Shown here: one piece after another, positions 1 through 64,000 of the stretch
How the letters are laid out: each line of letters starts with the position of its first letter
Numbering within the stretch: the stretch's first letter is position 1
DNA from: Methanoculleus chikugoensis
GTDB lineage: Archaea; Halobacteriota; Methanomicrobia; Methanomicrobiales; Methanoculleaceae
NCBI RefSeq assembly: GCF_019669965.1
Contig: NZ_AP019781.1
Span: 868,001 to 932,000 of the forward strand
Direction of reading: 5' to 3'
DNA length: 64,000 nt
Program-made: the position numbers and the translations under genes
Notes under the pieces: generated by a model
What the model was told of the DNA's origin: nothing
What the model saw: the letters and a program-made list of their open reading frames with translations, nothing else
Databases searched by the model: none

Positions 1-2
1 CC

Positions 3-77
3 TCTTTCGCTAAGACGGTTGAGGTAATCTTTGAGGGGGTCAAGCCCATCGACCTCTCTTCGCGTTCTCCCGCGTGA
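3..77 (+). CDS. possible 3' end of a truncated gene
   Basis: A 24-codon open stretch runs from the window edge to a TGA at 75-77 and ends in residues like KTVEVIFEGVKPIDLSS. It could be the C-terminus of a protein encoded to the left, but it is too short to recognise, and its last bases belong to a sequence repeated near 47.4 kb. It may equally be non-coding. Confidence 0.2.
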   Translation, partial: SFAKTVEVIFEGVKPIDLSSRSPA

Positions 78-215
78 GATAATGGGTAAAGATGGCACTA
101 TGCTCTCGCGCGAAGATCGCGTTGCCGCGAAGTCGGGGTGCTGCCGATCTTGTTGTAGGTCGCTATGCGAGGCTGCATGGGTCGATTGCAAGGGCTGTTA
201 TGTGCGAAGTGCTGG
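57..215 (+). repeat. dispersed repeat element, copy 1
   Basis: The 43-bp core at 136-178 matches the reverse complement of 47223-47265 at 41 of 43 positions. Similarity extends weakly on both sides, to about 215 on the right. On the left, a cttcgcgttct/cgcgtgag segment at 57-78 resembles an arm of the hairpin found beside the other copy. No gene lies inside. Confidence 0.65.
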
Positions 216-820
216 TACTGGGCGCTCTCCTTCGGGGCGGCCGCCGGGAATCCGGCACCCCCACATCGGACTTTTGGGCCACGATCGCGCTCGCCCCTAT
301 GGGTGAGGTTGTCTCCCGGGCCGATCGGGCGTTTATTCGCACCTGTGAGGGTCATTTATATATGGGCCGGAGGTGTGGGCTGCGTGGCACCTATGCTGCT
401 CCCGGATCGTTCACTTTCATCCCGCGCGGTATGGGGTTCATATACCTGAAAGGGGATGTATTCTGTAGGGTTTGCCACCCGCCCACCGGGGATGGGCAGC
501 CCCGCATACCTCCGAACTCCGATATCCGATATCGATTGCATCACCGAATACTCTTTTTTTACGGATTCGGGTGAAACCGGTCCCTTTTTTAATGCTCTGG
601 CGCATTTTTTGAGTGATCTCGGAAGTACGACGTCGTCTGCTGCGGCTGCGGTTCTGACGGGTTATTTCCTTCTCCGGGCTCCCCCGTCTGTGTATCTGGT
701 GCCTGGTTCGGTTCTTCCGCCGGGTCGCCGCCTCTGGAGCGACTCTTCCGGCGCATACGTGGGGGGTCGGGGATCGGTGGCCTCCCTCGGGTCCGGCGGG
801 GTTTTTGGGTGATGTAATTT
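78..820. other. long non-coding stretch
   Basis: About 740 bp without a convincing gene. Open frames exist on both strands but are rich in Arg, Pro, Gly and Ser, have no recognisable motif and overlap one another, as expected of chance frames in GC-rich DNA. Bases 57-215 hold a copy of an element also found at 47.2-47.5 kb. The rest up to the recombinase shows nothing I can name. Confidence 0.6.
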
Positions 821-848
821 ATTGCGGGGAATAGGCATTTACCGCAAT
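821..848. promoter_or_regulatory. dif-like site upstream of xerA
   Basis: A 28-bp sequence has the 11-6-11 layout of Xer recombination sites. The left arm is ATTGCGGGGAA, the spacer TAGGCA and the right arm TTTACCGCAAT. The reverse complement of the right arm is ATTGCGGTAAA, matching the left arm at 9 of 11 positions, with the outer 7 bp perfect. It ends 33 bp before the recombinase start. It could instead be an autoregulatory operator. Confidence 0.5.
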
Positions 849-881
849 CTTGATATGCTCCGTTATTTAATGTATTGTACA

Positions 882-1796
882 ATGGAAAACGCCTGTTTCT
901 CGGAATGGCTGGATCGCTTCAGCAGTTACCTCCGGATGCGGAATTATTCGCCCCGGACGATCGAAAAATACCTTCAGACCATTCGGCGTTTCGCCCGATA
1001 CGCCTGGCTCCGGCAGAACTCGGACGAGGTCCCGTTCGATGAGGCCGTGTTTGAGGACGCTCCCCTGGATGCGGACGTCAACGTCTCTGCGGCCCTCGTC
1101 ACCGATTTCTTCTCGTATCTTACGGAGAAGCAGGACTACAAGCCCAAGACTCTCCACCGGATGATCTCGACGCTCTCCTCGTTTTACAAGTATCTCTACG
1201 TGCAGGGGGCCGTTGTCGCCGACCCGATGCTCGGGGTGGAGCGGCCCCGGATCAAGAATCAGGAGTTGAAATACCTCAAACACAGTCAGGTGATCCGCCT
1301 GATCAACACCATCGAGAGCGAGCGCGACCGGCTGATCGTCCGCCTGATCTACGCAACAGGTGTCCGTGTTTCGGAACTCTGCGCGATGTGCGTCGAAGAT
1401 ATCGACTTTGAGGAGCAGACGATACGAGTTAAGGGGAAAGGCGATAAGATAAGGACGGTATTCGTCGACGACGAGACGCTTGAAGAGATCAACCGGTTTA
1501 TCGGCAACAAGATCGAGGGGCCGCTCTTTGTGGGTCAGCAGGGCAATCATATCTCCCCGCGGACCGTCCAGCACCTCTTCAAGGAAAACGCTCCATCCGG
1601 GATTACGCCGCATAAAATCCGCCATTCTTACGCGAGCGAGCTCTATCGGCGGTCAAAGAACCTCCGTGTCGTGCAGGAGAATCTGGGGCACTCCTCCATC
1701 AAGACGACCGAGATCTACCTGCATACCGATATCGACGAGCGTAAACGCGTCTATCAGCAGTATTTCCCGCTCTCGAACGGAAAAAAGGAGGAGTGA
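882..1796 (+). CDS. xerA: XerA-like tyrosine recombinase
   Basis: A 304-residue tyrosine recombinase of the XerC/D/XerA type, the size of archaeal XerA proteins that resolve chromosome dimers at dif. It has an N-terminal SAM-like core-binding domain (about 1-110) and a C-terminal catalytic domain. The catalytic set is visible: Arg162 in TGVRVSEL, a Lys near 184-186, His244 and Arg247 in PHKIRH, His270 in LGHSS and the nucleophile Tyr279 in TTEIYLH. I chose the ATG at 882 because earlier in-frame starts would place the dif-like palindrome (821-848) inside the gene. It could also be the integrase of a decayed element, since repeats lie upstream, but its length and the adjacent 11-6-11 site favour a housekeeping role. 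Confidence 0.88.
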   Translation: MENACFSEWLDRFSSYLRMRNYSPRTIEKYLQTIRRFARYAWLRQNSDEVPFDEAVFEDAPLDADVNVSAALVTDFFSYLTEKQDYKPKTLHRMISTLSSFYKYLYVQGAVVADPMLGVERPRIKNQELKYLKHSQVIRLINTIESERDRLIVRLIYATGVRVSELCAMCVEDIDFEEQTIRVKGKGDKIRTVFVDDETLEEINRFIGNKIEGPLFVGQQGNHISPRTVQHLFKENAPSGITPHKIRHSYASELYRRSKNLRVVQENLGHSSIKTTEIYLHTDIDERKRVYQQYFPLSNGKKEE

Positions 1797-1982
1797 TCCG
1801 GCCCGGCGGACGATCCAAATAAACTGTATGATGCTATACGGGTGGCGGCCGACGTGGCACTCCATGGCGCAGGCGTGCGGGGGTATCCGCGGAGAACCTC
1901 CCCGTCTCTCCCGAAAGGGCACTCCCCTCCTTTCCCCCTCTCCCGGCAACGCTCAAATTACTGAAGCGCCTACCCTACTCAC

Positions 1983-2918
1983 ATGCGCTACATCGTCACG
2001 GGCGGGGCGGGGTTCATCGGATCCAATCTCGCAGAGGAACTGGCACGCGGGGGTCACGATCTCGTCATCGTCGACGACCTCTCCGCCGGACGGCGGGAGA
2101 ATATCGCTCATCTCCTGGCTCGTCCCCGGGTGACGTTCATCGAGGGGAGCGTCACCGATCTTCCCCTGCTCGTCGACGCCTGCGCCGGGGCGGACGGTAT
2201 CTTCCACCAGGCGGCCGTCGCTTCTGTTCCCCGGTCTGTGGCAAACCCCCTGGAGACGAACGAAGTGAACGTGGCCGGAACCCTGAACGTCCTCTGGGCG
2301 GCAAAAGAGTGCGGCGTCCCGACGGTCGTGGCGGCATCCACCTCGGCGATCTACGGCGACGATCCGGTCTTCCCCAAACACGAGACGATGGCGCCGGGGC
2401 CGCTCTCCCCCTATGCAGTCTCGAAACTCGCAGGCGAATACTACGGGAGCGTTTTCGCCGACCTCTACGGTGTCCGGACGGTATTCTTGCGCTACTTCAA
2501 TGTCTTCGGCCCCCGGCAGGACCCGAACTCCGAGTATGCGGCGGTTATCCCGAAGTTCATCACCCGCCTGCTCGAGGATAAGTCGCCAATCATCTACGGC
2601 GATGGGGAGCAGACCCGCGACTTCATCTCTGTCGCCGACGTGGCGCGGGCGAACATCCTGGCGATGGAGAGCGATGCCTCCGGTGTCTTCAACATCGCCG
2701 GCGGCAGCCGGATCAGCCTGAACCACCTTGCGTCCATGCTCGCGGAGATCACCGGCATACACCGCCGGCCGATATACGAACCGCCGCGGGCGGGGGACGT
2801 GCGCGACTCCCTCGCCGACATATCCAGTGCGGGGGATGCCTTCGGGTTCTCTCCACGCTCCACGCTTGAAGCGGGGCTCCGCGAAACCGTGGCGTGGTTC
2901 AGGGACGCTGATCGGTAA
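1983..2918 (+). CDS. NAD-dependent UDP-sugar 4-epimerase
   Basis: A 311-residue extended short-chain dehydrogenase of the GalE/WbpP group, expected to interconvert UDP-sugars such as UDP-glucose and UDP-galactose or their N-acetyl forms. The Rossmann motif TGGAGFIGS is at residues 6-14, the catalytic Tyr144-x3-Lys148 lies in YAVSKLAGE, and ASTSAIYG near 118-124 supplies the catalytic Ser/Thr. The length is normal. The mannose-1-phosphate guanylyltransferase 0.8 kb downstream suggests a shared role in supplying nucleotide sugars for surface glycans or protein glycosylation. The exact sugar cannot be read from the sequence. Confidence 0.9.
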   Translation: MRYIVTGGAGFIGSNLAEELARGGHDLVIVDDLSAGRRENIAHLLARPRVTFIEGSVTDLPLLVDACAGADGIFHQAAVASVPRSVANPLETNEVNVAGTLNVLWAAKECGVPTVVAASTSAIYGDDPVFPKHETMAPGPLSPYAVSKLAGEYYGSVFADLYGVRTVFLRYFNVFGPRQDPNSEYAAVIPKFITRLLEDKSPIIYGDGEQTRDFISVADVARANILAMESDASGVFNIAGGSRISLNHLASMLAEITGIHRRPIYEPPRAGDVRDSLADISSAGDAFGFSPRSTLEAGLRETVAWFRDADR

Positions 2919-2986
2919 CCGCTCCTGTGAGAACCCGTCGGTCGATCCGGGGTCGCTACGCTCCCGGGCACGGGAGGTGCAGGAAC

Positions 2987-2995
2987 CTATATATT
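2987..2995 (+). promoter_or_regulatory. TATA box of the TPR gene
   Basis: CTATATATT is centred about 40 bp before the ATG at 3031, which would put transcription start near 3017 with a very short leader. A purine-rich stretch with GAGGTG lies just before the ATG. Confidence 0.6.
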
Positions 2996-3030
2996 GTTAC
3001 TCCACAGTAAAGGGGGCGAGGTGAAGACGT

Positions 3031-3474
3031 ATGCCCCAATTGGTTACACCGGAGACGCCCCGTAAGGGCAATGGCAGAGATACGTCACGGGCGTACAGCC
3101 ACGTCGCCACGGAGGGTCCGCATGACCCGGCCGCCCTGAACAACCGGGGTGTGGCGCTTGAGAGGCAGGGACGCTACGAAGAAGCGCTCGCTGCATTCAG
3201 TGCGGCGATACTCTGCGACAACGATGATGTCTATGCCTGGAACAACCGGGCGGTGATCCTCGCCCGGCTCGATCGCCCCCAGGAAGCGGCCCTTGCGTGC
3301 AGGCAGGCGCTCACGATCGACCGGTCGTGCATCTTTGCTCTGGTGACGTACGGCATGGTACTCGGCAGGCTCGGGAACTACCATGAGGCCGAGAATGTTC
3401 TTGCGGTGGCCGAAGACCTCGATCCGCAGGCCCGGGCGCTTTACCCGGGGGACTCGACGATGACCCGGGCCTGA
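3031..3474 (+). CDS. tetratricopeptide repeat protein
   Basis: A 147-residue soluble protein made largely of three tetratricopeptide units (about residues 35-137). Each has the pattern NNRGVAL..G+YEEAL..F..A, with matching Ala, Gly and Pro positions. There is no signal peptide and no catalytic domain, so it probably works as a small protein-interaction scaffold. The first 30 residues are polar and probably disordered. It sits alone on its transcript, with its own TATA box. The partner cannot be inferred from the neighbours. Confidence 0.82.
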   Translation: MPQLVTPETPRKGNGRDTSRAYSHVATEGPHDPAALNNRGVALERQGRYEEALAAFSAAILCDNDDVYAWNNRAVILARLDRPQEAALACRQALTIDRSCIFALVTYGMVLGRLGNYHEAENVLAVAEDLDPQARALYPGDSTMTRA

Positions 3475-3674
3475 CCGGGTCAGGATCACTCTTTTTCCCG
3501 GGGGATATCGGGCCGATACACTGTCGGGTGCGATACGGTTCGCCTTACTGCGCCCTATCGCCCGGCCGCATCGTGAGAGCGCCGGGTTCGCCCGAACTCC
3601 CGGAGAACCTTACGTTTTTATCCTCCCTGCCGCATAGAGTACATAATCGAGTGCCTCCGGCACGGAGTCATCCC

Positions 3675-5027
3675 ATGAAGACGCTCATACTTGCAGGGGG
3701 GAGCGGCACCCGCCTCTTCCCGCTCTCAAGGGAACACTACCCGAAACAGTTCATCCCTCTCGTCGACGACGAGTCTCTCTTCCAGAAGACCGTGAAGAGG
3801 GCGCTCCTCTTCTCTTCGCCGCAGGAGATCGCCATCGTCACGAACACCGATCACCGGTTCCTGGTCAGAGACCAGCTCGCCGCCATCGGGTGCGACTGCC
3901 GCGTTCTCGTGGAGCCGGTAGGCAAGAACACCCTGCCGGCGATCTACTACGGCGCTCGCGAGATCACCCGGGATGACGGGCCGGATACGGTCGCGGTTCT
4001 CCCCTCGGATCACCTGATCACCGCGGCCGGGCAGTTCCGCGACGCATTCCGCCGGGCGGAGCGGCTTACTAAGGACTACCTGGTTGTCTTCGGGGTGCGG
4101 CCGACCTCGCCCCACACCGGATACGGCTATATCCGGCCCGGCGAGCCTCTCGGCGACGGCTCGCTCGTGGACGCCTTCGTCGAAAAGCCCGATATCGAGA
4201 CCGCCGGGCACTACGTCGCCGACGGTTACCTCTGGAACTCCGGCATGTTCTGTTTCGATGCCGGCCTCTTCCTCGCCGAGTGCGAGGCGTGTGCACCGGA
4301 GGTGGCCCGGGCGTTCGAGCAGCCCATTCAGGAGGCGTACGGCGCAACCCCCGCTCTCTCCATCGACTACGGGATCATGGAGAAGACCCGGCGGGCGGCG
4401 GTCGTGCCGCTTGAATGCGACTGGAGCGACGTGGGGAATTTCGACGCACTTTACGCTGCTCTCCAGAAGAACGGGAGCGGTAACGCAGTCAGGGGCGAGC
4501 ATATCGGGATCGACTCCTCCGAGAACCTGATCATCGCCGACCGCCTGGTCGCCACCGTCGGGGTCCGCGACCTTGCCATCGTGGAGACGAAGGACGCGAT
4601 CCTGGTTGCCGCCCGGGACGAGGCCCAGCGGGTGGGCGAGATTGCAAAAGCCCTCCGTGAGAAGGGGGATTCGCGTGCTCTCTTCCACACGCAGGTCCAC
4701 CGCCCCTGGGGCTCCTACACGAACCTTGAGGAGGGGCAGTCATACAAGATCAAGCGGGTCACCGTCCCCCCGAAACGGCGGCTGTCGCTGCAGATGCACC
4801 ACCACCGCTCCGAACACTGGGTGGTCGTCACCGGGTGCGCCGAGGTGACGATCGGCGATGCGACCTACCTCCTCCGGAACGGCGAGTCCACGTTCGTCCC
4901 TGCGGGAACGGTTCACCGGCTCGCGAACCCCGGTCTCCTGCCGCTCGAACTGATTGAGGTCCAGATCGGGGAGTACACCGGCGAGGACGACATCGTCAGG
5001 TTCGAGGACGACTTCGATCGGACGTGA
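3675..5027 (+). CDS. manC: mannose-1-phosphate guanylyltransferase / mannose-6-phosphate isomerase
   Basis: A 450-residue type II bifunctional enzyme that makes GDP-mannose from mannose-1-phosphate and GTP, and may also isomerise fructose-6-phosphate and mannose-6-phosphate. The nucleotidyltransferase signature GGSGTRLFPLSREHYPKQF stands at the N-terminus. The C-terminal 110 residues form a cupin-type isomerase domain, starting near HRPWGSY and including QMHHHRSEHW with the metal-binding His cluster. The ATG at 3675 is chosen because the nucleotidyltransferase fold begins immediately after it; a longer in-frame reading to 3528 adds only low-complexity residues. It probably feeds glycan synthesis together with the upstream epimerase. 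Confidence 0.92.
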   Translation: MKTLILAGGSGTRLFPLSREHYPKQFIPLVDDESLFQKTVKRALLFSSPQEIAIVTNTDHRFLVRDQLAAIGCDCRVLVEPVGKNTLPAIYYGAREITRDDGPDTVAVLPSDHLITAAGQFRDAFRRAERLTKDYLVVFGVRPTSPHTGYGYIRPGEPLGDGSLVDAFVEKPDIETAGHYVADGYLWNSGMFCFDAGLFLAECEACAPEVARAFEQPIQEAYGATPALSIDYGIMEKTRRAAVVPLECDWSDVGNFDALYAALQKNGSGNAVRGEHIGIDSSENLIIADRLVATVGVRDLAIVETKDAILVAARDEAQRVGEIAKALREKGDSRALFHTQVHRPWGSYTNLEEGQSYKIKRVTVPPKRRLSLQMHHHRSEHWVVVTGCAEVTIGDATYLLRNGESTFVPAGTVHRLANPGLLPLELIEVQIGEYTGEDDIVRFEDDFDRT

Positions 5028-5152
5028 GTAGCCCCGGCTGGCCTCCCCTCCTCACCCCTTCTGCCCGCGAGCAAACCGATATAATCCCGCGGTACATAAA
5101 ATATAGGAGCCGATGCCTGCTGTATCGGCGGTTCGTGTTCGTTTCTCTCGGC

Positions 5153-5225
5153 ACCCCCGTAGTGTAGTGGTCAATCATGCAGGACTTTGGATCCGGCGAC
5201 GGCGGTTCGAATCCGCCCGGGGGTA
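5153..5225 (+). tRNA. tRNA-Gln (anticodon UUG)
   Basis: A complete cloverleaf. The 7-bp acceptor stem is ACCCCCG with CGGGGGT, the T-arm is GGCGG-TTCGAAT-CCGCC, and the D-arm holds AGTGGTCAA. The anticodon loop CTTTGGA gives anticodon TTG (UUG, Gln). The anticodon stem has one A-G mismatch. The discriminator base is A, CCA is not encoded and there is no intron. In archaea this tRNA is normally charged through Glu-tRNA(Gln) and GatDE, not by the GatCAB found in this window. Confidence 0.95.
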
Positions 5226-5527
5226 TGAAAACTTCATGTTTACTACCCGAGGCATAGTTTTTAAGAATGGCACGAGATTGGAGAGCAATTCGAACGGTGC
5301 ACCATATCTACCGATTCCCTTATTGCGGCATTATCGGGGAGGGTGCCGGCGAGTTTGATTGATGAGGGAATCCGCTATCGGATGGACCTTCTCAAATCCC
5401 GGATGAAGTTAGAGCCTGCTGCCGACAGACACCTCGGATTCGGATCATGGGGTGTGTGTATCCTAAGGGAAAATCTGGAGAGTGACACGGGATAACCTTT
5501 ATTCCCCATACTCGCCTATAGTGGACT
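5226..5527. other. gap between tRNA-Gln and toxin-antitoxin pair
   Basis: About 300 bp. It holds only two short open frames (about 5267-5362 and 5355-5495) without recognisable features. A possible TATA element (cctttatt, near 5495) stands shortly before the antitoxin start at 5528. Nothing else is seen. Confidence 0.5.
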
Positions 5528-5755
5528 ATGGTAACGACGATCCAACTCCAACCCGAGACCAAGTCTCGCCTGGATGATATGAAACTCCACCCACGAGAAA
5601 CCTACGACGAGACGCTGAACCGTCTCCTGGACATGGCGTATGATCCGGAACCGCTTTCCGAAGAGTCCATGAAGAAAATTGAAGAAGCCTTTGAAGACAT
5701 TCGGGCCGGCAGAGTTCGTCCCTTCGAGGAGTATGTCCGGGAACAGGACCTATGA
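5528..5755 (+). CDS. RelB/VapB-like antitoxin
   Basis: A 75-residue acidic protein. Its first half (MVTTIQLQPETKSRLDDMK... YDETLNRLLDMA) has the strand plus two-helix pattern of ribbon-helix-helix DNA-binding antitoxins. The second half is a charged helix that would wrap the toxin. It overlaps the toxin gene by 4 bp (ATGA), so the two are translated together. As in other such modules it should repress its own promoter. Family assignment rests on size, pattern and context. Confidence 0.8.
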   Translation: MVTTIQLQPETKSRLDDMKLHPRETYDETLNRLLDMAYDPEPLSEESMKKIEEAFEDIRAGRVRPFEEYVREQDL

Positions 5756-6024
5756 TATGGCGACTGCTCATCACGGCGGGTGCCGAGCGGGACCTCAATA
5801 AAATCCCCGAGCCTGATCGCAAACAAATTAAGGATGAACTCTATGCTCTGGCAGATGAACCGCACCCCAAATCTTACGTTAAAAAGATGAAGGGGCACTC
5901 ACGCAGCCCCCTGTACTCTTTTCGTGTTGGGCAGTATCGAGCGATCCTCACCATCGAGGGCAATACAATGATAATCACCCTGGTCGAGGTCGGAAACCGG
6001 AGTAAAGTCTATCGGAAATATTGA
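5752..6024 (+). CDS. RelE/ParE-family toxin
   Basis: A 90-residue basic protein of the RelE/ParE fold. It starts with a strand (MIWRLLITAGAERDLNKI), followed by two helices and the characteristic end YSFRVGQYRAILTIE...ITLVEVGNRSKVYRKY. RelE members cleave mRNA on the ribosome; the Arg in RVGQYRAI and the terminal Lys/Arg/Tyr residues sit where the family has its functional residues. It lies downstream of and overlaps its antitoxin by 4 bp. The neighbouring tRNA gene is a common landing place for such modules. Confidence 0.85.
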   Translation: MIWRLLITAGAERDLNKIPEPDRKQIKDELYALADEPHPKSYVKKMKGHSRSPLYSFRVGQYRAILTIEGNTMIITLVEVGNRSKVYRKY

Positions 6025-6222
6025 ATCTGCCTACCTAAGGTCGTGAACTGGGATGATCTGCGCGGTATGCCTGGGATATTGAACTTAAAGTTCTGATATT
6101 GCCCGGGGGTACTGCATTCATCCGGCCTTCACATTGCCGCACGTGAGTATTTTGCAGCCACTCTCATCTTGTTCGGCGGCGAAACCGGAAGGGACTTTTT
6201 GGCGTACGGCGAGCATACGAGA

Positions 6223-6618
6223 ATGACCCATCTCTCTCCTCTCCTGATCGCCCCCTGTGGCATAAACTGCGGGCTCTGCATCGGTTACCTGCGGGAGAAG
6301 AACAGGTGTCCGGGCTGCCGGACGGAGGATGCCGGCAGGCTGAACGCGTATTGCGCCCGGTGCGGGATCCGGCAGTGCGAAGACCGTACGGGGGAGTACT
6401 GCTACGAATGCGCCGGATATCCCTGCACGCGGCTGAAACACCTAGACAGGCGCTACACAAAATACCGGACAAGCGTGCTCGACAACCTGCGCGAGATACG
6501 GGAACAGGGAGTCACGGAGTTCGTTGAACTGGAGAAAGTTCGCTGGACCTGTCCACAGTGCGGGAATATCCTCAGCATGCACAGGGATCGCTGCCTGCAC
6601 TGCGGTCGGACGTGGTGA
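6223..6618 (+). CDS. DUF3795 Cys-rich protein
   Basis: A 131-residue protein with the DUF3795 signature: an N-terminal APCGINCGLCIGYL, then NRCPGCR, CARCGIRQC, YCYECAGYPC and a C-terminal zinc-ribbon-like CPQCG...CLHCG. The 14 or more cysteines in paired C-x2-C sets suggest bound zinc or iron-sulfur. The function of the family is unknown. I start at the ATG at 6223, three residues before the conserved core; the upstream extension has no family likeness. There are no operon partners. Confidence 0.8.
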   Translation: MTHLSPLLIAPCGINCGLCIGYLREKNRCPGCRTEDAGRLNAYCARCGIRQCEDRTGEYCYECAGYPCTRLKHLDRRYTKYRTSVLDNLREIREQGVTEFVELEKVRWTCPQCGNILSMHRDRCLHCGRTW

Positions 6619-6667
6619 GGAGGGAGCATCACCCGCACCGCCGCCGGTTCCTTTTGTGTCTCAATAG

Positions 6668-8140
<1,473 letters not shown>

Positions 8141-8275
8141 TTGCCGGGGTGGCGTCTGAGACCGTGTCATCAGGCAGAATCTCGGGTGCGGCGGAGAGAT
8201 GGTTCTGGATTGCACTGCAACTCTCCCGTGTTCCACATATTTCTTAAGGCCTCCCTCCCAGATCATGGGTAAACC

Positions 8276-9457
8276 ATGGAAAGTGCATTATCTATCGAAC
8301 TCCAGGTGAGCCTCCTCCTCTTCCTCGCGCTCGCCGGCTATCTCCTGGCATCCAGGATCAACCAGTCGGCGACGGTCGGGGCCATCCTCGTGGGGATCCT
8401 GGTCGGACCGAGCGTGCTCGGCCTGATCACCTACACGGACTTTGTCGCGGCTCTGGCCCACATGGGGGCGATCATCCTCCTCTTTGCCATCGGGTTCGAG
8501 TTCAATCTCAAGGATATCCTCACGCTTCGTAACGGCGTCATCTCGTTCTTCGGCGTGGTCGTCCCGTGGGTAGGCGGTTACGCCGTCACCATCCTCTTCG
8601 GGTTCGACTTCGCAACCGCGGTCTTCGTCGGGACGGCGCTGACCGCGACGAGCACCGCCATCACCGCGAACGTCCTCAAGGAGATCGGCATGCTCCAGAC
8701 CGAGGCAGCGAAGGCGATCATCGGCGCAGCGGTCATCGACGATATCCTCTCTTTACTCGCGCTCTCTATCACCCTGGACCTGGTGGCCGGGGGAGTCGCG
8801 ATCGGGTCATTCATCCAGACGATCGCCATAGCTCTGGCCTTTGTCGTCGTCGCCGGTACCGTCGGGGTCCTCGTTGTACGAAGACTCATCCAGCGGATGG
8901 ATGCATCCCCCCTGGCGCGGCAGTATCGCGGTTTTGTCTTCATCTTTGCCCTGATGCTGGCGTTCCTCTACGCATTGGTCGCCGATCTCATCGGTCTATC
9001 GGGGATCATCGGGGCGTTCCTCGCCGGAATTGCCTTCAGCGATGTCGAACTCCGGCAGAGCAGGAGCGTCAAACTGGGCGCCGAATACTTCGAGGTCGTC
9101 TTCGCCTCGATCTTCTTCATATCGCTTGGAGTCCTGGTCGACATCCATGCACTCACCGCTGAGATCGCTCTCTTCGTTGCGGCGCTGACCGTGGTCGCTC
9201 TCGTCACCAAGATCGTCGGGTGCGGTCTCCCTGCCCGGCTGATGGGGATGTGCCGTGAGGACTCCCTCATCGTCGGGTTCGGGATGGCGGCGCGGGGAGA
9301 GGTGACGATGATCATCGCGCTGATCGGGTTGAATGCCGGGTTCATCGACCAGGGCATCTTTGTGGCCTGTATCCTGATGAGCCTGCTGACCACCCTCATA
9401 ACCCCGATCGTCTACCGGAACTGGTTCTTCAAGGGCGCATACTGTACCCCGGAGTGA
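8276..9457 (+). CDS. Kef-type monovalent cation/proton antiporter
   Basis: A 393-residue membrane protein of the CPA2 (KefB/NapA) family with about 12 transmembrane helices and little else. Landmarks are HMGAIILLFAIGFEF (helix 3 region), the unwound-helix segment GTALTATSTAITANVL and AAVIDDILSLLAL, whose Asp pair near residues 155-158 is the ion-binding site of this family. There is no C-terminal TrkA-N/RCK domain, unlike full-length Kef channels, so it resembles the short NapA/GerN type. It should exchange Na+ or K+ for H+ across the membrane. It stands as a single gene with an AT-rich promoter near 8240. Confidence 0.88.
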   Translation: MESALSIELQVSLLLFLALAGYLLASRINQSATVGAILVGILVGPSVLGLITYTDFVAALAHMGAIILLFAIGFEFNLKDILTLRNGVISFFGVVVPWVGGYAVTILFGFDFATAVFVGTALTATSTAITANVLKEIGMLQTEAAKAIIGAAVIDDILSLLALSITLDLVAGGVAIGSFIQTIAIALAFVVVAGTVGVLVVRRLIQRMDASPLARQYRGFVFIFALMLAFLYALVADLIGLSGIIGAFLAGIAFSDVELRQSRSVKLGAEYFEVVFASIFFISLGVLVDIHALTAEIALFVAALTVVALVTKIVGCGLPARLMGMCREDSLIVGFGMAARGEVTMIIALIGLNAGFIDQGIFVACILMSLLTTLITPIVYRNWFFKGAYCTPE

Positions 9458-9519
9458 TGCGGGGGAAGATCCCCCCATCATTTTAAAAGAGACGTCTAGT
9501 CTCCCGACACGCCCGGTTC

Positions 9520-9975
9520 TCACCAGGCCTCAGGAAACGCCCTGTTGGTGTAGATGTCCTCGAGGCGCGCCTTGTGGCCCCGCTCCATCGAGGCGAGGCT
9601 CTCGAAGAGCTCGATCTGGTCGGGGTCGACGCTCAGGCCCGCGAGCTGGGTGTACATCTGCATCGCGTCGAGTTCTTTCCGGATCGCGATGACCAGGCCG
9701 TCGAGCGGTTTCAAGTCGGCCGAGAGCGGCGGGACATCGAGGGTGTCGGCGACCTTGTAGTCCCGTTTCGTGTCGAACCCCAGTTTCCCGGGCTCTTTTA
9801 AGAGAAGGGCCTCCAGGGTCTTTCGGTGTTTGCTCTCCTCCCCGGCAAGCTCGTTGAAGAGATTCTTTAAGTTCTCATCCGTGACCTTCTCCCTGACCGT
9901 GCGGTAGAAGGTGTAGGATTCGATCTCCCTCTCGATAGCGTTCGATATGATAGAACGATATTCGTCGGTGTCCAT
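9520..9975 (-). CDS. ferritin-like diiron protein (rubrerythrin family)
   Basis: A 151-residue all-helical protein with four helices bearing E(I)ES-Y-FYRTV, EESKHRK, RKELDAMQMYTQL and MERGHKARLE. These correspond to the paired Glu and ExxH ligands of a diiron site in the rubrerythrin/ferritin-like group. No rubredoxin domain follows. Such proteins reduce peroxide or store iron in anaerobes. It is transcribed alone and leftward from a TATA box at 10011-10019. The exact electron donor is not evident. Confidence 0.83.
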   Translation of the reverse strand: MDTDEYRSIISNAIEREIESYTFYRTVREKVTDENLKNLFNELAGEESKHRKTLEALLLKEPGKLGFDTKRDYKVADTLDVPPLSADLKPLDGLVIAIRKELDAMQMYTQLAGLSVDPDQIELFESLASMERGHKARLEDIYTNRAFPEAW

Positions 9976-10010
9976 GACTCATGCACCGGTGGGACAGTAG
10001 CGTTTGAGGT

Positions 10011-10019
10011 TTTTATACC
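10011..10019 (-). promoter_or_regulatory. TATA box of the ferritin-like gene
   Basis: On the minus strand GGTATAAAA is centred about 40 bp before the ATG at 9975, leaving a leader of roughly 15 nt. Confidence 0.6.
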
Positions 10020-10437
10020 TTGTTGGGGGCGGGGTTTGGTGTGGTGTTGGATCAAGGTGTGTGAGATGCCTGCAGGTCTTCATGTGTAGTTATCAAGGCA
10101 AGCGACGATTGAGGAGGAAATCCGGGAGGTTCGAAGAGGCTGAGGAGCTTCGATTTGCGACAAAGAAGGTGACCGAATCGAGGGAAAATCCGGATGCAGT
10201 GGACCGTGGGAGTATCGCCATAGGGGGTGGGGACAGGGGAGGGGGGTATCCCCCCTCCCCGCGAGCCGCCTCCTCCACGTGGCGATAACCGGTGGAAAGC
10301 CGTAGATTGGGTTTGTGGCGTTTCTAAGAACGGTAGGTGGGATATCCCCTGTTTGACATCGTCAGGTGCGAGGCACGACTGAAAGGAGCGTGCGAACCAT
10401 TTGGTGGGAGTTGCAGCAGCGTGGCTTCGTGCTTTGC
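10020..10437. other. gap with a repeat element
   Basis: About 420 bp without a believable gene. It contains the TATCGCCA/TGGCGATA element at 10197-10287, whose centre is two facing GC runs. The remainder, including 10300-10430, shows nothing I recognise. Confidence 0.55.
10197..10287. repeat. TATCGCCA-bounded repeat, copy 1
   Basis: It starts with cagtggaccgtggga, then TATCGCCA (10213-10220), a GC-rich centre with ggaggggggtatccccc, and ends with the inverted TGGCGATA (10280-10287). A second, longer copy lies at 59152-59343. The first 25 bases agree at 24 positions. Confidence 0.65.
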
Positions 10438-10447
10438 AAAAAAAGAG
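10438..10447 (-). terminator. T-rich terminator after thrS
   Basis: On the minus strand the thrS stop is followed directly by tctcttttttt, an oligo-T tract of the kind that terminates archaeal transcription. Confidence 0.5.
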
Positions 10448-10448
10448 A

Positions 10449-12287
10449 TTAAATAAACCGGGGCTTCCGCGAGAGGAGCCTCGGCGTGTAGAGCGGGCGG
10501 AAGGGCTTTTCGGTGGTCTCCAGCTTCACCGCCTGGATGAGTTCGCTCTCAGTCATCGACTCCTTGTAGGGTTTCTTCTTCTCCGAGAGTCTCCGGATGG
10601 TGACCATGAGCCGGCCGGTCTCGGCCTCCTGGTCCCCGATCACCGCGACGTAGGGCACCCAGTCCATCCCGGCCTCGCGGACCTTCTTGTTCACGCTCTC
10701 GTCCCGGTCGTCGACATCCGCCCGGATGCCGGTCGCGTTCAGGCGGGCGCCGATCTCTTCCGCGAAACAGACGTGCCGCTCCGCCACCGGCACCAGCCTG
10801 ACCTGGGTCGGGGCGAGCCAGGTCGGGAACGAGGGGACCTCCTGGGTTGCGGTGTTCTCGAGCATCGCGCAGATCACCCGCTCGATCGAGCCCGTCGGCG
10901 AGCAGTGGAGGATCGGCGGGTGAACCTCCGTCCCGTCAGGGGCGTAGTATTTGATGTCGAACCGGTCGGCGCTCTCCACGTCGATCTGGACGGTCGGATT
11001 CTCGATCGGCCTGCCCTGCGCATCGATCGCTGCGAGATCGGCTTTAGCGATCCAGTAATGAGTCCGCTCCGAGAGGACCTCGACCAGCATCGGGACGCCC
11101 GACTTCGCGACGATCCCCTTCACCCAGAGTTCGTACTGCTCAAAGAAGTCCCGGGTGCACCGGAAGATCCCGACGAGCGGTGTCTCGAGATCCTCGCCGC
11201 TCTTCCAGCCTATCGCAAGTTGCTCCTCGAACGCCGTGAGCGCGCCGTCCACGTCCCGGCAGAGGGTGTGCATATCGGGCATCGTGAATGCGCGCAGGCG
11301 CTTTAACCCGATCACCTCGCCCTTCTGCTCGTGGCGGAACGAGTAGGTCGAGAGTTCGTAGAGTTTCATCGGGAGGGTGTTCGGGGAGATGTGCATGTCG
11401 TGCATGATCGAGAACATCCCGAAACACGCCGCGAACCGGAGCATCATGTCGCGGTTGCCGCTCTTGAACCGGTACTGCCGTTCCCCGAACTTGGCGGCGT
11501 GCTCCGAGATTGCCTTATCGCCGAGGTCGTACATCACCGGGGTCTCGACCGGCATCCCGCCGTACTCGAGCACCTGCGCAAGGACGTAGTCGGAGAGGAG
11601 GTCCCGGATCAGTTTCCCCCGGGGCATCCAGCGGTGGTTCCCGACATCCGCGCGTGGTTCATAGTCCACGAGTTCCTTCGCGCGCATCAGGTCGACGTGC
11701 GCCGGCTCGCCCCCTTCCGGCCCCGGATATCCGAGTTCTTTGCGGATCAGCGAGGCAAAAGGAGTGTTCTCCTTTGCGTATTCGGCTGCGTCTTTGCGGT
11801 CCCCCTCAGGGGTGATGACGAAGAACTCGTGCTCGATCTCCTTCTTCGGTGCGGCCGCTCCTTCAACGGGCACAATCGTCCGGGAGAGTTCCGAGAGCGG
11901 GTGGCCCTTGCAGGAGAGCGAGAAGGCCTTGTACCAGCCGAACGGCGCCCGCTTCACGACAACGTCGTCGTCTGTACCGGCGAGAGTTTCCTGGATGCCC
12001 TTAAGAACGCTCACCGCCGCATCCGGCGATGCAAGGTCGGAGGAGAGGTGGGCATAGGGGTAGATCATGATATTGGTAGTGCCGAGCTGCCGGGCGGTGG
12101 TGATGATCTCGTCCGCCGCCTGCCTGACGGCATCCTCGATGTTTTCCTCGTCGACAGACTCAACCGCGCAGAAGACGGCAAGCGCCTCGTCGAGTGCGTC
12201 CTTCGGGACCGCGTCCTCTTCGGCGACCTTCGTCTTCTTCCGGGCCTCGTATTCGATATGGTCAGAGTGGATCAGAAGAAGTCGCAT
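10449..12287 (-). CDS. thrS: threonyl-tRNA synthetase, archaeal type
   Basis: A 612-residue class II synthetase. The N-terminal 140 residues (starting [19 protein letters not shown]) form the archaeal editing domain, related to D-aminoacyl-tRNA deacylase, that removes Ser from tRNA-Thr. The middle carries the class II core, with motif 2 around [11 protein letters not shown]...[11 protein letters not shown] and motif 3 near [17 protein letters not shown]. The C-terminus is an HGTP-type anticodon-binding domain. It is transcribed alone from a TATA box at 12328-12336 with a leader of about 20 nt and a GGGGAT ribosome-binding site. Confidence 0.96.
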
Positions 12288-12327
12288 TGGTATCCCCAGT
12301 TGAATCGTTCAATATCTGTTTTCCTGC

Positions 12328-12336
12328 TATATAGTG
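12328..12336 (-). promoter_or_regulatory. TATA box of thrS
   Basis: The minus strand reads ACTATATAG, about 45 bp before the thrS ATG, giving a short leader with a GGGGAT ribosome-binding site. Confidence 0.6.
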
Positions 12337-12397
12337 CATGACGCTCGGCGGGCAGGGAGCACGTACCCCGGGCCGCCATCCTGTCGGATTCCCGGTG

Positions 12398-12961
12398 TCA
12401 CTCCTGTGCGCGGCGCGCGTTCTCGTGGTAGCGGGAGAGGGTCGCCTGCCGCTGGTCCATGTACTTCGCGTCCTGCTTCATGTTGTACGGGCGCGCGGCA
12501 CGATCCGTGCGGTAGAAGACCAGCTGCCCGATCGGCATCCCCGCATAGACCTTGACCGGCCGGGAGTTCACGTTGCACATCTCGAGCGTGATCGTCCCCC
12601 GAAAGCCCGCGTCGATCCAGCCCCCCGTCTGGTGGAGCTCGACCCCGAGGCGCGCGATGCTGCTCTTCCCCTCGATGCTCGCCACGACGTCGTCGGGGAG
12701 CTCGATCGACTCGAGCGTCTCGGCGAGGAGGAACCGGCCCGGTGTAAGGACGATCGAGTCGGCCACCGTCTCCTCGGTCTCTCTGCAGACAGTCTCTCTG
12801 TCGTAGGGGTCGATCACGGTCTCTCCGGGAACGTACCAGACAAAGTGCGAACCGAGCCTGATATCCAGGGAATTTGGCTGGATCAGGGATGGTTCGAAGG
12901 GGTCTACCCGGATATGCCCGCGCCTGATCCGATCCTCTATCTGCCAGTCGACAAGAATCAT
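12398..12961 (-). CDS. dcd: dCTP deaminase (possibly bifunctional with dUTPase)
   Basis: A 187-residue trimeric enzyme of the dUTPase fold that deaminates dCTP to dUTP on the route to dTTP. Visible motifs are [11 protein letters not shown], the catalytic region [26 protein letters not shown] with its Ser, Arg and Glu, and the C-terminal [15 protein letters not shown] arm. Archaeal members can be bifunctional (dCTP directly to dUMP); I cannot decide which from sequence alone. The ATG at 12961 matches the family start. It is the last gene of the long leftward operon, 22 bp after the TrmJ-like gene. Confidence 0.9.
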
Positions 12962-12983
12962 TCTAGTAGATCTCTCCCGCAAC

Positions 12984-13682
12984 CTATTCTTTGTTTTCGA
13001 GATGCCACTCCGTCCGGCGCATCAGCCCGTGAAGGGTGCTCGCCTCGCGGATGGTCAGTTTCGTCCGGCCGAGCACCCGGCGGATGAGCGTCATCGTATT
13101 CTCCCGCTTGAAGTCCGGATGGTCGATCCGGTCGAGGAAGGCGCTGATGTGCCGATAGAGCGAATCCATCTCGACCTGCCCCGCGAGCGGGTAAGTCCCG
13201 CGCGGCAGGTTCGCGAGCTCGTAGCAGAGGATGCCCACCGCGTGGGAGAGGTTGAGGATGGGATAGATCTCCGAGGTCGGGATGGTGCAGATGAGGTTCG
13301 CCCGTTTGAGTTCGGTATTCGCAAGCCCCCAGTTCTCCCGCCCGAAGAGGATCGCGACCTTCCCGTCGATATCGCCGACGATCTCCCTGACCTCCGCCGG
13401 CGCGTAGTAGGGCATCCGCATCGGAGTGCAGACCGATTTGCTCACCTCGCCGGTCGTCGCGACCACGAAGTCGAACTCCCGGTAGACCTCCTCGACCGTC
13501 ATCTGCCGGGCGCCTTCGAGAACGTCGCGGGCGTGGGAGGCGCGCATGGTCGCGTCGTCGCCGAGCGTGCAGGGGTTGACGAGAACCAACCGGGTGAACC
13601 CGAAGTTCTTCATCACCCGGGCGGTAAACCCGATGTTTCCCTCGTAGAGGGGTTCGACCAGGACGATCGAGATCTCAGGCAT
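12984..13682 (-). CDS. trmJ: TrmJ-like tRNA 2'-O-methyltransferase
   Basis: A 232-residue SPOUT methyltransferase. The knot-forming SAM-binding motifs are present: [18 protein letters not shown] near the N-terminus (with the conserved Asn-x-Gly), [14 protein letters not shown] in the middle and [23 protein letters not shown] at the knot. The Arg of GREN is the expected catalytic base-side residue. The C-terminal 60 residues form the extra helical domain typical of TrmJ, which methylates position 32 of tRNAs. It follows the GGGP synthase gene by 3 bp. The exact tRNA target is inferred. Confidence 0.88.
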
Positions 13683-13685
13683 GCC

Positions 13686-14378
13686 TCATTGTACCGCCCG
13701 GACCGTCGCCCGGAGCACGTCGATCCCTTCCTCGTAGACCGCGTTCCCCACGACGATCGTGTCGGCATAGCGGCCCATCTCCGCCGCCTGCTCGGCCGAA
13801 CGGATCCCGCCGCCGTAGTAGAGGGTGGCGTGCTCGATCGCCTCGGACGCCGCCTGCACGATTGCGGGATCCCCGTAGGTTCCGCTGTACTCGATGTAGA
13901 CGATGGGGAACCGGAAGTAGCGGTCCGCGACCTGTGCGAACGCGGCCACGTCCTCTCCCGAGAGGCTGCAGTCCGCCCCCGTCACCCGGCCGACGGCCGA
14001 GTTCGGGTTGAGGACGATGTAGGCCTCGGGCACCACCATCTCCCAGTCGATACTGCTCGCCTGGCGGAGCCAGGCGTAGTGCTTCCCGACGACCCAGCGG
14101 ACGTCGTTCGTGTTCAACACGCTCGGCACGAAGAGGTGGTCGATCCCGTTATCAAAGATGGCGCAGTCGGGGCTCGCCGGTTCCACCACCAGCGGCAGCC
14201 CGTAGGAGGAGACCAGATCCAGGAGTTCATGGAGGTTCTCCCGCGTCACGTTCAGCGTGCCCGAGAGCATCAGGGCGTCGGTTCCGCTCGTCGCGATCTC
14301 CTCGACGGCTCCCTCGGGGAGGCGTTTATCAGGGTCAAGTTTCGTTACGTGTGCCCAGGTCTTCCAGTTCGCGTGCAT
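13686..14378 (-). CDS. geranylgeranylglyceryl phosphate synthase
   Basis: A 230-residue TIM barrel of the GGGPS/PcrB family, which joins sn-glycerol-1-phosphate to geranylgeranyl diphosphate, the first ether bond of archaeal lipids. It starts MHANWKTWAHVTKLDPDK. It shows the phosphate-binding segments (SGTLNVT; YYGGGIRS; VVGNAVYEEG) and YIEYSGTYGDP near residues 165-175. The shorter length and start place it with group I enzymes. It lies 4 bp downstream of topA in the operon, so membrane lipid synthesis is cotranscribed with information-processing genes. Confidence 0.93.
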   Translation of the reverse strand: MHANWKTWAHVTKLDPDKRLPEGAVEEIATSGTDALMLSGTLNVTRENLHELLDLVSSYGLPLVVEPASPDCAIFDNGIDHLFVPSVLNTNDVRWVVGKHYAWLRQASSIDWEMVVPEAYIVLNPNSAVGRVTGADCSLSGEDVAAFAQVADRYFRFPIVYIEYSGTYGDPAIVQAASEAIEHATLYYGGGIRSAEQAAEMGRYADTIVVGNAVYEEGIDVLRATVRAVQ

Positions 14379-14382
14379 GGTG

Positions 14383-17178
14383 TCACTTCAGGTGGCCGAT
14401 GTAGTCGCGGAGTCTGGCCTTCGGGATGCCGGTGATGGAGGAGACCTTCTCCGGGTCGGCTTCACGAAGCGTTGCGGCGTCATAGATGCCTGCAAGGTAG
14501 AGCCTGTCCACGGTCGCCTCGCCGAGCCCGGGGATCTCCAGGAGTTCTTTGCGCCCGCGCTCGAAGACTGCCTTGGAGATCTTCTGGGGGGCGGGGCGAC
14601 CGAGGTGCCTGCAGACCAGATCCACATGTTTATGTACGGTTTCCGGGTTAATGCCGGTTTTGCTTGCAAGGTAGGGGATGGGGAGGTAGCAGAGGTCGTC
14701 GGGGCTCGAGACGCCGCCTGCCTGGTACTTCTTCAGGCTGACTGCGGGAACCCCGGCCTCCCGGAGGGCGCGCTCGTTGCAGAGCCCGCGGGCCGCGTCC
14801 AGGAGTTCGGTTCCGGTGGTCTCAGGTATCCCGGCCTTCTTGATCGCCGCAACGTCGGCGAGCGAGAGCGCGTGGATATCGCCGATCCCCTGTTCGAGGA
14901 GGTTCTTGATGATCTTCGCGTGGCTCCGCCCCTTCCTCGGGGGCACGATCTTTCTGACGAACTTCCTGAGTTCCGAACGGCGGCGGAGAACCTCGAGTGC
15001 ATCCTCTGCCTCTCTCGCGAGCTCTGCGGCCTCTTTCGTCCCGGCGCCGACGGCCTTCGCGAGTTCTTCAGGCTGCATGCCCGCGATCTCGGAGACCGTG
15101 TAGATGTGGTGCGCGTGCAGGCGGTGCATGAGGTCGTCGGTCATCGAGGGCATCATCCGGAGCGCCTCGACGTTCGAGGCGATATGGCTGCAGAGCGGAC
15201 AGCCGATGTCCCACGGGCGGGCGCCTTTCCGGATCAGGCGGACGTGGGAGAGGTTGTGCTCTCCGCAGGTCGCTTCGACCCGGATTGCCTTGCCCCAGGT
15301 GCTGCCGGGCAGGCTGATGTTGAACCGGCACTCGGGGTAGCCGGTGCAGCCGATGAACTGGGAGACGCCGATGTGCCGGATCCGGAGATCGTGGCCGCAG
15401 GCCGGGCAGGGGCCGACGGTATGCTCCTCGGCGGTCTGCTCCATGATCTCGGTGCCGATCTCCGACTCATGCGCCTCGAGTTTGTCGAAGACCTTATGAA
15501 GCATCTCGCGGGACTCGGTGACGACGTCGTCGCGGGAGCGCCGGCTCTGCTTGATGAGCTGCATGTGCTCCTCGAGCGTCCGGGTCATCTCCGGCTCCGT
15601 GATCGTCTCGGCGTGGTTGTCGAGCGCGTCGATGACCGCCCGGCCGACGAGCGTCGGGCGAAGCGGGTTGCCTTCCACGTAGCGGCGGGAGACAAGTTTG
15701 CCGATCACCTCGTGCCGGGTGCTCTTCGTGCCGAGGCCGAGTTCCTCCATCACCTGGATGAGCCGGCTCTGGGAGTAGCGCGCCGGCGGCTGCGTCTCCT
15801 TCTCTTCGAGGTTCACCTCCCTGATCGGCAGCCTCTCACCCGGGGCGAGCACCGGGAGGATGTTCTCCTTCGCCTCCGAGTAGGGGTAGACCCGGCGCCA
15901 CCCGGGGTAGAGGAGTCTGCCGCCCGTGGCCTTGTAGGGCTCGCCGGCCGCGTCGAAGGTGCATCTCGTCGTCGTCCACTTCGCGTCGGGGGAGAGGGTC
16001 GCGAGGAACCGGCGCACGACGAGTTCGTAGACCTTCCACCGGTCCTGCCCGAGAGCCTCCCGGGCCGCCGCCCCTGTCGGGTGGATCGGCGGGTGGTCGG
16101 TGCTCTCCTTCTTGCCCCGGGTCGGGACGGGCCGCCGGTTCTGCTGCACCCAGGCGACATCCTTATCGAAGATTCCTCCTTTGAGGGTATTGAGGATCGT
16201 GTCCAGGTTCAGCGACTTCGGGTAGACCGTGTTATCGGTCCTCGGGTAGGAGATGTACCCGTTCATGTAGAGGTCTTCGGCGATCCGCATCGCGTTTGCC
16301 GCCGAAAGGCCCAGGCGGCTCGCCGCGACGATGAACGTCGTGGTGTCGAACGGCGTCGGCGCCCGGTCGACTTTCTGCCCCTCCTTCACGTCCGTGACGA
16401 TGAGCGGCTCCTTTGTTCCCGCCTCCGCGGCGAGGGCCGCATCGTGGTCGGTGAACCGCCCGGCGGTGTGCCGCGCCTCGATCGCTACACCGTCCTTCTC
16501 GGTTTCGAGTGAGAGCATCCAGTAGGTCTGGGGGACGAAACTCTCGATCTCGCGCTCCCGGTCAACGATCATGGCGAGCGTCGGGCTCTGGACCCGGCCG
16601 ACGGAGAGGATATTCGTGCCGCCCCGGCGTGCCGCGAGGCTGATGAACCGGGTCAGCGACGCGCCCCACATAAGGTCGACCGCCTGGCGGGCCTCGCCGG
16701 CGGCCGCGAGGTCGAAGTCGAGGTCGGTCAGGTTCTCGAACGCGGAACGGATCTCCGCCGGGGTTATCGCGGAGAACCGGGCCCGGTTGATCCTGACGCC
16801 GGGGTTCACCGCACGGACGAGTTCGTAGGCCTCCTTCCCGATCAGTTCTCCTTCCGTATCGTAATCAGTGGCAATGGTGACGAGGTCAGCCTTCTTCGAG
16901 AGTTTCTGGATGAGGTTGACGATCTTCTTCTCGGTCGGTTTCTTGACGATGCCCGCGTCGATGAGGCTCCGTGGCGTATGGGTCTCGCTCCGCCAGTTCG
17001 TGTAGCCGGGCTCGAAGTCCACCTCCACCACGTGCCCTTTGAGGCCGACCACCGTCTTCGTGTCGAAGGAGTAGGTGGATACGCTTCCGTCCTTCGTCGC
17101 TCTCACCTTCTCGCTGCCGGCGAGGATCTGCGCGATCCGGTTTGCCGAGATGTTCTTCTCTGCGATGATCAGATGCAC
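14383..17178 (-). CDS. topA: DNA topoisomerase I (type IA) with HhH tail
   Basis: A 931-residue type IA topoisomerase that relaxes negative supercoils. The Toprim domain is N-terminal (acidic motif DYDTEGE at 105-111). The nucleophile is Tyr311 in GYISYPRTDN. Cys-rich zinc modules follow (C590-x2-C593...C610...C616, then C637 and C659-x2-C662). After about residue 680 comes an unusual 250-residue tail of tandem helix-hairpin-helix units, for example LLEIPGLGEATVDRLYLAGIYDAATL, for non-specific DNA binding. It starts at a GTG 6 bp after gatB. The tail recalls the repeats of topoisomerase V, but the catalytic domain is clearly type IA. Confidence 0.94.
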   Translation of the reverse strand: MHLIIAEKNISANRIAQILAGSEKVRATKDGSVSTYSFDTKTVVGLKGHVVEVDFEPGYTNWRSETHTPRSLIDAGIVKKPTEKKIVNLIQKLSKKADLVTIATDYDTEGELIGKEAYELVRAVNPGVRINRARFSAITPAEIRSAFENLTDLDFDLAAAGEARQAVDLMWGASLTRFISLAARRGGTNILSVGRVQSPTLAMIVDREREIESFVPQTYWMLSLETEKDGVAIEARHTAGRFTDHDAALAAEAGTKEPLIVTDVKEGQKVDRAPTPFDTTTFIVAASRLGLSAANAMRIAEDLYMNGYISYPRTDNTVYPKSLNLDTILNTLKGGIFDKDVAWVQQNRRPVPTRGKKESTDHPPIHPTGAAAREALGQDRWKVYELVVRRFLATLSPDAKWTTTRCTFDAAGEPYKATGGRLLYPGWRRVYPYSEAKENILPVLAPGERLPIREVNLEEKETQPPARYSQSRLIQVMEELGLGTKSTRHEVIGKLVSRRYVEGNPLRPTLVGRAVIDALDNHAETITEPEMTRTLEEHMQLIKQSRRSRDDVVTESREMLHKVFDKLEAHESEIGTEIMEQTAEEHTVGPCPACGHDLRIRHIGVSQFIGCTGYPECRFNISLPGSTWGKAIRVEATCGEHNLSHVRLIRKGARPWDIGCPLCSHIASNVEALRMMPSMTDDLMHRLHAHHIYTVSEIAGMQPEELAKAVGAGTKEAAELAREAEDALEVLRRRSELRKFVRKIVPPRKGRSHAKIIKNLLEQGIGDIHALSLADVAAIKKAGIPETTGTELLDAARGLCNERALREAGVPAVSLKKYQAGGVSSPDDLCYLPIPYLASKTGINPETVHKHVDLVCRHLGRPAPQKISKAVFERGRKELLEIPGLGEATVDRLYLAGIYDAATLREADPEKVSSITGIPKARLRDYIGHLK

Positions 17179-17184
17179 TGCGGA

Positions 17185-18600
17185 TTACACCCCGCCTGTA
17201 TCAATGTACCCGGATACGATGCGGCCGAGTTCCCGCGGGTCTGCCCGCCCGCGGGTCTCCTTCATCACCTGCCCCACGAGGAAGTTCAGGGCTCCTTTCT
17301 TGCCGGCCCGGTAGTCCTCCACGGCCTGGGGGTTCGCGGCGACCACCTTCTCGACGACCTGCGTGAACTCGCCTCCCGTGGCCCTGGCGAGCCCCTCGCG
17401 CTCCATGATCGCGGCGGGAGGTTCGCAGGGCTTGCCGGCGGCGCAGGCATCGAGCATCTCCCGCAGAACCTGGACGCCGGCCGCATCGGTGATCGTCTCC
17501 GACCGCAGAAGCGCGAGGAGTTCCGCGATGCGCTCGGCCGGGACGGCGGCGATGCTCATCTCGCGGTAGTTGAGTTCTCCAAGGAGCGTGTCGGCCACCC
17601 AGGTGGCGGCGAGGACGGGGTCGACGTGAGCGACCTCCTCGTAGAAGTCGGCGAGCTTCGGGTCTCCCGTCAGGGTTCTGGCGTGGTTGAGCGATATGCC
17701 GTACTGCGCCATGAACCGGTTCTTCCGGGCGACAGGCAGTTCAGGAAGGTCGATTGCCGCGACCCAGTCTGCGACCCGGAGCGGCGGGAGGTCCGGGTCG
17801 GGGAAGTAGCGGTAGTCGTGCGCCTCCTCCTTGCTGCGGGCGGAGGTGGTGATCCCGCGCCCTTCCATGAAGTGCCGGGTCTCTCGCGCCACCTTCTGGC
17901 CGCGCCGGAGCAGGTTCTTCTGCCGGGTCATCTCGAAGGTGAGGGCTTTCTCGACGCCCTTGTAGGAGGAGATGTTCTTGACCTCGACCCGTTCGGAGCC
18001 CTCAATCGATATGTTTGCATCCACGCGGAGGCCGCCCTCCCGCTCGCCGTCGAAGACGCCGAGATACTCGAGGATCGTCCGGAGTTTGTTGAGGAACCGG
18101 CGCGCCTCCTGTGGAGAGCGCATGTCCGGTTCGGTGACGATCTCAAGGAGGGGGATACCCGATCGGTTGTAGTCGACGAGCGAGTACTTCGACCCGCCCG
18201 CGACGTGGATGAGCCTTCCGGGGTCTTCTTCGAGGTGCGCCCGGGTGATCCGGACGATCTTCTCGTGCCCCTCGTCGTCCTCGATCTCGACTGTCCCCTC
18301 TACCGCGAGCGGTTTATCGCTCTGGGTGATCTGGTAGGCTTTTGCGAGATCGGGATAGAAGTAGTTCTTCCGGGCGAACTCCGACTCTTCCGGGACCTTC
18401 ATATCGAGGGCTTTCGCCACCTTCAGGCCGTACTCGACCGCTCTTTTGTTCAGGCGCGGGAGCGCGCCGGGGAGGCCGAGACAGACCGGACAACAGTGGG
18501 TGTTCGGCTCGTCGTCGCGGTAGTCGGTCGAGCACCCGCAGAAGAGCTTTGTCGCGGTCGAGAGCTGGACGTGGATCTCGAGCCCGACGATCGTCTTCAT
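17185..18600 (-). CDS. gatB: Asp/Glu-tRNA amidotransferase subunit B
   Basis: A 471-residue GatB, the kinase and amidation subunit that activates the tRNA-bound Asp (or Glu) carboxylate. The N-terminal signature [20 protein letters not shown], the zinc Cys pair (FCGCSTDY...[11 protein letters not shown]), EDPGRLIH and [20 protein letters not shown] are all present. The C-terminal tRNA-binding YqeY-like tail runs to the end. In archaea GatCAB makes Asn-tRNA(Asn). It overlaps gatA by 4 bp and is followed by topA after 6 bp. Confidence 0.96.
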
Positions 18601-19898
18601 GCCCTCACCTCCTGCTCGTAGGCAAACGCGACATCGACGACGCGCTCGTCCTCAAACTGTCTTCCCATGATCTGGAGGCCCACGGGGAGTCCGTCCACCC
18701 TGCCGCACGGGACGGATATCGCCGGGATCCCGGCGAGGTTCGCGGGCGCCGTGAGGATGTCTGAGAGGTACATCGAGATCGGGTCGGTCTTCTCGCCGAG
18801 ACGGAAGGCGACCGTCGGCATCGTCGGGCCGGCGATGACGTCCGCTTCCCGAAGGGCTCGCTCGAAGTCCTCCCGGATCTTTCGGCGGGCTACCTGCGCC
18901 TTCGCGTAGTACCGGCCGGCGTAACCGGCCGAGAGGGCGAAGGTCCCGAGCATGATCCGGCGCCGGACCTCGGCGCCGAACAACTCCAGCCGCAGATCCT
19001 GGTAGGCTTCGTGCCAGGATTTCCTGGTATCGACCGCCGGGCCGTAGCGGACGCCGTCGAACCTCGCGAGGTTTGAGGAGGCTTCGCTCGTGCAGATGAC
19101 GTAGTAGGCCGCGAGCGCGTGCCGCATCCCGGGGATGCTCACCGGGACCGTCTCGGCCCCGAGCCCTTCGAGGACGCCGATGGCGTCCCGGACTCTCTCT
19201 CCCACACGGGGGTCGACGCCTTCGCCGAAGTACTCTTCGGGTATCCCGATCCTGAGCCCTTTGACCTCGGCTACAGGCCGGTGGTCATACGGGCGGTCGA
19301 GCATCGTCGAGTCGCGGGGGTCGTAGTGCGCGATCACCGACATCAGCCTCGATACATCCTCGACCGTCCGCGCCATCGGCCCGACCTGTTCGAGGGAGTT
19401 TGCGTAGGCGATGAGGCCGTAGCGGGAGACCCGGCCGTAGGTGGGTTTGAGGCCCACGATCCCGCAGAACGCCGCGGGGCACCGGATCGAGCCGCCGGTA
19501 TCGGTGCCGAGCGCCATCGGGACGAGGCCCGCGGCGACGGCGGCGGCGCTCCCGCCGGACGAACCGCCGGGCACCCGCTCCGGGTCTGCCGGGTTTCTGG
19601 TGGGGCCGAACGCGCTCGTCTCGGTGGTGGAGCCCATCCCGAACTCATCCATGTTGGTCTTGCCGACGATCGCGGCACCTGCCTGCCGGAGGAGCTCCAC
19701 GACGTGGGCGTCATACGGCGGGACGTAGCCCTCGAGGATCTTCGATCCGCAGGTGGTCCGTATCCCTGTCGTGGAGATGTTGTCCTTGACCGCGACGGCG
19801 GTGCCGGCGAGCGTCCCGTCAGAGAACGGCGCCTGGCGGCAGGTGGTGATGAAGGCATTGTACCGGTCGTCCGGCGAGAAGTCGAGGGTTCCCGCCAC
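18597..19898 (-). CDS. gatA: Asp/Glu-tRNA amidotransferase subunit A
   Basis: A 433-residue amidase-signature enzyme that releases ammonia from glutamine or asparagine for GatB. The Ser-cisSer-Lys triad is readable: Lys in [12 protein letters not shown], and the two Ser in the run [16 protein letters not shown] and [15 protein letters not shown]. It is a little shorter than bacterial GatA (about 485), as usual for archaeal versions. Translation starts at a GTG touching the gatC stop codon, indicating coupled synthesis. Confidence 0.96.
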
Positions 19899-20168
19899 TC
19901 ACATCACCCTCGGCGCCTTGATAAATCCGTTCTCGGTCGACCCCGCGTTCGCGAGTGCCTCTTCCTGCGAGAAGCCCGGTCGGGGCTCGTCTTCCCGGAA
20001 GACGTTGGTGATCCCGACGACCGGGGCGCTCTCGCCCTCGACGGTGTCGAGGACCTCGAAGTACTCGACGATCGCGTTGAACTGTTTGGTGAACTCCGGC
20101 ACCTCGTCTCTTGATATGCCGATATCCGCAAGTTCTGCTATATGCTCAATATCGCTCTCAGTAATCAT
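19899..20168 (-). CDS. gatC: Asp/Glu-tRNA amidotransferase subunit C
   Basis: An 89-residue GatC, the small subunit that wraps around GatA and links it to GatB. It starts MITESDIEHIAELADIGIS, with the conserved helix, then FTKQFNAIVEYFEVLDTVE and the C-terminal RPGFSQEEALANA, which marks the family. Its first codons overlap the end of the upstream asparagine-synthase-like gene by 11 bp. Confidence 0.93.
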   Translation of the reverse strand: MITESDIEHIAELADIGISRDEVPEFTKQFNAIVEYFEVLDTVEGESAPVVGITNVFREDEPRPGFSQEEALANAGSTENGFIKAPRVM

Positions 20169-21156
20169 GTTCCGCCCTACTGATCTCCGTTAAGTACCCT
20201 TGTACCGACTTTTTATAACCATTGTCACGTGCGAGCCGTTGTATCGCTCTCCAGATCCCGCTCCCGTATTGCATCGCTTTCTTCTCGGCCCGGGCGATTT
20301 CGGCGGGAATGTGCCGCTCCGCGATCTCGCGCAGGGGGTGTTTTCTCACCCCGCCGCGCACCTTCTCCCTGGCCGGGATCCCTTGAGCGGCGCGCACCAC
20401 CCTGACATCGAGGTAGGGCATCGAGAAGTATGCCCCGTGAAGCGCCGCCACCGCCTGGTCCCGCGCTCTCTGGCGTCCATGGTCCGCGAGGTCCCGTTCG
20501 AGTTCCGCTGCGAGGTCGGGGGAGGCGAGGTAGCGGGCGTAGCCGCCGAAGAGCTCGTCCGCCCCCTGCCCGGCGAGGATCCGGGTATGGCCGCGCTCTT
20601 CCGCCCACGCGGCGACGAAGGAGAGGGTCGTCGCGATCGAGGCCTCGAGGGGGTTCGTCGGGTCGGGGATGGCCCGGACGACCCGGGCGAGTGTCTCCGC
20701 GACCTCGTCCTCGGTCGGTGTGACGATCTCGAGGTCGAGCCCCATCATCCGGGCGGCTGCGGCGGCCCGCCTGACGTCGTGCGACCCGCGGAGCCCCACG
20801 GCCACGCAGGGGAGGCGGGCGAGGCGGGCGACGAGAGCAGAGTCCACGCCGCCGGAGAACGCCACGACGCCCTCGTCGCTCCGGAGGCTGACTGCGGTGA
20901 CGATCGCCTCTTCAAGCGTGCAGGGCGCCGGGTCGGGGGCTACCCGGGCAACCTCCCGCCCGCCGCAGCATATGGTTCCCGGCGGAACCGGGCCGGGCAT
21001 GATCCCGAATGCGTCACGTGCGGTGCAATCACCGTAGGTGAGCAGGAACTCGCCGCCGCACCGGGTGAGGGCCTCCGGTTCCTCGCTGAGCATCCGCTCC
21101 ACGTCAGTCGGTGAAAGCCGCACCCCGTCGCGTTCGATCCATCCCGTCAGGTTCAT
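20158..21156 (-). CDS. asparagine-synthase-like PP-loop ATPase
   Basis: A 332-residue protein of the asparagine synthase C-domain family. The ATP pyrophosphatase loop VVAFSGGVDSALVAR starts near residue 100, with a later ILAGQGADELFGGYARY and DVRVVRAAQGIP...KHPLREIA. The N-terminal 100 residues replace the glutaminase domain and lack the catalytic Cys2 of class II amidotransferases, so it should use ammonia or another donor. It is the first gene of an operon with gatCAB, which may mean a role in Asn supply or in a related amidation. The start at 21156 fits a TATA box at 21254-21264. Earlier in-frame starts would lie at or upstream of the transcription start. Confidence 0.75.
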   Translation of the reverse strand: MNLTGWIERDGVRLSPTDVERMLSEEPEALTRCGGEFLLTYGDCTARDAFGIMPGPVPPGTICCGGREVARVAPDPAPCTLEEAIVTAVSLRSDEGVVAFSGGVDSALVARLARLPCVAVGLRGSHDVRRAAAAARMMGLDLEIVTPTEDEVAETLARVVRAIPDPTNPLEASIATTLSFVAAWAEERGHTRILAGQGADELFGGYARYLASPDLAAELERDLADHGRQRARDQAVAALHGAYFSMPYLDVRVVRAAQGIPAREKVRGGVRKHPLREIAERHIPAEIARAEKKAMQYGSGIWRAIQRLARDNGYKKSVQGYLTEISRAEHDY

Positions 21157-21253
21157 GGCCGGCATATTCCGTAATCCGGCAGGTATCGCCGGGAGGCTCA
21201 CGCGGTATGCGCGCGCCTCAAAAAAACGGATCCGCTTCAGTGTTTGCACTGGT

Positions 21254-21264
21254 GAATTATAAAT
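21254..21264 (-). promoter_or_regulatory. TATA box of the gatCAB-topA operon
   Basis: The minus strand reads ATTTATAATTC. Counting about 27 bp puts transcription start near 21232, ahead of the proposed first start codon at 21156. Confidence 0.55.
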
Positions 21265-21321
21265 GTGCGTACACCGGCCGGCGCCAAATGCGGGCGTTTG
21301 GGGGGTTTCCGCCTGAATCTG

Positions 21322-21903
21322 TCACCCCCGGGCGGATATGGCGATCCTGGCAGGACGCAGCGTCACCTCGGGCGCGTGGCCCTCGGCAAAGGTGAGCGTC
21401 ACCCGGCCGTCTCTGGAGGAGGACGTGCAGTTAACGACATTGGCATATGTCCTTGTCTCGTGTAGCGTCTCGTTGCACGCCTCCCAGAGTGGCGTGTTCA
21501 GCGGAACCGGGAGGCCTGTATTGACCACGATTTCAATCGTGGGCGGTGACTGGGAAGTCCGGTTGATCTTCATCGTCTCCACCGACGTATCGAGCGAAAG
21601 CGTCCCCCCACGCCGTTCCCGCTCGCGAACGTCTGCTCCCACGAGAATCCCTGGGCGCTGGAGGTGATCGGGAGACGGCTGCTTGAAGCGCACGAACGCG
21701 CCCTCTGGGATGCCGATCCGGATGTTCTCGAAGGGTTGCGGGCGGCGTACCTGGAGATGGAGGGCTGGATCGAGGACCGGATGGGCGATGCCGGAGGCGA
21801 CGTCCCGAGCGGTGTGGTTCGCGTGGTGACCGTGGGGGATGTAAAAACACTGCGGGGAGCACGGGAGAAGGAGTGAGCGGCGTGAAGACGGCGATGGCGA
21901 CAC
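21322..21903 (-). CDS. hypothetical protein
   Basis: I do not recognise this protein. The reading frame is open for 193 codons, and its last 110 residues look like real protein: GILVGADVRERERRGGTLSLDTSVE, then strand-rich segments TIEIVVNTGLPVPL, RDGRVTLTFAEG and PEVTLRPARIAIS. Several N-x-T/S sequons and two Cys hint at an exported domain, but no clear signal peptide is seen, and the first 60 residues resemble out-of-frame sequence. The true start may be further in, or the gene may be truncated at its 5' end. It belongs to the accessory patch at 21-25 kb. Confidence 0.4.
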   Translation of the reverse strand: MSPSPSSRRSLLLPCSPQCFYIPHGHHANHTARDVASGIAHPVLDPALHLQVRRPQPFENIRIGIPEGAFVRFKQPSPDHLQRPGILVGADVRERERRGGTLSLDTSVETMKINRTSQSPPTIEIVVNTGLPVPLNTPLWEACNETLHETRTYANVVNCTSSSRDGRVTLTFAEGHAPEVTLRPARIAISARG

Positions 21904-21962
21904 CCGTTAACGCGTCGCGCTCCACCGGTAATCGTCTTCGTGCGGCACATTTCCGCTCCCCT

Positions 21963-23144
21963 TCATTCCTGTTTTCGCAGTCTGAGCAGACATACTGTGA
22001 GAAGCAGTGCACCCGCTGCAGAAACTACCTCAAATCCCGGCGACGCGGGTGCCGCCGGGTCTTCGAGTTGGATTGCAGACAGGTCGTTTCCATCGCTCAC
22101 GACAATCGTTCTGCCGTCGGGAGACCACTGCTGCATCATGAATGCCGGGTTATCGGGGCCGAGGGGTGCGAGGTCGGAACCGTTGCTCATCATCACCCAG
22201 AGCGTCTGGTCCCGCGATTCCGACCGGAAGGCGATCCTAGTACCGTCCTGCGACCAGACCGGTGATTTGTCCCGGTTTCCGGTTGTCAATTGCTCCGAAC
22301 ACGATCCGTCGCTATCGATAACCCAGAGAGAGAACTCCGGCAATGTCCCCGGCGGTGACGCGACGACGTAGGCGATCCTGGCACCGTCCGGGGACCAGGA
22401 ATACCCGGATACGCTCCCCTCGCTGAACGTCACCTGTGTCTTGCCCGTTCCGTCGCTCTGCACGGTCCAGATCTCCCGGCTCCCGGATCTGTCTGCGAGG
22501 TATGCGATCCTGTCCCCCTGCGGCTGCCACAGGGGCAGACGTGCATCCCCGTCGCTCGTCAGCTGCTTCTTGTTACCCCCGTCCGCGTCCATGATCCAGA
22601 TATTCGCTTCCGTGCGGATGGCCGAGAGGTTCACCGCAGGCGACCCTTCCTGGATGGCCGCATTCTCAAAGAGGCAGGAGGTATAGACTATCCGCTTTCC
22701 ATCGGCGCTCCAGTCCGCCCCGTAGCCGGAGAGCCCCGGACTGGGGGTGATGCGGCCGCCTTCGGTCAGGCGCACCTTCCCGGTCCCGTCCGGGTTCATC
22801 GTCCAGAGGTCGAGCCCTCCTCCGTCGTCGGAGAGGAAGAGGAGTTTCTCCCCGTCCGGCGACCAGGGATCGAACTCGGTGAAGAGATTCCACGAACGGT
22901 CGGCCGTCACCTGCGTCAGGATCCGGCCGTCACGCTCCATCACCCGGATACCGGCATGGACTCCGTCGGATGAGACGAAGGCGATCCTGGCACCGTCTGG
23001 CGACCAGAAGGGATACGCATCGAATGCCGAATCGTTTGTCAGTTGAACAACGGGTGCAGCCGCTGCCGGGAGAGCGGACGCGATCAGCAACAGGACGATA
23101 CAGATCGTTTTTTGATTCACACAGACCTCTCCTGTACGTTTCAT
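21963..23144 (-). CDS. exported TolB-like beta-propeller protein with C-terminal sorting tail
   Basis: A 393-residue secreted protein. A signal peptide (ICIVLLLIASALPAAAA) is followed by at least six repeats of the TolB/WD40-like unit, for example DAYPFWSPDGARIAFVS, EFDPWSPDGEKLLFLS and ASGYSWSPDGARIAYV. These form a beta-propeller for protein or ligand binding outside the cell. The C-terminus, PGFEVVSAAGALLLTVCLLRLRKQE in outline, resembles PGF-CTERM sorting tails processed by archaeosortase. The ATG at 23144 overlaps the stop of the upstream small gene (ATGA). A GTG at 23120, preceded by GGAGAGG, is an equally good start. Confidence 0.8.
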   Translation of the reverse strand: MKRTGEVCVNQKTICIVLLLIASALPAAAAPVVQLTNDSAFDAYPFWSPDGARIAFVSSDGVHAGIRVMERDGRILTQVTADRSWNLFTEFDPWSPDGEKLLFLSDDGGGLDLWTMNPDGTGKVRLTEGGRITPSPGLSGYGADWSADGKRIVYTSCLFENAAIQEGSPAVNLSAIRTEANIWIMDADGGNKKQLTSDGDARLPLWQPQGDRIAYLADRSGSREIWTVQSDGTGKTQVTFSEGSVSGYSWSPDGARIAYVVASPPGTLPEFSLWVIDSDGSCSEQLTTGNRDKSPVWSQDGTRIAFRSESRDQTLWVMMSNGSDLAPLGPDNPAFMMQQWSPDGRTIVVSDGNDLSAIQLEDPAAPASPGFEVVSAAGALLLTVCLLRLRKQE

Positions 23145-23542
23145 GGGTATATAACGCAGGAAGCGGCAGCATCCTCTCTACCGATATTTGTCCATGTGAT
23201 AACCCAGACCCAACATTCAGCATGTACTTTTACTTCCACTGTATAGGGGGAAGCTGAAGGCGCCACAGCTATGTTGTCCGTACCGGACTGTATGCAGTAA
23301 TCGGTATAGAGAGGTTTCACGATCTCACTCGAACCACTAGGCCAACTCACTTTGATCGTTGTACTGAGTTCGCAGCTCGTGAACGTGAACTGTCGACTAT
23401 AATCGAAACATCCACTTACATACCAGTCTATTACAACATAGCGGGTACCGTTATCCCTCTGGTACAATTCTGCAGAATTAATCTTTGCCGACGCGTTCAA
23501 TTTAACGTCCTGAACAGGACCACAAGAACCAATTGACATCAC
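23141..23542 (-). CDS. hypothetical Cys-rich small protein
   Basis: I do not recognise this 133-residue protein. It is strand-rich and has seven Cys (SCG, GCF, SCE, YCI, ECW, SCV and a lone one) and four Trp, as in small exported or disulfide-bonded domains. There is no signal peptide in the present frame, and a stop lies just upstream. A promoter-like block (23772-23790) identical to that of the lipoprotein operon stands 230 bp upstream, so the original 5' end may have been lost. The stop overlaps the start of the beta-propeller gene by 4 bp, which suggests coupling. Confidence 0.5.
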   Translation of the reverse strand: MMSIGSCGPVQDVKLNASAKINSAELYQRDNGTRYVVIDWYVSGCFDYSRQFTFTSCELSTTIKVSWPSGSSEIVKPLYTDYCIQSGTDNIAVAPSASPYTVEVKVHAECWVWVITWTNIGREDAAASCVIYP

Positions 23543-23544
23543 AT

Positions 23545-24031
23545 CACTATCCTATTTGGCACATTCCCTTCCCATTGCAATACTATGTCACTCGAAATTC
23601 CGTAACAGTGCTTGGAGGAACACGGAACCGCAACGGCTATCCCCCGGCACCCAGCAGCCCTATTGCCCTCCGGGCACGCTTTTGGGGGCCGGGATACGAC
23701 GGCAATCGGGGTTCCCGGCCCCCGCGGGATACCGTACACAGTGTCACCGTTCAAGGCGTCAACGTTCCCCCATATACCTTTTCTGTGACAAGCATCGAAC
23801 TGTCGTGGCTGTACCCGGGCCGTCGCATTCTCCTGACATGCCCTCGTTGTGCCATCTCCCGGCAGCACGGCCGATCTCCAGTGGAAATGTACCTCGGTCC
23901 CCGGATCGCGGGTATGAGTGCATACCCCGGTAAGAATCCTGCATACCTTCCCCGAATATCGAAACCCGGCGGAATAATCGGCTTGCCTCCGATGCAGCCC
24001 TTCCCGGGGAGCGAAAGTGCGCGCCCGTCTA
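23545..24031. other. stretch without a clear gene
   Basis: About 490 bp. Frames on both strands are open for 120-178 codons but show no coherent domain. A duplicated promoter block lies at 23756-23790. Minus-strand residues just upstream (DPGTEVHFHW) faintly echo the lipoproteins at 54-56 kb, so this may be a decayed gene. Confidence 0.4.
23756..23790 (-). promoter_or_regulatory. promoter block shared with the lipoprotein operon
   Basis: The minus strand reads tgtcacagaaaaggtatat, identical over 19 bp to the promoter at 56283-56301 and similar for about 16 bp beyond. It contains a purine-rich BRE-like part and a TATA box. No intact gene starts right after it. Confidence 0.55.
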
Positions 24032-24300
24032 TCATCGGATATCCGTCCGCATGAACCGCGTGTATGCGACGGCAAAGACGACGACGGGCTAGAGGATCAG
24101 CGCCACCACGCTCGACCATATCCCGCCGAGTGTATCTTCAAGGGTTGCCCCGGGGAGGCGTGCATCCTCAGGATCAGGATGCCCCTCAGGGAGCGTCCTT
24201 CGAGCATCGTCAGGTGCACGTTCGGTGAACCGTCGTGCCCGGGAGTTGTGTTCGTCGGGAGCAGGCGCGGAAGAGGTTCAAGAGATCTGGTTTTCTTGTA
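24032..24300 (-). pseudogene. decayed membrane protein 3' end
   Basis: The minus-strand frame reads TLEDTLGGIWSSVVALIL, then TAG (24089-24091), then PVVVFAVAYTRFMRTDIR and a TGA at 24032. This is the typical C-terminal transmembrane helix plus basic tail of an ABC-type permease or similar protein, broken by a stop. Upstream, the open frame shifts to another phase (LEGRSLRGILILRMHASPG). I read this as a gene remnant with a frameshift and a nonsense codon. Pyrrolysine read-through is unlikely within a hydrophobic helix. Confidence 0.4.
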
Positions 24301-24445
24301 TCGGTTGGTTCCCGGGGCACTGTCCGGCATGCCGGGGAGCCGGGGTCGGTCGGACGGCAAAAGACCGGGACGGTGACGCCGTCCGGGATATTTATGCTAC
24401 AAATGATTTAAATTGTAGTACTTAATATTAAAATTATCAAAATAT

Positions 24446-24604
24446 ATGGTACTCGTCATGATATCTCTACCTGGTGGGCGGTGGCGGAACCTCCTGTTCC
24501 TCGGCCCGGGCCGCGGAAGGGTGTGGCCACCTCACCGGGCTTTCGGGGTCATCGCCGCCGCCTGCCGAATCGCCCTGCACGGCCAGCGGGGCAGAGGTGA
24601 CTGA
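24446..24604 (+). CDS. possible small ORF
   Basis: A 52-codon frame with an ATG just after an AT-rich tract (24400-24445, the most AT-rich part of the window). It ends 2 bp before the decayed gene at 24607. The product is basic and Gly/Arg-rich and not recognisable. It may only be a chance frame. Confidence 0.2.
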   Translation: MVLVMISLPGGRWRNLLFLGPGRGRVWPPHRAFGVIAAACRIALHGQRGRGD

Positions 24605-24606
24605 CC

Positions 24607-25049
24607 ATGAAGAAATGTATTCAATCCGAGAAAGGTGAGATCCTCCTCGACACCGACCGTGACGTCTGGCTCTACCTCGCACCACGGGGCGGCAACGCAG
24701 GCAGGGCATTCGGGCGCGGAAGCGATCTCTACCTGCACGAAGAAGAGGGGCTGCCGGACATCTACTACATCCATACTTGGTCGACTACTACATCCATACC
24801 TGGTCGATGGTGCCCGGCGAAGACGAACAGATCCAGCCCATCTCCATCGTCTCCGCCGAAGGAGTTTCTGGAGTCGCGGGGGCTCGTGCTTGCCGCATAC
24901 CCGAAGCAGCGAGGTACTGCGGTCATACGGTTACGGCATCGCGGAAAAGTTCTGAACATGCCGGCAGGGCACTACTTGATCGCCGACCTTTCGGGCTCCT
25001 GCGGGAGATCGTGGCGGCCGAACGGGATGCGATGGTGCATCCCGTCTGA
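24607..25049 (+). pseudogene. frameshifted hypothetical gene with a 23-bp tandem duplication
   Basis: The gene starts MKKCIQSEKGEILLDTDRDVW and stays coherent through EEEGLPDIYYIHTW. There a 23-bp unit (24762-24784) is repeated at 24785-24807 with one mismatch, shifting the frame. Downstream, protein-like pieces continue in different phases: SMVPGEDEQIQPISIVSAE, FLESRGLVLAAYPKQR, EVLRSYGYGIAEKF and FGLLREIVAAERDAMVHPV. At least three further shifts would be needed to rebuild one frame of about 145 codons. The original function is not recognisable. Confidence 0.6.
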
Positions 25050-25248
25050 ATCGCCACCACCCTCTTTCTCCGGCGGGGGGCCGCGCTCTGTTCTGATCCG
25101 ACTCCCGTCTCGTTATTCTATTTTGAGCAAGGGGTCGGCCGGTATCGGCTGTTCGTTTGGATATGCCTGCGAAACATCGATACGTATCTTAGTTTCATCC
25201 CCTTTATTTGCAGAACGCGAATAGATAGATAGACCGGTGAATACCCCC

Positions 25249-25899
25249 ATGCACGAATCAGCACCCGTCCGATTCAGAAGCGAGATTCGGCACTTCTATG
25301 TTGTTACCATCGCGAACGTCGTCTTTGCCGCAGTTGTGATGGCGCTCGGCATCAGCGTGCTCGTCGGAGAGGCGGTCTCTATGTACGAGACCTTCTCCGC
25401 CGCGCTGTATGTGATCTATTCCCCTGTCGTCCTGTTCGTCGCACTTGTCGCCACCCTTATGGGCCTTCGCTGGATTCTCACCAGCATCAGGATATTCGAA
25501 GGGACCGAGGCGATCAAAGATGATCTGGATGAGAAGGGAGGCGAGGTGCCGGACGAGGCTCTCACCCGTCTCATCGTAAGGATGCTCTCGCATTACCGCG
25601 ACAACCGCGCAACCATCCGTACCATGATCCTGGTCTGCACGCTCGGCGGCGTCTGCTCGTTTCTCCTCGGGGTTGCCGTCGGCCTGGAGCACCTCTCTAT
25701 CTCAGCGGGCGGCATCTCCTTCACCCTCGACAACTACCTGGTCATCCCGTTCATGCTCCTCACGATCGGGATTGCCCTTACCAGCCTCGCCTCCTCGTAC
25801 TACTTCTCCCGGTTCGCAAGGGTCTGGGACGAGCGGCTCGACAGGATCGAGGAGTCTGAGTCTCTCCTGAAAGAAACGCTGGAGCTGGATCGGCGATGA
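25249..25899 (+). CDS. four-helix integral membrane protein
   Basis: A 216-residue protein not recognised as a named family. Two pairs of transmembrane helices are visible: about residues 20-45 and 52-78 (NVVFAAVVMALGISVLV; YVIYSPVVLFVALVATL), then 125-150 and 165-190. A charged cytoplasmic loop lies between, and the C-terminal tail (RVWDERLDRIEESESLLKET) is probably a coiled coil. The ATG at 25249 has a GGTG ribosome-binding site 8 nt before it. It overlaps the following winged-helix gene by 4 bp, so the two proteins probably act together, for example as a membrane sensor and its regulator. Confidence 0.72.
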   Translation: MHESAPVRFRSEIRHFYVVTIANVVFAAVVMALGISVLVGEAVSMYETFSAALYVIYSPVVLFVALVATLMGLRWILTSIRIFEGTEAIKDDLDEKGGEVPDEALTRLIVRMLSHYRDNRATIRTMILVCTLGGVCSFLLGVAVGLEHLSISAGGISFTLDNYLVIPFMLLTIGIALTSLASSYYFSRFARVWDERLDRIEESESLLKETLELDRR

Positions 25900-26171
25900 G
25901 CGGGCGCAGGACGGCGTTCGAGATCTACTGGGAGATTCTGGTCTTCTGCAGAACGCCGCAGTCGTTTACCGGCATCATCAACCGGTGCGACCTGAACTCG
26001 AAGACCGGGCAGGAGTATCTCCGGTTTCTCGTGGAAAAAGGGTATATCGTTGAAGTGGTGGAGGGGGACAAGACCCGGTACCTCTCCACCGAGAGGGCCG
26101 GAGAGTACACCGCGCTCTTTGGTTCGCTCTATCGCAAACTCTTCGATGCCCCTCCCCGGTTCAAACTATGA
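25896..26171 (+). CDS. winged-helix transcriptional regulator
   Basis: A 91-residue small archaeal regulator of the HTH_45-type winged-helix group: FEIYWEILVFCRTPQSFTGIINRCDLNSKTGQEYLRFLVEKGYI reads as helix-turn-helix with a recognition helix, followed by a wing VEVVEGDKTRYLSTERAGEY. The start codon overlaps the stop of the membrane-protein gene (ATGA). It probably binds DNA as a dimer. The likely target is its own operon, which is inference from context. Confidence 0.75.
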   Translation: MSGRRTAFEIYWEILVFCRTPQSFTGIINRCDLNSKTGQEYLRFLVEKGYIVEVVEGDKTRYLSTERAGEYTALFGSLYRKLFDAPPRFKL

Positions 26172-26189
26172 GGGCCGCCCGGGATCCCT

Positions 26190-27530
26190 TCACCGGCAGA
26201 GCGGCTTGAGTTTCTCGATCAGCCGCTCCACCTGCCGGACGGCCGTCCCGATGTAGGTGTCCGGGTCGAGGAGAGCGTCGAGTTCCTCGCGGGTGACGAA
26301 CTTCGTGACCTCGGCTCGCTCACCGAGCACCTGGCTGAGGTCGCGGTCTTCGGCGAGGGCCTGCATGCTCGCCGTCCGCATCACCTCATGGGCCTCCTGC
26401 CGGTTCATGCCCCGCCTCGTGAGGTCGATCATCACCGACTCGGCGAGGTTCACGCCCCGGAGCATCATCAGGTTCTTTCGGATGTTCTTCTTGTTGAACT
26501 CGAGGCCCTCCATCACGCCGATCATCACGTTGAGGATGTGGTCGGCGAGCACCGACGCCTCGGGGAAGAGCACCCGCTCCGGGGAGGAGTTCGTCAGGTC
26601 GCGCTCGTCCCAGAGGACGTTGTTCTGCAGTGCCGGCTCGACCGCGGAGCGGACGATCCGGGCAAGGCCGCAGACCTGCTCGCTCTTGATCGGGTTTCTC
26701 TTGTGGGGCATCGTGCTCGAACCCACCTGTTTCTTCCCGAACGCCTCCGCGAGCTCCCCGATCTCGGAGCGCTGCATCAGCCGGAGTTCAAGGCCGATCT
26801 TGTCCAGCGTGGTCGCGATGTTTGCAAGGAGCATGAAGTACTCCGCGTAGCGGTCCCGGGCTATGATCTGGTTCGAGACGTCCACCGGCCGGATCCCGAG
26901 GAACTCCATCATCGTCTCCTGTATCTCGATACCGACATCCCCGAGGGCCGCCTGGGTGCCTACGGCACCGGTGAGCTGCCCGACGACGACCCGCGGGCGC
27001 ATCTGGCGGAGCCGCTCGATGTGCCGGGAGACCTCGCTCGCCCAGATCGCGAACCGGAGGCCGTAGGTGGTCGGGACGCCGATCTGCCCGTGGGTGCGGC
27101 CGGCGCAGACAAGGGTCTTCGTCTCGGCGCTCCGGGCGAGAAGCACGCCGAGGAGTCTGCCCAGTTTCTCCTCGATGAGCGCAAGGCTCTCGCGGACCTG
27201 CAGGGCGGTCGCCGTATCCAGGATGTCGTTCGAGGTCGCGCCGTAGTGGATCCACCGCCCGGCGTCGCCGCAGACCTCGGTGACGGCCTTGACGATCGCC
27301 ATCATGTCGTGATTGATCTCGGCCTCGATCTCCTTCGCCCGCTCGAGGCGCGCCTCGGGTGCGGAGGCTGCGATCGTCTCCGCATCCTCGCGGGGGATCA
27401 TCCCGTGCGCCGCCTCAGCCCGGGCCAGCGCCACTTCGGCCGTGACGATCGCCCGGAAGCGGTTCTCCTCGTTCCAGACGGCACGCATCTCCGGGGTGCC
27501 GTACCGGTAGTCGATGGGATGGATTGCCAT
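26190..27530 (-). CDS. purB: adenylosuccinate lyase
   Basis: A 446-residue fumarase/aspartase-superfamily enzyme acting twice in purine synthesis (SAICAR to AICAR and adenylosuccinate to AMP). It starts MAIHPIDYRYGTPEMRAVW. The conserved TSNDILDTATALQ, the His-bearing GRTHGQIGVPTTYG and the flexible signature loop GSSTMPHKRNPIKSEQ, with its catalytic Ser, are all there. The length is standard. It is transcribed leftward as a single gene, divergent from the HTH-PAS regulator. Confidence 0.96.
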   Translation of the reverse strand: MAIHPIDYRYGTPEMRAVWNEENRFRAIVTAEVALARAEAAHGMIPREDAETIAASAPEARLERAKEIEAEINHDMMAIVKAVTEVCGDAGRWIHYGATSNDILDTATALQVRESLALIEEKLGRLLGVLLARSAETKTLVCAGRTHGQIGVPTTYGLRFAIWASEVSRHIERLRQMRPRVVVGQLTGAVGTQAALGDVGIEIQETMMEFLGIRPVDVSNQIIARDRYAEYFMLLANIATTLDKIGLELRLMQRSEIGELAEAFGKKQVGSSTMPHKRNPIKSEQVCGLARIVRSAVEPALQNNVLWDERDLTNSSPERVLFPEASVLADHILNVMIGVMEGLEFNKKNIRKNLMMLRGVNLAESVMIDLTRRGMNRQEAHEVMRTASMQALAEDRDLSQVLGERAEVTKFVTREELDALLDPDTYIGTAVRQVERLIEKLKPLCR

Positions 27531-27618
27531 AGTAGAGAAGTGTTGGCATTCTCGCTACAAAAAAGGGTTGCCGGAAGGCTGCTCTCCACTCCCCGGGAAG
27601 CAGACTGTCGCCCCGGTT

Positions 27619-27651
27619 CTATCGCTATGGAGGCCTATTCCGTAGCGATAG
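27619..27651. promoter_or_regulatory. 12-bp hairpin in the divergent promoter region
   Basis: CTATCGCTATGG and CCGTAGCGATAG are inverted repeats (one G-U pair) with a 9-nt loop. The site lies 89 bp before purB and 161 bp before the HTH-PAS gene. It resembles an operator or a relic repeat more than a terminator, since no T-run follows. Confidence 0.4.
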
Positions 27652-27746
27652 TGGGAGTTGTCCGGTGGAGAGTCTCCGGACCGCCGGCAATGGGGGGCTC
27701 TCCCGGAAGCCCGAAAGATACTAGTCACGATCTCCCTAATGATCTT

Positions 27747-27764
27747 GTCGGGAGATCTCCCGAC
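27747..27764. promoter_or_regulatory. perfect 18-bp palindrome, candidate operator
   Basis: GTCGGGAGATCTCCCGAC is a perfect palindrome ending 47 bp before the start of the HTH-PAS regulator at 27812. It lies close to where its transcription should start. Autoregulation is the simplest reading. Confidence 0.5.
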
Positions 27765-27811
27765 CGACAACCGATCCCGGTGAACTCCGTGAGGTCCGGA
27801 GGATAGCATTC

Positions 27812-29218
27812 ATGAGCGAGTATCAGGATATATTCGGTAGAATTGTCAGCCTTCTTGAGAAGCGATCGCCGCAGGGCCTCTCCATCTCCGCAATCTCCCG
27901 CGAACTCGGGATGAACCGGGCTACCGTCGCCAAGTACCTCGAGATGCTCCAGTCGAGCGGGGACGTGAGCATGCAGCGGTTCGGAAGATCGAAGCTGTAC
28001 ACCCCGGCGCAGCGGGTCCCGCTCTCGGAACTCTTTGACCGCCTCTCAAACGCGATCGTCATCCTGGACGCCGACCTCCAGATCCTCATGGTGAATACGA
28101 GTTTCATCAGGACTCTCGGCATCCACCGCGGGAGAAACATCCTCGGCGCCTCCCTCTTCGACCTGAACCTCCGTATCTTCTCGGACCCGACCATCATGCG
28201 GAATATCGAGAGGGTCCGGCAGTCCGGCACCTACCTCTCCGAGATGCAGTACATCGAGGACAGCACGAACCACATCTATCACATCGAGTTTGCCCCGACG
28301 GTCTCCCATGTGGGGAAGCCGGGGATCCTGATCAGCCTGCAGGATATCACGGCGTGGAAGAACACCGAAGCCGCCCTGAAGTACTCGGAGAAGATGATCC
28401 GGACGATCTTCGAGAGGGTTCCCAGCGGGATCATCCTTTTTACGGCCGATGGGACCGTTCTCAACGCAAATCGTGCGTCCCTGGGGATCCTCGGCCTGAA
28501 CGGGGTTCAGGAACTGGCGGAAGGAAATATCTTCGATATCTCCTGCTATAAAGGGAAGATCCTCGAGTTGATCCGGCAGGGAAAAGTCGCCGAGACGGAA
28601 CTCGCCTGCGATTTCGACCGCCTGAAACGGGATCAGCGGATTCCGAGCACCCGGTCGGGCGTCGCTTACTTCGACGTGGTCTTCACCCCGATCACTCCAG
28701 ACGGCGGGGTGACCTCACACGAGTTCGCCATCCTCTTCAGGGATATCACCACTGAGCGGCTGGCCCGGAAGGAGCTGGCCTTCAAGGAGACGCGCTACCG
28801 GTCGTTCTTCGAGAAGGCCTGCAACGGCGTCCTGATCTACGAGCCGATTGAGGGAGGAAACGAGTACATCATCAAAGACGTTAACGGGGTAACAGCAGCC
28901 CTCCTGCGGATGAACAAAGAAGACCTCGTCGGGAGGAAACTCTTCGAGGAATTCCCCGATCTCCCGAACCCGTACGTGCACGATCTCCTGTATCGCGTTC
29001 TGACCACCGAAAAGCCGGAGTTTGTTACACCGCTCAAATACCGGAACCGCGAGGACTTTCCCTGGATCTCCCATTATGTCTTCAAACTACCTTCCGGAGA
29101 GATCGCGTCTTTTATGATCGACGTATCGGATGCTGTCCGTAAGGAGGCTGAAGCGCCGTTCCAGGCGTGCAATGCTCGTGTAACGCGAGAGAATGACTTT
29201 TCTGGAATTAGTATATAA
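27812..29218 (+). CDS. helix-turn-helix protein with three PAS domains
   Basis: A 468-residue regulator. Residues 1-65 form a winged HTH (SISAISRELGMNRATVAKYLEMLQSSGDV). Three PAS domains follow: about 75-185 (ending in the PAC-like LISLQDITAWKNTEAAL), 195-320 (FERVPSGIILFTADGTVLNAN) and 330-450 (FFEKACNGVLIYEPIEGG). There is no histidine kinase domain, so a sensed ligand, redox state or light signal would act directly on DNA binding. The start at 27812 has GGAGG 9 nt ahead. Such one-component PAS regulators are common in Methanomicrobiales. The signal and targets are unknown. Confidence 0.8.
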   Translation: MSEYQDIFGRIVSLLEKRSPQGLSISAISRELGMNRATVAKYLEMLQSSGDVSMQRFGRSKLYTPAQRVPLSELFDRLSNAIVILDADLQILMVNTSFIRTLGIHRGRNILGASLFDLNLRIFSDPTIMRNIERVRQSGTYLSEMQYIEDSTNHIYHIEFAPTVSHVGKPGILISLQDITAWKNTEAALKYSEKMIRTIFERVPSGIILFTADGTVLNANRASLGILGLNGVQELAEGNIFDISCYKGKILELIRQGKVAETELACDFDRLKRDQRIPSTRSGVAYFDVVFTPITPDGGVTSHEFAILFRDITTERLARKELAFKETRYRSFFEKACNGVLIYEPIEGGNEYIIKDVNGVTAALLRMNKEDLVGRKLFEEFPDLPNPYVHDLLYRVLTTEKPEFVTPLKYRNREDFPWISHYVFKLPSGEIASFMIDVSDAVRKEAEAPFQACNARVTRENDFSGISI

Positions 29219-29433
29219 AACATTCTCTTATTGTTGAACACAGCCCCCCTCCTGCCCTCCGGGTGTAACCCCCCGCTCCCCGCGTGTCCTGGGGATTGTC
29301 GGGCTATTCGTGCTGGAATCCCAACGATTCTCCTGATAATTTGACGATCCCCCGGTGGTATGATCCAAGATGAATCGCGGGGCAGGCCAATATCTCCGAT
29401 CGCCGTCCGGGCATTGTTGAACATTAAACGATA
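29219..29433. other. non-coding gap before the adf promoter
   Basis: About 215 bp following the regulator gene, with no open frame of note. AT-rich patches occur near 29220-29235 and 29410-29433. No further structure is recognised. Confidence 0.5.
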
Positions 29434-29442
29434 TCTATATAG
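29434..29442 (+). promoter_or_regulatory. TATA box of adf
   Basis: TCTATATAG is the only strong TATA element between the regulator gene and adf. Transcription would start near 29465, leaving an unusually long leader of about 210 nt. Confidence 0.5.
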
Positions 29443-29464
29443 TCAGTCGCAAACATTATTCTTT

Positions 29465-29673
29465 CTGCGGAGAACTAGTCCGCACACCACAACAGGATCG
29501 GAAGAGAACCTTCAATGGGGTAGGATGGCCGTGATCCACCACAGATAAGTGGGATTAGATGTGTGGACCTCAGCTGCCGTACCAGTGCTCTCGTTGGAAC
29601 TGGTAGCGTATCAAGATTTGGGTAGGCCTGCCCTTGGATAGGTGACTTTGCCGATCATCAGGAGACCAGTACC
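29465..29673 (+). promoter_or_regulatory. long structured leader of adf
   Basis: The leader holds a perfect hairpin: TACCAGT (29580-29586) and ACTGGTA (29599-29605) around a 12-nt loop. A second ACCAGT (29665-29670) sits between the GGAG ribosome-binding site (29661-29664) and the ATG. ACTGGT could therefore pair either with the hairpin partner or with the start region, which is the geometry of a translational switch. This is inference from base pairing only. Confidence 0.35.
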
Positions 29674-30666
29674 ATGAAGACACAGATGGGTTACTTTGCA
29701 TCTATTGAGCAGTACCGCCCCATGGATGCGCTTGAACAGGCAGTCAGAGCAGAAAATGTCGGTTTCGATTCTATCTGGGTAGACGACCACTTCCACCCCT
29801 GGTATCACACCAATGCACAGACGGGGCAGGCCTGGGCCTGGATGGGTGCAGCACTCCAGGCCACCAAGAAGGCGTTCTTCTCGACGTGCATCACCTGCCC
29901 GATCATGCGGTACAACCCGGGAGTCGTCGCACAGACGTTCGCCACCCTCCGGCAGATGTACCCCGGTCGTGTGGGCATTGCCGTGGGCGCCGGCGAGGCG
30001 TTGAACGAGGTGCCGGTCACCGGCGAGTGGCCGAGCGTACCGGTGCGGCAGGACATGACCGTCGAGGCCGTCGAAGTGATGCAGAAACTCTGGGAGAGCA
30101 AGGAGCCCGTCTCCTTCAAGGGCAAGTATTACACCTTCGACAAGGCGTTTCTGTACACCAAGCCCGACGACAAGGTTCCGCTCTACTTCAGCGGAATGGG
30201 TCCGAAGGGAGCACAGCTGGCAGGGAAGCACGCCGACCACCTCATGACGGTGTCTGCGCCGCCCTCCGTGCTGAAGAATGTCACCATCCCGAACTTCGAG
30301 AAAGGCGCCCGCGAGGCCGGGAAGGACCCGAGCAAGATGGAGCACGCCATGCTCGTCTGGTACTCGGTCGACGCCGACTATGACAAAGCCATTGAGGCAC
30401 TGCGCTTCTGGGCCGGCTGCCTGGTTCCCGCCATGTTCAAATACAAGGTCTCCGATGCAAAGGAGGTCGAACTCCATGCAAACCTTGTCGGACATGACAT
30501 GATGAAGGACAACTTCATGGTCGCAACCGACGCCGAAGGGATGATCAAGGAGATCGAGCGGTTCAAGGCTGCAGGCATCAACCACTTCTGTCTCGGCAAC
30601 TCGAGCCCGAACGTGAACCTCGGCATCGATATCTTCAAGGAGATCATCCCCGCCGTCACGGAATGA
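29674..30666 (+). CDS. adf: F420-dependent secondary alcohol dehydrogenase
   Basis: A 330-residue member of the bacterial luciferase-like F420 family. It oxidises secondary alcohols such as 2-propanol to ketones with coenzyme F420, letting some methanogens use alcohols as electron donors. The sequence closely follows the Methanoculleus thermophilicus enzyme as I remember it: MKTQMGYFASIEQYRPMDAL, WVDDHFHPWYH, FSTCITCPIMRYNPG, GRVGIAVGAGEALNEVP, and LGNSSPNVNLGIDIFKE at the end. The length is identical. It is preceded by a long leader and followed 40 bp later by a cupin gene. It could be a related F420 oxidoreductase, but the match is strong. Confidence 0.92.
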   Translation: MKTQMGYFASIEQYRPMDALEQAVRAENVGFDSIWVDDHFHPWYHTNAQTGQAWAWMGAALQATKKAFFSTCITCPIMRYNPGVVAQTFATLRQMYPGRVGIAVGAGEALNEVPVTGEWPSVPVRQDMTVEAVEVMQKLWESKEPVSFKGKYYTFDKAFLYTKPDDKVPLYFSGMGPKGAQLAGKHADHLMTVSAPPSVLKNVTIPNFEKGAREAGKDPSKMEHAMLVWYSVDADYDKAIEALRFWAGCLVPAMFKYKVSDAKEVELHANLVGHDMMKDNFMVATDAEGMIKEIERFKAAGINHFCLGNSSPNVNLGIDIFKEIIPAVTE

Positions 30667-30706
30667 ACCGGGCTTGCCCGGTCCATCCCGATCTATGGGA
30701 GAAACG

Positions 30707-31096
30707 ATGGAAAACCAGAACATTGCCCGGCTCATGGAGGAGGGTGCCGCCTTCTTCCCTGCAGAGAAAGCGGGCAGGCGACCCGTGTGGTACTCGAACC
30801 CGGCATGGACCGGTGTCGCCCTGGCGGATCTCGCGCCGGGAGCGGACACGAAGGGGTCGTTCTCTTCCCATCTCGTCAGGGTGCGTAAGGACTGTGAGGT
30901 TCCTGACCACCTTCACGAGAGCCAGTGGGAGTGGAACGCCATCCTCGCCGGGCACGGGAAGATGATCCTCGATGGGAGAGAGATACTCTTCAAGCCCGGG
31001 GACACCTTCACCACGCCGCCCGGCGTCCGTCACACCGTCATCGCCGACAAGGAGGATCTCGCACTGCTGGCAGTATTTGTTACCGGCCCGAAGTGA
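30707..31096 (+). CDS. small cupin-domain protein
   Basis: A 129-residue single-domain cupin. The metal-binding motifs are DHLHESQWEWNAILAGHGKMI (His pair and Glu) and TTPPGVRHTVIAD (second His). The N-terminal 35 residues are a small cap. Such proteins bind a metal and a small organic ligand; the substrate is unknown. It follows adf closely in the same direction and is probably cotranscribed, which hints at a role in alcohol or ketone metabolism. The ATG at 30707, with GGGAG just upstream, is preferred over the in-frame start at 30674. Confidence 0.8.
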   Translation: MENQNIARLMEEGAAFFPAEKAGRRPVWYSNPAWTGVALADLAPGADTKGSFSSHLVRVRKDCEVPDHLHESQWEWNAILAGHGKMILDGREILFKPGDTFTTPPGVRHTVIADKEDLALLAVFVTGPK

Positions 31097-31374
31097 TGGC
31101 AGGGGTTTCCCGGCCTCATTCTTCCCGATATCACACCTCCGTGTCCGGTGCCCCCGGGTACGGGGATTTCCGCCCCGTTATCACACATCTCCCTGCTGAA
31201 AAAATCGGCATCTCCACCTTATAAGCCGATGGAACCCACCCGGGGGCACCTTCAATATCCGCCTCATCTTTTTTAAGTAAAGGAGCATTACCCCCCGCGA
31301 CGGCGTTCATCGAGACGATCGTTGTCGGATAGTCGGGAATGTCGGAGTTTGAGTATATACTGAACTTTGCGCAG
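31097..31374. other. gap between the cupin gene and the corA remnant
   Basis: About 280 bp. It contains a repeated cccgatatcacac / cccgttatcacac pair (31126-31185) and a possible TATA (accttataag, near 31218). No gene is recognised. Confidence 0.4.
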
Positions 31375-31540
31375 AATCATGAACGGGCGGATGCCTGCCT
31401 GCCGGGCACCACGACGACGTCGATCCGGGTGGCCGTCTGTCGGCGTATCCATGGCCCGGCCCCGGTGAGTTCGACGCACTCATGCTCCTTCGTGCAGTCG
31501 ACGACCCGGATCGAGAGTTCTCCACAGGTTTTCCTGTTGC
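31375..31540 (-). pseudogene. decayed 5' fragment of corA
   Basis: Read on the minus strand, this matches the first 60 codons of the intact corA at 39703-40701: KTCGELSIRVVDCT, EHECVELTGAGPWI and TRIDVVVVPGRQA parallel KTCGILSIRVIDYT, EHECIELTEAWSWI and TWIDVVGVPER. A segment of about 12 bases and one of about 30 are missing, and a stop follows. It lies 80 bp beyond the end of cooC, in the same orientation as the full-length gene on the other side of the acs operon. Confidence 0.75.
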
Positions 31541-31618
31541 GCCTTCACCGTCCCGGGCAATGCGGGTCCGGACAGTATGATTGCGCCGGAACCGTTGCGT
31601 TGTCCCGGCGCGGCGCCG

Positions 31619-32374
31619 TCACTCCCCTCGCCGGGCGCACTCCTCAACGAGCCGGGCGGCAAGATCGCGCACCGCCGCCCGCGCCGGGCTGTTCTGCGGG
31701 ATCCCGACGATCGGCGTCCCGGCAAGATCCGCCTCCCCTATGCCCGGGTCCTCCGGGATACGGGCGATGAGGGGGAGATCGCTCTCGATAGTGTCGTCGC
31801 CCCGGTCACGGTTGACGACGAGGAAGATCCTCTCCCGCGAGAGGCCGAGCGACTCCGCGAGGTCCCGGATGCGGCCGGCGGTCCGCATCCCGCGGGCCCC
31901 GGGATCGCTCACGATCAGGAGGACCTTCGGGCTCTGGATCGTCCCCCGGGCGATATGCTCCATCCCGGCCTCGGAATCCACGACGACGAGCCGGTAACCA
32001 CGCTCAAGCGTCTCGATGCACTCGGTGAGGAGGGCGTTCGGGAAACAGTAGCACCCCGACCCCTCCGGCCGGCCCATGGCAAGGAGGTCGTAGCCCTCCG
32101 CCTCCGCGAGCGCCCGGCGGAACCGGTATCTGACATATCCAGTCCGGTCCATGCCCGGGGGGATGGACCGGGTGAAGGCCTCCTCCCGCATGCTCCCGAG
32201 CGTCTCGGTGAGGGCGATCCCGAGAGCCTCGTGGAGGTTCGCGTTCGGGTCGGCGTCCACGGCGAGGATCGGCCGCTTGCCGGCCGCGATCAGCGCATCG
32301 ATCAGGAGCGACGCGATCGTCGTCTTCCCGGTCCCGCCTTTGCCGGATATGACGACGGTGCAGGGCCGGATCAT
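31619..32374 (-). CDS. cooC: CooC/AcsF-type nickel-insertion ATPase
   Basis: A 251-residue MinD-like ATPase that matures Ni-containing CODH or ACS. The deviant Walker A loop GKGGTGKTT is at 11-19, and Walker B-like VDSEAGMEH and VDADPN are present. The metal-binding CxC (Cys108, Cys110 in GSGCYCFPNALL), diagnostic for CooC/AcsF, is intact. It is the last gene of the acs operon, overlapping the upstream gene by 4 bp (ATGA). Since no CODH gene is nearby, its client here is probably the acetyl-CoA synthase A-cluster. Confidence 0.9.
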   Translation of the reverse strand: MIRPCTVVISGKGGTGKTTIASLLIDALIAAGKRPILAVDADPNANLHEALGIALTETLGSMREEAFTRSIPPGMDRTGYVRYRFRRALAEAEGYDLLAMGRPEGSGCYCFPNALLTECIETLERGYRLVVVDSEAGMEHIARGTIQSPKVLLIVSDPGARGMRTAGRIRDLAESLGLSRERIFLVVNRDRGDDTIESDLPLIARIPEDPGIGEADLAGTPIVGIPQNSPARAAVRDLAARLVEECARRGE

Positions 32375-33396
32375 GGCTCCTCACCCCGCAGGCGGCGGGA
32401 GAGCGACGCGGTCGCCGCCATGATCGCGGCGGCCTCTCCCTCGGAGGCGTTCCGGATCCCGCAGGTCGGCGTGATCAGTGACTGGCGGTCGAAGAGGTCG
32501 GGGTCGATGGTCTCCGTCGCGCGGGCGCGGACATCCTGGAACCGGGAGAAGAACGAGTCCGGGCTCTCCGCCGCAAAGACGGCGTGGTCCGCGGGGACGA
32601 TCCCCCAGGCCACCACGCCACCCCGCTCCATGTAGCGGGCGATATCGTCGGCGTAGAGCAGAAACTCGCGGGCGTAGGTCCAGGCGTCGATCGAGACCAC
32701 GGCGGGGGCAAGGCCGAGGACGAATCCCCAGTCGGTGTTGGCGCAGCAGTGGATCCCGAACCCCCCGTCGAGGAGGGCGGCGATATCCTCGATGGCGGAG
32801 GCCGCGACCCCGGCATCCACCGGGACGACTGCTGAACCGAGCGACGCAAGGTAGGGCTCGCTCAGCACGACGAGTGTCGCGCGTGCACCCATCCGTTCCC
32901 GCATCGTCTCCTCGCACCATCTGGCCCGGAGGCCGAGAAGTTTCCCGAGCAGGTCGGCGTACTCCGGGTCGTAGAGGATGGGCCGGCGCGTCTCGTCCAC
33001 CACCTGCATCCCGAAGGTCACCGGGCCGGTCACCTGACACTTGACCAGGAGGGCGTCCGAGAGGTCGCGGCCCAGCATCGCGTGGAACCCCGACCCGTAG
33101 GCTTCACCGACCCGGTAGGGCTCTGCGTTCCGTTCGAGGTAGTCGAGCAGGACCCGCTCCATCGCCTCCGAGGGGTCGGTGCTCCGGTCGACCACGAGCC
33201 CGCTGTCCCGGACCACTCCGCCGGGAAGGTGCTCGGCATCGGCAACGACGATCGCCTCTAAAAGTCCCCGGTTCGGCAGGGTGGGGATGTAAGGGATCCG
33301 TGGGAAGGCCGCGAGCACCGCCCGGCACGCCGCGTCGGGGTCACGGTGGGGAAGCGCCCCCACGCCGGTCGCGAGGAGTTCAGGGGACGGGATCAT
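32371..33396 (-). CDS. MetE-like core methyltransferase (folate-independent methionine synthase type)
   Basis: A 341-residue protein matching only the C-terminal catalytic barrel of cobalamin-independent methionine synthase. The zinc ligands of MetE appear as His216 and Cys218 (GIHCCANTDW), Glu180 (LSEPYL) and Cys312 (TPTCGIRN). The N-terminal folate-binding half is absent. Core MetE proteins (families such as MesA, MesB and MesC) take the methyl group from a corrinoid protein, and some are predicted to use the corrinoid iron-sulfur protein. Lying between the CFeSP activator and cooC in this operon, it probably passes methyl groups from CFeSP to homocysteine, or the reverse. It overlaps both neighbours by 4 bp. 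A different thiol acceptor is possible. Confidence 0.78.
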   Translation of the reverse strand: MIPSPELLATGVGALPHRDPDAACRAVLAAFPRIPYIPTLPNRGLLEAIVVADAEHLPGGVVRDSGLVVDRSTDPSEAMERVLLDYLERNAEPYRVGEAYGSGFHAMLGRDLSDALLVKCQVTGPVTFGMQVVDETRRPILYDPEYADLLGKLLGLRARWCEETMRERMGARATLVVLSEPYLASLGSAVVPVDAGVAASAIEDIAALLDGGFGIHCCANTDWGFVLGLAPAVVSIDAWTYAREFLLYADDIARYMERGGVVAWGIVPADHAVFAAESPDSFFSRFQDVRARATETIDPDLFDRQSLITPTCGIRNASEGEAAAIMAATASLSRRLRGEEP

Positions 33397-35315
33397 GCCT
33401 GCCACGACCTCACCCCCTGCTTCGCCCGGCACGCCTCGAGCGTCTGCTGCACGTGCGGGAAAAGCGCGATGTCCGTATGCGGCAGGAAACAGCTCGACGT
33501 ATACCGGTCCATGAACGACGGGTCCGCGTTCAGCTCGATATACGTGATCCGCCGGGCAAGCCCGTCGAGTTCCTTCCTTCGCCTGCGGTCGACGAGGGCG
33601 ATGTTCGCGCCGGTGATCGCCCCGTTCCCGATGTTCTCGATACACTCGGGGGGTATCTCGGGTATCAGCCCGATGGTGACGGCGTTCTCCTTGTTGAGGT
33701 AGTTCCCGAACGCCCCTGAGAAGCAGACCCTGCTGATATCACCGGGAGCAAGGCCCGCTGCGTCGAGGAGCGTCATGCAGGCGGCATGGATCGCCGCCTT
33801 GCTCATGATCAGGCTCTTGATGTCGTTCTCGGTGATGACGATCTCCTTCCCGATCGACGTCTCCTCCTTCCAGGCCACGACGTACTCGGGGTAATACTGC
33901 CCCTTCCGGATACGGGGGTGATCGAGTTCCAGGTTGATCCCCCCTGTCCGGTCGATGACGCAGGCGCGGAAGAGCTCCGCAAGCAGGTCGATGAGGCCTG
34001 ATCCGCAGATCCCTCGCGGTCGGAGACCGTTGATCGTCGAGACGGACGGCGCGAGGGTGTCGGGGTCGATCCGGACCCGCTCGATCGCGCCCGGGTTTGC
34101 CCGCATCCCGAAGAGCACCTCCCCGCCCTCCAGGGCCGGGCCGGCCGCGCCTGCGCAGGAGAGCATCCAGTCGCTGTTGCCGAGCACGGCCTCGAAGTTC
34201 GTGCCGATGTCCACCATGAGCGTGGCCTCCTCGCGCTCCGCCATCCCGGCGGCCAGGATGTCGGCGATGATGTCGCCGCCGATGAAGTTCGAGACCGCCG
34301 GGAAGGTGTAGACCCCGGCGTTCGTGTGGGCCGCGATGCCGATCCGCCCGGCGGCCGTCGAGAGCATCCGGCGCACGACCGGGATGTAGGGTTCAGCGAT
34401 CATGTAGGCGGGGTCGATCCCGAGGAGGAGGTGGGTCATCACCGTGTTGCCGGCGATCATCACCTCCAGGATCTCCTCGCGGTCGATCCCCGCGGCATCG
34501 GCGGCGGTCGTCAGGGCCTCGTTGATGCTCTCCGCCGCGAGTTGCTGCAGCCGCGCAAGGCCGCTTCTGCGGGAGAAGTTCACCCGCGAGAGGATGTCCT
34601 CGCCGCAGGAGATCTGGCGGTTGTAGTTCGAGGCCGTAGCAAGGATCCGGCCGTCGACGAGACTCCGGATGTAGGCCACGATCGTGGTCGTCCCGAGATC
34701 CACCGCCGCCCCGTAGAGTCTCCCCGTGGTGTCGCCCTCGTCCACGCTGCTCAAGCGGTAGCCGCCGGGGACAAGGGCGACCGTGGCGGTTACGTGCCAC
34801 CCGCTCCGGCGGAGCACCTGCGGGAGGGAGCAGAGGACGCCGAGCGGCGCGTAGACCCTGTTCGGGGGCGGCCCGCCCTGTCGCTCGATCCCCTCGAGCA
34901 GGCGGCCGAGGTCGGGGGTCGTGTCCTCAAGGGACGGCGGTTCGAGGCGGACCTCGTATTTCCGCACGGCGGGGTTGAGCGGGATCTCCTGCATGCCGGG
35001 GATCTCGACGAGGATCTTCTGTTCCTCGATGAGCGACCCGGCGGGGACCTCGACCTGGACGTCGCCGACGACGTACGCCCGGCAGGCAAGGCATACCCCG
35101 CGGGCGATCTCCTCTTCCGAGAAGAACCTGCGGTACTTCTCGCGGTCGAACGACACCGTGCCGTCTTTTACATAGACCTGGCACTTCCCGCACTTACCCT
35201 CTCCGCCGCAGACCACGTTCATGGAGAGGCCGGCAGCGCGGGCCGCGTCGAGGAGGGTCGCCCCCTCCGGCACGGTCACCTTCCGGTAACCCGGGAGGAA
35301 CGTCACGGTCGGCAT
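33393..35315 (-). CDS. corrinoid reductive activator (RACo-like, ASKHA ATPase)
   Basis: A 640-residue protein of the DUF4445/RACo family that reduces inactive Co(II) corrinoid back to Co(I) in an ATP-dependent way. The N-terminus is a [2Fe-2S] ferredoxin domain (Cys36, Cys42, Cys45 and Cys75 or Cys78). A linker follows, then the ASKHA ATPase part with AAVDLGTTTIVAYI, VMIAGNTVMTHLLL and LMVDIGTNFEAVLGN, and a C-terminal Cys-containing tail. It starts at an ATG sharing one base with the acsC stop and ends with a 4-bp overlap onto the MetE-like gene. Size and order match the bacterial acs activator (Orf7). Confidence 0.9.
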   Translation of the reverse strand: MPTVTFLPGYRKVTVPEGATLLDAARAAGLSMNVVCGGEGKCGKCQVYVKDGTVSFDREKYRRFFSEEEIARGVCLACRAYVVGDVQVEVPAGSLIEEQKILVEIPGMQEIPLNPAVRKYEVRLEPPSLEDTTPDLGRLLEGIERQGGPPPNRVYAPLGVLCSLPQVLRRSGWHVTATVALVPGGYRLSSVDEGDTTGRLYGAAVDLGTTTIVAYIRSLVDGRILATASNYNRQISCGEDILSRVNFSRRSGLARLQQLAAESINEALTTAADAAGIDREEILEVMIAGNTVMTHLLLGIDPAYMIAEPYIPVVRRMLSTAAGRIGIAAHTNAGVYTFPAVSNFIGGDIIADILAAGMAEREEATLMVDIGTNFEAVLGNSDWMLSCAGAAGPALEGGEVLFGMRANPGAIERVRIDPDTLAPSVSTINGLRPRGICGSGLIDLLAELFRACVIDRTGGINLELDHPRIRKGQYYPEYVVAWKEETSIGKEIVITENDIKSLIMSKAAIHAACMTLLDAAGLAPGDISRVCFSGAFGNYLNKENAVTIGLIPEIPPECIENIGNGAITGANIALVDRRRRKELDGLARRITYIELNADPSFMDRYTSSCFLPHTDIALFPHVQQTLEACRAKQGVRSWQA

Positions 35316-36649
35316 CAGGCCTTCCACTCCTTCTCCAGGTATCCGGGGAGATCGGCCGCGTCGCGGGGGCCGACCAGCACCTTCCAGCCGGTCGCGTCCT
35401 CGATCTTTCCGGAGAGCGGGGCGGCGTAGCCGGGGATGACGAGGAACCGGTGGTCCACGAGTTCTGCGACGCCGAACTTCTTGAGCGAGTCGGCGACGAG
35501 GGTCTCCGTCAGTTTCCCGCCGGCTACGGCCGTGAGGACCGAGAGCCCCTCCGTGTCCGCTATGAAGAGGTAGCAGGGGATCCGGGATGCCTCCAGGTAG
35601 CCGAGCAGCGTGAAGTAGGTGAGCGAGAAGTTCACCGTGAGGAGGACCGGGGCGGCCGGCCCGGGCTCGTTGATCGGGTAGATGCCCGGCATCACCTGGA
35701 TGGGCTTCTGCGGGTCGGTGTAGATGTTCTGCCGCAGGGTGAGCGCCGCCCCACGCGAGGCGGGGGAGAGCGGGAGGGTGACGATGATCCCTGCATACTT
35801 CAGGATGCCCGCCGCGAGGGCCGCATCGGTCTCCCCGAAGGCGCCGGCGTCGAGGTAGAGGGGGTAGCCGAGCGCAGGCTCGGTCCGCCCGACGGCCGCT
35901 CTCCGGATCTCCGTTGCAGTGGCGATGAAGTCGGAGAGTGACAACGGTGCGGGGTCGAGCACGAGGTCGGGGACCCCGGCCTCCGCGCACTTCACGGCGA
36001 GGACGGCAAGTTCGGCGGGACCGGCGGCCCGGACGGCGAGAGGACAGCCGTAGCGCTTCGCGAGGGCGGTGAGGGCCTCCCAGTTCTCTTCGGTCGCGGC
36101 GTGGACCAGCGGCCGGTACTGCCCCGCGGCCGCGAGGGCCGCCTCGAAGGCTGCAGGGTCGTCAGCGATCAGCGCGAGAGGGAGGCTGCTCCCGCCCCCG
36201 GAGAGCGCCACGGCCTCTGCGAAGCGATCGGGACGGTTGCTCTCGTACTTCACCGCAACTCCGTTGAGGACGAGGTCCTGCCCCACCCGGTGGACGACGG
36301 TCTCTTTGACCGTCTCCACGACAGAGCGCACCTCGTCCTCCGACCAGGCATCGGAGACCTGCACCATGATGCCGGGCGGGTGGTAGAAGGTCTTCTCGTG
36401 CCGGAAGAGAACAAACTCCTCGCCGACCGCGATCGACCGCTCGCCTGCGCCGACCTCGACGAGCCGGACCAGCGGCCGGGTCACCCCGCCGAGGAGGGTC
36501 TTCGTATCGGGGTCGAGGTCCGGGCAGGCCTCGATATCCGCCTTTCCTATGGCGAGTTTCATGGCGAAGGCGAGGCAGGTGGGGTAGCCGCACCTCTTGC
36601 AGTTCGTCTTCGGGAGATGCTTGTAGATGTCGAGTGCTTTCATCGCCAT
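35315..36649 (-). CDS. acsC: corrinoid iron-sulfur protein large subunit
   Basis: A 444-residue gamma-type subunit of CFeSP. The N-terminal [4Fe-4S] site is Cys17, Cys20, Cys25 and Cys42 (TNCKRCGYPTC...EACPDL). A TIM barrel follows and then the C-terminal cobamide-binding domain (NFSLTYFTLLGYLEASRIPCYL region). It carries the methyl group as methyl-Co(III) between the methyl donor and acetyl-CoA synthase. The length fits the bacterial AcsC and archaeal CdhE families. It is 3 bp after acsD. No separate AcsE methyltransferase is encoded nearby, so the methyl donor may be methyl-tetrahydromethanopterin directly, as in archaeal systems. Confidence 0.93.
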   Translation of the reverse strand: MAMKALDIYKHLPKTNCKRCGYPTCLAFAMKLAIGKADIEACPDLDPDTKTLLGGVTRPLVRLVEVGAGERSIAVGEEFVLFRHEKTFYHPPGIMVQVSDAWSEDEVRSVVETVKETVVHRVGQDLVLNGVAVKYESNRPDRFAEAVALSGGGSSLPLALIADDPAAFEAALAAAGQYRPLVHAATEENWEALTALAKRYGCPLAVRAAGPAELAVLAVKCAEAGVPDLVLDPAPLSLSDFIATATEIRRAAVGRTEPALGYPLYLDAGAFGETDAALAAGILKYAGIIVTLPLSPASRGAALTLRQNIYTDPQKPIQVMPGIYPINEPGPAAPVLLTVNFSLTYFTLLGYLEASRIPCYLFIADTEGLSVLTAVAGGKLTETLVADSLKKFGVAELVDHRFLVIPGYAAPLSGKIEDATGWKVLVGPRDAADLPGYLEKEWKA

Positions 36650-36652
36650 GGT

Positions 36653-37564
36653 TCACACCTCAAGGGCCTTCTTGAGCCTCTCCACGGTCAGCGGGTGGCG
36701 GACGCAGACGATCGACGCGCCGGCGACGAATGCGGCGTAGGCGGTGTAGAACTCCCAGGCAACCGCCATCGCCTCCCGATCCGCCGGTGCGGCCTCCCTC
36801 ACCTCCCGGACCGAGAGGGTGTCGGTGGGAGCGCTGATCATCGGCATCGCGAGGTCCGCATCGCCGGAGAGAGCGGCGAGGCGTATCCGCTCCATCACCG
36901 AGTAGGTGTACTCGAACCCGTAGCCGAGCGCACCCGTGTAGGGGTCGATCACGATCCGGTCCTGCGGCACGCCGGTCTCGCGGAGGAGGATGTTCAACTG
37001 CTTGGCCAGGTTGACGTCGATGGGCGACTGGGCGATCACCGCGTGACCGTATGCCAACGCCGCGGCGGCGACGCTCCGGTAGCGGTCGGCCTCCGCGGTC
37101 CCGAGGAGGAGCCGCTCGCCCTCTCCAGCCTCCCCGCAGCGGCGGAAGACCTCGCTGTCGAGTTCCGGCTCGTTGCTCCCCTCGACGATCAGGGGACGGG
37201 CCGTCGCCGCAAGCACCGCCTCCGTCGTCGCGGCGATCGCGTCGAACGCATTAAAACCGCGTTGCTTCGTGCTCGTGAAGTTCAGCCGCACCAGGTCCGC
37301 GCCATAGGTGCGCTCCGCGGCCCGCGCCCACTCATCGGTGTTGTTCGCGAGGTCGCCCACGTAGTCGCGGACAACCGGCGGCCAGAACCGGGGGTCGTCG
37401 CAGATCTCAAGCGCCACCAGGAGCCGGCCGGGCGTCCTTTCGGAGAACGGCAGACTCCGCTCGCCCCCGATGACGCAGGAGACCTCCCGGGTTCCCCCTT
37501 CAGCCTGCGTGGCGCCGAGGCGCACCTCCCGGATGGCCATTCTCTCGTCACTCTTCTCCGTCAC
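36653..37564 (-). CDS. acsD: corrinoid iron-sulfur protein small subunit
   Basis: A 303-residue TIM-barrel delta-type subunit of CFeSP, which pairs with AcsC to cap the cobamide. Recognisable segments are LLVALEICDDPRFWPPVVRDYVGDL, TARPLIVEGSNEPELDSEVF, SPIDVNLAKQLNILL and DPYTGALGYGFEYTYSVMERIRLAAL. The length matches bacterial AcsD rather than the larger archaeal CdhD (about 400-430). Translation probably starts at the GTG at 37564, with GGAGGG 7 nt upstream. The gene follows acsB by 13 bp. Confidence 0.92.
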   Translation of the reverse strand: MTEKSDERMAIREVRLGATQAEGGTREVSCVIGGERSLPFSERTPGRLLVALEICDDPRFWPPVVRDYVGDLANNTDEWARAAERTYGADLVRLNFTSTKQRGFNAFDAIAATTEAVLAATARPLIVEGSNEPELDSEVFRRCGEAGEGERLLLGTAEADRYRSVAAAALAYGHAVIAQSPIDVNLAKQLNILLRETGVPQDRIVIDPYTGALGYGFEYTYSVMERIRLAALSGDADLAMPMISAPTDTLSVREVREAAPADREAMAVAWEFYTAYAAFVAGASIVCVRHPLTVERLKKALEV

Positions 37565-37577
37565 GCACCATCCCTCC

Positions 37578-39614
37578 TCAGATCAGCGACCTCATCGCAA
37601 GCGCGGGATGATCGACGCGCTTGAGGAACGCAACGAGATCCTCGATCGTCGGCGCCGAGACCTCGTCCGCGATCTTCTCGAAAAGGTCCGGCATCCCCTG
37701 TGCGGCGAGTTTCGCCCGCAGCCGGTCGCCGAGTTCCTCTTTCAAGGATGACGGCATCCAGACCACCCTCACGATGCCGTTCTCGGCCTCAAGGAACCTA
37801 TCACTGAGAATGTAGTTCTTTGATATGCCGATGAACCCCGGCGTCTGCGCGCCGCCCCCGATCGTCCCGGCGAGCGTCGAGAAGGTCATTCCGAGCGGCG
37901 TCTCCCCGGTGAACTCCCGGCTGACGATGAGAATGCCGTTCACCTCCGGGACGATCGCCGCGATGCACTCGAAGCACCCGCAGGCGGTCATCGGGTTCTC
38001 GATCATGCTGTAGAGGGCGATCCGATCGACCTCACCGTGGGATGCCTTCTTCACGAACCGGTTCACCCCTGCAAACTCCCCGGAGACGGCGTCCACCGTC
38101 TCCCCCTTCGGGACCGGCTGGTTCGCCCCGGCGGGAGCGATATCGTGGGCAATCCGGGCATCGAGCCAGGTGATCGCCCCGCAGAGCGCCGGCCGCTCCG
38201 GGGTGATGACGCAGACGTGGTTCGGGGCGAACGTCTGGCAGAGGGTGCAGGAGTAGAAGGTCTCCACGTCCTCGTCCTTCATGCCGGCGATCCGTTCGTC
38301 CCGCGCCGCGTAGACCGCCCGGGCCTCCGCGAGCATTTCCTCGACCTTCCGGCGGTCGGTGACCAGCGTCACCTGGACCGCGTCGATGTGATCCGGGAAC
38401 TCTGCCTTGAGTTTGTGGACAAGCAGCGTCCCGATGTCCCGTATCTTAACACCTTTCGCCACCGCCTCTTTTGAGAGCCTGACCCAGATGAGATCCCGCT
38501 GGGCAACGTGCCAGGACCCCTCGCCGTAGTTGATGAAGGTATGGATCCGCCGCTCGAACACCGGTTCGTAGTCCGTCTTCATCCTCGCACCGGCAACATC
38601 CACCAGGATCGCGAGCGGGAGGGCGGAGCCTTCCGGAACGGCGTCGACCTCGGGCCCGACGATGGTGACCTTCCCATCCTCGACCTCCTCGCGGGGCCGC
38701 ATCCGGAGGAGCTCGAAGGCAGGCGTCCTCCCGCCGCCGAACTCCACGTACATCTCCTCTTTGCGGATGCTCTTCCCCTCGAACGCAGGGGAACAGGCCA
38801 TGGGTATCGGGATCGCCGTGACCGTGACCTTGATCCCCCTGAGATCCATTCCCGTCCGAACCGCCTCCACGGGGGCGACTGATAACCACTCCCCTCCCTC
38901 GTAACCCGCGCCTGCCGCGAGGATCGGTATCCCGAGCACCCGCAGGGCGTCGACGAACGCGACCTCTTCGTCGGTGAGGCTCCCGAAGGCGATCACGAAC
39001 GCCTTCGCCCGCTCTGCGGCGTATCCGAGCAGAGAGTGGACGTCTCCCGGCTGCACCCCGCCGAACATCATCGCGACCCGGGCGAGGATGTCGGCGAAGT
39101 GGATGCCCCGGGCGCTCTCCGGCCCGAGCGGCACCAGACGGTAATCCAGCCCCAGGCGGACACCGGCGCCGGAGAGCGCCTCCACGACCCCGCCGGCAAG
39201 GAAGGTGAGCAGCGACTTCTCCTGCATCTCCCGGCAGACGGCCGCGGCGGCATCGGGGCTCTCCGGTCTCCCGACGAGGAGGCCGAGGCCGGTGACGCTC
39301 CCGTCGACCAGGGTGTAGCCGAGCCCCCGGATGACCGCATCGGGGATAAACCCGGTGCAGGGGCTCGCGACACCGCCTTCTCCGGCCATCAGGCACTCGC
39401 AGGCGACGAGGAGGTTGTTGCCGGACTGCCGGTACGCTTCGCGCGCTCCATCCGCGTCCCGTACGGCGATGCCGGTGACGGCGTAGGTCACGGGGAGGGC
39501 GTATGCCGTATCCGCATAGGCGAGCTTCCCGGCGAGTGCCTGCATCCTCGCATCGAGGCCGGTGCGGCCGCGTTCTATCGCCGCATCAAGAGGATCCCTG
39601 AGTCTGTTCTTCAT
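37578..39614 (-). CDS. acsB: acetyl-CoA synthase, bacterial type with N-terminal domain
   Basis: A 678-residue ACS that makes or cleaves acetyl-CoA from CO, methyl-CFeSP and CoA at a Ni-Ni-[4Fe-4S] A-cluster. The cluster ligands are Cys456, Cys459, Cys468 and Cys478, with the Ni-binding Cys545-Gly-Cys547; the spacings equal those of Moorella ACS (506/509/518/528 and 595/597). Residues 1-290 form the extra N-terminal domain (NNLLVACECLMAGEGG, LQEKSLLTFLAGG, FGGVQPGD-like motifs) that binds CODH in bacteria and is missing from archaeal CdhC (about 470 residues). Start 39614 is set by a TATA-like TTTTATG near 39652. No CODH gene is in the window. Confidence 0.94.
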   Translation of the reverse strand: MKNRLRDPLDAAIERGRTGLDARMQALAGKLAYADTAYALPVTYAVTGIAVRDADGAREAYRQSGNNLLVACECLMAGEGGVASPCTGFIPDAVIRGLGYTLVDGSVTGLGLLVGRPESPDAAAAVCREMQEKSLLTFLAGGVVEALSGAGVRLGLDYRLVPLGPESARGIHFADILARVAMMFGGVQPGDVHSLLGYAAERAKAFVIAFGSLTDEEVAFVDALRVLGIPILAAGAGYEGGEWLSVAPVEAVRTGMDLRGIKVTVTAIPIPMACSPAFEGKSIRKEEMYVEFGGGRTPAFELLRMRPREEVEDGKVTIVGPEVDAVPEGSALPLAILVDVAGARMKTDYEPVFERRIHTFINYGEGSWHVAQRDLIWVRLSKEAVAKGVKIRDIGTLLVHKLKAEFPDHIDAVQVTLVTDRRKVEEMLAEARAVYAARDERIAGMKDEDVETFYSCTLCQTFAPNHVCVITPERPALCGAITWLDARIAHDIAPAGANQPVPKGETVDAVSGEFAGVNRFVKKASHGEVDRIALYSMIENPMTACGCFECIAAIVPEVNGILIVSREFTGETPLGMTFSTLAGTIGGGAQTPGFIGISKNYILSDRFLEAENGIVRVVWMPSSLKEELGDRLRAKLAAQGMPDLFEKIADEVSAPTIEDLVAFLKRVDHPALAMRSLI

Positions 39615-39645
39615 GGTGCCATCAGCGGGTGATACTCTGCACACG

Positions 39646-39658
39646 TTCATAAAACATT
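39646..39658 (-). promoter_or_regulatory. probable TATA box of the acs operon
   Basis: The minus strand reads AATGTTTTATGAA, centred about 38 bp before the proposed acsB ATG at 39614, giving a leader of roughly 10 nt. Confidence 0.45.
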
Positions 39659-39702
39659 GTACCCGCGCAGGGTGGCAGCCGCCGGGGTTTTCGGGCCCGG
39701 CG

Positions 39703-40701
39703 TCATATCCACTCTTTCTTCCTGAAGTAGAGGAGCATCGTGGCCACGACGCCCAGCATGAGGCTGAGGACGAGAGGATATCCGAGCGGCGAGTCTTCGA
39801 GCGGTATGTTCCTGAGGTTCATCCCGTAAAACCCGGTGATGAAACTCAGGGGGATGAAGATGCTCGCGACGATGGTTAGGATCGTCGTGATCTCGGCGAG
39901 CCTGTTGTTCTGGTTCGAGGTATGGAGATCCATCACGCCGGAGAGCGTATCCCGGGTATACTCCGCAACCTCTGCCGCCTGGATGCACCGGTCGTATATA
40001 TCCCGGAAGTACGGGATCGTCTCCTTCCGGACAAGGCTCAACTCCCGGCTCGCGAGCGACCCGAGAACCTCGCGTGCCGGCACGGCCGCTCTCCGGATAG
40101 TCAGGAGATCTTCTTTGAGTTCGTAGATCTGCTTCAAGGCAAGCGGATCCGCGGAAGCCAGAACCCTGCCCTGGAGGTCTTCCACCCGGTCGTCGACCGC
40201 GTCGAGGATGGCGAGGTAGACGCTCACGATGGCGTCGAGGAGCGTATACGCGAGGAAGTCCGGCCCCGATCCCCGGATGACGCTCAGTTCGTTCCTGAGC
40301 CGCTCTCTGACCTGTTCGAAGACCCGGAATGGCTGCTCGCGGAACGTTATGACGTAGTTCTCCCCGAAGATCAGGCTGACCTGCTCGCTTGCAACCCTGC
40401 CGCCTCTCTCCGAGAGCATCCTCGCGATGACGGCGACGTAGTTCCCGAACTCCTCCACCTTCGGCCGCTGGTCCGGGGCCGTGATATCCTCCATCGTGAG
40501 CGGGTGGATCCCCGCCTGTCTGCCGAGGATCACGAGTTCGTCGCGCTCCGGCACCCCGACGACGTCGATCCAGGTGACCGTCTCCCGGCCGATCCACGAC
40601 CATGCTTCGGTGAGTTCGATGCACTCGTGCTCCTCGATGCGGTCCTGCGTGTAGTCGATCACCCGGATCGAGAGTATCCCACAGGTTTTTTCCGGCTGCA
40701 T
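39703..40701 (-). CDS. corA: CorA-family divalent cation transporter, paralog 1
   Basis: A 332-residue CorA-type Mg2+/Co2+/Ni2+ channel. It has the large cytoplasmic N-terminal domain, a long stalk helix, two C-terminal transmembrane helices and the selectivity motif YGMN (GFYGMNLRN), ending RKKEWI. It starts MQPEKTCGILSIRVIDYTQ at 40701. It lies directly upstream of the acs operon and shares its orientation; supply of Co or Ni to the corrinoid and ACS is a possible link. A decayed copy of its 5' end sits at the far side of that operon. Confidence 0.9.
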   Translation of the reverse strand: MQPEKTCGILSIRVIDYTQDRIEEHECIELTEAWSWIGRETVTWIDVVGVPERDELVILGRQAGIHPLTMEDITAPDQRPKVEEFGNYVAVIARMLSERGGRVASEQVSLIFGENYVITFREQPFRVFEQVRERLRNELSVIRGSGPDFLAYTLLDAIVSVYLAILDAVDDRVEDLQGRVLASADPLALKQIYELKEDLLTIRRAAVPAREVLGSLASRELSLVRKETIPYFRDIYDRCIQAAEVAEYTRDTLSGVMDLHTSNQNNRLAEITTILTIVASIFIPLSFITGFYGMNLRNIPLEDSPLGYPLVLSLMLGVVATMLLYFRKKEWI

Positions 40702-40853
40702 CAAACCTCCGGACTGCCTGCTCCCCGGGGAAGAGGCGGATACACCTCGCCGGTCTCGGGGAATCGCCCGGCGAGCCGCCCGGCAGGAGTTATGGACACC
40801 ATCCCGGGGAAGGGGCATTCATCCTAAGGTATAAAACACCACTGCCGGGCCGA
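40702..40853. other. short gap upstream of corA
   Basis: About 150 bp with no gene. A possible promoter for corA (ggtataaaac, read on the plus strand near 40829, or the complementary motif) is not clear enough to assign. Confidence 0.3.
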
Positions 40854-41034
40854 TCATGCATCTTTTACCGGCCCGCCGTCGTAGACGATGATCTTCTCGG
40901 TCGCGACAGCGATTCCCGCACCGACGATCCCGTAGGCGACCGGGACGTAATTGGTGTCGATCCGGATCCGGGGGAGGATGACGCCGATAACGAAGACCTT
41001 TAAACTTGATACCGTTCTCCGAAACGAGTAGCAT
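40854..41034 (-). pseudogene. small protein gene split by a +1 frameshift
   Basis: From an ATG at 41034 the frame reads MLLVSENGIKFKG and then loses protein character. In the +1 frame, starting at the tttaaagg run (about 40996-41003), a protein-like sequence continues: KVFVIGVILPRIRIDTNYVPVAYGIVGAGIAVATEKIIVYDGG to a TGA at 40854. Joined, they give about 60 residues with a hydrophobic Gly-rich centre. It is either a pseudogene, a sequencing slip or a shifty site. The function is not recognised. Confidence 0.35.
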
Positions 41035-41228
41035 TCCCACTCGTCCCTGATGCGCCGGAGATCACGATGACGGCGACGATTCAGAGCGCCGCACGCCTCT
41101 CTTCCTGCCTCTCCGGGTGTCGCCGGTTCGCCTGCATGCCCCTCGCCCTGGTCCCGCCGGCGCACGCGGGCTTCGACGCAACGGAAGATACCGGTATCCG
41201 GTTATGAGCGGGGGGTGCCGGTCGCGGT

Positions 41229-42275
41229 TCAGATCCACCCTTTCTTCCTGAAGTAGAGGAGCATCGCGGCCGCGACGGCCGCCATGGAGGCGAGGGCGGC
41301 CGGATAGCCCCAGGGATGGCTGATCTCCGGCATGTAGGCGAAGTTCATGCCGTAGACCCCGGCGATGAAGGTGAGCGGGATGAAGATGGTGGCGATGACG
41401 GTGAGGACCTTCATGATCTCGTTCATCCGGCTGCTCTGGCTTGAGAGATAGACGTCGAGCGTCCCGGATATCATATCCCGGTAGGTCTCCACCGTCTCGG
41501 CGACCTCTATGGTGTGGTCGTAGACATCCCGGAAGTAGACGAGCGTCGTTTCATCGATCAGGGGCGATTCGCCCCGCTCGAGTTGTGCGACTGCTTCGCG
41601 GAGCGGCCAGACCGAACGCCGGAGCGCGATTAAGGACCGTTTTAACGCATATATCGCCTGCAGCGTCCCGCGGTCGGGGTCCGCCACCACCTCCTCCTCG
41701 ACGATCTCGACACGCTCCCCGAGTTCCTCGATCTTGGCGAAGTAGCCGTCGACGATCGCGTCCAGCAGAGCGTGGAAGAGGTAGTCCGGCCCGACGCTTC
41801 GGAGCCTTCCTGCTCCCGCACGCAGGCGCTCCCGGATACGCTCGAAGACGTCGCCCGGCTGCTCCTGGAAGGATACGACGTAACCCCTCCCGAGCACCAA
41901 GCTGACCTGCTCGCTGTTGAACTCGCCGTCGCCGGGAGCGAGCATCCGGACCGCGACGTAGAGGTAATCGCCGTAGTCCTCGATCTTCGGCCGCTGGCGG
42001 GCGTTCGCGATGTCCTCCAAGGTCAGGGGGTGAATCCCGACGGCATCCCCGACCGCCTGGATCACCCCGGTATCGTGGACGCCGTCGACGTCGATCCAGG
42101 TGACCCCCTGAGGGAGGACGGCGATCTGGATCTCCCCCGGCAGCGTGTACGTTCGCTCACTGAAGCGGGCCTCATCGTAGTCGATGACCGTGACGGTGAC
42201 CGGTCGTGAGCGGGAAACGTCGGTTTCGGTAATGCGTCCGCTCGATCCCCGGCTCTGGCCGTCGTGCGGGCTCAT
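41229..42275 (-). CDS. corA: CorA-family divalent cation transporter, paralog 2
   Basis: A 348-residue CorA with the same layout as paralog 1 and clear similarity throughout (VTWIDVDGVHDTGVIQAVGDAVGIHPLTLEDI; AGVYGMNFAYMPE; LLYFRKKGWI). The YGMN filter motif is intact. The first 30 residues are polar and specific to this copy. The ATG at 42275 precedes the conserved part. Two CorA copies within 2.5 kb plus a third remnant at 31.4 kb point to local duplication and movement. Confidence 0.9.
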   Translation of the reverse strand: MSPHDGQSRGSSGRITETDVSRSRPVTVTVIDYDEARFSERTYTLPGEIQIAVLPQGVTWIDVDGVHDTGVIQAVGDAVGIHPLTLEDIANARQRPKIEDYGDYLYVAVRMLAPGDGEFNSEQVSLVLGRGYVVSFQEQPGDVFERIRERLRAGAGRLRSVGPDYLFHALLDAIVDGYFAKIEELGERVEIVEEEVVADPDRGTLQAIYALKRSLIALRRSVWPLREAVAQLERGESPLIDETTLVYFRDVYDHTIEVAETVETYRDMISGTLDVYLSSQSSRMNEIMKVLTVIATIFIPLTFIAGVYGMNFAYMPEISHPWGYPAALASMAAVAAAMLLYFRKKGWI

Positions 42276-42333
42276 GGAAGGTTGGATTGATTCCGGTTCA
42301 GATGAATCTGCCGAAAAAGAGTGGGTTCGTGCT

Positions 42334-42588
42334 TCACCTGCTTGCTGCCGCCACCTCATCCTCTCTCTTCGCCTTTGCGGCGGCACGGCCGATCAGGATC
42401 ACCACAATCACCGCGATGATCGTCACGACGACGGCATACACTAACATGGCAACGAGCGTGCTCTGTTCCCCGAATATGAGGGCAAAAAGTTCCTGAATGG
42501 CGCCGTTCCATGCGAGAGCGGCGACCAGACCAAATGCGGCCGTGACGAGGGCCGCTATCTTGTCGATGACCTCTGTTTTGAAAGACAT
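42334..42588 (-). CDS. DUF5654-type small membrane protein
   Basis: An 84-residue protein with two transmembrane helices (LVTAAFGLVAALAWNGAIQELF and LVAMLVYAVVVTIIAVIVVILIG) and a basic tail. The WNGAIQ turn between amphipathic and hydrophobic segments is typical of the archaeal DUF5654 family, whose function is unknown. It is encoded leftward, upstream of corA paralog 2, and may share its transcript (59-bp gap). Confidence 0.7.
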   Translation of the reverse strand: MSFKTEVIDKIAALVTAAFGLVAALAWNGAIQELFALIFGEQSTLVAMLVYAVVVTIIAVIVVILIGRAAAKAKREDEVAAASR

Positions 42589-42838
42589 ATGGTTCCTCAG
42601 TCGGGAGGTGTACGGTAACTAATATAATACTTTCGCCGTGCGGCATTCTCCGGGCTCCGTCAGGCTTTCGCGTCTCCCTTATGGGCTCTTAGGGGAAGCA
42701 GGGCCGGATATGTGCGCCGCGAAGTTTTCCCGGCAGAGTCGCCGTAGATCCGGCATCATCCTCTCCCCGGCCTTCCTCGCCTTCACTTTCGTCCCGGGCA
42801 CCCAAACTACATTGACGTACGACGTCGAACTGTATGCA

Positions 42839-44848
42839 ATGGATAGCCTCGACGACTGGTTCCCGTACCGGGAGTACCGGCCTCATCAGCGGGAGATGCT
42901 TGAATTGGCCGCATCTGTCGCCCGCGACGGCGGCATCGCCATGATCGATGCGCCGACCGGGAGCGGCAAGTCGAGCGTGGCCTCCGCGCTCCTCGCGGAG
43001 AGCCGGGGCCGGAAAGTGCTCGTCGCCGTCCGGACCATCAGCCAGCTTGCGACGTTCATGCGCGAGCTTGAGCTCATCCGGAAGAAGCGCGGCAACCTCA
43101 AGTTCGCCTACCTCATCGGCAAGTCCAGCATGTGCCCGCTCGGCGGCGAAGGTGACATCTACCGGCGGTGCGAGGGCGTCAAGTCCTTCTCGACGGCCCT
43201 GATGCGGGAGCGGGCGCAGAAGGGGTCGCTTGTCCCGGCGAACGACCGCCAGATCAAACAGCAGATCCGGAAGATGGACCCGGAACACCCGCTCATCTGC
43301 CCCTACTTCATCCACGGCAAATCCTTCGTGGAGCCCGAGGACGGGGGATTGAAGATGATCCCGTCGGCGGCCCTGCGCGTCCGGGCCGAGCGGGTGAGCA
43401 CCGAGCTCATCTGGCCCGACCAGCTGGCCGGGTTCTGCGGCGACATCTGTCCTTACGATACGATGATGCACGCCGCCCGGGACGCCGAAGTGGTGCTCGT
43501 GAACTTCTACCACCTTTTCGACGATATCATCCGGGAACAGCTCTACCAGTCGCTCGGGATCGAGGGGCACGACGCCATGCTGCTCATCGACGAGGCCCAT
43601 AACTGCGGCGACGTCGTCCAGAGCATCGAGAGCGTGACGATCGAGGAGCGGGATATCGTGCAGGCCGGCCACGAACTCTCCGGACGCCGCCGGTCGCCGC
43701 AGGCGGACGCTATCGTCCAGATCCTGCCGCAGATCACCCGGTTCATGGAGGCGCTCAAAGGTTCGCACGAGGCCGAGGACTGGTTCGATCCCGCGATCTT
43801 CCAGCGGATGATCCTCTCCGGCACGCTCTACCGGAACGTGGAGGAGATCGTGGACGACCTCCTCAAGATCAGCGAGGGGATCCGCGAGAAGAACATGCAG
43901 GCGGGCGAGTTCCGGGAGAGCGCGATCGAGCGGCTGACCGAGTTCTTCTACCGGATCTTCCGCTCCGCCGCCGACCCGGCTTACCTCACGGTCTACCGCA
44001 AAGAGGAGGACGGGGCCGTGGCGCTTGAGGTCCGAAACATCGACCCGAGCACCAAACTCCAGGAGATCGCCCGGGCGCACGCCTGCTGCGTCCTGATCTC
44101 GGGGACGCTCTCGCCCATCGAGAGTTACCGCCGCTACTACTTCGGCGACCTTCCTGTCACGACGATCTCGCTCCCGAACTCCTTTCCCCCGGAGAACCGC
44201 CGCATCTTCTGCGCAACCGACATCACCACCGCTTACTCGATGCGCCGGGACCGGGAGAACCTCGCACGGACCGAGGACTACATCACGACGTTCGCCGCCC
44301 TCCCCGGGAACCTCGCGATCTATTTCCCCTCCTACGACCTCCTGAACACCTTCGCGGATCGCTGCGCTCCCCGGATCAGAAAGAAACAGATCTACATCGA
44401 GTCCAAGGATACCGCGGCCTCGGCCGTGATGCTCCGGGAGTTCATGGCCCTCCCCGGAACCGGCCGCTCGGGCATCCTCTTTGCGGTCTGTGGCGGCAAA
44501 TGGAGCGAGGGCCTGGACTACCGCGGCGAGATGCTCTCGGGGGCGCTCGTCATCGGCCTCCCGCTCGCGCCGTTCAACCGCGTCCGCAAGATGGTTATCG
44601 ACTACTTCCGGATGAAGTTCGGCGAGGAGGGGGAGTTCATCAGTTACACTCTCCCGGCGGTCAACCGCGCCCTGCAGGCGCTCGGCCGGGTGCTCCGGAC
44701 GCCCGAGGACAGGGGTATGCTCGTCCTCGGGGAGAAGAGGTTCCTGGAACGCCGGGTTCATGCGGGGCTGCCGCCGTGGATGCAGGATGAGATGAGGACA
44801 TGCACCGTTGAAGCGTTCCGGAAGGAGGCCGAGAGATGGCGATCCTGA
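42839..44848 (+). CDS. XPD/DinG-type ATP-dependent DNA helicase with Fe-S cluster
   Basis: A 669-residue superfamily 2 helicase of the Rad3/XPD group, unwinding DNA 5' to 3' in repair. Walker A is DAPTGSGKS (38-46) and the Walker B DEAH box is at 251-254 (LLIDEAHNCGD). Four or five Cys between motifs Ia and II (Cys99, Cys111, Cys154, Cys200, Cys204) are placed to hold the [4Fe-4S] cluster. C-terminal motifs V and VI appear in GGKWSEGLDYRGE and QALGRVLRTPEDRG. The ATG at 42839 matches the family start (DDWFPYREYRPHQREML). The ogt gene overlaps its end by 13 bp, consistent with a DNA-repair pair. Confidence 0.92.
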   Translation: MDSLDDWFPYREYRPHQREMLELAASVARDGGIAMIDAPTGSGKSSVASALLAESRGRKVLVAVRTISQLATFMRELELIRKKRGNLKFAYLIGKSSMCPLGGEGDIYRRCEGVKSFSTALMRERAQKGSLVPANDRQIKQQIRKMDPEHPLICPYFIHGKSFVEPEDGGLKMIPSAALRVRAERVSTELIWPDQLAGFCGDICPYDTMMHAARDAEVVLVNFYHLFDDIIREQLYQSLGIEGHDAMLLIDEAHNCGDVVQSIESVTIEERDIVQAGHELSGRRRSPQADAIVQILPQITRFMEALKGSHEAEDWFDPAIFQRMILSGTLYRNVEEIVDDLLKISEGIREKNMQAGEFRESAIERLTEFFYRIFRSAADPAYLTVYRKEEDGAVALEVRNIDPSTKLQEIARAHACCVLISGTLSPIESYRRYYFGDLPVTTISLPNSFPPENRRIFCATDITTAYSMRRDRENLARTEDYITTFAALPGNLAIYFPSYDLLNTFADRCAPRIRKKQIYIESKDTAASAVMLREFMALPGTGRSGILFAVCGGKWSEGLDYRGEMLSGALVIGLPLAPFNRVRKMVIDYFRMKFGEEGEFISYTLPAVNRALQALGRVLRTPEDRGMLVLGEKRFLERRVHAGLPPWMQDEMRTCTVEAFRKEAERWRS

Positions 44849-45303
44849 CCGGATCGTGCCGGCTGGACCTCTGGTACGTCCACGTCGCATGGCAGGACGA
44901 TCTCGTCTACCGGGTGCGGTTCGCACGTGAAGGGATTGCAGGATCGGTGCCGGAGGAACTCCTGCGCTACTGTGCCGGGCGGCCGGCGGACCTCTCCTCG
45001 CTCAGGAGCGTCGCGACCGAGGGCGACACGACCTTTGCGAAGATCTACCGTGCCGTCCGGGCAATCCCCTGCGGGGAGACCGTCACCTACGGCGAGGTTG
45101 CCCGGATGGTCGGGACCGCGCCCCGGGCGGTCGGGGCGGCGATGGCGCGGAACCCGACCCCGATCGTGGTGCCCTGCCACCGGGTCGTCGCGAAAGCCGG
45201 CATTGGTGGATTTTCCCCCGATCTCGCCATCAAAAAGACCCTGCTTGCCCTGGAACGCAGGGGAGATGTCTGCACCCCGGAAAAGAGAGGAGTTAACAGG
45301 TAA
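44836..45303 (+). CDS. ogt: O6-methylguanine-DNA methyltransferase
   Basis: A 155-residue suicide alkyl-transfer repair protein. The active-site motif is IVVPCHRVVAKAGIGGFS, whose Cys accepts the alkyl group. The preceding RAIPCGETVTYGEVARMVG...RAVGAAMARNP is the DNA-binding HTH. The N-terminal half is reduced, as in other archaeal forms. It starts 13 bp inside the end of the helicase gene, so the two are translated together. Confidence 0.93.
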   Translation: MAILTGSCRLDLWYVHVAWQDDLVYRVRFAREGIAGSVPEELLRYCAGRPADLSSLRSVATEGDTTFAKIYRAVRAIPCGETVTYGEVARMVGTAPRAVGAAMARNPTPIVVPCHRVVAKAGIGGFSPDLAIKKTLLALERRGDVCTPEKRGVNR

Positions 45304-45323
45304 CTCCGTCATAATATAGTGAA

Positions 45324-46235
45324 ATGAAGATCGTGGTCCTGGGTGCCGGGGCGGTCGGGCTGACCGTTGCCGCAAAGTTGTCCCGCGTCGCGGACGTTCA
45401 TGCCGTAGCGAGGGCGCGGCACGCGGATGCGGTGCAGGATCGGGGCTTTCTGATGACCGGCATATGGGGAGAGGGCGCATACCGGTTCAGCTGCTCCGAG
45501 GAACTCCCCGACGCGTGGCGGGATGCCGACTACTTCATCGTCGCCGCAAAATCCACCGACACGGAGGCGATCTGTCGCCAGTTCGCCGACGCCATCGGGG
45601 GACGCGAGGTGGTGAGCCTCCAGGACGGCATCGGAAACGAGGAGATCATTGCGCGGTTCACCGATCGGGTCATCGGAGCCATGATCATCACCGGGTTCGA
45701 GTGGCGGGGCGATGCCTCGGTTCACGTCTCCGTGGAGGCGGCGTCGATGAAAATCGGGCGGTTCCCGTCCGGTACGGACGACGCGGTCGAGCGTCTCGCC
45801 GCCCTCATCCGGGATGCCGGCATCCGGGCGGAGGCGACCGCCGATATCCGGACGGACATCTGGGGTAAGACCCTCTACACCTGCGCGCTAAACCCGCTCG
45901 GCGCCCTCATGAACGTCCCTTACGGCGTGCTCGCCGATCCGCATGCATGGGCGGTCGTCACCGCGATTGTGGAGGAGGCTTACCGGGTGGCGGAAGCAGA
46001 AGGCGTCGCTCTCCCCTGGGAGACGCCGGCGGCGTACCTGGAGTATCTCCGGACGGCGCAGCTCCCCGCGACGGCCGCCCACCACTTATCGATGCTCCAG
46101 GATATCGCTGGCGGGAGGAAGACCGAGATCGACTTCATGAACGGTGCGGTGGCGGCACTCGCCGAAAGGCACGGCATCGGGGCGCCTTACAACACCTGCA
46201 TCGCTGAACTGATCCGCTTCCGGGAGCGGCTCTGA
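45324..46235 (+). CDS. panE: 2-dehydropantoate 2-reductase
   Basis: A 303-residue ketopantoate reductase family protein (ApbA/PanE), which uses NAD(P)H to form pantoate for coenzyme A. The N-terminal dinucleotide motif MKIVVLGAGAVGL and the conserved KTLYTCALNPLGALMNVPYG with its catalytic Lys are present, as is the C-terminal SMLQDIAGGRKTEIDFMNG motif. It follows ogt by 20 bp. CoA supply would suit the acs operon but is a general need. Confidence 0.92.
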   Translation: MKIVVLGAGAVGLTVAAKLSRVADVHAVARARHADAVQDRGFLMTGIWGEGAYRFSCSEELPDAWRDADYFIVAAKSTDTEAICRQFADAIGGREVVSLQDGIGNEEIIARFTDRVIGAMIITGFEWRGDASVHVSVEAASMKIGRFPSGTDDAVERLAALIRDAGIRAEATADIRTDIWGKTLYTCALNPLGALMNVPYGVLADPHAWAVVTAIVEEAYRVAEAEGVALPWETPAAYLEYLRTAQLPATAAHHLSMLQDIAGGRKTEIDFMNGAVAALAERHGIGAPYNTCIAELIRFRERL

Positions 46236-46253
46236 CGGCCGGGAGAGAAGAGC

Positions 46254-46877
46254 ATGCGATCTGCGATTGTCCTTGTCGGCGGAGCGGCACGCCGTGCCGG
46301 GGGGCGGGAGAAGTACTTCTTCACGTTCCGGGGCAAGACCTTCATCGACCGCCTCATCGACACCCTGGAGGAGGCGGTCGACGAGATCGTGGTCGTTGCG
46401 CGGGATCCCGGGCAGTGCGAGCGGTTCGGTCATCTTGGGGATATCAGGTGCATATCGGACGTCCGGAGAGGTCTCGGCCCCATCGGCGGCCTGCACGCGG
46501 GGGCGCTCGCGGTGCACGGGGAGTATGTCTTCGTTGCCGCCTGCGACATGCCCTGCATCCACCCGGGGGTGGTCCGGCTGCTCTTCGACGCCGCAGTCGG
46601 CTACGATGCCGCTATTCCTAGCTGGAACGCCGATATGCTCGAACCGCTCCACGCGGTCTACCGGAGGAGCGCACTGCTCGATTACCTGGAGGAGCACGAT
46701 TCACTCTCGCTCCGGGCGATGATCTGGAGTCTCAATACCCGGTACGTGTCTGTAGAAAGGATTCGCGAGATCGATCCCAACCTGCTGACGTTTACGAATA
46801 TCAACAATCTCGAAGACCTGGAGTCGATCAATCCCACGGCAGGATGCGACACCGACGACCTGCGTGGCCCTTGCTGA
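46254..46877 (+). CDS. MobA-like nucleotidyltransferase
   Basis: A 207-residue NTP-transferase of the MobA/CofC type. The N-terminal motif VLVGGAARRAGGREKYFFTFRGKTF is a variant of the nucleotide-binding loop (LAGGxxxRxG...K). Further motifs are GLGPIGGLHAGALAV and VAACDMPCIHPGVV (metal-binding Asp), and LTFTNINNLEDLESI closes the fold as in MobA. It should add GMP to molybdopterin, needed for formylmethanofuran dehydrogenase. The Gly-to-Val-Gly-Gly change in the loop leaves some doubt about the substrate. It is downstream of panE by 18 bp, in the same direction. Confidence 0.85.
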   Translation: MRSAIVLVGGAARRAGGREKYFFTFRGKTFIDRLIDTLEEAVDEIVVVARDPGQCERFGHLGDIRCISDVRRGLGPIGGLHAGALAVHGEYVFVAACDMPCIHPGVVRLLFDAAVGYDAAIPSWNADMLEPLHAVYRRSALLDYLEEHDSLSLRAMIWSLNTRYVSVERIREIDPNLLTFTNINNLEDLESINPTAGCDTDDLRGPC

Positions 46878-47086
46878 ACGTCGTCACGCCGATTTTCGCA
46901 CGGAACCCCGACCCGTAACCGGACGGGAGACCGCCCGGCCTGCCGTATCTCTGCGAGCATTCCCCGTTCAGGAACCCCCTTTTCTCGTGCCCGAGCGGTG
47001 AGTTCCCGAATCCGGCTCAGTACTTTGCTAACATGGTTGGAGCAGTCCACCCGGAGGATCAACCATCGAGGCTTCTCAAACTCCAT
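46682..47086 (-). CDS. possible small gene fragment antisense to the mobA end
   Basis: From an ATG at 47086 the minus frame gives MEFEKPRWLILRVDCSNHVSKVL and RIRELTARAREKGVPERGMLAEIRQAG, about 60 residues of protein-like helical sequence. It then runs into the region antisense to the mobA-like gene without stopping until 46682. The first part may be the remnant of a real gene whose end was lost. I do not recognise it. Confidence 0.3.
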   Translation of the reverse strand: MEFEKPRWLILRVDCSNHVSKVLSRIRELTARAREKGVPERGMLAEIRQAGRSPVRLRVGVPCENRRDDVQQGPRRSSVSHPAVGLIDSRSSRLLIFVNVSRLGSISRILSTDTYRVLRLQIIARSESESCSSR

Positions 47087-47148
47087 TCTTGATGGAACGT
47101 CGCGGCTCGAAGCTTGATGGCTTCTCATGCTCGCTACACTCGCACTTC

Positions 47149-47345
47149 GCACCTGACGGTGCTCGAACTCCGGTTCTTACGAACCACAGTACTTCGCTAA
47201 TTTCGGCATCTGAAATAGACCAATGCAGCCTCGCATAGCGACCTACAACGGGATCGGCAGCACCCGGGCACCGAACTTCGCACCTTGCGGTGCTCATGCT
47301 CCTGCCCACGCACCTAACGGTGCTCCAGCTCCGTTCCTCTGGAAC
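47149..47345 (+). repeat. cluster of GCACC-N4-GGTGC double-hairpin repeats
   Basis: Three 14-bp hairpins GCACC-N4-GGTGC lie at 47149-47162, 47280-47293 and 47310-47323. Two are followed, after about 9 bases ending in ctcc, by a second hairpin (GGTTC/GAACC at 47172-47185; GTTCC/GGAAC at 47333-47345). The same two-hairpin unit occurs inverted at 59351-59386, with a single hairpin at 59218-59231. Confidence 0.65.
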
Positions 47346-47482
47346 GTCGCACCTTCGGCCAGTCGCACTTCGCGGCTTCGCGCTCTTCGCGTGAGATTTC
47401 GGTACTGCTCCCGCCGTCACCTCACGCGAAGGCGCGAAGAACGCGAAGTCCGGTGTCGGGTGCCGAAATTGGTGAAGTACTG
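47187..47482. repeat. MITE-like element with 24-bp inverted ends
   Basis: The ends 47187-47210 and 47459-47482 are inverted repeats with 21 of 24 matching positions. The 296-bp interior contains the 43-bp core that recurs at 136-178 in the opposite orientation. There is no coding capacity, so it would be non-autonomous. Confidence 0.5.
47368..47448. repeat. large imperfect inverted repeat
   Basis: Arms at 47368-47395 and 47421-47448, both built from cttcgcg/cgcgaag words, can fold into a long imperfect stem with a 25-nt loop. A related word string occurs at 57-78. Confidence 0.5.
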
Positions 47483-47614
47483 AGACTCTTCCGAATCCTC
47501 GAAAAGTTCTACCGGCACTCCCGAAACCGTGGCAACCCCCGGCCGTCCCTGATCGGGGTCGTTCAGGACCCGCCGAACCGCCCCGGGAGCCGGAGGCGGT
47601 ACATCGCCCGAAAG

Positions 47615-47624
47615 AACTATATAC
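47615..47624 (+). promoter_or_regulatory. TATA box of the propeller gene
   Basis: AACTATATAC, preceded by a purine-rich BRE-like cgaaag. Transcription start is expected close to the ATG at 47648. Confidence 0.6.
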
Positions 47625-47647
47625 TATCTCCGAGAAGTCAGGCCGTG

Positions 47648-48898
47648 ATGTCATCGGGGGAAGTGACTTCATCCAGTTCTACCGGCAGGGTCCGGGACGG
47701 TTCCGGAATAATGCGTTCCGGGCGTGCGATCCAGGGAAATCGAGCAGGACGTATAGCGACACCGCTCCTTCTCTTCTGCTGTCTTGTTGCAGCCCTGTGC
47801 GGGGTTGTCTCCGCCGACAAGGGGGATTACGTTCCCGTCTGGAGCCTGGGGGCAAGCGGCCCGGTCAGTTCCGTGGCGGTCACGCACGACGGTTCCACGA
47901 TCGTTGCCTCTGCAGGTTCGATGGTCTACCTTCTCGACCGGCAGGGCAACGTCCTCTGGCAGAACTCTGCCGGAGCGCGTGTGAACGGCGTCGGGATATC
48001 GCCCGAAGGGTCGTGGATCGGCGTTGCTGCGGACAAACTCTACCTCTACAACCGGGACGGAGACCTGCTCTGGACAGTGAAGACATCTTTTATCTATCGG
48101 AGCGTGGATCTCTCGTCGAACGGGATGTATGTCGCCGCCGGCTGCGATAACGGTGCGGTCTACATCTTTGATCGGAACAAGAAGCAACTCTGGGACTACG
48201 ATATGGGAACCGACAGTTACGGTCTCGCGATATCGGAGAACGGCCGCAGGATCGCGATCGGCTGCGATAACCAGGGGGTATACCTCCTCAACAGCAGGGA
48301 AGGAGAGTCCTGGAGTTACGGAACCGGCAGACTGGTGAGGGGGATTGCCCTCACCCCCGACGGGCGGTTCGTGGCGGCCGGGTCGGTCGACCGGTGCCTC
48401 TACCTCTCCACGGGGGAGGGCGAACACCTCTGGAAATACCCCGTGGGCGATGCCGTCGTCTCGACGGCCCTGACGAACGAGGCTGACAGGATCTTCGCTG
48501 CAGCCGGCAAGATGATCCATGTCATCGACCGCACGGGAGTCGAGGTCCAGAAGATCGGCCTTGGCGGCCGCGCGGAGTCCGTCGCGGTGACCCCCGACGG
48601 TTCGTTCCTCGTCGTCGGGGGCGGCGAGGGCGATCGCTCAATCCGTCTCTTCACAAACGATCCGGACCTGGTCGAGACCTGGAATCCGCCGGAGGCCGTT
48701 ATCAACGAGACCGAACAGCCGGGAGAGGCGACGGCAGGCGTGACCGCCTCCCCGGCACCCGGGAACACCAGCACGGATACAGGGGCGGAAGTGGGCGCCG
48801 CGGCCCGGGAAGAAGTCCCGATAACCTCAAGGGTCTTCGGGTGGGTGGAGAACATCATCTCCCTCCTCTTTAAACCCCAGGAAGACTTCCTGGCCTGA
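47648..48898 (+). CDS. exported PQQ/WD40-like beta-propeller protein
   Basis: A 416-residue exported protein. After a polar N-terminus comes a hydrophobic signal or anchor (IATPLLLFCCLVAALCGVVSA). About seven propeller blades follow, with PQQ-type words such as VYLLDRQGNVLWQN, LYLYNRDGDLLWTV, VYIFDRNKKQLWDY and VYLLNSREGESWSY. A Thr/Pro/Glu-rich stalk (about 345-390) follows, then a hydrophobic end. The ATG at 47648 lies 28 bp after the TATA centre, so the message may be leaderless; an ATG at 47711 would give a shorter signal peptide. It is probably a surface protein for binding or scaffolding. Confidence 0.8.
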   Translation: MSSGEVTSSSSTGRVRDGSGIMRSGRAIQGNRAGRIATPLLLFCCLVAALCGVVSADKGDYVPVWSLGASGPVSSVAVTHDGSTIVASAGSMVYLLDRQGNVLWQNSAGARVNGVGISPEGSWIGVAADKLYLYNRDGDLLWTVKTSFIYRSVDLSSNGMYVAAGCDNGAVYIFDRNKKQLWDYDMGTDSYGLAISENGRRIAIGCDNQGVYLLNSREGESWSYGTGRLVRGIALTPDGRFVAAGSVDRCLYLSTGEGEHLWKYPVGDAVVSTALTNEADRIFAAAGKMIHVIDRTGVEVQKIGLGGRAESVAVTPDGSFLVVGGGEGDRSIRLFTNDPDLVETWNPPEAVINETEQPGEATAGVTASPAPGNTSTDTGAEVGAAAREEVPITSRVFGWVENIISLLFKPQEDFLA

Positions 48899-48926
48899 CC
48901 CACTCTTTTCGGGCAGGATGGACGGA

Positions 48927-49691
48927 CTAGACCCGGCGCCTGCTTCCGCTCGCGTCGCGCGCGTAATGCCCGAACTCGCTATCGAGCAGGACGTCGCCGG
49001 AGAAGACGGGGCCGTCCCTGCAGACCCGCAGGCCGTGCGGGTCGGTGCAGCACGACCCGCAGAGACCGACCCCGCACTTCATGTAGCGGTTTATGGAGAA
49101 CTGCCCCCGCTCCGTACACCCTTCCCGGTCGAGGATGGCGAGGACCGCCGCCATCATCACCTCCGGCCCGCAGATGCAGATGTGGTCGAAGTCGGCGAGG
49201 TCCACCCTCGAGATGAGTTCCGTCACGAACCCGTGGTGGCCTGCGGTGCCGTCGTCGGTCGCGATCATCAACGCCGCCGCACCCCGTATCCGGTCGGTGA
49301 AGAGGAGCTCGGAGGCCGTCCGTGCGCCGAGGAGGAAGGTGTCCACCTGCCCGGCCGCAACAAGCGGCAGGAGCGGAGAGGCCCCGACGCCGCCGCCGAT
49401 GGCGAGCGTCCTCCCGGAGACGGAGAAGCCGTTCCCGTAAGGGCCGCGGATCCCGATCCGGTCGCCCTCGTGCATCGCAAAGAGAGCGGCGGTCGCGTCT
49501 CCGACCTTCTGGACGGTTATCGACGACGGGGAGGAGAGGCCCATCGGGATCTCGTCCACGCCCGGGACCCAGACCATCACGAACTGGCCCGGCCTCGCTG
49601 CAATCTTCCGGTCGAAGACGAACGTCCTGATCGACGGCGTCTCCTCGACGATCTCTGTTATCATGACCCCTGCGGGCATCTGCTCATGCAT
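48927..49691 (-). CDS. pyrK: dihydroorotate dehydrogenase electron-transfer subunit
   Basis: A 254-residue PyrK: an FAD-binding domain (RPGQFVMVWVPGVDEIPMGLSS), an NAD-binding domain (LAIGGGVGASPLLPL) and a C-terminal [2Fe-2S] site (KCGVGLCGSCCTDPHGLRVCRDG). It links the FMN of PyrD to NAD(H) or another carrier in pyrimidine synthesis. It overlaps pyrD by 8 bp. The last residues after GHYARDASGSRRRV are ordinary. Confidence 0.93.
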   Translation of the reverse strand: MHEQMPAGVMITEIVEETPSIRTFVFDRKIAARPGQFVMVWVPGVDEIPMGLSSPSSITVQKVGDATAALFAMHEGDRIGIRGPYGNGFSVSGRTLAIGGGVGASPLLPLVAAGQVDTFLLGARTASELLFTDRIRGAAALMIATDDGTAGHHGFVTELISRVDLADFDHICICGPEVMMAAVLAILDREGCTERGQFSINRYMKCGVGLCGSCCTDPHGLRVCRDGPVFSGDVLLDSEFGHYARDASGSRRRV

Positions 49692-50571
49692 GGGCGCACC
49701 CCACGATCTCGTCCGCGTCGATGCCGTCAGGATTGTAGAGATCGTTTACAATCGCGGCAAAGATGCCGATGTCGTCGACGACCGCGCTCCCGATCTCGAC
49801 GGCGCTCGCACCCGCCATCATCATCTCGACGACGTTGTCGGCGGTGGAGATCCCGCCGCACCCGACGATCGGGATGGAGCACGCCTCGTAGAGGTCGTAG
49901 ACGCACCGGACCGCGACGGGGAAGATGGCTTTCCCCGAGAGCCCGCCGAACCGGTTCCCGAGCACCGGCCGGCGGAGCGCCGTCGATATCCGCATCGCTT
50001 TCACGGTATTGATCGCGACGATCGCGTCCGCCCCGCCACGCTCCGCCGCCGCTCCGATCTCGGCGATATTGGCGACGTTCGGGGTGAGTTTCACCCAGGT
50101 CGGAACCCCGAGGGAGGCTACAGCCCGGGTACACTCCTCCACGAGAGCCGGGTCGCTCCCGATGGCCGCCCCGTAGCCCTCCGCGTGGGGGCAGGAGAGG
50201 TTCAGTTCGAGCCCCGAGGCCTTACCGGCAAACCACCCGGCGACCGTCCGGAACTCTTCGGGTGTTCCCCCGAAGATGCTCACGATCACCGGCTCGCTTT
50301 GAAGGGCGGCCAGTTCCTCCACAAACGCGGCCGAGGGGTTCGGCAGGCCCATGGCGTTGATGATGCCGCCGTCGACCACGACTAGGCAGGGGCCGGGGTG
50401 CCCCTCTTTCGGGCTCGGGCCGATGGATTTCGTGACCACACCGCCCGCTCCGTTCGCGAGGATACGGGCGAGCGACGCCCCGGTGGTGCCGAGGATGCCG
50501 GCCGCGAGCAGCAGGTGGTTCCTCAACCGGATGCCGCCGACCTCGATGGGGCCTGGATAAAGCGCAACCAT
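49684..50571 (-). CDS. pyrD: dihydroorotate dehydrogenase, class 1B catalytic subunit
   Basis: A 295-residue FMN barrel oxidising dihydroorotate to orotate. Signature segments are GILGTTGASLARILANGAGGVVTKS, NAMGLPNPS, LELNLSCPHAEGYG (catalytic Cys of class 1B), WVKLTPNVANIAEIG and IPIVGCGGISTADNVVEMMMAGASAVEIGSA. The ATG at 50571 starts the conserved part; in-frame codons further upstream add unrelated sequence. It forms a two-gene operon with pyrK. Confidence 0.95.
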   Translation of the reverse strand: MVALYPGPIEVGGIRLRNHLLLAAGILGTTGASLARILANGAGGVVTKSIGPSPKEGHPGPCLVVVDGGIINAMGLPNPSAAFVEELAALQSEPVIVSIFGGTPEEFRTVAGWFAGKASGLELNLSCPHAEGYGAAIGSDPALVEECTRAVASLGVPTWVKLTPNVANIAEIGAAAERGGADAIVAINTVKAMRISTALRRPVLGNRFGGLSGKAIFPVAVRCVYDLYEACSIPIVGCGGISTADNVVEMMMAGASAVEIGSAVVDDIGIFAAIVNDLYNPDGIDADEIVGCAHA

Positions 50572-50742
50572 TGAAAACAGGTGGGAGCGGGGTATTATTA
50601 TACTCTCGCGCCAAGTGTACTGACAGGAAAGTATGTGCTCCGCTCTCCGGAGCCCGGGTACCGGCACGGGAAGCGGTAAGGAGGCTTTTTTCCCCGCCGG
50701 ATTGTTATTCTCCGTGCAGTCCGGGGCCTCTTTGCGCGCATA

Positions 50743-50751
50743 CCTTATACC
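50743..50751 (+). promoter_or_regulatory. TATA box of mdh
   Basis: CCTTATACC is centred about 29 bp before the mdh ATG at 50776, implying a leaderless or nearly leaderless transcript. Confidence 0.55.
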
Positions 50752-50775
50752 ATTACTCTGATTAGGACCGATACT

Positions 50776-51642
50776 ATGACCTCGCTTGCAATCTTGGGCG
50801 TCGGAAAGGTGGGGGGCGAAACGGCGTTCCTCTCCGCCGCGCTCGGTCTCGTAGACGAGATCGTCGTCTACGACGTATACGAGCCCCTCCTCCGGGCGCA
50901 GGTGCTCGACCTGCAGCACACGGGTATCGACATCGCGATCGTCACTGAAACGGCCGCGATACGGGATGCCGATATATTCGTCTTTGCGGCAGGCACCCCG
51001 AGGACACCGGATATCAAGACCCGGGCAGACCTCCTCGATGCCAACATACCGGTGGCGAAGCGGTGCAGCGAGTTCCTGCAGGGATTCCCCGGAGTCGTCA
51101 TCTCCGTCACGAACCCGATGGACGCGAACAACTACGGCCTCTGGAAGATGATGGGCATCGACCGGCACCGGTGCATCGGTTTCGGAGGCCAGCTCGACAG
51201 CGCGCGATTTGCCCGCTACCTCGATGAAGCGGGGAAACCGGGACCCGCCTGGGTGCTCGGCGAGCATGGCGAACATCAGGTGCCGCTCTTCTCGAAGGCC
51301 GGGGCTGATCTCGGTATCGAAGAGCGGGAGGCAATCCTCTCCCGGATGCGTGGGGCGAGCATGGAGGTGATCCGCGGCAAAGGGGGGACGGTCTTCGGGC
51401 CTGCGTACCACGTCACCATGCTGATCCGGGCGATCCTCGACGACCGGCGCGAGGTGCTCCCCTGCTCGTGCGTGCTCGACGGCGAATACGGTCTTTCCGG
51501 CTGCTCCCTCGGCGTCCCCGCCCGGATAGGCCGCGAGGGCATCCTCGGCATCGAGGAGTGGGATCTCGATACCTGGGAGTCCGCAAAGATGGCGGAGGCG
51601 GGGGCGTTTGTCAGGGACCTCTGCAGGAGATTCGATGGCTGA
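50776..51642 (+). CDS. mdh: malate dehydrogenase (LDH/MDH superfamily)
   Basis: A 288-residue dehydrogenase. The N-terminal Rossmann motif is LAILGVGKVGGETAFL. The substrate-binding Arg in AAGTPRTPDIKTRADLLDAN, VTNPMDANNYGLWKMMG and the catalytic His in VLGEHGEHQVPLFS are clear. An Arg in the mobile loop fits malate rather than lactate. It would interconvert oxaloacetate and malate in the reductive branch of the partial TCA cycle. Its stop lies 8 bp inside the polymerase gene. Confidence 0.9.
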   Translation: MTSLAILGVGKVGGETAFLSAALGLVDEIVVYDVYEPLLRAQVLDLQHTGIDIAIVTETAAIRDADIFVFAAGTPRTPDIKTRADLLDANIPVAKRCSEFLQGFPGVVISVTNPMDANNYGLWKMMGIDRHRCIGFGGQLDSARFARYLDEAGKPGPAWVLGEHGEHQVPLFSKAGADLGIEEREAILSRMRGASMEVIRGKGGTVFGPAYHVTMLIRAILDDRREVLPCSCVLDGEYGLSGCSLGVPARIGREGILGIEEWDLDTWESAKMAEAGAFVRDLCRRFDG

Positions 51643-54097
51643 CCGGGTGCTTGAGCCCGGCATGAGCGTTACGACCGTCCTCGACGACTTCGGGAAGATG
51701 CGTGTCGGCATTCATCAGGTGGAGTACAGCGTCGGTGCCGATACCCCGGTCGTTCACATCTTCGGACGGGACGCATCCGGGAAGGCCATCCAGGTCCGGG
51801 TGACCGGTTTTCGGCCTTACTTCTACGTGCCTGCCGATCAGGTGGACGGCAGATCCCTCCCCCGGGAGATCGTCGACGTTGACCGGAATACGGACTACCG
51901 CTCCATCCAGGGCGTTCCCCTCCGGCGGCTCTACACCCGGCGTCCCGGCGACGTCCGTGCCGTCCGCGATGACTTTAAGCAGCACTATGAGGCCGATATC
52001 CCGTTTACCACCCGGTTCATGATAGACCGCGGCCTTACCGCCGGTGTCGAACTCCCGGCCGATGCTGTTGCATTGCTTGATGGTGCTTTTGAGGTCGAGT
52101 ACTCCGACCTCGCGCCGGCCGAGATCAAGGCTCCCGCCCGGACGTGCATCATGGATATCGAGTGCGTGGACGAGGAGGGGTTCCCCGAGCCCGAGCGCGA
52201 CCCGATCATCTGCGTCACCTGCTGGGACTCGTTCGACGGCGACTACCTGACCCTCCTCTGGCAGCCCGGCGCGGCGGCGGGCGACGTGCCCGACCTCTCT
52301 GTCAACGAGCGGCACCGGGTCGTCCGGTACCCGGACGAGGCCTCGATGCTCCGCGGGCTCGTCGCCTACACGAGGGAGCGCGACCCGGATATCCTCTCGG
52401 GCTGGAACTTCGTGGAGTTCGATATCCCCTACATCGTGAAACGGATGGCGGCGCTTGGTCTCCCGGCCGAGGATCTTGCCCGTATCCCCGGGCAGACCGA
52501 ACGAAACGCCATCCGTGGGCGTTCGATCTTCGATCTCCTCGGTGCCTACCGGAAGATGCACCAGGCGCAGAAGGAGTCCTACCGGCTCGACGCGGTCGCC
52601 GAAGAGGAACTCGGGGTGACGAAGGTCCGCTACACCGGGACGATCACCGAGCTCTGGCGGTCGGACCCGAAGCGGCTCGTGGAGTACAACTGCCGCGACG
52701 TCGAACTCTGCGTCGGGATCGATCAAAAGAACAACATCATCGAGTTCTACCGGGAGATCGCCAGGTACGTCGGGTGCCCGCTCGATCGGACGCTGAACTC
52801 CTCGAACGTCATCGACATCTACGTCCTGCGGAAGGCATCGGGAAGGTTTGTCCTCCCCTCCAAGGGCCTCGCCGCCGGGGACGAGTTCGAGGGGGCGACC
52901 GTCTTTGAGCCTGCGACGGGCCTCCGGGAGAACGTGGTGGTCCTCGACTTAAAGTCCCTCTACCCGATGGCGATGATGACGATCAACGCCTCGCCCGAGA
53001 CGAAGAACCCGGACGGCGAACTGCGGGCGCCGAACGGCGTCCGGTTCTCCCGGAAACCGGACGGGTTGACGCGGAGCATCATCGCCGAACTCCTCGAAGA
53101 GCGGGACGAGCGAAAGCGCCTCCGAAATCTTTACCCCTTCGGGTCGCCGGAGTACGTCCTCTACGACCTCCAGCAGAACGTCCTGAAGGTGATCATGAAC
53201 TCCTACTACGGGGTCTCGGGCTACACCCGGTTCAGGCTCTACGACCGCGAGATCGGGTCGGCCGTCACGTCGGTCGGCCGGGCGATCATCAGGCACACCC
53301 GGGATGTCATCACCGGTCTCGGCTACACCGTCCTCTACGGCGATACCGACTCCTGTATGGTGCAGGTTCCGCCGGGGAACCTCGAAGAGACGATCGCCCG
53401 TGCGAGGGCAATCGAGGCGAAGCTGAACGCGAGCTACGGCGGCTTCGCGAAGACCGAGCTCGCCGCCGATACGCACTACTTCTCCATCAAGTTCGAGAAG
53501 GTCTACCGCCGCTTCTTCCAGGCAGGCAAGAAGAAGCGCTACGCCGGGCACCTGGTCTGGAAAGAGGGCAAGGACGTCGACGAGGTGGATGTCGTCGGCT
53601 TCGAGATCCGGCGGAGCGACTCCCCGCAGATCACGCGGGAGGTGCAGCGCGCCGTCATCGAGATGATCCTCCGCGGGGACGCGTTCAGCGACGTGCAGGC
53701 CTACCTGCGCGACGTTATCAGGAAGTACCGCCGCGGAGAGTACTCGCTCGACGAGGCCGGTATTCCAGGCGGGATCGGGAAGAACCTCGATAGTTACGAG
53801 AACGACGACGCCCACATCCGGGGCGCCAAGTACTCGAACGAGCATCTCGGGACCGACTTCAAGCGGGGCAGCAAGCCAAAACGGGTCTACATCAAGAACG
53901 TCACGGAGAAGTACCCGAGGACGGACGTGGTCTGCTTCGAGTACGCCGACCAGGTGCCGCCCGAGTTCGTCGTCGATTGGGAGACGATGCTTGAAAAGAC
54001 GCTCAAGAGTCCCCTCTCGCGGATCATCGAGCCGCTCGGGTGGGACTGGCACGACGTCGACCCGACACGGACGACGCTCTTTGACTTCGGGATGTGA
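51635..54097 (+). CDS. polB: family B DNA polymerase
   Basis: An 820-residue replicative-type polymerase with proofreading. The exonuclease motif I is DIEC (Asp174, Glu176); motif A is D438LKSLYPMAMM; motif B is in QNVLKVIMNSYYGVSGYTRF; motif C is YGDTDS (568-573). The N-terminal uracil-sensing-like domain and the C-terminal thumb (KRGSKPKRVYIKNV) complete the archaeal PolB layout. There is no intein. The ATG at 51635 overlaps the mdh end by 8 bp, an odd but compact pairing of metabolism and replication genes. Confidence 0.96.
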   Translation: MADRVLEPGMSVTTVLDDFGKMRVGIHQVEYSVGADTPVVHIFGRDASGKAIQVRVTGFRPYFYVPADQVDGRSLPREIVDVDRNTDYRSIQGVPLRRLYTRRPGDVRAVRDDFKQHYEADIPFTTRFMIDRGLTAGVELPADAVALLDGAFEVEYSDLAPAEIKAPARTCIMDIECVDEEGFPEPERDPIICVTCWDSFDGDYLTLLWQPGAAAGDVPDLSVNERHRVVRYPDEASMLRGLVAYTRERDPDILSGWNFVEFDIPYIVKRMAALGLPAEDLARIPGQTERNAIRGRSIFDLLGAYRKMHQAQKESYRLDAVAEEELGVTKVRYTGTITELWRSDPKRLVEYNCRDVELCVGIDQKNNIIEFYREIARYVGCPLDRTLNSSNVIDIYVLRKASGRFVLPSKGLAAGDEFEGATVFEPATGLRENVVVLDLKSLYPMAMMTINASPETKNPDGELRAPNGVRFSRKPDGLTRSIIAELLEERDERKRLRNLYPFGSPEYVLYDLQQNVLKVIMNSYYGVSGYTRFRLYDREIGSAVTSVGRAIIRHTRDVITGLGYTVLYGDTDSCMVQVPPGNLEETIARARAIEAKLNASYGGFAKTELAADTHYFSIKFEKVYRRFFQAGKKKRYAGHLVWKEGKDVDEVDVVGFEIRRSDSPQITREVQRAVIEMILRGDAFSDVQAYLRDVIRKYRRGEYSLDEAGIPGGIGKNLDSYENDDAHIRGAKYSNEHLGTDFKRGSKPKRVYIKNVTEKYPRTDVVCFEYADQVPPEFVVDWETMLEKTLKSPLSRIIEPLGWDWHDVDPTRTTLFDFGM

Positions 54098-54232
54098 CGG
54101 CTCGGGAGCGCCTTGCTGGTGACGTGACCCGACCGACCGGGGTTCTGCGCTCCCGGTTCGTGCCGGCTCCTTCTACACCCGGAAAATGGCGTGCCCCGGT
54201 CCCGGGTGTCGGAATCGCCTGCTTCTCCCCCC

Positions 54233-54841
54233 TCATACGAATTCGAACACCTTGGTGAAGTTGGGCTCATACCGCACCCGGTATATCCCGGGGATAAGGG
54301 GGTCGTCGCTAATCCGAATATCATACGGATGTACGGGGCTTCCGCTCGCCTCTGCAGTATCCCACCAGTTTGTAGTATTCCACTGCACCGTCCAGTTCTC
54401 TCCGGGGTCGAGGAAGCACATCACAGCCGGAGCACATCCGCCATCGGCTATGGGCTCCCACGTGCCGCCGGTGCAATTGCCCGGCGTACATCCGGATGTG
54501 TTCGTGACCCAGTTATCAATCCACCACGGGAGTGGGCTGCCGAACCCCACGGGCTCATCGCCGCAGTTGACGATGCCGAACTCCACCACCTCCCCAATCC
54601 GGTAGACGTTCCTGTCCGTGAAGGCGTAGGTGCCGTTCACCGGCTCCCCCGGGCAGACCCCGGACGGGCCGCAGAATCCCTCGGGTACGGTGCAGGTCTC
54701 GCAGGGTTCCGGTGTCGGTTCCGGGGTGGCGTTTACGGCGGTATCGGCCGGTCCCAGACACCCGGTGGTCGCGAGGACGGCGATGAGGGCTATCATCGCG
54801 ATGCATAGGTGAATTTGTGGTTTCTCCATTTGCACGCACAT
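54233..54841 (-). CDS. Cys-rich lipoprotein, tandem copy A
   Basis: A 202-residue exported lipoprotein of a family I do not recognise by name. The signal peptide IAMIALIAVLATTGC ends in a lipobox Cys. A Thr/Pro-rich spacer (NATPEPTPEP) follows, then the Cys-rich motif CETCTVPEGFCGPSGVCPG. A beta-sandwich-like domain follows, with YRIGEVVEFGIVNCGDEP, FLDPGENWTVQWNTTNWWDT and IPGIYRVRY. The start at 54841 has GGAGG 7 nt upstream. It is the third gene of a three-copy operon. Confidence 0.82.
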   Translation of the reverse strand: MCVQMEKPQIHLCIAMIALIAVLATTGCLGPADTAVNATPEPTPEPCETCTVPEGFCGPSGVCPGEPVNGTYAFTDRNVYRIGEVVEFGIVNCGDEPVGFGSPLPWWIDNWVTNTSGCTPGNCTGGTWEPIADGGCAPAVMCFLDPGENWTVQWNTTNWWDTAEASGSPVHPYDIRISDDPLIPGIYRVRYEPNFTKVFEFV

Positions 54842-54908
54842 CCTTATGCCTCCGGGTGAATGGGACCCGTTGGGCTGCATAGCGGCCAGAGGCTGCCCGC
54901 TTCACCCG

Positions 54909-55541
54909 TCACACAAACTCGAACTCCTTGGTGAAGTTGAGGTTGTCCTCTACGTACTGTATCCGGTCCCCCGGGGATATCCCAATCCAGGGGTACCGTA
55001 TCCGGTATGTCCCCGGGATGAGGGTGGCGTTATCGTCCACCGGCCGCACCTCCCTCCCCCACTCTGGAGTATTCCAGTCTGTAGTATTCCACCGCGTCGT
55101 CTCCGTCTCTCCGGGATGGAGAGGCCATGCCATTGTTTGAACAAATCCTGCAACATGGCCGACCATCTCCCACGTACCGTCGGTATCGTTCTCCGGTGTA
55201 CCCCAGGATGCGTTTGCGATCCATCTTTCAATCAACCACGGGGATGGATGAGCAAACATTATGCGCTCATCGCCGCAGTTGACGATGCCGAACTCCACCA
55301 CCTCCCCAATACGGTAGACGTTTTTGTCCGTGAAGACGTAGGTGCCGTCCACCGGCTCCCCCGGGCAGACCCCGGGCGGGCCGCAGAATCCCTCGGGGAC
55401 GCTGCAAGTCTCGCAAGGCTCTGGTGTAGGCTCCTGTGTGGCGTTTATGGTCATGTTGATACCGGTCGGTTCTAGGCACCCGGCACTGGCAAGGACGACG
55501 AAGATTATCATTGCGATGCATGTGGGAATGCGTGGTTTCAT
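54909..55541 (-). CDS. Cys-rich lipoprotein, tandem copy B
   Basis: A 210-residue paralog of copies A and C. The lipobox is VVLASAGC. The spacer NATQEPTPEPCETCSVPEGFCGPPGVCPG and NVYRIGEVVEFGIVNCGDERIMFAHP are nearly the same as in the other copies, while the middle (WIANASWGTPENDTDGTWEMVGHV) has diverged. Several N-x-T/S sequons suggest glycosylation. The start at 55541 has cGGAG 8 nt before it. The pair of immunoglobulin-like halves suggests surface binding, but this is a guess. Confidence 0.8.
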   Translation of the reverse strand: MKPRIPTCIAMIIFVVLASAGCLEPTGINMTINATQEPTPEPCETCSVPEGFCGPPGVCPGEPVDGTYVFTDKNVYRIGEVVEFGIVNCGDERIMFAHPSPWLIERWIANASWGTPENDTDGTWEMVGHVAGFVQTMAWPLHPGETETTRWNTTDWNTPEWGREVRPVDDNATLIPGTYRIRYPWIGISPGDRIQYVEDNLNFTKEFEFV

Positions 55542-55606
55542 GGTGGTTTCTCCGTTTGCGTACACACCCTTATGCTTCCGGGGGCCGGAGTTGTCCGCTT
55601 CATCCG

Positions 55607-56260
55607 TCACACAAACTCGAACTCCTTGGATGCGTTGTTACTATACCACATATACCACACCCGGTATATCCCGGGAGTAAGAGGGTCTTCACTAATCTGA
55701 TACGAAGACCCGTCGCTCCTTTTCCGGTGATCAAACGGCTCTACGTGGTCTCCTCTTACCTTTGCGGTATCCCACCAGTCCGTAGTGTTCCACTGCACCG
55801 TCCAGTTCTCTCCGGGGTAGAGGTACACCGTCTCGCCTGTATGATACCACCCGCTGATGCCGATCATCACCCACATGCCGCCGGTGCAGTTCCCCACCGC
55901 CGGGTCACCGCAGCTCCCCTGATGAGTGACCCCGGATGCGTTTGTGACCCATTGCTGAATCACCCACGGATCTGGGGTGCCGAACGCCTTTCGTTCATCG
56001 CCGCAGTTGACGATGCCGAACTCCACCACGTCCCCGATCCGGTAGGTGTTCCTGTCCGTGAAGGCATAGATGCCGTTCACCGGCTCCCCCGGGCAGACCC
56101 CGGGCGGGCCGCAGAAGTCCTTGGGGACGGTGCAGGTCTCGCAGGGCTCCGGTGTCGGTTCCGGGGTGGTATTTACGACTGGTCCGGCCGGTCCCAGACA
56201 CCCGGCGCACGCGAGAACGGCGATGAGAACTGCAGTCAGGATGCACGGTCCGGCGTACAT
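55607..56260 (-). CDS. Cys-rich lipoprotein, tandem copy C (first in operon)
   Basis: A 217-residue paralog and the promoter-proximal copy. The lipobox is IAVLACAGC. The conserved CETCTVPKDFCGPPGVCPGEPVNGIYAF and TYRIGDVVEFGIVNCGDERK are present. The middle carries an insert with an extra Cys pair (HQGSCGDPAVGNC). Its ATG at 56260 is about 25 bp from the TATA centre, so it is probably translated from a leaderless message, unlike copies A and B, which have ribosome-binding sites. Confidence 0.82.
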   Translation of the reverse strand: MYAGPCILTAVLIAVLACAGCLGPAGPVVNTTPEPTPEPCETCTVPKDFCGPPGVCPGEPVNGIYAFTDRNTYRIGDVVEFGIVNCGDERKAFGTPDPWVIQQWVTNASGVTHQGSCGDPAVGNCTGGMWVMIGISGWYHTGETVYLYPGENWTVQWNTTDWWDTAKVRGDHVEPFDHRKRSDGSSYQISEDPLTPGIYRVWYMWYSNNASKEFEFV

Positions 56261-56265
56261 GGTTG

Positions 56266-56301
56266 GAAATCAATGTTCCACTATATACCTTTTCTGTGAC
56301 A
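56266..56301 (-). promoter_or_regulatory. promoter of the lipoprotein operon
   Basis: The minus strand reads tgtcacagaaaaggtatat with a BRE/TATA (aaaggtatata). The 19 bp recur exactly at 23772-23790. Confidence 0.6.
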
Positions 56302-56598
56302 CGCGTCTACACATCGGAGGTATCGGATCGACTCTCTCCATGAAAACAGCCGTTACGAGACGGGAAGCGGAGCCGCGCGAATGATGAGGATCCCGTATGG
56401 CAGGCGATGATCCGGTTCGCGGACGGCTCGTGGCTAAACGCCCTTTACTATGCATGTGAACGTCGTCTACGCTGTCCCGGGATGCCGGGGATCGCACGGA
56501 CCGGGCGAGAAGGCGGCTCAAATCGCGAAAATGCAACGTTCCTCTCTTAGGTAGAGGACTATCGAAACGTCGTTGTAAAAGTGTTGTGAAGGGCCGCG
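56302..56598. other. gap upstream of the lipoprotein operon
   Basis: About 300 bp with no believable gene and no repeat that I could match elsewhere in the window. Confidence 0.5.
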
Positions 56599-57012
56599 TT
56601 ACGCGAGGCCCCTCCTCGCACGCTCCTCCTCGAGGAACGCGCTCCTCTCGATGTTCTTCGCCCAGGCGATGCGGCCGCCGACGATCTGCCAGTTGCCCAT
56701 CTCCAGGACGTCGACCCCCTCGGGAACCTCCGGGACGGCCGCCCCGCCGGGCACGACGAGAACCGCCCTGTCGGCTTTGCCGGCGCTTGCGGCAGCCTCG
56801 AGTGCCTGGACGGTGCCTGCCGGGACGTTGGAAGCCATCTTCACGTTCACGAGCACCCGCTCCGTCCTGCCGGCGACCCGGCGGGAGAGCAGACCCTCCG
56901 GCTGCGCACTGCTGGCGGAAGACCATGCGAACTGCCACCCGTCCTGGGGAGAGAACCGCCGGGAGAGGGCTTTCTGGACATCAAGATACGTAGAATCCTT
57001 TATGCCACCCAT
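56599..57012 (-). CDS. hypothetical protein, possibly nuclease-like fold
   Basis: A 137-residue soluble protein not assigned to a family. The central part alternates strands and helices: RVLVNVKMASNVPAGTVQALEAAASAGKADRAVLVVPGG, then VDVLEMGNWQIV and a helical end rich in Arg/Glu. The V-x-V-K strand followed by a helix recalls the core of PD-(D/E)xK folds, but an acidic partner is not obvious. It is transcribed alone, divergent from the S24-like gene. Confidence 0.65.
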   Translation of the reverse strand: MGGIKDSTYLDVQKALSRRFSPQDGWQFAWSSASSAQPEGLLSRRVAGRTERVLVNVKMASNVPAGTVQALEAAASAGKADRAVLVVPGGAAVPEVPEGVDVLEMGNWQIVGGRIAWAKNIERSAFLEEERARRGLA

Positions 57013-57224
57013 ATCAATATCCTCTACTTTACTCTATGGTCACGTTCGAATATAAGCGTTATAGTTCTTCCTTCTCCTCATGTATTCGATGGCGGTGCCG
57101 GCGGTTCCCCTTCTCCGGGACCGGTACGGGGCCGGGAACATACGCCTATCCGGGCGGCGTGCCAGGAAAACACGGAGGAACACTTTTATCCTACCACCGG
57201 TATTATGCAGCGGGGTTTGTTAGC

Positions 57225-57857
57225 ATGGCAGAGGCAACGCAGAAAGAGGCCGGGGTTGTGGAAGCGTACGAGAATCTGGCCCGCCAGGTGCTGGATCGGC
57301 CGGAGAGCATTCCAAGTGCCATCCACAATCTCCTCCTGAAACTGGCGGAGACTCACCCGGGAGCGGTCTACTGGATCGTCCGGAAGTTCTACCAGGAGTA
57401 TCTCCGGCTCTACGTCTCCGATACCGGCTACATCGGCATCGCTGACCGATACGAGCCGGAGCTGATGTATCCGGGCGACATCGTCCTCTACATGGTGCCC
57501 GAGAGCCCGCAGCCGGACGATATCGTCCAGATCTCCTTCACCGACAAAGACGAGGTGAGCGTCTACGTCATCCACGCCCGGGTCATCAGGTGCAACGACG
57601 ACCGGTCGGTACAGGTGGCGGATACCAGCACCGGAGAGGAGTACAGGGTCGTCGACTGGAACATTCTCGGTAAACTGGTCAAAGTCATCCCGTTCGGCTC
57701 CGGGGAGTGGCAGGAACTCTTCACGGCGTCCGGCGTCCCGAAGGAGTGGATGGCAACGTCGATCGAGGAGAACATTCGTTCCGTCCAGGATTCGGAAGTT
57801 CCCGGGAAGGACGAGGCGCTCGCCGAGCTCAAGCGCCGCCTCGGGGATCTGGTGTAG
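57225..57857 (+). CDS. protein with S24/S26 peptidase-like domain lacking the catalytic Ser
   Basis: A 210-residue protein. Residues 1-60 are helical. From about 78 a strand-rich domain reads ELMYPGDIVLYMVPESPQPDDIVQISFTDKDEVSVYVIHARVI...TSTGEEYRVVDWNILGKLVKVIPF, the pattern of LexA/signal-peptidase folds. There the family has a Ser in (G)SMxPG/(N)GD, but here Tyr stands in MYPGD, and no Lys is placed as general base, so it is probably not a protease. It starts at the ATG at 57225. It may bind a ligand or act as a regulator. The assignment is by pattern. Confidence 0.6.
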   Translation: MAEATQKEAGVVEAYENLARQVLDRPESIPSAIHNLLLKLAETHPGAVYWIVRKFYQEYLRLYVSDTGYIGIADRYEPELMYPGDIVLYMVPESPQPDDIVQISFTDKDEVSVYVIHARVIRCNDDRSVQVADTSTGEEYRVVDWNILGKLVKVIPFGSGEWQELFTASGVPKEWMATSIEENIRSVQDSEVPGKDEALAELKRRLGDLV

Positions 57858-57992
57858 CGGGAACGGTTCCAGGACGCGGTTTCTCCGGATGGCGGGCTTA
57901 TCGGCCTTAATCTCGGCCGTGAGCACCACCGATCCGGTATCACCTTCCCTTTCGCGCGAAGATTTTTGAGGGGAGCGCTCTATTCCCGGTGT

Positions 57993-58973
57993 ATGAAGCA
58001 TCTGGTAGTGCTGATTATCGGCCTGCTGCTCATCCCGTCCGGAGTTCAGGCGCTCACCTTCCTCGGCGGGGGTCAGCAGGTGATCGACACCCCCATCCCC
58101 GACGACGTGGTCGCTTCGGGCGGATCCGTGACAGTCAACGCCCCCGTAGACAGCCTGACGGTCGCCGGGGGCATGGTGACGGTGGATGCGCCGGTCGCCG
58201 GCGACGTCATCGCCGCGGGAGGAACCCTGGTCATCAACGGCGATGTCGGCGGAAAGGTGCTTGCCGCCGGGGGCGATATCGAACTGAACGGGAACGCGAC
58301 GAACGCCCTCATCACCGGGGGCACGGTCAGGATCGGGGGGAATGCCGTCATAGAGCGCGACGCGTTCATCTCGGCGGGAGAGGTCACCAACGCAGGATCG
58401 GTTCTCCGCAACCTGACGGTATCGGGCGAGACGTTCAACAATCCCGGCACGGCCGGGAACGTGACGTTCGAAGAGCCGCCGGAGCCCGGACTGCTGCCCG
58501 ACCTCTTCTCGGTGCTCTTCGCCGTCGGGTTCCTTATCCTCGGGCTCCTCCTCATCCGGGGGTTCCCCGACCTCTTTGCGGCGGTGGTCGGGCAGGTCGA
58601 GAAGAGTCCGGTTCTCCTGACGGTTCTCGGGTTCGTCGCGATCGTCGTATCGGCGATCATCCTCGTCATCATCGCGATCACGATCGTCGGCCTCCCCATC
58701 GCACTCGTCGCAGGAATGCTCTTCATCGTCGCCCTGATGCTCTCGTCGCTCTTTGTTGCATACGCCCTCGGGGACGTCATCGCCTCCCGGGCAGGGTGGA
58801 GCCCGGGGCGTTCGTGGATATTTGTCCTGGGGTTCGTGATCCTGCAGGTCCTCATCTTCATCCCGCTGCTCGGGGCGATCGTTCAGATTATCGCGGTCAG
58901 TCTCGGTTACGGCGGGCTGCTCTACGCGCTCAGGAGTGCCTCTCCGTTCCGTGCCGGCGGTGGCGGGGCGTAA
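57993..58973 (+). CDS. bactofilin-like beta-helix membrane protein
   Basis: A 326-residue exported membrane protein. After the signal peptide (LVVLIIGLLLIPSGVQA), residues 35-160 are short repeats of V/I-x-Gly-Gly-x-V/L (VVASGGSVTVNAPVDSLTVAGG; VIAAGGTLVINGDVGGKVLAAGG) that should fold as a right-handed beta-helix like polymer-forming bactofilins. Four hydrophobic helices follow from about residue 170 to the end. The beta-helix would face outside. It resembles archaeal polymer-forming cytoskeletal proteins of the DUF8173 type. Its function is unknown. Confidence 0.75.
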   Translation: MKHLVVLIIGLLLIPSGVQALTFLGGGQQVIDTPIPDDVVASGGSVTVNAPVDSLTVAGGMVTVDAPVAGDVIAAGGTLVINGDVGGKVLAAGGDIELNGNATNALITGGTVRIGGNAVIERDAFISAGEVTNAGSVLRNLTVSGETFNNPGTAGNVTFEEPPEPGLLPDLFSVLFAVGFLILGLLLIRGFPDLFAAVVGQVEKSPVLLTVLGFVAIVVSAIILVIIAITIVGLPIALVAGMLFIVALMLSSLFVAYALGDVIASRAGWSPGRSWIFVLGFVILQVLIFIPLLGAIVQIIAVSLGYGGLLYALRSASPFRAGGGGA

Positions 58974-59151
58974 TATCTTTTTTCCGGCGGGTTTGCGGGG
59001 GCGCTCCCTTGCGCCCCGGCAGGGGATGTGTGGCCGTTAGCGACAAAGTTCTTGGTCTGTGGAAAGAACATGCGTTCTCCTTCTCTAGGTTAGGAGCATC
59101 TCTATTGTGTGAATAACTAGAACAGTGAAAAGACGAGAGCAAAGCCCCATA

Positions 59152-59343
59152 CAGTGGACCGTGGGAATATCGCCATGGGGGAGGGGCTGACGGGGAGTGC
59201 GAGCGGAGCGAGTTTGAGCACCGATAGGTGCGAAGGGGGCGTGCCCCCTCCCCTGTCTCTACCTTGTACACGGACACCTGTGACTCCACCTCGCCCGGCC
59301 TCCCCCCGCCGCCCCTCAGGGGCGGGGGCAGTGCGTGGCGATA
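59152..59343. repeat. TATCGCCA-bounded repeat, copy 2
   Basis: It opens with the same cagtggaccgtggga as the copy at 10197. TATCGCCA (59168-59175) and inverted TGGCGATA (59336-59343) bound a 160-bp interior that contains a GCACCGATAGGTGC hairpin (59218-59231). The interior is about 100 bp longer than in copy 1. Confidence 0.6.
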
Positions 59344-59350
59344 AGCGATG

Positions 59351-59386
59351 TTCCGATAGGAATGGAGTTCGAGCACCGCTAGGTGC
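59351..59386 (-). repeat. GCACC double-hairpin unit
   Basis: On the minus strand GCACC-N4-GGTGC (59373-59386) is followed by tcgaactcca and then TTCC-N4-GGAA (59351-59362), the same layout as at 47149-47185. Confidence 0.6.
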
Positions 59387-59499
59387 GCAGTCCCTCGAAA
59401 CCCGTACATGGGAGTTGTAACTGACCATGCGGCTCTCCCCCCCGAACAGGATTGCAAGACCCTTTTACCAAAACTCCGGCAGAAGCCTCTTCAGTGGAT

Positions 59500-60834
59500 C
59501 TACGCTATCTCCGTCCCCTCTCCCCCCGGACGCCCGACCGGCTCGATCCGTGTCCCCGGCAGGACGACCAGATTATAGGCATCATGGTCGCGGTTGAACC
59601 GGACGAGAACCCCGTAGAGCCGGACGATATCGCCGTAGGGGAGACCTTCGAGCGCGTCGCGGTTCGCGCCGCGGAGGGTCGCCGGGACGACGGCGTAGGT
59701 GGGGTCCGCAGGCGTCCCGTCGCAGACCTTGTAGACCTTCGTCCGGTTGTCGCCGAGGTTGCCGGACATCAGCGCGGCGACGACGTTGATCTTTTTGTCG
59801 CGATGCCGGCGGAGGTGCGAGAGGCGGGCGAACTTCGCCCCCGGCGGGACGCGGTAGGCGTGCTGCTTCTTTGCATCTTTCCGCAGGAGCGCTGAGGAGT
59901 ACTTGATATCGACGTTGATGAACCGGTAGCCGTCTTTCCCCGCTGCGAGGCGCTCCATCAACCGGGTCGGCCGGATGTCGCCTTTCTGCTCGAATGTCCA
60001 GCATCGGACGGGGTTGCAGGCGGTTCCCCGGATGAACGAGCAGGGGCTGTAGATCGCAGGGCCGCGCTCCGCGATCGCCCGCACGGTCTGCCGCATGGCG
60101 GTAGAGTTGGCGAGGTCGGCCGGCTCCACGACGACGATCGTCCCGTCGGGCGAAAGCCGGTCGGCGAGACCGGCGACGAGGTCGGCGCGCCGGTCGATAT
60201 CGAGATGGCGGAGTTCGTTCAGGACGTTCGAGAAGACCATGAGGTCAATCCGGTCGGGCAGGTCCCCGGCCTCGAGCGCCCCGATGTCGGCACGGATGGG
60301 TTTTTCCACCCGCACGGCGTTGCCTCGCGCCGCGGCGGCTGCCGGGACGAGGGCGTTGTAGGCCTCGAAGTGCTCCTCCGATTGCTCGACGGCATAGACC
60401 TCTGCGGAGCCGCTCCCGAGCCGCCCGAGGAGATCGATGACGGCGAGCGGCACGACTCCCGGTCCGGTGCCGAGATCGAGGATGCGCATATGAGGTTTTG
60501 CGAGCCCGCGGTCGATGATCTGCCAGAGGATGTGCTCGAACTGCACCAGGTAGACCGGCGCGTGGTAGGCCAGGTAGCCGAGAACCTGGTAGGCCTTCCG
60601 GTAACTCACCCGCTTCTCTTTCCAGTACCGGCTCTTCTGGGCGAGGATGGCGTTACGCATCCGGTCGAGCACGACCGGGTCGTCCCACGGTTTCCCGGTC
60701 TTCTTCTCGATGTAGGACTCGACCAGACGCTGGATGTAGTCCGGGATCGCCGGCTCCTCAAAGAACGCGAGCTGCCGCTCGCGCCCGGCATCGTCGACCG
60801 CTAACGGCCCTTCAACGCTACCCCGCTCGCTCAT
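59500..60834 (-). CDS. Rsm22/METTL17-like SAM methyltransferase
   Basis: A 444-residue class I methyltransferase. Motif I is MRILDLGTGPGVVPL (about 116-130). The N-terminal 110 residues are helical. A Cys-rich segment, PCSFIRGTACNPVRCW (Cys265, Cys273, Cys278), follows the catalytic fold. This arrangement characterises the Rsm22/METTL17 family, small-subunit rRNA or assembly factors that carry an Fe-S cluster. The C-terminal 120 residues contain a strand-rich domain ending VVLPGTRIEP. It is a single leftward gene next to ior. The target is inferred, not shown. Confidence 0.75.
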   Translation of the reverse strand: MSERGSVEGPLAVDDAGRERQLAFFEEPAIPDYIQRLVESYIEKKTGKPWDDPVVLDRMRNAILAQKSRYWKEKRVSYRKAYQVLGYLAYHAPVYLVQFEHILWQIIDRGLAKPHMRILDLGTGPGVVPLAVIDLLGRLGSGSAEVYAVEQSEEHFEAYNALVPAAAAARGNAVRVEKPIRADIGALEAGDLPDRIDLMVFSNVLNELRHLDIDRRADLVAGLADRLSPDGTIVVVEPADLANSTAMRQTVRAIAERGPAIYSPCSFIRGTACNPVRCWTFEQKGDIRPTRLMERLAAGKDGYRFINVDIKYSSALLRKDAKKQHAYRVPPGAKFARLSHLRRHRDKKINVVAALMSGNLGDNRTKVYKVCDGTPADPTYAVVPATLRGANRDALEGLPYGDIVRLYGVLVRFNRDHDAYNLVVLPGTRIEPVGRPGGEGTEIA

Positions 60835-60924
60835 GGCATACCAGCTCGGCAGGATGGGTTATACAGGTTGCGGCGCCCCGTTCTGCGGAAAAATAGGACT
60901 GTGGGGATGGGCGGCGGATCCCGC

Positions 60925-61512
60925 TCAGGGCGTGCCGGCGCCCTTCTCCCGGCCGAGCCGGAAGGCCGCGGTGTTGGCCTCGACGGTCTTTGGCGGCACG
61001 CATCGCCGCACCGCCTCTTCGAGGGTCTCGGGCCGGAGCGGGATCTCGCCCGACGCCGCCCCGAGCATCACGATGTTCTGCGAGAGGATGCTCCCTGCCT
61101 CCTCTGCGAGGGCCGCGGCGTCGATGCAGGTGACGTCGAGGTCGGCGAGTGCGGCGAGGATGCTCTCCTCGTCGGGGACGTCGATGCCCTGCTGGTAGAC
61201 CGACGTCGGAACGACCAGGTTCCGGTTCACGACAAGCCTCCCACCTGCCGGGAGGTAATGCCGGTAGCGGAGCGCTTCGAGGAGGTCGAAGGCGACGAGG
61301 AGATCGGCCGTCCCCGGCACGATCAGGGAGCCGTGCTCCCCGTCGATCCGGATGTGGCTCTCCACCGACCCGCCGCGCTGCGCCATCCCGTGGGTCTCGG
61401 CGCTCCGGACTGCCCGTTTCTCGATGATGCAGGCCTCGCCGAGGACGTTCGAGGCAAGAACGGTTCCCTGGCCGCCGATCCCGACGATCAGGACGTCGAA
61501 CGAGGGCTTCAT
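60925..61512 (-). CDS. iorB: indolepyruvate:ferredoxin oxidoreductase beta subunit
   Basis: A 195-residue gamma-type domain protein of 2-oxoacid:ferredoxin oxidoreductases: FDVLIVGIGGQGTVLASNVLGEA binds CoA or forms the subunit interface, and SAETHGMAQRGGSVESHIRI is the conserved core. With IorA it converts arylpyruvates to aryl-acetyl-CoA, or works in reverse. It overlaps iorA by 4 bp (ATGA at 61509). Confidence 0.93.
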   Translation of the reverse strand: MKPSFDVLIVGIGGQGTVLASNVLGEACIIEKRAVRSAETHGMAQRGGSVESHIRIDGEHGSLIVPGTADLLVAFDLLEALRYRHYLPAGGRLVVNRNLVVPTSVYQQGIDVPDEESILAALADLDVTCIDAAALAEEAGSILSQNIVMLGAASGEIPLRPETLEEAVRRCVPPKTVEANTAAFRLGREKGAGTP

Positions 61513-63278
61513 CGCCGTCCCCCCATGACGATCGCGCCCGACGGACAGATGTCCGCGCAGACGCCGCAACCGGCGCAGAGTTCGGTTATCGTCGCGTTCT
61601 TATCGACGAACGCGATCGCCGGGCAGCCGAACGACCGGCAGGCGCCGCAGCCCGTGCACCGTTCGGGGTCGACCGTGTAGGGTTTGCGCCTGATCCCGCT
61701 CCGCCGTGCGGTGATGACGCAGGGCTGCTTTGCGATGACGACCCGGACACCCCTCCGCTCCTTTGCCCTGCGGAGGGTGTCGAGGAGCACCGGAAGGTCG
61801 TAGGGGTCGACCGTCTCGACCCAGGAGACCCCGCACGACCGGCAGATCGCGTCGAGCGATATCGGGGTGCTCTCCTCGCCCGTGGCCGTCATGCCGGTGT
61901 TGGGGTTCGGCTGGTGGCCGGTCATGGCGGTGATCCGGTTGTCCAGGATGACGACGACCATATCGGCGCCGTTGTAGACGGCGTTTAAGAGTCCCGGTAT
62001 TCCCGTGTGCAGGAACGTCGAGTCGCCGATGGTCGAGACCACGGGGCGCTCCTCCCCCGACCGGGCGATCCCGCTCCCGACGGTGATCGAGGCGCCCATG
62101 CAGATGGTGGTGTCCACCGCGCCGAGCTGGAGCCCGAGGGTGTAGCACCCGATGTCGCTCGGGAAGATGCCGTCGCGGAAGACCTTCCGCATCGCGTAAA
62201 ACGTCGGCCGGTGCATGCACCCGGCGCAGAGGATCGGCGGACGGGGCGGGACTCCCGGGACCGGGGCTGCCGCCGGGAAGGTCGCCGTGGGGGTTATGCC
62301 CGCCTTCCCGAGGGCGGCGGCGACGGTCGCCGGGGTGAACTCCCCTTCATACGGAACCGTGCCGTCGATCTTACCGAAGACCTCGGTCTTTGTCGCCACC
62401 TGCCGGACAACCTCCTCGACGACCGGATCGAGTTCTTCGACGACGAGAACCTTATCGTGCCGGTCGACGAAGTCCCGGAGCCACTCCTCGTCGATCGGGT
62501 AGGCGCCGACGATCGCGAGCGAGACGTCGGCGGGGAGCACTTCCCGGACGTAGGCGGCCGAGACGCCGCTCGCGACGACGGCGGTTTTGCCCCGGATGGT
62601 GTGGCGGTTGTAGCCGAGTTCGACCAGCCGCCGCTTGAGGTCTGGCTGTTTTTCGTTCAGTTTCTTGTGCAGCACCCGGGTATGCGCGGGGATGACCACG
62701 TACTGCTTCGGGTCGCGCCGGAACTCGGCGGCCCGGTGCTCGGTGCCGACCTCTCCGAGGTCGACGTCGCCCTTCGAGTGACAGATCCGGGTGGTGGGGC
62801 GGAAGATCACCGGCAGACCGAACTCTTCGGAGAGGGCGAAGGCGTCCCGCATCATATCGTGCGCCTCCTGAACCGATGCCGGGTCGAGGCAGGGGAGCCG
62901 GGCGAAGTGCGCGTAGCGCCGGGTATCCTGCTCGTTCTGGGAACTGTGCGCGAAGGGGTCGTCGGCGGAGAGGATGACGAACCCGCCGGTCACCCCGGTG
63001 TATGCGCTCGTCATCAGGGGGTCGGCCGCCACGTTCAGCCCGACGTGCTTCATGGTGCAGAGCGCGCGAACCCCGCACCAGGCGGCGGCGAGCGCGTTCT
63101 CGAAGGCGACCTTCTCGTTCGTGGACCACTCCACGGTGAAGGGCCGCTCCTTCTGCACCCGGAGGACGTCGATCACTTCGGAGGACGGCGTGCCGGGATA
63201 ACCGCTGGCAAAATCGATGTTTGCCTCAAGGCACGCGTGAGCGATGCCCTCGTTTCCGAGTAGGTACCGTATTGCCAT
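61509..63278 (-). CDS. iorA: indolepyruvate:ferredoxin oxidoreductase alpha subunit
   Basis: A 589-residue thiamin-diphosphate enzyme subunit. The N-terminal pyrimidine-binding domain opens LLGNEGIAHACLEANIDFASGYPGTPSSEV. The thiamin-pyrophosphate motif lies near GDSTFLHTGIPGLLNAVYNGADMVVVILDN. The C-terminus carries two [4Fe-4S] ferredoxin motifs, CTGCGACRSFGCP and CAGCGVCADICP. In methanogens it helps in aromatic amino acid synthesis from aryl acids. It is first in the iorAB operon, with no promoter I could fix. Confidence 0.95.
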   Translation of the reverse strand: MAIRYLLGNEGIAHACLEANIDFASGYPGTPSSEVIDVLRVQKERPFTVEWSTNEKVAFENALAAAWCGVRALCTMKHVGLNVAADPLMTSAYTGVTGGFVILSADDPFAHSSQNEQDTRRYAHFARLPCLDPASVQEAHDMMRDAFALSEEFGLPVIFRPTTRICHSKGDVDLGEVGTEHRAAEFRRDPKQYVVIPAHTRVLHKKLNEKQPDLKRRLVELGYNRHTIRGKTAVVASGVSAAYVREVLPADVSLAIVGAYPIDEEWLRDFVDRHDKVLVVEELDPVVEEVVRQVATKTEVFGKIDGTVPYEGEFTPATVAAALGKAGITPTATFPAAAPVPGVPPRPPILCAGCMHRPTFYAMRKVFRDGIFPSDIGCYTLGLQLGAVDTTICMGASITVGSGIARSGEERPVVSTIGDSTFLHTGIPGLLNAVYNGADMVVVILDNRITAMTGHQPNPNTGMTATGEESTPISLDAICRSCGVSWVETVDPYDLPVLLDTLRRAKERRGVRVVIAKQPCVITARRSGIRRKPYTVDPERCTGCGACRSFGCPAIAFVDKNATITELCAGCGVCADICPSGAIVMGGRR

Positions 63279-63694
63279 TGTTCCACTCAACTGTACTTCT
63301 ATTGTCGGGTTTCAACATAGCGCTTTGGATGCCTGTCCGGAACAATCCGGTGCCGAAATGCCGGGTATTGGGGGGCAGCCGCGACGGGCCGCATCCGTTG
63401 CAACCCATCGTTCTCCGGGGGATGAAGGCGTTCTCTCCCGGGGTTTGATCACGGACGCCTCTTCCTCAGGATATGCGCATTGCCCGCGGCAGGGGCGGCG
63501 ATGATCGCAACGCCTCTGCTCGCCCCGATGCAGCCATGCGCGACGGTTTTCGTCCCGGGAGGGTACTCACTCCTGGACTGTTGCCCCTGTCGGTTCTTCA
63601 GTGATGTCACACTCAGGCGATTCCGGGCAGGGTTCTTGCACAACCTTTAAATTGAAGATTATACAACATTTATAGGCACTACTACAAGTGCGTC
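63279..63694. other. gap between iorA and tRNA-Ile
   Basis: About 415 bp. A minus frame ending ASRGVAIIAAPAAGNAHILRKR (about 63449-63545) is short and unplaced. AT-rich sequence with tttata at 63669-63674 precedes the tRNA and is its likely TATA box. Nothing else is seen. Confidence 0.5.
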
Positions 63695-63767
63695 GGGCCC
63701 GTAGCATAGCCGGTGGTGCACCCGGCTGATAACCGGGAGGTCGTGCGTTCGAATCGCACCGGGCCCA
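63695..63767 (+). tRNA. tRNA-Ile (anticodon GAU)
   Basis: A complete cloverleaf: acceptor stem GGGCCCG with CGGGCCC, anticodon stem CCCGG with CCGGG around CTGATAA (anticodon GAT), T-arm GTGCG-TTCGAAT-CGCAC, and discriminator A. No intron and no encoded CCA. A TATA-like tttata stands 21 bp upstream. Confidence 0.95.
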
Positions 63768-63806
63768 TCGTTTCTCATTCTAGCTTGTTTTCAGGAGTTG
63801 TTCGAA

Positions 63807-63850
63807 CACGGCTGATAACTAGGTGGTCGTGCGCTCAAATCTCACGGCCT
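63807..63850 (+). pseudogene. decayed partial copy of tRNA-Ile
   Basis: Forty bases beyond the tRNA, ggctgataac and ggtcgtgcgctcaaatctcac repeat its anticodon-to-T-arm part (about 36 of 44 bases match). The 5' half and the acceptor end are missing or mutated, so it cannot fold as a tRNA. It is either a decayed tandem gene or the footprint of an insertion at the tRNA. Confidence 0.65.
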
Positions 63851-64000
63851 CGCTGTCCTCTTTACTGTATATCTACTTGGTCTCCTATTCAAAATTCATG
63901 CTGTATCCGAGGTTCTCCGGCAATATCGTCTCTCGTTTAACATCGCGGGAAACGGGAGGCGATGCACGAGCGCACCCGTTCAGCCCGAAGCCTGTAGCCG
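63851..64000. other. window end, nothing recognised
   Basis: The last 150 bp show no tRNA, repeat or convincing frame. Confidence 0.4.

Follow-up and report, generated by a model that had tools for sequence, protein, structure and literature searches.

We identified, in a hydrogenotrophic methanogen, a six-gene operon that probably encodes a CO dehydrogenase (CODH)-free acetyl-CoA decarbonylase coupled to methionine synthesis. The operon (acsB-acsD-acsC-RACo-mesB-cooC) lies in the window, a 64,000-nucleotide stretch of Methanoculleus chikugoensis DNA, where it is intact on the minus strand at positions 31619-39614 (or 39650). The host genome is a single contig of 2.62 Mb and of Methanoculleus type. 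The gene content of the operon suggests that the methyl group of acetate is usable for methionine in methanogens bearing the operon, as proposed mainly for Dehalococcoides bacteria.

Operon organization

The six genes are co-directional and separated by gaps or overlaps of +13, +3, -1, -4, and -4 bp (Table 1). Gene calls and profile matches bear out the earlier note, which described a tightly packed set with no CODH or AcsE gene in it or beside it: neither was found in the operon or next to it. An in-frame upstream ATG at 39650 is an alternative start for acsB, giving 690 aa. AcsC passed PRK04165 (526 bits versus a cut-off of 306) and AcsD passed PRK04452.1-2 (346 versus 280), RACo has four RACo-type Pfam domains, and CooC is a P-loop ATPase of the CooC/MinD type whose CxC motif is kept in 67/67 relatives. 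No Rfam elements were found over positions 31000-41200. With dN/dS of 0.07-0.25 for each of the six, the operon genes are under purifying selection.

Table 1. Genes of the operon (positions in the window).
Gene and product	Coordinates	Strand	Remarks
acsB, acetyl-CoA synthase	37578..39614	-	678 aa from ATG 39614; A-cluster Cys complete; CODH-docking subdomain reduced
acsD, corrinoid iron-sulfur protein small subunit	36653..37564	-	303 aa, GTG start
acsC, corrinoid iron-sulfur protein large subunit	35315..36649	-	444 aa; [4Fe-4S] motif intact
RACo/AcsV-type reductive activator of CFeSP	33393..35315	-	640 aa
mesB-like core methionine synthase	32371..33396	-	341 aa; zinc ligands H216, C218, D237, C312
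cooC/acsF-like nickel-insertion ATPase	31619..32374	-	251 aa; GCYCF (CxC) motif

An acetyl-CoA synthase with a reduced docking domain

AcsB matches the NCBIfam model NF040764 over its full length (904 bits versus a cut-off of 800). All six A-cluster cysteines are present, as they are in 72/72 relatives and in 3/3 bacteria (C. hydrogenoformans, C. autoethanogenum, and Acetoanaerobium); complete A-cluster ligands, previously noted by reference to Moorella, are thus upheld with other bacterial references. Catalytic-domain identity is 54% to C. hydrogenoformans, 45-48% to the two other bacteria, and 44-48% to CdhC. Because plain identity over this domain fails to separate AcsB from CdhC, a tree was used instead (IQ-TREE; 3 bacterial and 5 CdhC sequences). 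In this tree, AcsB falls with the full-length AcsB sequences, on a long branch from CdhC (UFB 99-100), bearing out the view that the gene set is of bacterial type, and the methanogen AcsBs are monophyletic across several Methanomicrobiales families.

The earlier note also credited AcsB with the bacterial-type N-terminal domain for CODH docking, and only part of this stands. The N-terminal region is large, but its match to the Pfam domain CODH_A_N (PF18537) is partial and sub-threshold (22 bits versus a cut-off of 32.2; 32/83 positions covered), and a helix of at least 16 residues is missing relative to bacterial AcsB, for which the match is full-length at 105 bits. None of the five methanogen AcsBs scanned reaches the threshold for this domain, and the shortening is visible across the aligned set; the domain is complete in Acetoanaerobium AcsB and in an archaeal CooS-AcsB fusion. 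The CODH-docking domain of the methanogen AcsBs has thus been partly lost, while every A-cluster cysteine is retained.

CO dehydrogenase genes in the genome

The absence of CODH is firmer than the earlier note could tell. A whole-genome profile search returned no cdhA match over the cut-off, and the sole annotated CO dehydrogenase gene is a cooS at genome positions 1380289-1382199, 475 kb from the operon. It passes the CODH model TIGR01702 (697 bits versus a cut-off of 478), and was rejected as the missing CODH on its C-cluster, in which Cys295 is replaced by Glu; H261, C333, C446, C476, and C526 are kept. Its closest PDB relative is CooS-V (674 bits; next, 392 bits), and the substitution is common to every CooS examined from AcsB-positive Methanoculleus. 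CooS-V of C. hydrogenoformans has the same Cys295-to-Glu exchange, a Ni-free hybrid cluster, and no CODH activity (PMC9311411). The methanogen protein is therefore predicted to be of the inactive CooS-V type and, with no cdhA, no functional-type CODH is recognizable in the genome. The gene is also an annotation trap: as it passes the standard model, genome surveys would wrongly score these organisms as CODH positive.

Identity of the MetE-like protein

Sequence searches of Pfam, NCBIfam, and PDB gave no match for the protein encoded by the fifth gene, previously described only as MetE-like. Its AlphaFold model (pLDDT 89) predicts a MetE fold: the first 18 PDB matches (Foldseek) are cobalamin-independent methionine synthases (MetE). 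The zinc set HC-D-C is invariant in aligned relatives, and corresponds to positions 214, 216, 235, and 311 published for MesB (PMC7857596). By zinc ligands, modeled fold, and context, it is probably a corrinoid-dependent methionine synthase of the MesB family. In the alignment, the equivalents of the homocysteine-binding residues Ser433 and Asp599 of MetE appear to be Ala14 and Ser179; most relatives have Asn at the second site. The homocysteine-binding residues are reported to be mostly conserved in MesB, from which Ala14 and Ser179 differ.

Distribution across the Methanomicrobiales

Our comparison set comprised 159 Methanomicrobiales genomes, and the contig scan returned Methanomicrobiales only. 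The operon occurs in about half of the order and is not peculiar to one strain; its CODH-less gene order, whose conservation the earlier note had asked about, is kept in nearly all loci long enough to judge. Bacterial-type AcsB and MesB occur together in 74 genomes, with a single AcsB-only genome and a single MesB-only genome, in which the contig begins inside acsD. MesB is found in 0/11 genomes that have archaeal Cdh but lack bacterial-type AcsB. The 75 AcsB-positive genomes divide into 34 with archaeal CdhA, 19 with a true-type CooS, and 22 without CODH, that is, with neither CdhA nor any CooS having a complete C-cluster. Single-contig genomes are among the CODH-free ones (G000, the genome studied here, G027, G036, and G061), and no CooS over the cut-off was found in the operon-bearing genomes G036, G046, G048, and G056. 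As to whether a CODH gene adjoins the operon in relatives, CooS lies downstream of it in four genomes; overall, this is the exception.

A proposed route from acetyl-CoA to methionine

In the reading we prefer, acetate would be activated to acetyl-CoA by the acetyl-CoA synthetases of the cell. AcsB, its Ni-Fe A-cluster presumably loaded by the CooC/AcsF-like ATPase, would then run in the cleavage direction, splitting acetyl-CoA into CoA, CO, and a methyl group. The corrinoid of AcsCD (CFeSP) would accept the methyl group, with RACo re-reducing CFeSP once its cobalt is oxidized, and MesB would transfer the methyl group, probably directly from CFeSP, to homocysteine to form methionine. The CO may leave the cell, or may be oxidized in relatives with a true CODH. 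Two intact AMP-forming acetyl-CoA synthetases scored over the cut-off; in-frame TAG flags in the two are natural stops. AcsE was not found in the genome, where the only PF00809 protein is a dihydropteroate synthase. Among the three roles previously suggested, the strict coupling of MesB to AcsB favors the use of acetyl-CoA for methyl transfer to methionine, and the 22 CODH-free genomes disfavor a CODH supplied from elsewhere.

Several observations count against this reading. The Dehalococcoides-type set of AcsB, AcsCD, and MesB without CODH and AcsE is present here, but the lack of any other methionine synthase is not shared: MesA is encoded (G000:C1:2496359-2497213; PRK00957, 390 bits versus a cut-off of 258), as in nearly all relatives, making the operon a second methionine route. 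Methyl-H4MPT is abundant in methanogens, so with MesA present as well it is unexplained why a second route would be needed. Because methyl-H4MPT can also donate its methyl group to archaeal CFeSP, the methyl group used by MesB may not derive from acetyl-CoA. Some form of CODH in 53/75 AcsB-positive genomes, and the apparent Ala14 and Ser179 in MesB, also weigh against it.

An unlikely alternative is that methyl-H4MPT charges CFeSP directly and MesB uses that methyl group, AcsB being only a side valve that connects acetyl-CoA and methyl-CFeSP in either direction. Self-methylation of archaeal CFeSP is general knowledge from Cdh complexes, and would make AcsE unnecessary. The methionine methyl group of methanogens is, moreover, reported to come from methyl-H4MPT (PMC7005905). 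However, AcsB is under strong purifying selection, and MesB occurs without bacterial-type AcsB only at a contig end and in none of the Cdh-only genomes. Less probable still is that ACS works synthetically on free CO, from the environment, partner organisms, or CODH elsewhere in the cell, making acetyl-CoA and sparing acetate. In vitro, ACS can accept free CO, CdhA or a true-type CooS accompanies AcsB in most operon-bearing genomes, and four have CooS downstream; yet this would leave MesB unexplained, and it sits poorly with the CODH-free genomes, the eroded docking subdomain, the lack of AcsE, and the 34 genomes in which an archaeal CODH/ACS is already there for the job. Although the earlier note had offered the use of free CO as one role, we found no positive support for it.

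That the genome CooS supplies or removes CO, in an ordinary split CODH/ACS, is very improbable: the TIGR01702 match speaks for it, but the Cys295-to-Glu exchange shared by every CooS examined from AcsB-positive Methanoculleus, the proximity to CooS-V with its lack of CODH activity, and the four genomes that keep the operon with no CooS over the cut-off speak against it. Slightest of all is the chance that the operon is a functionless horizontal acquisition, decaying or transient. It is patchy within the genus, many same-genus genomes lacking it, but intact frames and monophyly across several families count against this, and low dN/dS and conserved order largely refute it. We also considered whether acetyl-CoA cleavage provides [NiFe]-hydrogenase with its CO ligand, but abandoned the idea, as the operon is missing from about half of these hydrogen-using genomes.

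Returning to the acetyl-CoA-splitting route, we tentatively propose, at somewhat short of an even chance, that Methanomicrobiales run a CODH-free methionine branch with CO as waste and the methyl group drawn from acetate despite methyl-H4MPT and MesA, the ACS being a free-standing decarbonylase that evolved away from CODH docking. If so, this would be an archaeal acetyl-CoA synthase working without CODH, would bring methanogens into the Dehalococcoides scheme, and would offer one possible link to acetate use by these hydrogenotrophs and a natural free-standing ACS in which to study the reverse reaction. A 2021 paper already linked mesB to acsCD in methanogens (PMC7857596) and, as far as we found, does not claim that CODH is absent; the paper on Methanoculleus bourgensis MAB1 mentions neither CODH nor acetyl-CoA. 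The CODH-free state, the CooS-V decoy, the eroded docking domain, and the strict AcsB-MesB coupling appear to be new.

Comparison with known systems

The closest parallel is the incomplete Wood-Ljungdahl pathway of Dehalococcoides mccartyi, in which the methionine methyl group comes from acetate, CODH is absent, and an acetyl-CoA-to-methionine scheme has been proposed (PMC7005905, PMC7857596). Shared features are AcsB, AcsCD, and MesB (core-MetE), activation by acetyl-CoA synthetase, and no CODH or AcsE. In contrast, the hosts here are hydrogenotrophic methanogenic archaea that also have MesA and the methanogenic H4MPT C1 pathway, and all the genes share one operon with RACo and CooC, whereas MesB of D. 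mccartyi (cbdbA481) sits with SAM-cycle genes. Members of the MesB family share the length of ~340 aa, the HC-D-C zinc set, and an operon with acsC and acsD, and MesB together with MesA is already reported for some Methanomicrobiales (PMC7857596); the protein here differs in its strict coupling to AcsB rather than to CFeSP alone, and in apparently having Ala and Ser at two homocysteine-binding positions. CooS-V of C. hydrogenoformans resembles the genome's only CooS in the residue 295 exchange and stand-alone gene position. With bacterial CODH/ACS (Moorella, Carboxydothermus, Clostridium autoethanogenum) the operon shares full-length AcsB, a bacterial-size CFeSP, RACo, and CooC/AcsF, but has no CODH subunit, no AcsE, and CODH_A_N below threshold. 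The archaeal Cdh/ACDS complex (CdhABCDE) shares its A-cluster chemistry with this AcsB, which, unlike CdhC, has an N-terminal region and is encoded without CdhA or CdhB.

The operon and its genes

As the earlier note proposed, acsB, acsD, acsC, RACo, the gene of a MetE-like protein (here mesB) and cooC form a compact minus-strand operon, whose successive junctions measure +13, +3, -1, -4 and -4 bp. Family models match five of the products (AcsB, AcsC, AcsD, RACo and a CooC-like ATPase). For all six genes, dN/dS values of 0.07-0.25 against six relatives indicate purifying selection. Two CorA-type Mg/Co transporters, encoded directly upstream on the same strand, may be linked to cobalt supply.

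The remaining product, a MetE-like protein, has no match in Pfam, NCBIfam or PDB sequences. The best 18 PDB matches of its AlphaFold model (pLDDT 89) are cobalamin-independent methionine synthases, and its HxC and C motifs align with those of the genome's own MesA in a profile comparison. It departs from the MetE pattern at two homocysteine-binding positions. Its zinc ligands (H216, C218, D237, C312) agree in position with those of Dehalococcoides mccartyi MesB (214, 216, 235 and 311; PMC7857596). Assignment to MesB is well supported by sequence and model, and the activity is predicted. MesB is already known from some methanogens in operons with acsC and acsD, and together with MesA from some Methanomicrobiales (PMC7857596). 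MesA-type proteins occur in 156 of 159 Methanomicrobiales genomes (each at least 85% complete), so MesB represents an additional methionine synthase.

In a tree, 72 Methanomicrobiales AcsBs form one clade (UFB 100) that groups with bacterial AcsBs and an archaeal CooS-AcsB fusion (UFB 99), apart from CdhC, in agreement with the bacterial type first suggested; the tree holds three bacterial sequences, too few to name a donor, and transfer may have run in either direction. Each of these 72 AcsBs retains the six A-cluster cysteines. The A-cluster cysteines of the initial description are confirmed; an intact bacterial CODH-docking domain is not supported. In five methanogen AcsBs, the Pfam model of the AcsB N-terminal part, CODH_A_N, matches about 30 of its 83 positions with 17-31 bits, always short of its cut-off of 32.2, versus 105 bits in Acetoanaerobium and 98 in the archaeal fusion, which retains the complete domain. 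In this region the methanogen sequences are shorter by 16 residues or more, about the size of a helix: two flanking motifs are 49-53 positions apart in 67 methanogen sequences versus 70-73 in two bacteria. The name of the domain, and what is generally known of CODH/ACS structures, suggest that the missing stretch contacts CODH.

Carbon monoxide dehydrogenase

A Prismane/CODH search of the genome, a single contig of 2.62 Mb with 99.6% completeness, found one CooS, 475 kb from the operon, and a second, HCP-like protein; no CdhA scored above cut-off. The CooS passes the NCBIfam CODH model TIGR01702 (697 bits vs 478), and its closest solved relative is Carboxydothermus hydrogenoformans CooS-V (674 bits; next 392). 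Cluster-C Cys295 is replaced by Glu, and the remaining cluster ligands are kept. CooS-V is assigned to clade D, whose members mostly stand alone and showed no activity where assayed (PMC13056359). On the CooS-V precedent, the genome therefore appears, by sequence, to lack a functional-type CODH. Since many Methanomicrobiales carry CooS-V-type proteins that pass the model, CODH surveys may overcount. Near the CooS-V gene lies a gene for an 844-aa surface-type protein with long TPTVNVTP repeats and no NCBIfam match.

Distribution

Full-length AcsB is above cut-off in 73 of the 159 genomes and split between contigs in two more; the gene order, whose conservation had been in question, is kept in almost all loci of sufficient length to assess it. 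AcsB and MesB co-occur in 74 genomes, and each occurs alone in one. As these genomes are related, a Fisher p value for the counts cannot be read as the chance of independent events. The contig of the MesB-only genome starts within acsD, so its AcsB lies past the contig end; that of the AcsB-only genome stops within RACo. MesB is found in 0/11 genomes having archaeal CdhA but lacking AcsB. More than half of the surveyed same-genus genomes lack both acsB and mesB, providing natural operon-free controls.

Among the 75 AcsB-bearing genomes, 34 have CdhA, 19 a true-type CooS (Cys295 was checked in 17, and the best match decided for the other two) and 22 neither. In three loci cooC is followed about 2 kb downstream by a CooS gene, and a fourth genome also has a CooS there. 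In one genome (G145), a CooS with intact Cys295 is encoded in a cluster together with a 4Fe-4S protein, NuoE/NuoF-like proteins and other iron-sulfur subunits, adjoining an archaeal cdh operon. Among 247 genomes sampled across the phylum, full-length AcsB above cut-off occurs only in Methanomicrobiales and one other family, there fused to CooS in a single 1378-1407 aa protein beside acsD, acsC, cooC and RACo.

Locations of features in the window, its genome (G000) and relatives' genomes (other G numbers; L, fetched loci)
Feature	Location (strand)	Genome
Six-gene operon	window 31619-39614, or to 39650 (-)	G000
CorA-type transporter	window 39703-40818 (-)	G000
CorA-type transporter	window 41229-42386 (-)	G000
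CooS-V-type protein	L004:7290-9200 (-) = G000:C1:1380289-1382199	G000
844-aa surface-type protein	L004:1133-3667 (+)	G000
CooS-AcsB fusion	L297:6555-10775 (+)	G177
CooS-AcsB fusion	L298:8167-12300 (-)	G159
CooS-AcsB fusion	L299:6237-10361 (+)	G168
CooS cluster	L149:148-5719 (-)	G145
Same genus, acsB and mesB missing		G028-G035, G037, G038, G040, G043-G045, G047, G049, G052, G054

Proposed role

The module is real and conserved. We propose that AcsB would cleave acetyl-CoA and pass the methyl group to CFeSP, from which MesB would hand it to homocysteine; RACo would hold CFeSP in the reduced state, and a CooC/AcsF-like ATPase would load nickel into AcsB. Such a scheme, for which we infer the reaction direction, the MesB donor and the fate of CO, would employ every operon gene and require no CODH. 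Two intact acetyl-CoA synthetases cover acetate activation. The chief doubt concerns the need for a route from acetyl-CoA in a methanogen that has methyl-H4MPT and MesA, and the strongest rival has methyl-H4MPT charge CFeSP instead. No AcsE was found in the genome.

In the accessible literature, which leaves most subscription papers outside, we found no description of a Dehalococcoides-type acetyl-CoA-to-methionine module in archaea lacking a functional-type CODH, although it may have been noticed earlier. The proposed cleavage of acetyl-CoA for methionine is the scheme of D. mccartyi (PMC7005905), here in an archaeon apparently without a functional-type CODH.
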